Shown here piece by piece: positions 1 through 35,776 of a stretch of 35,776 nucleotides of DNA. The DNA is from Candidatus Altimarinota bacterium. GTDB lineage: Bacteria; Patescibacteriota; Gracilibacteria; Absconditabacterales; Absconditicoccaceae. A program made the translations under genes and the position numbers. The notes under the pieces were generated by a model. The model worked only from the letters and a program-made list of their open reading frames with translations, searched no databases and was not told where the DNA came from. Positions within the stretch are counted from its first letter, which is position 1. Every line of letters begins with the position of its first letter. The DNA lies in assembly GCA_027013285.1 (NCBI GenBank), contig JALUXR010000057.1, positions 1 to 35,776 on the forward strand, in the 5' to 3' direction.

Positions 1-313
1 ATTCATACAAAAATAAACTAACTTCTTTTAATGGTATTTGTTTTGTTAAATTTTTAAAACTTTCTTCTCCAAGTTCTTTTTTTCAAAATTGTAAAAGAAA
101 AACATATCATTTTTTTTCTTCAGGATCAGTTATTTTTTTCCAGTCATTGTTGTATTGTGGAAATAGTCTTGTAGCTCCTTCATTTATGGTTTGAATTTCA
201 AGTTGCGATAATCAAACTTGTGTTTCTAAAGTATTTAATTCATCAAGTTTTCAATTTTTGTTTGTATCTAAAACTTCTTTCGGATTAAATTGATTTTCTA
301 CATTCTTAGCCAT
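1..313 (-). CDS. hypothetical protein (C-terminus outside window)
   Basis: Open on minus strand from ATG (cat at 311-313) with TGA=Gly: MAKNVENQFNPKEVLDTNKNGKLDELNTLETQV...; no family recognised. Confidence 0.5.
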
Positions 314-385
314 TTTTTTGTATTTATTTTATAAAATATATATCATCTATATTAATTATTTTTAAAATTCTGTCAAAAAAAGTTC

Positions 386-829
386 CTACCATTTGGTAAG
401 AACTTCAAGATTTTTATCAATTTCATTTTTATCTAAACTTTTTTGTGTAATATTTTTTTCTTCTCATTTATTCATTTTTGCAAAATGTAGTTTTATTTCC
501 CGTTCTGGTGGTTTGATTGTATTTCTTTGAAAAGATTTTGGACTTCATAATACATATGTTCTTACTAGTTTTGCTCAAAATGGTATAATAGATAATTCAG
601 ATTTTCTAAAAAATGCAATAAATAACATTAAAATAAGACCTGGGCTTGCTATGATAAATGCAGGTATTTTTCACATTCAATGTTTCATAAGCCCATTCAT
701 TATTGCCATCGTGATAGCTACTCATATTGCAACTAAAAAAAGTTGCCACATTTTTAATCTAAATGGTCATACATCTATTCACATATCAAAAAGTCATGCT
801 TCTACATGTTTTGGGACTATTATTTTCAT
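386..829 (-). CDS. small membrane protein, PrgI-like (T4SS-associated)
   Basis: TGA=Gly reading: MKIIVPKHVEAGLFDMGIDVGPFRLKMWQLFLVAIGVAITMAIMNGLMKHGMGKIPAFIIASPGLILMLFIAFFRKSELSIIPFGAKLVRTYVLGSPKSFQRN...; N-terminal VP..., two TM segments, C-terminal basic motif resemble PrgI-type proteins. Confidence 0.55.
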
Positions 830-892
830 ATTTTATTTTTATTTTATTGTAAATCTTGTTAATTATAGTTAAAATTGAAAATAATGCAAAAA

Positions 893-1366
893 TTATCAAA
901 TTAATATTCAAAAGTATTTTAATCCGTAAATTAAAGCAAAAGTTAAAATAGCAGATATGAGAATTCATCACACTACTTCTCAAAATGTGTGTCAAAGTCT
1001 TTCCTTTAATTTTTCTTTTACACTTACATTACAATATTCCATTTGAAATATATCTGATAGTTGGTTTCTCATTTTATTTATCACCTCAGCATGTTTTCCT
1101 GCCTGATATCTTACATTTGAGGCATCATACCAAAAAAGAATACTAAAAATCAAAGTTATAGCAAATAAACTTGAATTTATTCCATCTACATATCCTATAC
1201 TTACCAATAAACTTGTAGATAAACCACTATGAACAGAGGGGAAACCTCCAGCAGTAAAAAGCTTGTCAAAATTTATAGTTTCTCATTTAAGTCAATCTAT
1301 TATTAATTTTATAAATTGAATAATTCATCAGATAATTATAGGGATTAGGAATATTGGCAATTGCAT
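893..1366 (-). CDS. divergent PAP2 family protein (DUF212/YuiD-like)
   Basis: MQLPIFLIPIIIGGIIQFIKL...FTAGGFPSVHSGLSTSLLVSIGYVDG...FWYDASNVRYQAGKHAEVINKMRNQL...KERLGHTFGEVVGG; conserved GGxPSxHS, YDAxxVRxxAGKxAExxN and GHTxxEVxxG motifs, the last completed only by TGA=Gly. Confidence 0.85.
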
Positions 1367-1429
1367 TATTTTTTTATTTTTATTGTTAAATTAACTATAT
1401 TGTAAAAAAAAATATAAAATAGTCAAAAC

Positions 1430-3154
1430 TTATTTTCTATCAAAAAATCAATCAATATCATGTTTAGATATTTTTACAACTGATGGTCTTCCGTGCTGAC
1501 ATACAAAAAATCAGTCAATATATTTTTGTCCATCTTCAATGAGTTGTTTTATTTCTAAATTTGAAAGTTTATGATTGGCTTTGATAGCAGCTTTACATGA
1601 TTTTGTAGCCAAAGTTTGTTCGAGTATTTTATCAATATTTATATCTTCTTCTTTTGAATGTATTAGATTGTTTATCAAGTTTGAAATATCTATGTTGTAT
1701 TTACTCAAAACATCAGGAACAGAGTAGAGTATTACTTTTTTTTCTCCAAAATAACTTATATCAAATCATAATTCTTGTAGTTTTTCTAAAATCTTGTCAT
1801 TTTTTTGGATAATTTCAAAAGTTAGAGGAAGTGAAAGTAAAGTCTGTTTATCTTTGTCATATTCTTTTTTCATCTTTTCAAAAATAATTCTTTCAGCAAC
1901 TGCATGTTGATCCATAATATAAAAATCTTCCTGTTTTTGAAACAAAATATAACTGTCAAAAATTTGTCATATAATTGTAAATTCTCAGTTATCAATTTGA
2001 TTTTCTGAAAATAAAAAATTTGTTTGATAATCTAAATCTAAATTTTCTTGTCTAATAGTTTCTCCAACTTTTTTCATATCTTCAATGTTTAGGTTTGATT
2101 TAGTTTGTTTATAATTTCAAAATTTTTGTTTAGAAAAATCTACATAATTTGTTTTATCTTCAATTCATTTTTCTTGTTCTATAGTGCCTTTTACAGTATT
2201 TAAAACTAAATTGTAAATACTACCAGGATCTAAAAACTTTACTTCTTCCTTTCTTGGATGAATATTTACATCTACCAAATCTGGTTTGATATTTAAAAAT
2301 AATATTACAAAAGGATAAAGTCCAGGTTCAAGCCATCTTGAATATGCTTGCATAACGGCTTTTTGAATAATTCTGTCTTTTACGGGTCTGTTATTTATAA
2401 ATATTTTAATTTTATTTGAATTAAATTTTAATATACTTTTACCAATAACTCCATAAATTTCATATATTTCGTCTTTATGATCCAAAGTGAGTAAATTTTC
2501 TTCCCAAGATTTCGGATAAATTTGTTGTAATCTTTCAAAAAGTGAGTTAGCTTTTGTAAAATGTTTGATAATTTTTCAATTATGTAAAAGTTTAAACTCA
2601 ATATCAAAATTTTTGATAGCAAAATTTGTAATAAGCTCTTGAATATACTTAAATTCAGTCTGTTCAGATTTTAAAAATTTAGCTCTTACTGGAACATTGT
2701 AAAACAAATCTTCAACTATGATATTTGTTCCATGCTCAAAATTTAATGGAACTGGTTGAATATTTATATCTTTTCATAATTTATTTAATTCATATCAAAT
2801 AGGTTCTTGCTTTGTTTTGCTTTGAATTCTAAACTTACTTACTTCTGCAATAGTGCTCAAAGCCTCTCATCTAAAACCAAAACTTCAAATATTGTAAATA
2901 TCTTCTAGTTTAGAAATTTTACTTGTTGAATATTCAGTGATAGTCAAAGGTAAATCATCTTTTTCTATTCAAGTTCCATTATCAAAAATATTTATAAGTT
3001 TATTTCATCACTTTTGGGTATCTATGGTAATTTGTGTAGCTTGAGCATCTATACTGTTTTCTACTAATTCTTTTACAACAGAGTAGGGTCTTTCTACGAC
3101 TTCTCAAGCAGATAAAATATTTGTAATATTTTTTGGTAGTTTATGTATTTTCAT
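1430..3154 (-). CDS. mutL: DNA mismatch repair protein MutL
   Basis: [44 protein letters not shown]...[13 protein letters not shown]...[19 protein letters not shown]-terminal [23 protein letters not shown]. 575 codons with TGA=Gly. Confidence 0.95.
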
Positions 3155-3277
3155 AGAAAAATATATTTTAAATAAATTGATTATATATTTTTTACTTAAA
3201 AATATGATTATTTCAATTTGGAAATATTTTTTAGGACTATAACTTTTTGATGATTATACAATAGATTTTTTTGTAAT

Positions 3278-3304
3278 AAAAAAAGAAGCCTTTGATAGCT
3301 TCTT
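3278..3304 (-). terminator. copy of fusA terminator hairpin (AAGAAGC...GCTTCTT, T-run)
   Basis: Identical to the hairpin downstream of fusA at 4797-4825; part of a duplicated block. Confidence 0.6.
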
Positions 3305-3316
3305 AATATTATTATT

Positions 3317-3450
3317 CATCATCAAGAGATTTGAATTTTCTTGATTCTTTCTTTGATAATTGCTTTTTTTATACTATTTGGAACAGCTTCATATTTTTCA
3401 AATACCATAGAGTAGTTTCATAACCAAACATCTTTGATAATGGTAAAAAT
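3317..3450 (-). pseudogene. remnant of EF-G (fusA) C-terminus
   Basis: Near-identical to the 3' end of fusA (4833-5010) but with a 34-bp internal deletion, a 1-nt insertion (GAAAGAATCAAGAAAATTC vs GAAAGATCAGGAAAATTC) and substitutions. Confidence 0.9.
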
Positions 3451-3454
3451 ATTT

Positions 3455-4723
3455 TTATATTTTCAAACTCCAATCTATAATATTTTTAATTTCAATTCAT
3501 TTGTCTTCTTTTTTTCATTCATCCAAAGTTAAAATAATTTTTTTGTAGTTGTCTTTTTGTTTTAAAAGAGGGTTTATTTCTCTATTATATGTTTGCTTAT
3601 TTTTTAAAGTATAACTTACTTGAAAATATGTAAAAGTATTGTTTTTTTGTGTAAAAAAGTCTATTTCATAGTTTGAATCTGTAATTACATAAATTTCGTA
3701 TCATCTTCTTTTTAATTCTAAATATACATAATTTTCTAAAATTTTTTCTATATCATTGTTATTTGAATAAATATTTCTTATTCATAAATCATAAGTATAA
3801 AATTTTCTATTTGATTTCAATATTTCTTTTGTTTTTGGATTTACAGATGGTAATTTATTTATTAAAAAACTATTTTCTAAGTAAGTAATGTAATTATCTA
3901 CTGTATCATAATCTAAATTTTTTATATCTTGTTTTAAATATTTTAAAATACTGTTTATGCTTAATAAAGAGCAAGTAGTAGAATATATAAATTTTAAAAG
4001 TGAAGAAATAAACATAGATTTTCTAATTTTGTATCTTGTAATAATATCTTTAAATAAAATACTATCAACAAGAGTTAAAAGATAGTTCTTTTTTGTATTT
4101 TCATCATCAATTTTAAGTATTTCAGGTAAAGCTCAAAAAGTAATATATTTTTGAAAATAATTTATTTTTTTTGTATCAAGTTTAGAATTTATTTTTAAAT
4201 TATTAAAATTTAAGTAATCTTCAAAACTTAAAGGATATATTTGTAAAGAAATAAATCTTCAAGTTAGTAGAGTAGATAGTTCACTTGATAATAAATTTGA
4301 ATTACTTCAAGTTAAAAAAATATGAGCTTTTTTTCAATATTTTTCATTTATTGTTCTAACAAATTTTTCCCAACCTAAAATATTTTGTATTTCATCTAAA
4401 AATATGTAAAAATCTCATTTTTTATAAATATTTTTTAAATAAAAATCAAAAATATCTCATAATAGGTTTAAAGAAGGATTAATTCCAAGTCTATAATCTT
4501 CTAAGTGTAAATAAAAAATATTTTCTTTATTGATTCATTGTTTTATTTTTTTATCTATAAATTGTTTTAAAATAAAACTTTTTCATACTCTTCTTAATCA
4601 AGTAATTACTTTTATTAGATTTGAATTGTCCAATATTTCAAGTTTTTCTAAATAATCATTTCTAATAAATCCGATATCTCAAAATCATTCACTAATATAA
4701 TCAAAAAATATTTCATTTTTCAT
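3455..4723 (-). CDS. AAA ATPase with DUF4143-type C-terminus
   Basis: TGA=Gly: MKNEIFFDYISEGFGDIGFIRNDYLEKLEILDNSNLIKVITGLRRVGKSFILKQFI...FYIFLDEIQNILGWEKFVRTINEKYGKKAHIFLTGSNSNLLSSELSTLLTGRFISLQIYPLSFE...YEIDFFTQ...; Walker A GLRRVGKS, Walker B FLDEIQ, sensor TGSNS. Confidence 0.92.
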
Positions 4724-4764
4724 TTTATTTAGGGTTATAATCATAAATATTTTTATATTATTAT

Positions 4765-5010
4765 TTTTTGATGATTATACAATAGATTTTTTTGTAATAA
4801 AAAAAGAAGCCTTTGATAGCTTCTTAATATTATTATTCATCATCAAGAGATTTGAATTTTCCTGATCTTTCTTTGATAATTGCTTCTTTCATACTATTTG
4901 GAACAGCTTCATATTTTTCAAATACCATAGAGTAGTTTCATCTACCTTGAGTATTTGATCTTAAATCTGTAGCATAACCAAACATTTCTGATAATGGTAC
5001 AAATGTTTTT
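4765..5010. repeat. Direct repeat copy B (functional fusA 3' end + terminator)
   Basis: Same block as copy A in direct orientation; the two copies bracket the AAA ATPase gene. Confidence 0.95.
4797..4825 (-). terminator. Rho-independent terminator of fusA
   Basis: Minus strand AAGAAGCTATCAAAGGCTTCTTTTTTT: 7-bp stem plus T-run directly after the fusA stop. Confidence 0.75.
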
Positions 5011-6935
5011 ACAACAACATCTTTACCTCTATTTTCTTGTGTTTCGATTCTACCTCTTCTTGAAGAAATATCACCAATTACAGTACCAACATAATCTTCT
5101 GGAACAGTAATTTCAACTTTCATGATTGGTTCTAAGATATCAGCACCAGCTTTTTTGAAAGCATCTTGTATAGCTCTAAAAGTAGCAACTTTAAATGCAA
5201 CTTCAGAAGAATCTACATCATGGTAAGAACCATCAAATACTTTAAACTTAACATTTATTACAGGGTAACCAGCAAGAACTCATTTTTCCATAGTTTCTTT
5301 TGCTCATTTTTCTATAGAAGGTATAAATTCTCTTGGAATAGTACCTCAAACTATAGCATTTTCAAATTCGAAATCTTCATCTGAATCTGAAGGACCAACT
5401 TCTGCAACAACATGTCAGTATTGACCTCTACCTCAAGATTGTCTAACAAATTTACCTTCTCATTCAGCAGTTCATTTGATAGTTTCTCTATAAGCAACTT
5501 GTGGAGCACCAGTATTTACTTCTACACCATATTCTCTTTTAAGTCTATCTACAATAATATCTAAATGTAATTCACCCATTCAAGCAATAATAGTTTGAAG
5601 AGTTTCTTGATCTGTATAATATCTAAATGAAGGATCTTCATCTGATAATTTACCAAGAGCAACTCACATTTTTTCTTGATCTTTCTTTGTTTTTGCTTCT
5701 ACAGCTAAACTAATTACTGGATCTGGAAATTCCATAGATTCTAATAACACTGGTTTAGCTTGAGAACATAGAGTATTTCATGTTTTAGTATCTTTTAATC
5801 ATAAGAAAGCACAAATATGTCATGCAGATGTTTCAGAAATTTCTTCTCTTTTATTTGCATGCATAAGTAATAATCTACCAACTCTTTCTTTTTTACCTGT
5901 ACTAGCATTTAATATAGTATCTCAAGATTTAACTATACCAGAGTAAACTCTAACAAAAGTTAATGTACCTACAAACGGATCTGTAGCAACTTTAAATGCA
6001 AGAGCTGAGAATTCTTCATCTTCTGAAGGTTTTAAATCAATTTCTTCTCAAGTTTTTGGATCTGTTCCTACAATATCACCAGTATCTACAGGAGAAGGTA
6101 AATATAAATTAACAGCATCTAATACGAATTGTACTCAAGAATTTTTAAGAGCAGTACCTAACATTACAGGGAATAATTCCATAGTTAGTGTTCATTGTCT
6201 TATAGCCTTGTCCATTAATTCTATAGAAATTTCTTCACCTTCCATATATTTGTCAGCTAATTCATCATCAAACATACTTAAAGCATCAAGCATAATTTCT
6301 CTATATTCTTCAGCCATATCTTGTAAATCTTCTGGTATTTCATGTTCTATGATATCTTTACCATATTCATTTTCAAAAGTGTAAGCTTTCATTTTTCTTA
6401 AATCTATCATACCTGTGTAAGTATCAGCTTCACCCCAAGGTATTTGGATAGCAATAGCTTTTTCATCTAATCTATCTTGGATTGAATCTAAAGCCATTTT
6501 AAAATCAGCACCCATTTTATCCATTTTATTTAAGAAACACATTCTAGGAACTCAATATCTTGTAGCTTGTTTCCAAACTGTTTCAGATTGAGGTTCTACT
6601 CAAGCAGCACCATCAAATACAGCAACTCAACCATCTAAAACTCTTAGAGATCTTTCTACTTCAATAGTAAAATCTACATGTCAAGGTGTGTCAATAATAT
6701 TAATTTGGTTATGTTGCCAAAAACAAGTTGTAGCAGCAGAAGTAATTGTAATACCTCTTTCTTTTTCTTGTTCCATCCAATCCATTGTACCTTCACCATC
6801 ATGAGTTTCTCAAATTTTATGTTGTTTACCAGTATAATATAAAACTCTTTCAGTAAATGTTGTTTTACCAGCATCAATATGAGCAAATATACCAATATTT
6901 CTAATGTTCTCTAATGGTGTTTTTCAATTAGCCAT
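4833..6935 (-). CDS. fusA: Elongation factor G
   Basis: [67 protein letters not shown]...; C-terminus ...[28 protein letters not shown]. 701 codons. Confidence 0.97.
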
Positions 6936-6968
6936 TTATAATATATTAATTAATAAAATAATAAACTT

Positions 6969-7259
6969 TTAGTGTTCAACAGTTGAACTTTTGATAACTA
7001 TCATATTATTCTCAACTTCTTGTGGAGAATTTTCTAATAATTGTTTTTTGTTTACTTCTGTGTTTGTTTTCCTATTGTAATCTAATTTACTTGTAGATAC
7101 AGGAGTATACATTTTTTCAACTCATTCTGTATTTATAGATTGTAATTTTCAAACAAAATTTAATAATTCATCAAAATCATCTTTCATATCTTCAAGTTCG
7201 TTCTCAGATAATTGAATTTCAGATAGCTTCGATAAATGTTTAATTTCTTCTTTTGTCAT
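6969..7259 (-). CDS. gatC: Asp/Glu-tRNA amidotransferase subunit C
   Basis: MTKEEIKHLSKLSEIQLSENELEDMKDDFDELLNFVGKLQSINTEGVEKMYTPVSTSKLDYNRKTNTEVNKKQLLENSPQEVENNMIVIKSSTVEH*; typical GatC length and pattern. Confidence 0.88.
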
Positions 7260-7341
7260 AATTTTCTATTAAATATAAAAAAATGAGTAAGTGGATGTTA
7301 TAATAACTTTTAGTAGTTTATTTTCAATACATATTTTTATA

Positions 7342-7610
7342 AAAAAAATCCCCTGAATACAGGAGATTAAATCATTATTTTTATTTTTGTTTTTGATCTA
7401 GAATTCCTAGATGATAGGGAGCCTACTAGAATGATTTATATAAAATAACTCTATTTTGATTAAGCTAGTTTATATAAAATCATTCCGTAAACCCCCAACT
7501 TAATGATAGCTAACATTTGGTTATGTTAATCCATCTAATTTAGTTGGAAGCCCAAGTATGTGGGTGTTATCCCAAACATCTTAGTACTTAACTGTTATTT
7601 ATAATAACAA
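7342..7610 (-). ncRNA. unassigned structured RNA (orientation inferred minus)
   Basis: Non-coding, GC-richer island in very AT-rich DNA; nested complementary pairs (CCAACT/AGTTGG enclosing TAACAT-AACCAA-ATGTTA; AATGATTTATATAA-type arms; CCTA-TCATC-TAGG); minus strand ends in TCTCCTGTATTCAGGGGATTTTTTTT. No known RNA family motif recognised. Confidence 0.5.
7345..7370 (-). terminator. Rho-independent terminator (minus strand)
   Basis: atctcctgtattcaggggattttttttat on minus strand: stem + 8 T. Confidence 0.7.
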
Positions 7611-7718
7611 AAAATTAATAAAAAGCAAATAAATATTTTACATTCTTATTTATTATGTTTTAATATATTTACATATATCGTAAATACGTTAAATATTACT
7701 TAATTTGATAATAAAAGG

Positions 7719-8393
7719 TTATCAAGTATAGATAAATTTATAATCATATACTTGTTTATCATAGTAATTTTTTTGTGCATCTTTTATAATTTTGTATTTA
7801 TTTTCTTTAGATAATTCTATGAATTCTCATAAATTATATTTACTTTTTAAACTATATCACATTTTTATTAACAATAATATTCTACTATTTGTATTTGCAA
7901 ATTCTTCAATTGGAAGAAAAAATTCTCAATTTTCTTCTGCAACTTTAAAATATAATTTATATAATATATTTCAAAAATTTTGTCATTGAAATTCAGGATT
8001 AACTTCTATTCATAAGTGTGAATCAATATACTCTTCATTTCATAAGTTATATAAATCTGTCCATATTTCTCATATTAATTTGTGAGTTTTAGAAAAAATT
8101 GCAATATATCATTTATTTCAAGATTCTGATTCTTCTTTTTTTTCTCAAATATATATATTTATTCACTTTTCATTTTTTAAAATCTTAGCAATTTCATCTA
8201 AAGAATAACTATAAAATAATTTATCTAAATCATTAATTTCATCTTTTTCATCATAAGATTCAAAATTATCTTCAGATAATATTTGTAATAATTCATCAGC
8301 TTTTTTTGTTTCTAATCATTCTAATGATTTTAAAAAATCTTCAGGAATATTTTTAAATTTATCTTTAATTTCTTTGTTTAATTTAAATTTCAT
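7719..8393 (-). CDS. GNAT-like acetyltransferase-fold protein (tentative)
   Basis: MKFKLNKEIKDKFKNIPEDFLKSLEGLETKKADELLQ...HKLIGEIWTDLYNLGNEEYIDSHLGIEVNPEFQGQNFGNILYKLYFKVAEENGEFFLPIEEFANTNSRILLLIKMGYSL...; the V-P-x-x-Q-G-x-x-x-G-x-x-L-like motif suggests GNAT. Confidence 0.5.
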
Positions 8394-8404
8394 ATTAAAT
8401 ATTA

Positions 8405-10129
8405 TTATTTAAAAGTTTTAGCTAGAGCAGTAGCCGTTTTGATTTGTAAATCGATAATTCATTTTAAACTTTTTTTATTTTCTTGTATTTCATTATAAAA
8501 GAAAGCATTTTTTAATATTATTTTTCTTTCTCTTTTAAAATCTTTAAATATATTTTGTATTTCTTGACTATATTTTGATAAACTATTTTTCTTTTTATTT
8601 TTAGTTTCATTATCTAATTGTAAAGAAAAACTGTTAGATAATCTTTTTAAATAGTCTCTTTTCTCAATATTTTTTTTAATTTTATAATTATGTGTTTTTT
8701 TTATTTCTTGTAAAATTTTTTCCCAAGCTAAATCAGTTATAACTCCTTTTACTTTTGATTCTAATAATTCATAAATAATATATTCAAGAATATTATTATC
8801 TATATCAGAAAAACTTATACTTATATTTTCTTTCTTAAGTAAAACTATTATATCGTTTTTTATTTGGTTAAATATATTTTCTACTTTAGTTGTTATATAT
8901 TTATTTGTGCTTTTAATAAAATTTCTTCATTGATTTCTTTTTTCATTTTCTATAAAGATGATTCTTAATATTTTTATATCTTGTGAAAGTTTGTATATTT
9001 CATGATTTAAATCATCAACTGATAATATAAGATCTTTAAATAAAATTTGTTTGTTGTTATTTTGTTTATAATTTCATATTATGTCTTTTATTAATTTGTC
9101 ATATGGAAATCTTAGAGATAATTCTCATAGTGGTAAATTATTTTTTATAAATCATGTATTTACAAAAGGATGTTCTTGTAATGTATCTTTATTATTATGA
9201 GATTTAGATAAAATTCATCTATCATTAAATTTTGAAATAAAATCTCAATTTTTATATAAATTATTTAGAGATTTTGCTATATTTTCTAAGTCTTTTTTAT
9301 TTTCAAATATACAAGCAAATCATAATTGGTCTCATAAAATTCATTCTTTATCGAATTGTTCACGATATTTTCAAGATTTTAGTAATTTTTTTATAGCAGA
9401 ATCAAATATTTTAATTCTTCATTTTTCTAAGTTTGCTATTATATTATCAAATACTTTACTATCTAAATTTAATCATATTAGAAAGATTAATTGTCTTAAT
9501 GTATTTTCTTCTAAAGAATTATTTAATTTAAGTTTTAGAGCTATTTCGTTTACTTTTTGTTGTAAATTTTTGTCTAATGTTGTTGTTTGTCAGATTTGTT
9601 TTGAAAATTTATCTCAAATATTTCATAGCCAATTATAATAAGAAGTTATATAATTAAATGATAATAAATATAATTCTTTTAATATATTTTCTCATGGCTT
9701 AGAGCAATTATTATAAAAATCTTCTTCTAAAACGGGAATATTGTTTCATAATTTTTTTGACCAACTATTTACAGAAATATTTTTAGGAACAAATCATTTT
9801 ATTATATCATCAAATAGAATTTGTGTAGTTTCTAATGATTTTTTTTGTATATTTTCAAGATTTTCTAAAAGTATTCTCTCATTTTTTTTAAGTTTAGATG
9901 TATCTTGTGTTTGTTTAAAATTATTTATAGAATGTTTAATTAAATCTATATTATCGTGAAATGAATTTAAAAAATTGTTTCAAAAGATTTCTTTAAGAAT
10001 TATAGAATTTTCAATGTAATTATTTATCTTTGATGGTTTAATTTCTGTATTAATATTATTTAAGTTACTTAAATCTATTTTCTCTGATTTATTGAATGAT
10101 GTATCAGTATTTTTTCTAAATCACTTCAT
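8405..10129 (-). CDS. large hypothetical protein
   Basis: 575-codon ORF with TGA=Gly (MKGFRKNTDTSFNKSEKIDLSNLNNINTEIKPSKINN...ATALAKTFK*), Lys/Asn/Leu-rich; no family recognised. Immediately downstream of the VirD4-like gene. Confidence 0.75.
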
Positions 10130-10147
10130 TTTCAATATTTTTATAGT

Positions 10148-13100
10148 TTAAATTTCTTCATCTTCATCTTCATTTTCATCAGCAAAACCAAGTCTTGCAA
10201 TAATTTCTTCATTTACAAATTTAACATCTCTTCAATATTTTTTAGCAGAGTATTCTTTTAATATTTCTCATACTTTTTCATTTTCATAATCTTGTGTCCA
10301 AATTGTAGAAATATTAAATACTCTTGAAGTAGCATTATCAATATTAAGTTTTAAATAAGCTTTATAGTTAGCAATTCATACAATATCTTGTGCAGATAAA
10401 ACTGGAGCATATTCTTTTTCCATAAATTCTGCATCAGGAGCACCTATTTTAAATGATTGTAAAGTTCCAGTATTACCAAATACAGCATCTTTTACAGAGC
10501 TTTTACTTCATTCTTTTTTATCTCATTCTAATTGTGCAATATATTGATGTGCCATGATAAGTGCAAGTCTATATTTTCTGGCTTCTGATAAGATATCAGC
10601 AAATGTTCCAGAAACAAAATTTTGAAATTCATCTACATAAAGATAAAAATCTTTTCTTTCTTTTTCAGGAATATCAGCTCTAGACATAGCAGCATTATAA
10701 ATTTGAGATACGATAATCATTCAAAGTAATTGAGCATTCATTTCTCAAATTCTACCTTTTGATAGATTTATTAGTATAATTTTTCTACTATCCATAGCTT
10801 GTCTAAAATTGAAAGCTGATTTTGTTTGTCAGATAATATTTCTAATAAGTCAGTTTGTATTAAAAGATACAAATTTTGAAGTAAAGTATGGGATAATTTC
10901 TTGTTTTTCTCTATCTCCCATAGCATTATAAGTTTTTTCCCAGAAGTTTCTAACCGTTGGATTTTTAACTTTTGCTGTTTTATATTCTCTATATCATTCA
11001 TCTGTAAAAAGTCTTGGAACATCAAGTAGAGTAGCTCATTCTTCCATGTCTGCAAGTAAAGTTAATGAACCATATTTAAAATATTCCTGAATTCTTGGTC
11101 CAAATATTTCAGCACCAAACATCTTTATGAATATTTCAGTAGCATCATTTACAACTCTATCTGCTTGTTCTTCTTTATCAATTTCATAAAGATTAAGTCC
11201 CATAGGCCTTTGATCGTTACCAGCATCAAAATATATTATATCTTTTGCTCTTTCTTTTGGAACATAATTTATAATATCTTCTACTAAATCACCATGAGGA
11301 TCAATTACACATACACCATCACCATTCCAAATATCTTGTCTTGCTAAAGAACTAATATAAACAGATTTACCTCAACCTGATTTACCTATAATATAATGAT
11401 GTCTTGTTCTATCATTTCTTTTGATGTAAACAGGCTTGAATTGATTTTTATAAACTGAAATTCAAAGTAAAACTCAATCTTTATAACATTTAATACCTGT
11501 TTTTTCTACATATTCTACTTTTTCTTCTCAAGTTTCTTTATCTATTATTATTTTTTCTTCTTTTTTTGTTCAAATGTTTGGATGTCTTGATCAAGCAAAT
11601 ATTTTACTGATATTTCATCACTTATATCATTCAGCAATAATTCAAGTAATTATTCTTCAATTTTCTTCTTTTGGGACAGGTAAGGTTTTTGGTGGTTCAG
11701 CCATTTTGTATTCTGCCCGGACAATTGCCTGAGATCTATTAAATATTCAATCAGGAAAATGATATAGAGAAGACAATTCATTTATTGTAAAAATATTAGT
11801 TTTTGTAAAAAATCAAACTAATGAAAATAAAGATGAAAATCTCCACATAGGTTTAAAAAACCATCCAAATATATCTGCTTGCCACTCTGGTTGGTCAAGT
11901 TCGTTATTGTATTCATCTTTATAAATTGTATAAGCTGAAACAAGGCTTTGTATAGTCTCTTGGTTTCTATCTTTATATTTTGAATTCGCAATCAAAAACA
12001 TACTACCAGAAAATGCAGGTTTTCCAGCTTCTTCAGCCATAAGATTAATAGCTTCTTCCTCAGCTTTTGTCATTCTAATCATAGGATCTCAAGATGTAGC
12101 TCCAGGATGCATTCTTTTTATCATTTTATCTGAAGCTCCATTTACCATAAAATTTATAGGTTTAAATATTATAGAAAGATAATTTATTTTTTGATCATAT
12201 GTAATTTCTTTTTTAAAAAGTTTATCAGCTACTATTTTTGCTTTTTTATTAAATTTATCTTTGTATGGTCTTAAAGTCATCAAAATTGTAACTTCATCCT
12301 CTGGTGATACTTTAGAAATTGTATCTAAAATATTATTCATAGGATCGTCTTCCAATTGTTTAAATGTTCTAATAGGATAAATAGAATTTTTTTTAGTTTT
12401 TAAAGTAATAATATCATTTTTTAATTTTGATGGGAGAGGATTAAAATGTTCTATAGGTTCTATAATACTATCCGCATATTGAGCAGATATATTAGCTTGA
12501 ATAGTATTTAAGTATTCAGGGTAAGTTCATACCACAAAAGATAATTCTCATTTTTTATACCGATATACTAAATCAACTTTTGCTTTATCAAATAAAAAAG
12601 CCATAATACTATCCATTACAGATAGTGAACCAAGTTTGTGTATTCATCTAAAAACTTGTGCCATTCTTCAAATTTTCTCTTTCATATCTTTTGATATATC
12701 TTTTTCTCTCTCTCTATCAGATTTTGTATCAAGTCTTGGCATAACTACTTTTATATATTCTACTCTATGCTTATTTAAAACATCATATATGAAAGATATG
12801 ATATATCTTACAGTTTTGAAAAATACTATAGTTAAAATCATTATTCCAATTATCCGTCATGTAGTTTTTATATATCAGATATATGGATTAGTGGCTTCTT
12901 GTTTTGGATGATTTGTTGTTGTATGATATGTTTGTTTTTTATTATCTGAATACAGGTCTTCTGTGTATCATCATTTTGTATTTTGGTTTGATACTTCTTG
13001 ATTTGATATAGATTGTTCTATAGCTGCCGGATGTTTTTGTAAATTTTTAATTAATTGTTCATTTATATTTTTAACTATATTGTCATAGCTTTGATATTTT

Positions 13101-13258
13101 TTTTTCAATTCTATAAAACATTTTATTTTAGTTTTTTTATTATTAGAAAATACAGAATTTAATGTTTTTTTTAAATATTGATTTGATATAGAATTTATTC
13201 ATTGATTGTGTAAATGTGATACAATTTGATTTATACAATATGTTGTATTTACAGTCAT
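10148..13258 (-). CDS. VirD4/TraG/TraD-type (DUF87-like) ATPase with extended N-terminus
   Basis: 1037 codons with TGA=Gly: MTVNTTYCINQIVSHL...RTRHHYIIGKSGSGKSVYISSLARQDIWNGDGVCVIDPHGDLVEDIINYVPKERAKDIIYFDAGND...RKDFYLYVDEFQNFVSGTFADILSEARKYRLALIMAHQYIAQLE...DENEDEDEEI*. Walker A, DPHGDL, DEFQNF and AHQY motifs typical of conjugative coupling ATPases. Confidence 0.93.
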
Positions 13259-13395
13259 TTGTTTGTTTATTTTTATTTTTAAATATATTTACTTATAAGT
13301 TTAAGAAAAAAATATTTTTTGTCAAAATTAAGCACTTAATTTCTAAAACGAAGTGTAAAATAAATTAGAAAAAGAAAAAACATTCGTAAGAAGTT

Positions 13396-14604
13396 TTAAA
13401 TCAAGTTTTTTAATATAAAAGGTAATTTTTTTCATTTGTATTTTTGTAAAACTAACTTAAGTGCTTTTTTACTTTCATTGTAAGTTCCTACACATTCAAA
13501 TGGTTTTGTTTTTTTTCAGATAAGTCATTTATAAGTTTCTAGTAATTTTTTGTTTTCAAATAGATCTTCTTGAAAAATATTTACAACTTTTTCTTTTGGT
13601 AAATATGCAGATAAAATTAAATAGACGAAAGTACACTTTTCGCAATTACAGCACCATCTTTTTGCTTGGCTAGATCAAGTTATTTTAAAATTCCTGTTGC
13701 AAGATGAAAAATAAGGAAAAAATTCTTCTAATTTTATAAATTTTTGCACAATATCTATTTCAAACATATCAGATAATAAACTTTTGTATTCTACTCAATT
13801 TAAAAAGTCTAAATTATACTGTTTAAAATCTTCTTCAAATTCTAATGATTTACTGTATTGGTGATTTATTTTGTATCATTTCCAAATAGTATTTTCTTCT
13901 CAAGCAGATTTTTCATTTGATGTAAAAATATAATTGTATCAGTATAAATAAGCTGTAATTAAACTTATAAATGATATTATTCAAGTAATTGGTACATGTC
14001 AATTGTAATAAGTTTTATTTAATTCAAATAAATTTTCAGATAAATATCTTTTTACAAGTAATGGCTGTTTTCAAACTACATTTGCTGTATCTTGTTTGAT
14101 TTTATCTATTTTTCAAACAACAAATAAGTCGTAGTTATATTTATTTTTTATCATAGAATAGCCTACAATACTATCTTTTCATCATCACCAAAGTAATAGT
14201 GCTTTATTTTGATTTTGTATTTTTCAAATTTTATTAGAAAAGTTTTTTTCTTTATTTTGAAAACTTATTACTCAAGGATTTATATTGTTTGTATAAAAAA
14301 ATTCTCCAAGTCCATTTGTGTAAAACTTTTTCCAGAAATTTAATTGTTCTTTATTTAATTTTACAGATAAATTTATTTTTGCAAAAGGGTAGAGTTTATA
14401 ATAACTTATTCCAATTGCTATACTTAAATTTGTTAAAAGATTATTTAAAATTTCTTTATCAAAATCAATTATTTCTTTTCATATATTAAAATCTATTTTT
14501 TCTTCAAAGTTTATTTTATTATCAAAAGAAAAATTAAAAGTAGCTATTTTACTACTTTTGTTGAAATCAAAGTTTTTTATGTAAAAATTCTGAAAGTTTT
14601 GCAT
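13396..14604 (-). CDS. PP-loop protein resembling MurL (UDP-MurNAc-L-Ala-L-Glu epimerase)
   Basis: ...NKALLLWGGGKDSIVGYSMI...YIFTSNEKSAGEENTIWKGYKINHQYSKSLEFEEDF...SSCNRNFKITGSSQAKRWCCNCEKCTFVYLILSAYLPKEKVVNIF...; GGGKDS, SNE.SA, HQYSKS.EFE and CCNCEKC motifs as in MurL-type proteins. GGG is encoded TGA-TGA-TGA. Confidence 0.6.
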
Positions 14605-14616
14605 AGAACAGGATTA

Positions 14617-14745
14617 AATAATTATAAATTATTGTGCTTGTCCCTGAACTTAATCTGGGATCTAATTATTTAAGTAATAGTTTGTAGATTTCTTGTGAAA
14701 TCAAGAATAACAACTAAATACAATCAATCTTTAGTTATTAATTAA
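14617..14745. other. possible structured leader upstream of the MurL-like gene
   Basis: Complementary pairs: TTAAATAATTA/TAATTATTTAA enclosing GTCCC/GGGAT; GATTTC-TTGT-GAAATC; AACTAAA/TTTAGTT. Confidence 0.35.
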
Positions 14746-15816
14746 CTCTTTTATTTTGTTTTCGATTTCTTCTGGTTTGATACTTTCTTTTAGACTAGCT
14801 CAGGCCGCATTTTTATGACCTCATCATCATAATTTGTTTGCAAGAGAATTTACATCAAATTTTTTTGATCTGAAAGAGATAGAATTATCATTTTCTTTTA
14901 TTTTCCATAAAGATACGAAATCTGCTCAATCTATTTGATTTAAAATACTTACTAAAGCTCTTCATATTCAACTATCTGTAGGGTCAAGTCATAGCTTTAT
15001 GAAATCTTCTTCAGTGTAGTATGAAAAATAACTAATAATATTGTCTTTTTCTATTTTTTGTATCCTATTTAAAACTAAGCCTTGTAATTTAAGTTGTTCT
15101 ACAGATTTACTTTGAAATATTTTGTCTATAATTAATTGTTTATCTGCTCATTTTTTTATCAAATTAGATGCTATTTCTAAAGTTTTATCATCTGCTAATG
15201 GTATAGTAAAATTATTTGTATCTGTTAAAATTCATATTAAAAGATAAGTAGAAATGTCTTGATCAAATCAATTTTTTGTTTGATTTATTAAATTATTTAT
15301 ATTTCCTTCTAAAGTAGTTAATATTTTATAGATAATTTGTGCTGTAGCAGGTGAGTTTCATTCTACAATATTTACTTTTCAAAAGTTAGTATTTGAAATA
15401 TGATGATCGATATTGATAATATCTTTTGTCTCGATTAATTCTTTATTATTTGTATATAAATTTCATAACCTATCTAAATTTGCACTATCTAAAATAATAA
15501 ACAAATCTGTATTCTCATCTAATTTTAAATCTTCTCCAAATTGAATTTCTGGATTTAAAAAATCAAAAACAGAAGACGGTTTTCTATTTGTATAAGAAAT
15601 AATTTGTTTGTCTGGAAATTTGTTTTTTAACCACTTACTAACAGCTAAAACACTTCCAAGACTATCTCCATCAATTTTATCATGTCAGATAACAGAAATA
15701 TTTTTAGCATTTTTGATATAATCGAGTATTAGCATATAATTTGTTATATCTTCAAATCATTGTTTAATATTTTTTCATTTTTCTAATAATTTTCATGTAA
15801 TATTTTTAATGTCCAT
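14731..15816 (-). CDS. DHH/DHHA1 phosphoesterase (NrnA-like)
   Basis: ...KNISVIGHDKIDGDSLGSVLAVSKWLKNKF...FIILDSANLDRLG...NIDHHISNTNFGKVNIVEGNSPATAQIIYKIL...LLIGILTDTNNFT...SLANKLGGGGHKNAAGASLKESI; DGD, DHH and GGGGHKNAAG motifs. Confidence 0.9.
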
Positions 15817-15888
15817 TTGATGATTTTTATTAAGTTAAATTATTTTTAATGTCCATTTGATGATTTTTATTAAGTTAAATTATTTTTA
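15801..15888. repeat. Perfect 40-bp tandem duplication over the NrnA start codon
   Basis: tatttttaatgtccatttgatgatttttattaagttaaat at 15801-15840 repeated exactly at 15841-15880, with 8 nt of a third unit. Confidence 0.97.
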
Positions 15889-15960
15889 GTATAAAAAAAA
15901 AGCTTAAATAAGCAAATAAAAAAAAAGCAGGAAAATTAAATCCTACTTTCTATAAATTAA

Positions 15961-16656
15961 TTATATTTTTTTATCAATAATTTGTTTTAATTGTTCATAT
16001 GGAAGGGCACCTACAGACATTTCAGGATTCTCTCCATCTTTTATGAAAGCTACAGCTGGTATAGAACTTACTTGAAATTGCATAGCAAGTTGTTGATTTT
16101 CTTGTTCATCAACATTTACTTTTACAACTTGAACTTTACCTTCATAGTCTTCAGCTATCTTTTCTAATGTAGGAGCTAACATTCTACAAGGACCACACCA
16201 AGGAGCCCAGAAATCAGCTATTACTAATTTGTCTTTATTGTTTGCTAAAGCATTAGTAAACTCTTCTATTCATTTTGCATTTAATATTCATCAGTGAATT
16301 TCTTCTGTTTTATTGGTTTCTTCTTGAATATCTCATCATAATAATTGATCAAATTCTATTTTGTATTCAGCTTCTTGTTTTACTCAAACTAATGTTTTAA
16401 CTACTTGTTTATCTTTGAATAATAAGATACTAGGTATTCATTGAATTCCATATTTGATAGCAGTAGCTGGATTTTCATCAACATTTACTTTTACAAATTT
16501 AATTTTTCATTCATAATCTTCAGCTATTTTTTCAAAAATAGGAGCTAACATTTTACAAGGACCACACCAAGGAGCCCAGAAATCAACTATTACAGGAATA
16601 TCTGATTGTTCTACTATTTCATTAAATTTTTGATCTGTTACGTCTATATGACTCAT
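15961..16656 (-). CDS. tandem two-domain thioredoxin
   Basis: [61 protein letters not shown]...[42 protein letters not shown]...; two complete WAPWCGPC domains. Confidence 0.95.
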
Positions 16657-16795
16657 ATTTGTTATTATTTAATATTTAAAATGTTTTTTTAGTATATTTT
16701 TTTGGTTTATTATTTCAAATGGATTTTGATTTTATGATTGAAAACATACTTTAAAAAAAGTATACATAACAAAACTTTAGGTATATAAAATAAAT

Positions 16796-17659
16796 ATGGA
16801 AAATATAATTAAAAGATCTTATGATTTAGTTATAAATGATAGTAATTTTGTAAAATTAACTACATTTTCTCTATTGCCTTATTCATTACTTTTTGTTTGA
16901 TATATATTTTATCAGACATATTTTTTTATACATACTATGAAGGTATGATTTCATCTATATGAATTAAAAGTTTATATGGATAGTATTTTTAAATTTTGAC
17001 AACATTTTTGGTATATTTTATTAGTTATAGCAGTGTTGATTATAATCTTTTATGTATTTTTTCCACCTATAGCTGAATGAGCTTTAATTACTTATTTAGA
17101 TAAAAAGAAATGAATTTGATCTAGTATTTGATTATGATTTACAAAGTTTTTTCCTATGTTTGAGTTACATGGATTTATTTCATTATTTTCATTTTTGTGG
17201 TTTTTTATTATAATTTCTAGGCTTTATATGGCTGATATGCTTGGAAATATTTTTGTATGAACATTTGTGGTTATTTGGTTTATTATTACAATGTTTTTGA
17301 ATTTTAGTATTTTTTATGCTAAGTATTTAATAATTTTAGATGGATATACTACTTTTGATGCTATTAAACACAGTATAAAACTTTCATTTTTAAATTTATG
17401 AAAAACTTGGAAATATTTTAAATTATATCTTATTTTATATTTAAGATTTTTAATAAATGTTATTATTTTAATTTGATTACCAATTATTATTTTAATCACA
17501 TTTTTGAAACTTAATATATGAAATATAGAAATTGTAAAATATAGTATTTATGGTATTATGTGATTACTGTTTTTTCTTACAGCTTATATGAATTGAATTA
17601 TAGAGGCATTTTTTATAAGTATGTGGTATAATATTTTTAAAGAAATAGATAAGGAATAA
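16796..17659 (+). CDS. multi-pass membrane protein
   Basis: TGA=Gly: MENIIKRSYDLVINDSNFVKLTTFSLLPYSLLFVGYIFYQTYFF...FFPPIAEGALITYLDKKKGIGSSIGLGFTKFFPMFELHGF...; several hydrophobic segments. Confidence 0.75.
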
Positions 17660-17685
17660 TTTATAAAATTAAATTTTGATAAAAT

Positions 17686-18618
17686 ATGATTTGGGCTTTG
17701 GCACCTATGGATGGAATTACTGATACATCTTACAGACAGATTGTAAAAGAGGTTTTTGATAAATACAATACTGATAAAAATAGAGAACTTTTGTTATTTA
17801 CAGAATTTGTTTCTTCAGACGGATATGTTCATAATTTTGATTGAATAAAAAATCATTTAATTTATGAAGAAAAAGAAAAACCTTTGATTTGTCAGATATT
17901 TGGTTCAAATTTACAAAAATTAGTTTTCACAGCTCAAGAAATAGATAAAAATTATGATTTTGATGCTATAGAGTTAAATATCGGATGCCCAGCACCAAAA
18001 ATTATGAGATTATGAGCTGGTTCTGCACTTATGATAGATAAGGGAAATACTTTAGAAATAATAAAAACTTTATCGAAGGCAGTAAACAGACCTTTTACAA
18101 TAAAAACTAGAGTAGGAGTGAATGATCAGGATAAAGAAAAACAAAAAGAATTTATTATCAAGGCTTCTGAATTTTGTTCTATTGTTTCTATTCATGCAAG
18201 AACTTTGAAGCAAGAACATTCTGGAGATACTGATGTAGATTTTGTTTTAGATGTAAAAAATAAGGTAAATAAAAATTGTAAAATTATTTTTAATGGTTGA
18301 ATTACTCAGGAGAAATTACAAGACAAAGATTTTATGGAAAAAATGAGTAAATTAGATGGAATTATGATAGGGCAGGCTGGTATTTGAAATCCTTGGATTT
18401 TTGTAGATTACAATCCAAATTGGGATGAAAAAAAAGAAACTATTTTGAAACATTTACAGTTAAATATAAAATATAAGTGAGAAAGAACTTGAGTAATTGA
18501 GTTTAGAAAATTTATAGGGACTTACACAAAATGACTTGATAATGCTTCAAAATATAGAGTAGAGTTTATGAAGGTTGATAATTTTAAAGATTTTAAGAAA
18601 ATTATAGATGAAATTTAA
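17686..18618 (+). CDS. dus: tRNA-dihydrouridine synthase
   Basis: MIWALAPMDGITDTSYRQIVKEVFD...LICQIFGSN...IELNIGCPAPKIMRLGAGSALMIDKGNTLEIIKTLSKAVNRPFTIKTRVG...SIHARTLKQEHSGD...IIFNGGI...GIMIGQAGIGNPWIF; Dus motifs. Confidence 0.95.
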
Positions 18619-19348
18619 AACTTATTGAGATAAAAAAAATACACCATTTTTGATTTTACATGGATGGGGAGGAAGTAGTGAAAGTTGGAAAAAAGTTTGA
18701 GAAATGTTGTGAAAATATTTTTTTGTTATTGTTCCAGATATTCCTTGTGCTAGTAAGTTAGAAAATTGTGATAAAGTTTATACTCTTGATGATTATGCAG
18801 ATTTGATAAAAAGTTTTATTGATGAGTTATGATTAGAAAATTTTGTATTGTTATGACATAGTAATGGATGAGCTATTGCTAGTAAATTAGTAATCAATTA
18901 TCCAAATTTAAAGATAAAAAAACTAATTTTAAATAATAGTGCTTGAATTAGAAAAGACAGAAAAAGAAGTCTGAAAAGAAGAGCTTTTTGAGTTATTTCA
19001 AAGATTGTAAAACCTATCTTTATTTTACCTTGAATGTGAAAAGTAAGAAATTTGTTTTATAGAGCCATAGGTGGGCATGACTATCTTGAAGCTGAAAAAA
19101 ATCCAAATAAGAAACAAACTTACTTGAATATGATAAACTCTGATTTACAAGAAAATTATAAAGATATAAACATACCTACACTTCTAATCTGGTGAGAAAA
19201 TGACACTTACACACCATTAGCTGATGGACAAAAAATCCATAATTTAATAAAAAACTCAAAATTAGTTATAATCAAAGATGTAAGACATGGGATACATTTG
19301 CAAAAGCCTGATGAGTTGGTGAAAGTAATTTTAGAAAATAATTTATAG
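18608..19348 (+). CDS. alpha/beta hydrolase
   Basis: MKFKTYGDKKNTPFLILHGWGGSSESWKKVGEMLGKYFFVIVPDIP...NFVLLGHSNGGAIASKLVINYP...IPTLLIWGENDTYTPLADGQKIHNLI...RHGIHLQKPDELVKVI; GHSNGG nucleophile elbow. Overlaps dus by 11 nt. Confidence 0.9.
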
Positions 19349-19375
19349 TATTTTTATTTAGGTATTTAACATATT

Positions 19376-19675
19376 ATGGCAAGACCTCAAAAACCTAGAA
19401 ATGTAGAAAAAGAAGTAAAATTTACTTGTTTTAAACCAGCTTGAGTTCCAAGAAATAATCTAGAAAAAGTTGAATTACAAGCCTGAGAATTAGAAGCTTT
19501 AAGACTTTCAAATTTAGATGAATTAAGTCAGTTAGAAGCCTCAAAAAAAATGTGAGTTTCCGCAAGTACTTTTAATAGACTTTTAAAATCTGCTATAAAA
19601 AAAATAACTTATGCTTTGGTAAATGGAAAATGAATTAGGATTTATAAAACTGATGGAACTGGTAATTGTAAATAA
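19376..19675 (+). CDS. DUF134 (UPF0251) HTH protein
   Basis: MARPQKPRNVEKEVKFTCFKPAGVPRNNLEKVELQAGELEALRLSNLDELSQLEASKKMGVSASTFNRLLKSAIKKITYALVNGKGIRI...; FKPAGVP and LEALRL..L..LsQ.eAa..MgvS..Tf.R.L pattern. Confidence 0.9.
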
Positions 19676-19697
19676 GCTATTTAATAGTTTATTTTTT
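19674..19697 (+). terminator. possible Rho-independent terminator after DUF134 gene
   Basis: AAGCTATTTAATAGTTTATTTTTTTT. Confidence 0.5.
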
Positions 19698-19750
19698 TTA
19701 TTTAAAAAAGTTTTGATTTTTTGTAAAAAAAGATTATATTGTTTATACAG

Positions 19751-19770
19751 TTATGAAATATATTTCATAA
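19751..19770. promoter_or_regulatory. 20-bp perfect palindrome, putative operator
   Basis: TTATGAAATATATTTCATAA, upstream of the DUF5320 gene; near-copy at 21319-21338. Confidence 0.7.
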
Positions 19771-19806
19771 TATGTTATGTATTTTACATATTAATCAATT
19801 TAAAAA

Positions 19807-20001
19807 ATGCCTAGATTAGATTGAACAGGTCCAAATTGAGAATGATCAAAAACTTGATTATGAAGATGAAATTGTAATACAACAAATACATGAAATTCAA
19901 ACCAAAAAACTTCATTCTTTTGATGATTTGGTAGATGGTTTAGATGAAGAATGTGAAGAGGTAGGTGAAATTGAATGTGAAGATGAAGAGGCTGAAGATA
20001 A
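19807..20001 (+). CDS. DUF5320-type Gly/Arg-rich small protein
   Basis: With TGA=Gly: MPRLDGTGPNGEGSKTGLGRGNCNTTNTGNSNQKTSFFGGFGRWFRGRMGRGRGNGMGRGRGGR*; MPRxDGTGPNGxGxxTGxGxGxC is the DUF5320 signature. Most Gly codons are TGA. Confidence 0.88.
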
Positions 20002-20045
20002 AAACAAACCTAGTAAAGAATTTATTTTATATGTCATAAAATTAC

Positions 20046-20459
20046 ATGCAAAATATCAGAAAGATATTTTTTCAAACATTGGTTTGATTCAAAGAATTAA
20101 TTCCTATGCTTTTAGGTATTATTATAATTGTTGCTATGCTAAAACAAGCTTGAATATTTACTTTAATGGTTAAATATTTGAGTGATAATTTTTTAAGTGT
20201 CCTTTTAGCTAATGTTTTATGAAGTATTAGTGCTTGAAATACAATAAATGCTTATGTTATAGCTCATTCATTTTGAAAGATAAATGATTATATCTTAGTT
20301 ATAAGTACATTTTTAATTGCATGGACAACAGTTTGAATTATTCAAATTCCTGCTGAAATGTATTTCTTTTGAAAGAAATTTGCAATCATTAGAAATATTC
20401 TTTCTTTTGTTTTTGCTATTTTATGAGCATATTTAATTTATTTTCTTTATCATTTTTAA
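20046..20459 (+). CDS. permease, first half (UPF0718/DUF318-like)
   Basis: MQNIRKIFFQTLVGFKELIPMLLGIIIIVAMLKQAGIFTLMVKYLSDNFLSVLLANVLGSISAGNTINAYVIAHSFGKINDYILVISTFLIAWTTVGIIQIPAEMYFFGKKFAIIRNILSF... Confidence 0.75.
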
Positions 20460-21001
20460 TGAAATTATTATATTTAAAATTAAAAGATAGATTTGGTTGA
20501 AATTGTTTATTTTTATTTGCTGTTTTAATAATTTATTTTTTAATAGGACTTTTTAATTTCCAATATTTTTTAAATGTATGATATTTAGTAATAAATATTT
20601 TTATAAAACAAATATTATTTGTTCTAATTTTAGTTTTTATATTTATGTTTATTTTAAATATTTTATTACAAAAAAATCATATTAAAGATAAATTAAAAAA
20701 ATCTAAAAATTCTACTAAATATTTTATTTCTATTATTGGTTGAATTTTTTCAACTGGTCCTGTTTATATGTGGTATCCTCTTCTAAAAAAGTTAAAAAAT
20801 AATGGTTTAAGTTATGGACACATAGCTACATTTATCTATGCAAGAGCTGTTAAAATTCCACTTCTTGTAGTTATGGTGTTTTATTTTGGGTTTAAATATA
20901 CTGTTATATTTAATTTAGTTTTAATATTTTTAGCATTATTAATTTGAATGTTAATTGATTTAATTTTTAATAAAAATAATTATGAAGAAAATAATAGCTA
21001 G
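20459..21001 (+). CDS. permease, second half (UPF0718/DUF318-like)
   Basis: MKLLYLKLKDRFGGNCLFLFAVLIIYFLIGLFNFQYF...FISIIGGIFSTGPVYMWYPLLKKLKNNGLSYGHIATFIYARAVKIPLLVVMVFYFGFKYT...; start codon overlaps the preceding stop. Confidence 0.75.
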
Positions 21002-21245
21002 TTTAGTTGAATGAAAAAATTATGAAATTGCACAAAATGCTGCTAGAGCCCCTTATTTTGTGATATTTGAAGATGGAAAATATTTAAAATCTATCAAAAA
21101 CCCTTTTGTTTCTTGAGGTTGAGCTTGATTTGCTGTTGCTGAACTTTTAAAAGAAGAATGATGTGATGAATTTATAGCTTGAAAAATAGGTTGAAATTTA
21201 AAAAACAAATTAGAAGAATATAAAATAAATTTTAAAGAAGAGTAA
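20982..21245 (+). CDS. NifX/dinitrogenase iron-molybdenum cofactor family protein
   Basis: MKKIIASLVEGKNYEIAQNAARAPYFVIFEDGKYLKSIKNPFVSGGGAGFAVAELLKEEGCDEFIAGKIGGNLKNKLEEYKINFKEE*. Confidence 0.8.
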
Positions 21246-21266
21246 GCTATTTTTAGCTTATTTTTA
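21244..21266 (+). terminator. Rho-independent terminator
   Basis: AAGCTATTTTTAGCTTATTTTTA after the NifX-like gene. Confidence 0.6.
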
Positions 21267-21318
21267 ATTCAAAAAAATTCTTGCAATCTATAAAAAATCA
21301 ATATAATATTTCTTATAG

Positions 21319-21338
21319 TTATGAAATATATTTTATAA
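21319..21338. promoter_or_regulatory. second copy of palindrome (putative operator)
   Basis: TTATGAAATATATTTTATAA: one mismatch to the perfect palindrome at 19751-19770, 27 bp upstream of the next gene start. Confidence 0.65.
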
Positions 21339-21364
21339 TATTTAATTTTTTTAAAATAAAAAAC

Positions 21365-21754
21365 ATGGAAAAGATAAATTTGATGGATAAATATCCTGTT
21401 TATACTAAAGAAGTTTTAAAATCTCAAACTAAGTTTAAAAATGTAGATGAGTATATTCAAGCTTTGAAACAAAAAATTGAAGAAGATGAAGTAGCTACTT
21501 TTATTTGAGTTTTTGATCATTTTGAGCATACAAAAAAATTATGAGGACAAATAGCAGATGGTATGATAGCTGGAAAAATTTTACTTTTTTGTTTTGGGCG
21601 AAATATCCCAAAACCACAAGCTATGGCTGTAAGACCTAGAAATATTGCTATTGCTGAATTTGAAGATAAATTTGTAATTTCATTTCTAGAAGCTCCAGTT
21701 GAAAAGGCAAATACTAAAAAAATTAATTGGATATTAGAACATGTTGAAGACTAA
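21365..21754 (+). CDS. DUF6858-like protein
   Basis: MEKINLMDKYPVYTKEVLKSQTKFKNVDEYIQALKQKIEEDEVATFIGVFDHFEHTKKLGGQIADGMIAGKILLFCFGRNIPKPQAMAVRPRNIAIAEFEDKFVISFLEAPVEKANTKKINWILEHVED*. Confidence 0.65.
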
Positions 21755-21774
21755 TTTATATTATTTAAAATATT

Positions 21775-22524
21775 ATGGTAAAAAAGTTTTATGAAAATCT
21801 AAAAAACTTGAAAAGTTTAGCTCCAAATGAAGATACAAATAGAGTTTTTTCAGAATTAGTTAGTTATTGTGTTTCAAATGATGTAGATATTGAATATAAT
21901 GATTTGATTAAAAAATTTAATGATTATTGTTCAATATGAGAATATGAACTTGAAAAATATACTACTACAGAAATATTAAATAATTCAAATCCAGAAGAAG
22001 AATTAAAAAAATTTAAATATTATAAAAATTATGAGAAGTTAACAACATTTGAATATACAAATTCTATGTTATTTACAGATAAAATTGAAAATGTTTTATT
22101 TATTTGATGATGACCTTTACCTTTAACTTCTATTGTTTTGTTTTATAAATATTGAGTAAAATCAGTTATTGTAGATATAAATCAAGAAGCAGTAAATTTA
22201 AGTAAAAAATTAATAAAAAAATTGTGATTGGATAAATATATAAAAATAATTCAATGAGATGCAAAAACATATAAAGATGTACACAAGTATGATTTATGTT
22301 ATGTAGCAAGTTTGGTATTTTGAAGTAATGAACACAAAGAAATAATTGAAAACATAAAAAAAATAGATTTTAAATTACTTTTAACTAGGACTAGTCATAG
22401 AACTAGGCAATTGTTGTATAAAAAAGTAGATGAAAATATTTTAAAACAATATTTTGATATTCAATTAATAGTTCATCCAAAAAATGAGGTAGTAAATTCT
22501 ATTATTTTATCTTATAAAAAATAA
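21775..22524 (+). CDS. nicotianamine synthase-like SAM-dependent enzyme
   Basis: ...YKNYEKLTTFEYTNSMLFTDKIENVLFIGGGPLPLTSIVLFYKYGVKSVIVDINQEAVNLSKKLIKKLGLDKYIKIIQGDAKTYKDVHKYDLCYVASLVFGSNEHKEIIENIKKIDFKLLLTRTSHRTRQLLYKKVDE...; the FIGGGPLPLTSIVL motif is characteristic of the NAS family. Confidence 0.8.
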
Positions 22525-22526
22525 TT

Positions 22527-23621
22527 ATGACACAAGAAAAAATTTGATTTTATGATATAGTAAAAACTATGGAGCCAAGATGGGTAATGAGTAGTATGGC
22601 AACTGGTGCTGTATGAATGCTTACTATGATAGTTGGTGCAAAATTTAATTTTGTATTTTTGAAATATCTTGCAGGAATTTTGGCTATTTTGGCAATAATA
22701 TTTTTTATTGCTTTTGTAATAATGTTTAGTTTAAGAATTTTTAAATTTCCTCAGGAAGTAAAAAAAGATTTATCTCACACTATTGCAGCAAATTTTTTTG
22801 CTTGAATATTTATTTCAGCAGCTGTAATAGTTACCATAATTCGGAATGTTTTAGTTCCTTTATGATGGTGTGTAGATCCTGTTTTATCATCAAAGATATT
22901 TTATATTATTGCTTTAGTTTTAGGGACAATTATTCCTGTTTTGGTTCCTTTTATGCTTACTATTTCAGAAAAAGTAGATTCTAAACATGCAATTTGAATA
23001 TGGTTTTTACCTCCGGTTGGAATATTTGTATTAGTATTTGCTTGAAACTTTATGGCTTTACATGGAATTTGGCAAAATTGGATACCTTATATTAGTATTT
23101 TTTATTTGTGAATAGCATTTATGCTTTATTTTCTTGTAAGTGCTATGATTTATTCAAGACTTAAATTCCATTCTTTACCAGCTCCGGAAGTAGCTCCAAG
23201 TTTTGTTATCTGACTTGCACCGATAGGAGTTTCTATCATTGCCTTAAACACTTTCGGAAAAGTTTTAGATAAAAACAATCTATTTCATTGGAATTTAGAT
23301 TTTATTCATGGATTTATACAAGTAATAAGTTCTATGATAGCTTGATATTGATTTTGGTGGTTTATTTTAACTATACTAATTTTATGATACTATTTGGTTA
23401 AAAAATCTATTCCATACACATTAGGTTGGTGGGCACTTGTATTTCCGATAGCTGCATTTTGAATATGACTTAAATTTTTATCTATAGATTTAAGTTGTGC
23501 TTGGTTATGTTCAGTTGTGTGAATTGTTTGGATTCTAGCTTTGAGTTTATGGTTAGTCGTGTTTATAAAAACATTAATTTGAATAATAACAAAAAAAGCA
23601 TTTGTAAGACCAAAATTATAG
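22527..23621 (+). CDS. TDT/TehA/SLAC1-type transporter
   Basis: MTQEKIGFYDIVKTMEPRWVMSSMATGAVGMLTMIVGAKF...GIWFLPPVGIFVLVFAGNFMALHG...LKFHSLPAPEVAPSFVIGLAPIGVSIIALNTF...YTLGWWALVFPIAAFGIGLKFLS...; TDT-family motifs. Confidence 0.8.
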
Positions 23622-23639
23622 ACGATAAATTAATATGAT

Positions 23640-23664
23640 TAACTAGCTTTTTGCTAGTTTTTTC
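23640..23664 (+). terminator. Rho-independent terminator
   Basis: AACTAGCTTTTTGCTAGTTTTTT. Confidence 0.75.
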
Positions 23665-23725
23665 TTGATTTTTATTTTTTATAGCTTATTGTATTTATAT
23701 AAATTTATAATTAATAAAAATAGAT

Positions 23726-24325
23726 ATGGAATATTTAAATTTCTTTAACAATATAGAAAAAATAGTTTTGAAAGATGAATTATTGATTTTTTTATGAGTA
23801 AATAATAATTGAATTGTTGATTTTTCTTATATAGATATAATAAAAACAGCTGGTCATAGTTGTTGAACAGTTGCATGAGCTTATTTAATTGCTCAAAAAT
23901 GATTAAAAGCTTTATTTTGAAATGAATTACCAAATAGAGGGAAAATAAAAGTAGAAATTAAAAATGCTCCAACAGAAAATAATGCATGAGTTATAGGTTG
24001 TGTATTATCAAATATTACATGAGCTACTACAAATTATTGATTTTGATGAATTCCTACATGAAAATTTAATAGGAGAGATACACTTTTTTATAATGTAGAA
24101 ATAGAATCTGATGTTAGATTTACTGATTTAATAACTTGAAAAAGTATAGAAGTAGATTATAGACCTTGAAGAATAGTAAATCCTATGGAGATTTTGAAAA
24201 GTGCAATATGACCTGATGCAACAGAAGTTAATAAAAAATCTTTTCCTATAAGATTTCAGAATATGGTAAAAACTATTTTTGATAATTCAGATAAAGTAAT
24301 TGATATAAAAATAATCTCTCATTAA
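23726..24325 (+). CDS. FmdE-like domain protein
   Basis: ...FSYIDIIKTAGHSCGTVAGAYLIAQKGLKALFGNELPNRGKIKVEIKNAPTENNAGVIGCVLSNITGATTNYGFGGIPTGKFNRRDTLFYNVE...; GHSCxxVAxAYLxAxxGLxALFG pattern of FmdE. Confidence 0.75.
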
Positions 24326-24339
24326 GTTAGGAGATTTTT

Positions 24340-24528
24340 TTATTTTTTAACTATTTTATAACCTCAAATAATAATGTCTTTATCTTTTTTAGGTCTAAAA
24401 ATAAAATAAAGTGTCAAAATATTTATTCAAATTATTATAAAAAATATAGCTATTAAGTATGAAAGTAATTCTGGTTTGATTAAAATTAATATTCAAAATA
24501 GTATAAAAAATAATCAGTAAATAAACAT
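24340..24528 (-). CDS. small membrane protein
   Basis: MFIYGLFFILFGILILIKPELLSYLIAIFFIIIGINILTLYFIFRPKKDKDIIIGGYKIVKK*. Confidence 0.6.
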
Positions 24529-24530
24529 TA

Positions 24531-25619
24531 TTATTTGTTGTTAGAATCTAAATTTTCTATGATTCCAGCTACTCATATCATAGCTGCATTATCTGTAGAA
24601 TATAAGTTCTTTTTCGGTGTGTAAAAGTTTTTTATTTTAAATTTTTCCTTATGGTTTATTATAAATATTTTTAATTCTTCGTTTGCACTTACTCCGCCAA
24701 CTAATGCAATATTTTCTATTCAAAAGTGTTTTGAAGCTTTTAATAGTTTTTTTCATAAAGTTTCCACTACAGCTTGTTCAAATTCATATGCAATATTACA
24801 AATAGTTTGTTCATCTAAATCTTCTCACATTTCTTTTTTTATTTCTTGTATTTTGTAGTTTGCCGATGCTTTTAGTCATGAAAATGAAAAATTAAATTCT
24901 TTCTTTTTTAACCAAATTCTTGGGAAATCAAAATTCATTTTTTTTCATAATTTAGCTTTATCTCATATCCGTTTTCCTCCAGGATAAGGTCAGCCTAACA
25001 TTCTTGAAACTTTATCAAAAACTTCACCAGCAGCATCATCTAATGTAAATCAGATTTTTGTGATTTTTAAATTTCAAATTTTTGTAATTATATCATCTTG
25101 ATTTAAACTATAGTTGTTTTGTAGCTGTTCAGTGTAAGAAGCAAGTTCGTCGATATTATTTTCTTCTTTTGTATTTTCAATTATGTAAAGATTATTATGT
25201 CATCCAGAGACTGTAAGAGCTATGAAAGGAAATTGAATATTGTTTATGTTCTCATCACAAAGTATAGACAAAATATGTCAGTTGATATGATGAACAGGTG
25301 TAAGTTTTTTTTCTAAAAATAGTGAAAGTGTATTTGCTAAGGTTCTTCCTACAAGCAAACTTCAAGGCAACCCAGGACAACAAGTATAAGATATGAAATC
25401 AACTTTTTTAATTTCTTCAATTCAGATTTCGTCTAACAAATCTATAACTTTACTTTCATGTAATCTACTAGCTAATTCAGGAATAACTCATCCAAATTTT
25501 GTATGTTCTGCTATTTGTGAGTGTAATAAAATTTTTTCAACATCAAAAAATCAATTTTTATAAGATATAATTGCAAGTGAAGTATCATCACAAGATGTTT
25601 CTATAGCTAAAGTTTTCAT
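24531..25619 (-). CDS. tsaD: tRNA N6-adenosine threonylcarbamoyltransferase TsaD
   Basis: MKTLAIETSCDDTSLAIISYKNGFFDVEKILLHSQIAEHTKFGGVIPELASRLHESKVIDLLDEIGIEE...; canonical TsaD N-terminus. Confidence 0.95.
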
Positions 25620-25689
25620 AAATTTATTTTAAAATTAAATTAGTCTGTGGTAAATAGTAATTATGTTTTATTTAAAATATAAGAATTAT

Positions 25690-25905
25690 ATACATTTTTT
25701 ATTTTATATGTTCTTCTTTATCTTGATACAAAGAAGAACCAAGAAAGATCAAGATACATTACCAGATTAAATTGTTTTAACCTTACTGGTTACAGTCTTC
25801 GACTGATAAATACTGACTCATTCTTATGATTTAGATATTTAGTTGATAGGCTTGCTCCCTCCCACAAGTGGGCTCCGGGGTCGCAAGCCATTGTTGAGTT
25901 TTTAT
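25690..25905. ncRNA. unassigned structured RNA with H-type pseudoknot and GC-rich hairpin
   Basis: GTTCTTCTTT-ATCTTGATAC-AAAGAAGAAC (10-bp stem) whose loop is complementary to downstream ATCAAGATA; ACCAG/CTGGT; CAGTC-TTC-GACTG; GGCTTGC...CCCAC-AAG-TGGG...GCAAGCC. No long ORF. Strand undetermined. Confidence 0.5.
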
Positions 25906-26023
25906 GAATAAATATAATATATTATAGTTTCTATAATTTTAAAGTTTTGTAGTTTATCTTAATGTATGTGGTTATTTGTTTGTCATTATATTTGTATCGG
26001 AAATATGTATTAAACTATTTTTT

Positions 26024-26779
26024 TTAATCTGTAATCCGTCATTTATTTTCATATTCTTTGATAAACTTTTTTATGTTAGCATGATACATATTCTCCAGAC
26101 TTCAAGGTTCTGTAGCTTCGATTACTTTCATCAAATTTCAAATTTCTTTTCTCTTCGATTTTTCTCAAATAGGGCAAGTACAACCAGAATATGGGATTTT
26201 CTCATTCAAAACTAAATTCATAATATCTTTTTCTCTTACAAAACTCATAGGTCTAATGATAGTTAAATCTCATCTTTTCATTTTATTTATTGGAGGCATA
26301 AGTGTTGCATTTCTATTTATTATCATATTCATAAATAGAGTAGTTATACCATCATCCAAATGATGTCAAAGAGCTATTTTGTTAAATCACCATTTTTCGC
26401 AAAGCTTAAACATAGAAATTCTTCTAGCATAAGAACACCATTGACAAGAAATTCAAATACCATCTTCAAGCCTACTTCATTCTGGTAAATTAATTTCTAT
26501 ATATTCCATATCTAATCATATTTTATCAAAAAACTTTTGTTGTTCAGTAAAATCTACATCACATCTCATAAGAAATTTTTTATTCATATAGACTCATTTT
26601 ACTTCAAAATTTAAGTGAGATCTATCTCTAAGTTCACATAATAAATTTGCCAAAAGCATGCTATCTTTTCATCATGAAATTCAGATTAAAATTTTATCAC
26701 CGTCTTGAATCATATCAAAAGTCTTGATAGCTTTCATAGTTTTGCTTCTTATAGTTTTATGTAATTTTGTTTGTTCCAT
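26024..26779 (-). CDS. TtcA-like tRNA thiolation PP-loop ATPase
   Basis: MEQTKLHKTIRSKTMKAIKTFDMIQDGDKILIGISGGKDSMLLANLL...CSYARRISMFKLCEK...HHLDDGITTLFMNMIINRNATLMPPINKMKRGDLTIIRPM...YSGCTCPIGEK...; SGGKDS motif and Cys positions. Confidence 0.82.
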
Positions 26780-26847
26780 AAGTTTTGTTTGAATATTAAA
26801 ATCATATTTATTACTTTTTTATATCTTAAAATTTAAATTATAATTTT

Positions 26848-27390
26848 TTAATTATTTACCAAAAATTGCCTTACATATTCATAAATCATTTCTTCTTGTT
26901 TTAAAAAGTTTTCCCAAGTTCCTTTTTCTAATTTTCATAAAACAAAATTTACAACTTGAGATTTTTCTTGGGGTCTTCCAACTCCCATTTTAAGTTTCCA
27001 ATATTTGTTTGTTCCGCATTTTCTTGTAATATCTTTAAGCCCATTATGTCCATTATCTCCACCATTCCATTTAAGTTTTACAACTTCAGGATCTAAGTCT
27101 ATTTCATCGTGGATTACCAACATATTTTCAGCTTCGATTTTGTAATAATTCAAAACTTTACTTACACAGTCTCAAGATAGATTCATAAAAGTTTGTGGTT
27201 TTACAAAAATAAGCATATATTTTTCATGCTTTGCTATAGAAATATCTCCATTAAATTTTTTATCAAACATAAAAGGAGTTCATTCTGAATAATTTGCTAT
27301 TAGATCTATAATTTTAAATCAAATATTGTGTCTTGTGCTTTCGTATTTATCTCAAGGATTTCAAAGTCCTACTATAAGTTTTGTTTTCAT
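26848..27390 (-). CDS. pth: peptidyl-tRNA hydrolase
   Basis: [31 protein letters not shown]...KPQTFMNLSGDCVSKVLNYYKIEAENMLVIHDEIDLDPEVVKLKWNGGDNGHNGLKDITRKCGTNKYWKLKMGVGRP... Confidence 0.95.
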
Positions 27391-27398
27391 AGGAAAAT

Positions 27399-28325
27399 TT
27401 ATTTATTAAAATATTCTGTAAGTTGTGGCATAACTTGTTTTTTTCTAGAAAGTCTATTTCATAAATCAGCTAAATTATTTTCTATTTTTGTATTAAAAAC
27501 TTCTTTTATTACAGAAGCATCTTCATCTAAAATTATAGTTGTATTTTGTTCTTTGATAATATCTACAATAGATAACATAATAAAACTTAATCAATCCTTT
27601 TCCTTTATTTCTTTAAGTCATTTAATAATTTCTTCTTTTCTTCAAAGTGCATAGTTTGGGTTTGTAGTTTCAAGAGTTCATATTCATATTTTTTTTCAGT
27701 TTGTTTCAAAAACTTTATAATCGTATTTGATTAAATCTTCTACTGAAATATTTCATAAATCAGATTTTGCATCAAACATTTCCATAGCATATTTTTCCAT
27801 ATCTTCAATATTTGAAATTTCAAATAATTTTTCTGTTATGATAGTATCTTCTTTTGTAGTTGTAGCAGACTTGAACATTAAACTATCTGACAAAATTCAA
27901 GTTAACATTAAATCTGCAATTTTTGGATTTATTTCAAATCAAGCTTCTTTATACATTTTGTAAATGATAGAACATGTAGAACAAATAGGTTCAAACCTCA
28001 TATATAAAGGATTTGGACAAGAAAAATTTACTTTATGATGATCTACTACATATTCAACATTTAATTCATTTAAGTTATCTAAAGTTTGAAATTCTTCATT
28101 ATGATCTACTAAACAAACATTTGTTCAAGCAGGAAAACTTGTAGCTATTTCAGGAATTTGAACTCATAGTTTATTTAAAACAAATTCTGTTTCTTTATTT
28201 AACTTTCCTTGAATATAAGGAGTAGCTTTGTATCATTTTTTTGTTAGATAATCAGCCATAATAATAGCAGACAAAGTGCAATCAGTATCAGGAATTTTAT
28301 GTCATACAACTTTAATTTCTCTCAT
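27399..28325 (-). CDS. ppaC: manganese-dependent inorganic pyrophosphatase (DHH family)
   Basis: MREIKVVGHKIPDTDCTLSAIIMADYLTKKGYKATPYIQGKLNKETEFVLNKLGVQIPE...VCLVDHNEEFQ...VEYVVDHHKVNF...SDSLMFKSATTTKED... Confidence 0.9.
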
Positions 28326-28381
28326 AATTTTTAAATAAAAAAATAAATAAAATTTGGTGTTTATAATAATTATTGTCTATT

Positions 28382-28604
28382 TTATTTCAAATCATTATTG
28401 AATTGATTGATAAGTAATCAAAATATTAAAACTCATAGAACTTGTTCTGCTGAAAATAGGAAAATAAGAAAATTGTTTCAAGCCATACTCATATCTCATA
28501 AAAGATTTGATAAAGTAGATAAAGATACATAAAAATAATACCATATTGATTGTAATTTACCTTCTCAAACATAGTATTGAGTTCGTATATGATCAGATAT
28601 ACGA
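28382..28604 (-). pseudogene. C-terminal part of an ion-channel-like (two-TM) protein
   Basis: Open frame with TGA=Gly: ...RISDHIRTQYYVGEGKLQSIWYYFYVSLSTLSNLLGDMSMAGNNFLIFLFSAEQVLGVLIFGLLINQFNNDLK*; pore-loop/TM2-like arrangement, no start codon context. Confidence 0.5.
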
Positions 28605-28714
28605 CATCTACTTTTTAACTGAAATTCAACAATTTACAGATAATCATCGAAAACAAAAACTTTTTATAGTTCTTTCAGAACTATTTTTTTGGGAGAAAAA
28701 AATAAGGACTTTAA

Positions 28715-29879
28715 CTTTTTGATGAAAAAACTCTTAGAAAAATTACAATTTAAAAAGCCCCATAGAAGATTATAATATTAGGTGACAAGTAATATTATAA
28801 ATTTTACTCCTTAATCTATGGGACTTATGAAAGATAATAAAGTAAAAGATTATAGATACAAGAAAAAGTTGAATGAAAATGAGAGAGTACTAATAGAACA
28901 TTATTATACAAAAAAGAAAATTAAGAATTACAGCTATATAGCAAAAGAAATATGAAGAGATAGGAAAACAATAGAAAGAGAAATAAAAAGAAATAGATAC
29001 TCAAATGTATGGTGACATTGGGTATATAAAGCAGATATAGCAAAAAAAAGAAACTATAAAAGAAGGATAAAATCAAATAGGAAACATACAAAATTGTTTA
29101 CACGAGAATGAAGAAAATTTGTGGAAAAGATAAAAGAAGCTATGAAAAAAGAATGATGGTCTATAAGTGCAAGTATAGGGAGATATGAATATGAAAAAAA
29201 CAAAAAAACAAAAATAGCTATAAGTACAATGTATAGATATGCTAGAAAGTATGATAAAGAATTAGAAAAGATGCTATTGTATAAAAGTTGGTGATATAGA
29301 AAATGAGAATATAACTATTGAAAGAATAGTAAACTATTAGAATTAGAGAGTATAGAAACTAGAGAGGAAGTAATAAATAATAGAGAAAGAAAATGAGATT
29401 ATGAAGTAGACTTGATAGTAAGTAAAAAGAGTAAAAGTGTGATATTAAATATAATAGAGAGAAAAAGTAGAAACATACTAACTAAAAGACTACCAAACAA
29501 AGAGAAATTAACAGTAAAAGAAGCAATAAGAGAATTACTGAAATGAAAAAAAATATATAGTATAACAACAGATAATGGAACAGAATTTACAGATTTAATA
29601 GATATATGTAAGGAATTGTGAATAAAGTGATATAGATGTCATCCATATAGTAGTTGGGAAAAGTGAAGTGTAGAAGTACATAATAGATATATAAGAAGAT
29701 ATATACCAAAATGAGCAGATATAAATGATTATACAGATGAAGAACTAAAGAAAATAACTAATAAAATTAATAGTTTACCAAGAAAGATACATTGATACAT
29801 AACACCTGAAGAAATATTTTATGAAAAAACTATTAAATATTTCTAAAATTTTTGGGGCTTTTTGATGAAAAAACTCTTA
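28715..29879 (+). mobile_element. IS30-family insertion sequence with flanking 22-bp direct repeats
   Basis: CTTTTTGATGAAAAAACTCTTA at 28715-28736 and 29858-29879; internal 11-bp inverted repeat AAAAAGCCCCA (28752-28762)/TGGGGCTTTTT (29853-29863). Confidence 0.8.
28830..29847 (+). CDS. IS30-family transposase
   Basis: MKDNKVKDYRYKKKLNENERVLIEHYYTKKKIKNYSYIAKEIGRDRKTIEREIKRNRYSN...RKGDYEVDLIVSKKSKSVILNIIERKSRNILTKRLPNK...ITTDNGTEFTDL...HPYSSWEKGSVEVHNRYIRRYIPKGADINDYTDEELKKITNKINSLPRKIHGYITPEEIF; IS30 HTH and DDE motifs. Confidence 0.93.
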
Positions 29880-29954
29880 CGAGTTTTTGGATTGAAATTT
29901 TGAAGAAAATGATTATAATCATAGAAATAATTAAAAAATGAACTTTCTAAAAAT

Positions 29955-30767
29955 ATGAAACAAATAATAAATGTAAAATGAAGTGAAATTACTTTGTATT
30001 CTAAAAATAAAGATGATTTTATTTCTTTGACTGATATTGCGAAGTTTAAAAATGCTGAACATACAGGTTTAGTTATTTCTCACTGGTTAAGTACAAGATA
30101 CACAGTCGAGTTTATTTGATTGTGGGAACAATTAAATAATAAAGATTTTAATGTAACTGAATTCCGTAACATTAAAAATGAATCAGGCTCTAATGGATAT
30201 GTCTTATCTTGAAAACAATGGATAGAAAAAACAAATGCAATTTGAATAATATCAAAAGCAGGTCGTTATTGATGAACATATGCACACAAAGACATAGCTT
30301 TTGAATTTGCAAGTTGGATTTCAGCAGAATTTAAATTATATTTGATTACTGAATTCCAAAGATTAAAAGAAGAAGAAACAAAATGAAAATCTCTTGAATG
30401 GTCAGTAAAAAGGGAATTAACAAAAATAAATTATAAACTTCAAACAGATTCAATAAAAAATTATTTAATTCCAAGTTTAGAAGATTTTAAGAAAAAATAT
30501 ATTTATGCAGATGAAGCAGATTTATTAAATATTATAATTTTTTGAAAAACAGCAAAAGATTGGAGAGATGAAAATGAAAATAAAAAATGAAATATCAGAG
30601 ATTATGCAACAATAGAACAACTTTTACTTTTGGCTAATTTAGAAAACTTGAATTGAGAATTTATAAAACAATGATTAGAAAAAGAAAAAAGGTATGAATT
30701 ATTAAGTGAAATAGCTAAAAATCAAATAAAGATTTTGTTTGATAATAATTTTAAAAAATTAAAATAA
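29955..30767 (+). CDS. KilA-N domain protein
   Basis: MKQIINVKGSEITLYSKNKDDFISLTDIAKFKNAEHTGLVISHWLSTRYTVEFIGLWEQLNNKDFNVTEFRNIKNESGSNGYVLSGKQWIEKTNAIGIISKAGRYGGTYAHKDIAFEFASWISAEFKLYLITEFQRLKEEE...; typical KilA-N. Confidence 0.93.
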
Positions 30768-30769
30768 AT

Positions 30770-30904
30770 ATGTTTACAAAATTACAATTAAATAAAATTA
30801 AGCATTGATTACAAAAGTGATATATTTCTATAAAATATAGTTATATTACAAAAAAATGATCAAGAGCTTGGAAAAAATTAGAAGATGATAAAAAAAACTT
30901 GTAA
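30770..30904 (+). CDS. small basic protein
   Basis: MFTKLQLNKIKHGLQKGYISIKYSYITKKGSRAWKKLEDDKKNL*; lies between KilA-N and methyltransferase genes and overlaps the latter by 20 nt. Confidence 0.45.
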
Positions 30905-31727
30905 TTGAGGTGTAAATTATGATTTAGATTTATTACTAAATTCTATTGATTTATATATATCTGAATTAGAAATTAAAGATGAAATAATTTTATTTGATTT
31001 TTGATCGTGAATTTGAAATACTGTAATTCCAACAATTAAAAATTTAATAAATAGCTGATTTAAAGTTAATTATCATGCTTTTGATATTTCTGAAAATATA
31101 ATATCTTTATTAAAAGAAAATTTTATAAAAAATAATATTAAAATTGATTTTAATTATACTATTATAGATTTTGAAGAAAAAGATTTATCAGAAATTATTT
31201 TTGAAGTTAGGAAAAAATATACAAATAAACCAATACTTTGATTATTTTTATGAAATACAATTTGAAATTTTTTATCAATTGAAAGAGTTTTATCTAATAT
31301 AATGGATGCATTAGATTTAAAAGATAAGTTAGTAATTTGAATAGAAAGAGTTGATTTACAAAATCAAAGATGGTTAAGTAATATGTTAAGTTGATATAAA
31401 CCAACAATTTCTCGTGAACATGATTTTGCTACATTAGAATATTTATGATTAAAAAAAGAATATTGAAATTTTGATGTAATATTTAATAATAGAAATTTAT
31501 CAGTTGAAACATATTTTATCTTTAATAAAGATTTTGAAATAGAATTAGATTGAAATAAATATAAATTTAATATTTGAGAAAAAATTAAATTATTTCATTC
31601 AAAAAAAGTAAATGAAGAAGAATTTTCAAAGATATTAACAGGGCTTGATTTAAGAATATGTAATTTAAGAACGAGTAAAGATAATTTATATTTACAAAGT
31701 TTAGTTGAAAATAAAAAGATTTATTAA
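30885..31727 (+). CDS. EgtD-like (Methyltransf_33) SAM-dependent methyltransferase
   Basis: MIKKTCNGGVNYDLDLLLNSIDLYISELEIKDEIILFDFGSGIGNTVIPTIKNLINSGFKVNYHAFDISENIISLLKENF...NKPILGLFLGNTIGNFLSIERVLSNIMDALDLKDKLVIGIERVDLQ...; FLGNTIGNF is characteristic of the EgtD family. Confidence 0.75.
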
Positions 31728-32424
31728 TTTTCCGACGATAGTCGGATTTTCTCCCCCCAAAACTCGCTATCGCTCGTAAAAAGTTTTTGTTTTTACTGAA
31801 ATTCAGCATAATAACTGAAATAATCAACAAAAAAAGTAGATGCAAGGGGATGTTGCACTTTATTTTTCTGTAGGTACGGAAGAAAAATAACCCTCGTATA
31901 ACTACCGCTATGAGGTTTGGCTCTTGCAGAGCCTCAACCCAAATTGCCTTTGGCAACTTCTCATAGCTAGACGATATATAAAATAAAAATCCAAATCAAA
32001 ATCATATAATTAATGTTAATATAAGTAAGTATAAAATACTAGTTCCATAGTTACTAAATATTTTATATACTAAATATGTTAAATATTTATCATATTTTTT
32101 TAAATATAAATAAATACTTTTTCTTGTATCTTTTTCTAAAACTTTTATTTTTTTATATTGTCTTGGTAATCAGTTTTTTTCTAGCAAAACTAATATAGAT
32201 TGTAAATCATTTAATAATAATTCAAAAAATAAGATTTTAACTTTTTTTGAACTAAATTTATGTTTTTTAATTATATTTTTAATTAAGACATCTATACTTC
32301 TTATTATCGTATTTATATTTTCAATATCTATTTTTTGTGCTCCTAAATTAACTCTTAATAATTGAAATGCTAAATCTAATTTTATAAAAAGATCTTTCTC
32401 TTTAATAAATTTATATCTTATCAT
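31585..32424 (-). CDS. N-terminal part of ion-channel-like protein, frame open into inserted DNA
   Basis: TGA=Gly: MIRYKFIKEKDLFIKLDLAFQLLRVNLGAQKIDIENINTIIRS...YKIFSNYGTSILYLLILTLIIGFGFGFLFYISSSYE then KLPKAIWVEALQEPNLIAVVIRGLFFF... across the structured repeat; the last part is probably not native coding sequence. Confidence 0.45.
31729..31753 (+). terminator. Rho-independent terminator
   Basis: TTCCGACGATAGTCGGATTTT after the methyltransferase stop. Confidence 0.75.
31905..31972. other. predicted multi-branched RNA/DNA structure
   Basis: CTATGAG...CTCATAG enclosing GGCTC-TTGCA-GAGCC and TTGCC-TTT-GGCAA hairpins; preceded by TTATTTTTCT...AGAAAAATAA. Confidence 0.5.
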
Positions 32425-32999
32425 ATTAAACAGTTCATTGATAAAACTCTAGTGTTTTTATTTTTTTCGATATTTTCTAAATAAGGAATTATTGATAATC
32501 AGAAATTATGATCATTTATATAGACAGTTTTTATATCATTGTGAGATAAAACATATTCTGTTATCATTTTTATTTCTTTTATTGAAAAATTATTTTCATA
32601 CAAATTTAAACTTTCTATAGAATTATTTTCTTGAATGTTATTTAATATATTTTTAATTCATTCATTAGTTATAGTGTTAAAAGATAAATTGAATGATTTT
32701 ATTGATTTTGAACTTGATATGTATTTTAGAAACTTGTTTATATTTTCTCAACTAATATTATTAAAAGATAAATTAATATTTTCTAATACTCAATTTAAAA
32801 ATAAACTATCTGACAATGCTTCTAATTCAATATCTGTTAATTTTATTCAATTTAAGGTAATTCTTTTTAGACTTGTAAATTTTACTAATATATCTGTAAT
32901 TTCTTTTATATCACTACTTTTGGGTCTAAAATTTATTATAAGTTCTCAATCTTTTATATTTATTTCTTTTCATCGTATTTCAGTTTCAGTGTTGAACAT
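32418..32999 (-). CDS. leucine-rich repeat protein
   Basis: MFNTETEIRGKEINIKDGELIINFRPKSSDIKEITDILVKFTSLKRITLNGIKLTDIELEALSDSLFLNGVLENINLSFNNISGENINKFLKYISSSKSIKSFNLSFNTITNEGIKNILNNIQENNSIESLNLYENNF...; LRR (ribonuclease-inhibitor-like) periodicity. Confidence 0.8.
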
Positions 33000-33289
33000 A
33001 TTTTGATTGTTATTTTACATAATATTAAAAGAATTTATCTTTACTGGACTTTTTTATAAAAATAGTTACAAGAGGACATTTCTATTTTGGGTTAACAGCA
33101 GATGAAAAATTGTATACAAGTAAAGAAACTGGGAAAGATAAAATAACTATGTAAACTTTAACCTGTTGTTATAAGTATATTATTTAACAATGGGTTTTTT
33201 TGTTTGAAAATATTTTATCTTTTCTAATTGAAAAAAACTACTTTATGAGTAAATTATTAGTATTTAAAAATTAAAAGAAAATCTAAAAT

Positions 33290-34936
33290 ATGAAATATAC
33301 TGTTGCTTTTTCTGGTCCAGCTGGATCAGGTGTAAATACTGCTTGATTGATAGTTTGAGATTATTTTACAAAGTTATGATATGATGTAGTAGGGGATAAA
33401 GAATATCAAAGTATCATAAAATGATGAAACAATACTTTTATAAATTATATTTCAGATGATTGAAAATATTTATCATCAAATATAGATTTAATTTTTGCTT
33501 ATGATAAACTTGCAATTACAAGAAATGAAAAGGTTTATAATTTAAAAAATATTATAGAAATAGAAAAAACAGATATGCTAAATATGGTATCTGTAGCTAT
33601 GTTTTTTACTATGATTTGAAAAACTATTGAAGAAATAAATCAAATTGTAAAAGATTATTTTGGAAATAAAAAAATACCTCAAATTATACAAGAAAGAAAT
33701 GATAAAGCACTTTTGAAATGACATGAATTAGCAAAAGATTTTGAAAAAATAGATTTAGAAATTAAAAATATTTGAAAAAAAGAATTTATAGATGGAAACT
33801 ATACAGTAGCTGAATGAGCTGTGGATGCAGATTTAAGTTTTTACAGTGCATATCCAATGACCCCAGCTTCGACATTGATTAAATATATCACAAAACATAA
33901 AAATGTTGAATTTTTACAATGAGAAGATGAAATTGCAGTAGCTATGAGTATGCTTGGTGCAAAATTTGCAGGTAAAAGAGCTATGTGTGGAACTTCTGGT
34001 GGTGGATTTGCTCTTATGAGTGAAACAATTTCTATGGCAAATCAAATGGAAATATGATGAGTTTATATTATGTCTCAAAGGTGAGGGCCTTCTACTTGAA
34101 CTCCTACTTTTACAGAGCAATGAGATTTACTTTATGCTTTGAATGCTAGTTTTTGAGATACTAAACCTATAGTTGTTTATCCTTCAACCATTCAAAATGC
34201 TTATGATTTAACTCAAAAAGTTTTAAATTGGGCTGATTATTATCAACATCCTATTATTATTCTGCTTGATAAGCAATTTTCAGAAAGTTATTTTTCTACA
34301 GATTTAAAAAGAAATTTAGACTCAAAAGATAAAAAAATTGATAAAATTAAATTTAATTTAGAGAATAAAGAAGTTTTTGAAGGAATAGAAGATATGGAAC
34401 AAGATAAATTTTTAAGATATAAACTTACAGAAGATTGAATTTCTCCTTATACTTATCCTGGAGTTAAAAATTGAGATTTTATAGCTACTAGTTATGAACA
34501 TACTCAATCTTGATCTGTTACTGAAGATCCAGAAGAAAAAGTTCAAATGACAGAAAAAAGACACAAAAAATTAGAAATTTTCAAACAAAACGAGTTTAAC
34601 CAAAATTTTAAGTGATTTGAAGTAATAAACGAAAATGCTAAAATTTTTTTTATAACTATGTGAATAAATAGATTAGTTCTTGAAGAATATGTAAGACAAA
34701 ATTCAGAATACGGAATTATAATAATAGAAGTATTGCAACCATTAGATGATGAATTACAAAACTTTATCGAAGGCAGAGAAGTTGAGAAACTAATATTTGT
34801 AGAACTTAATTATTCATGACAATTAGAAACTTACTTAACTTGAAAGTTATGATTAAATTGTGAAAAATGGAAATGAAAAATAGATAGAATTAGAAAGTAT
34901 AATAATTATCCTTTATTTTTAGAAGATTTAAAATAA
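33290..34936 (+). CDS. 2-oxoacid:ferredoxin oxidoreductase, fused gamma-alpha subunit
   Basis: MKYTVAFSGPAGSGVNTAGLIVGDYFTKLGYDVVGDKEYQSIIKGGNNTF...NYTVAEGAVDADLSFYSAYPMTPASTLIKYITKHKNVEFLQGEDEIAVAMSMLGAKFAGKRAMCGTSGGGFALMSETISMANQMEIGGVYIMSQRGGPSTGTPTFTEQGDLLYAL...; KorA/PorA-type. Confidence 0.93.
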
Positions 34937-34940
34937 AAAT

Positions 34941-35776
34941 ATGCTAGAACAATATTTATGATTTATAGCTACAAATTGGTGGACAGTGATAATATCACTT
35001 TTAATAGTTATGGTTTTATTAAATTTTGCAAGTTGATTATTGGAAGAGGAGTTATCAACTTTATGAAAAAAACTTAAAATTCCAGGTTCTGTAAGATGAG
35101 CAACTTTTGATGCAGCAAGTTCTTCTTTACCCGAGTTTCTTACTGCATTAGTTTGACTTATGGTTTTATGAAATAAGTGATTGGAAGTTTGAATTTGAAC
35201 TATTTGAGGTTCAGCAGTTTTTAATATTTTAATTATACCTGCTTTTGTATTATTGTTTTATAAATGAAGAAAACATATAAAAATTAGTTTATGATGAATA
35301 AAAAGAGATAGTATTTTTTATATTTTGTCTATTTTAATTTTTATTTTATGAATATTCTCTGGAGCATTAACTATTATGTGATTCGCCTTAGTTTTACTTT
35401 ATATAGTTTATTTGATAACACTTTATAAACATAGTATAAAACATAGAAAAGCAAATGAAGAAGAAATTCAGAAAGATTATGATGAAGTTGCTGATAAAAA
35501 AGTTAATTACTTCTTGATCTTATTGGCTTTAATTTTGATTTATGTATGAGTCGAAGCCTCAATAGTTGGTGCAACATGGATTTGAGAAACTTTACATATT
35601 AGTATGTTGGTTATTTCATTAGCTTTACTTGCAGGTATTACATCTATTCCAGATACATTACTTTCAGTGAAATCTGCGAAAAAATGAGATGCTGATGCAT
35701 GAATGTGAAATGCAGTTTGATCGAATATATTTGATATTTGTATTTGATTATGACTTCCTATTTTGATTTGAACTTT
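34941..35776 (+). CDS. CaCA family Na+/Ca2+ (cation) exchanger, 3' truncated by window
   Basis: MLEQYLGFIATNWWTVIISLLIVMVLLNFASGLLEEELSTLGKKLKIPGSVRGATFDAASSSLPEFLTALVGLMVLGNKGLEVGIGTIGGSAVFNILIIPAFVLL...AGITSIPDTLLSVKSAKKGDADAGMGNAVGSNIFDICIGLGLPILIGT; paired alpha-repeat motifs. Confidence 0.92.

Follow-up and report, generated by a model that had tools for sequence, protein, structure and literature searches.

What occupies the gap between tsaD (24531-25619, minus strand) and ttcA (26024-26779, minus strand) is the question raised by this locus. The window (the whole 35,776-nt stretch of DNA analysed here) comes from a Gracilibacteria genome of 830 kb in 103 contigs (G000), and its genes remain uninterrupted only when TGA is translated as glycine (code 25), a codon that occurs 16 times in tsaD alone. 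The standard code is apparently used by other families of this class, as judged from tsaD matches without TGA. The original prediction was that the gap, described as large (~400 nt), contained an intergenic RNA of unrecognised family with a textbook H-type pseudoknot and several hairpins. We measured the gap at 404 nt and found every sequence piece named in that prediction on the plus strand at the positions given: a stem strand GTTCTTCTTT (25710-25719) and its partner AAAGAAGAAC (25730-25739), the loop ATCTTGATAC between them (25720-25729), an 8-nt spacer CAAGAAAG (25740-25747), a segment complementary to the loop, ATCAAGATA (25748-25756), and the hairpins ACCAG/CTGGT (25761-25765 / 25786-25790), CAGTC/GACTG (25793-25797 / 25801-25805) and GGCTTGC/GCAAGCC (25849-25855 / 25883-25889).

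The pseudoknot is genuine, yet as a lone structure it is barely beyond chance: knots of equal quality (10 bp + 7 bp) appeared seven times on the plus strand when the window was dinucleotide-shuffled 60 times, an expectation of 0.12 per shuffled window. Its significance comes from its being repeated. The support beyond chance is comparative, and consists of three genomic copies, covarying helices and a reversed control pattern that was nearly without matches. No family in Rfam 15 reached the gathering threshold when both strands of the window and of 33 loci at which related copies lie were searched, and a permissive scan of the window gave chance-like matches only, which agrees with the family having gone unrecognised before. 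A search for tRNA and tmRNA genes found none, nor could an intrinsic terminator be identified at the element.

Copies and insertion sites in the Gracilibacteria genomes

Three dispersed copies of a stretch of ~180 nt were identified in the window genome, namely the window copy, C75:26410-26587 and C79:607-488, and the window and C75 copies share 94% identity over the first 178 nt. The repeated element common to C75 and C79 corresponds to 25708..26003 (minus strand) of the window, so that the conserved feature, previously thought to end at 25905, reaches about 26003. In a sister species of the same genus (G001), the tsaD-ttcA spacer is only about 23 nt and the element is absent; the gap in the window is thus large because an element has been inserted there. 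Comparison with this empty site (L382) delimited the whole inserted DNA as about 375 bp at 25649..26023, with its RNA strand being the minus strand, co-directional with both ttcA and tsaD. The left and right flanks, when matched to the empty site, share nine bases of it, as expected of a target duplication; the probable 9-bp target-site duplication consists of a left copy TTAGTCTGT (25640..25648) and a right copy TTAATCTGT (26024..26032, the end of ttcA), which differ by one mismatch and have the length of the exact duplications found in Filimonas (see below).

The C75 and C79 sites were also empty in G001, and two sites carrying the element in G001 (C159 and C241) were without it in G000. All five comparable insertion sites were therefore unshared between the two species, which indicates either movement or rapid turnover of the element, and its mobility is well supported. 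In being dispersed, multi-copy and inserted at unshared sites, it behaves as a miniature inverted-repeat element (MITE) would. Thus, the original description as an intergenic RNA was right as to a structured, non-coding sequence, but this sequence is a dispersed mobile repeat and not specific to the locus. As separate observations, a HIT-family gene was found in G000 (L422, C55) at the site of one G001 element copy, and a second repeat family (TTGTCATCCCGGACTTGAGCCAGGATCT and variants) adjoins two of the three element copies (L035:240-350; L036 ~4370-4400 and 4770-4850).

Folding strand, covariation and a candidate triple helix

The folding strand of a structured repeat can be recognised from its wobble pairs, since G.T wobbles of the folding strand show as A.C mismatches on the opposite strand. 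On the plus strand, on which the original prediction had been made, 133 distinct knots (99 stems) contained 35 A.C against only four G.T combinations, and this excess of A.C assigns the folding strand to minus. When five multi-copy families were folded separately as the minus strand, an excess of G.T over A.C was clear in four (G300, G893, G297 and G120), and the counts in G290 were too few to be informative; Flavobacterium and G326 also agreed with the minus strand (20 vs 3 each). The assignment to the minus strand is well supported, and it makes the knot the 3' part of the element, with everything else lying 5' to it, opposite to the earlier reading. Such wobble asymmetry may serve as a cheap computational means of telling which strand of a structured repeat is functional.

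On the minus strand, the modelled order of parts is the 5' strand of a stem P1, a domain with a GC-rich hairpin, the 3' strand of P1 and then the 3' pseudoknot. P1 is a long-range stem that would close the 5' domain, with GAUACAAAUAUAAUGAC (25982..25998) as its 5' strand, GUCAGUAUUUA (25807..25817) as the main part of its 3' strand and GUAUC (25753..25757), which adjoins the pseudoknot, as the outer part. RNAalifold on six G000 and G001 copies recovered both P1 and the GC-rich hairpin (25849..25889, minus strand; CCCAC/GUGGG core), and pair counts and compensatory changes among the copies supported the main part of P1 as well as the hairpin. The outer part was defined by alignment and pair counts, and one of its U-A pairs has become C-G in the C75 copy. 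Over the six copies the named structure was 96% paired, eight pairs were changed on both sides (3.6 when shuffled) and the covariation score was 0.221 (control 0.107). The ACCAG and CAGTC hairpins listed originally are present but unconserved, as they belong to a segment of ~46 nt (25758..25803, minus strand) that the alignment revealed in only two of the six copies, the window copy and C75. A promoter-like site (26013-25985, minus strand) overlaps P1, and a start there would come too late for making the whole fold.

The 3' pseudoknot (25710..25753, minus strand) is composed of helix S1, pairing CUUGAU (25753-25748) with AUCAAG (25727-25722), the pyrimidine loop L1 CUUUCUUG (25747-25740), and helix S2, pairing GUUCUUCUUU (25739-25730) with AAAGAAGAAC (25719-25710). 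The knot previously called textbook is therefore real, but its conserved loop helix measures just 6 bp (CTTGAT/ATCAAG). Among 26 gap-poor sequences, 9 of 11 S2 pairs were changed on both sides, with a covariation score of 0.449 (0.110 when shuffled); it should be noted that these sequences were preselected for the stem, which biases the paired percentage, the sliding control being unbiased. S1 was constant by search design in this set, and its support comes from Pseudomonadota variants (GCGAC/GTCGC, TGCCAG/CTGGCA and GTGGC/GCCAC) and from alternative forms within one genome (TTGTGC/GCACA and TCGCGC/GCGCG). Thus, two interleaved helices covary, as is characteristic of an H-type pseudoknot, and the complementary arms are conserved through covariation. 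Filimonas and Neolewinella share this architecture, except that the helix closing immediately before the knot is longer. In several genomes the knot forms a sharp 3' boundary, and in some lineages the strand runs past it. Taken together, the minus strand is under selection to form two folded units, a domain closed by P1 and, 3' to it, an H-type pseudoknot.

In telomerase RNA and the SAM-II riboswitch, H-type pseudoknots contain pyrimidine-motif triple helices, a pyrimidine L1 running across the major groove of S2. A similar arrangement, with U.A-U and C+.G-C triples, can be predicted here, although the present knot has no sequence or Rfam relationship to these RNAs and is carried by a mobile repeat. 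In the correct orientation, the pyrimidine-rich L1 is placed to cross the S2 major groove, and its UUUCUU is aligned in parallel with the AAAGAA in the purine strand of S2, as the two types of triple would need. The loop and the stem also show a mirror relation, for example AAAGAAGAAC|CAAGAAAG in the window, AAAGAAACGAAG|CAAAGAAAA in G036 and AAAAAGG|GGAAAAA in G020. A-tract lengths of L1 and its S2 partner were correlated over 104 knots (rho 0.67). Matches of G-interrupted tracts were found in 11 of 19 knots, as compared with 2.9 when partners were shuffled over all knots; with the shuffle confined to the 19 G-interrupted knots, the expectation was 10.3 and the excess not significant (2169/5000). 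Judged from sequence, formation of a pyrimidine-motif major-groove triple helix by the pseudoknot appears moderately supported, so that the original description as an H-type pseudoknot, itself backed by covariation, was probably incomplete.

Ends, mobilisation and alternative readings

The ends of the element were clearest in Filimonas, in which 14 of 20 copies had inverted repeats CATTRTTGTCCGANTAAA at both ends (score at least 12/17). Perfect 9-bp direct repeats flanked 5 of these 14 copies, perfect repeats of the other lengths between 6 and 12 bp were absent, and at least eight matches were present in 6/14 own-flank pairs as compared with 4/182 mixed pairs. In Orenia, 18-bp inverted repeats (GATATTGCGACACTTTTA) were clear in most copies. 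In the window copy no inverted repeats could be recognised, and neither inverted repeats nor a target duplication could be found in Flavobacterium copies; thus, MITE status is demonstrated in one or two lineages only. By end structure, it is the Filimonas copies alone that are shown to be MITEs, and the same class is suggested here, supported by the inverted repeats of Orenia and the duplication at the window site. The genes around the copies shared no ORF family, a search between the conserved loop halves found no ORF-bearing autonomous version, and no transposase could be tied to the element. Elsewhere in the window, a transposase resembling the IS30 family by eye (28818-29846) is followed by a KilA-N-like protein, also assigned by eye (29955-30767).

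On the basis of these results, we regard it as probable that a small non-autonomous, MITE-like DNA transposon carrying a structured RNA has been inserted immediately downstream of the ttcA stop codon. Its movement, by either cut-and-paste or copy-in, would depend on a transposase supplied in trans. ERIC/IRU, NEMIS, Correia, RUP and BOX are repeats with hairpin folds that are restricted to narrow taxa. The present element resembles them and MITEs in being short, intergenic, multi-copy and ORF-free, with folds that would sit in transcripts, and its Filimonas copies further resemble MITEs in their inverted repeats and target duplication. Unlike ERIC-type repeats, it has a core that is found in several phyla, and at the end of this core lies a pseudoknot whose loop mirrors its stem. 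REP/BIME elements with RAYT transposases (PMC3733652, PF01797) are likewise intergenic, palindromic, of high copy number and genus-dependent in sequence, whereas the present element needs no GTAG/CGTC tag, and is larger (about 250-380 nt) and pseudoknotted.

A REP-like element that folds as single-stranded DNA and is mobilised by a Y1 (RAYT/IS200-type) transposase could account for some of these features, because folding of one strand at these copies fits RNA and single-stranded DNA alike and Y1_Tnp matches were found in 10/18 element-bearing genomes as compared with 14/42 other searched genomes. However, Y1_Tnp was absent from G000, G020, G120 and G140, the last two of which are near-complete and have eight and five copies, respectively, and the inverted repeats and 9-bp duplications of Filimonas are unexpected for IS200/605-type transposition. 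Thus, RAYT association as a requirement was rejected, and we consider mobilisation of this kind unlikely. Rather improbable is the suggestion that there is no selection on RNA at all, in which case palindromic DNA would spread by transposition and the wobble asymmetry would reflect strand-biased mutation, such as deamination of the non-template strand. The elements are indeed multi-copy and related, and transcription-linked deamination acts in the same direction and could add to the asymmetry; but the latter was observed in 99 distinct stems at fixed positions in many genera and in both genomic orientations, and neither the two-sided compensatory changes nor the co-variation of loop and stem tracts would be explained. 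It is quite improbable that the element is a retro-mobile, SINE-like RNA whose 3' pseudoknot is recognised by a trans-acting reverse transcriptase: folding at the RNA level and the terminal knot as a sharp boundary in several genomes would be in line with it, but the copies are full length at both ends, retro-type 5' truncation was not seen, and a DNA transposase is indicated by the inverted repeats and by duplications fixed at 9 bp. Finally, despite the strong one-strand structure and an RNA strand co-directional with tsaD, a conserved regulatory RNA of the tsaD/ttcA locus (a trans-acting sRNA or riboswitch-like leader) is very improbable, and a cis-regulator largely refuted, given that the sister species lacks the element at this locus, other copies lie beside unrelated genes with no associated gene family, and copies are oriented at random with respect to the gene on their 3' side (71 vs 61 of 132) instead of being fixed before one family.

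Distribution across bacteria and possible role

Of 288 genomes of the class, 18 contained the pattern CTTGATNMAAAN{8,16}AAANATCAAG, as a rule several times and on either strand, and the reversed control pattern had zero matches in the same 288 genomes. As the stem length of pattern matches was bimodal, real knots could be separated from coding coincidences. A scan of named genomes yielded at least 118 loci; among the matches listed, 82 had a real stem, including 72 from Bacteroidota, 4 from Fusobacteriota, 2 from Balneolota and 1 each from Planctomycetota and Gracilibacteria. Copy numbers were 8 in Orenia, 51 in Neolewinella (including head-to-tail arrays), 67 in the 1 Mb of Cardinium and 80, the maximum, in Filimonas; both strands were occupied in high-copy genomes, and the reversed control was again zero there. 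Within Bacteroidota, 21/198 genomes were positive, and variant forms of the knot occur in Pseudomonadota. On plasmids we found one related knot (Aureibacter) and one Pseudomonadota-type match (a Variovorax replicon); a search of phages for related knots found none.

With regard to function, the structured RNA of the MITE-like element probably folds within read-through transcripts. The 5'-side gene was co-directional with the RNA in 84/132 cases (p=0.002), a modest bias obtained with mechanical ORF calls and from related copies, whose counts are not independent events; the 3'-side gene showed no such bias. Such a bias is consistent with a fold formed when transcription continues from the upstream gene (ttcA here) into the element. 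Once transcribed, L1 would enter the S2 major groove to form U.A-U and C+.G-C triples, and the compact 3' structure could then block 3'-to-5' exonucleases or insulate the upstream transcript in another way, which would make insertions behind genes tolerable or mildly useful. Such protection or insulation is what we infer to have kept the structure in spite of sequence drift.

A triple helix near the RNA 3' end is also a feature of MALAT1/ENE-type elements, sometimes in eukaryotic transposon RNA, for which a stabilising role has been proposed. The present knot would be similar in offering a candidate triple helix near the 3' end of an RNA in a mobile element, and differs in being bacterial, in having no poly(A) clamp and in that the strand extends past it in some lineages. 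We tentatively raise the possibility, which is the less likely outcome, that these repeats form a multi-phylum class of mobile elements, previously undescribed, in which a 3' triple-helix RNA core protects read-through mRNAs as a counterpart of the eukaryotic transposon-RNA stabilisers and host-specific transposases are recruited. A literature search, with subscription journals outside its scope, found no description of the element, and such repeats probably lie unlabelled between the genes of many annotated bacterial genomes. Should the fold function as RNA, transposition would have carried a triple-helix module into several phyla, among them candidate-phylum bacteria with a changed code, and the tolerance of insertions between genes could be accounted for in this way.

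Several lineages showed additional features. In Neolewinella aurantiaca (L177), head-to-tail arrays consist of at least five units of about 750 bp with the element in each, and other arrays of this species have units of about 450 bp. Pseudomonadota copies in G893 and G853 (L456-L467) are flanked on both sides by AACAGC-type simple repeats, and two of them have an additional hairpin within the pseudoknot spacer, with S1 still paired. Finally, a loop AACTCGCTNCGCTCARACA with a closing stem of variable sequence is common to many Bacteroidota and Pseudomonadota copies (L192, L213, L162, L344, L351 and others).
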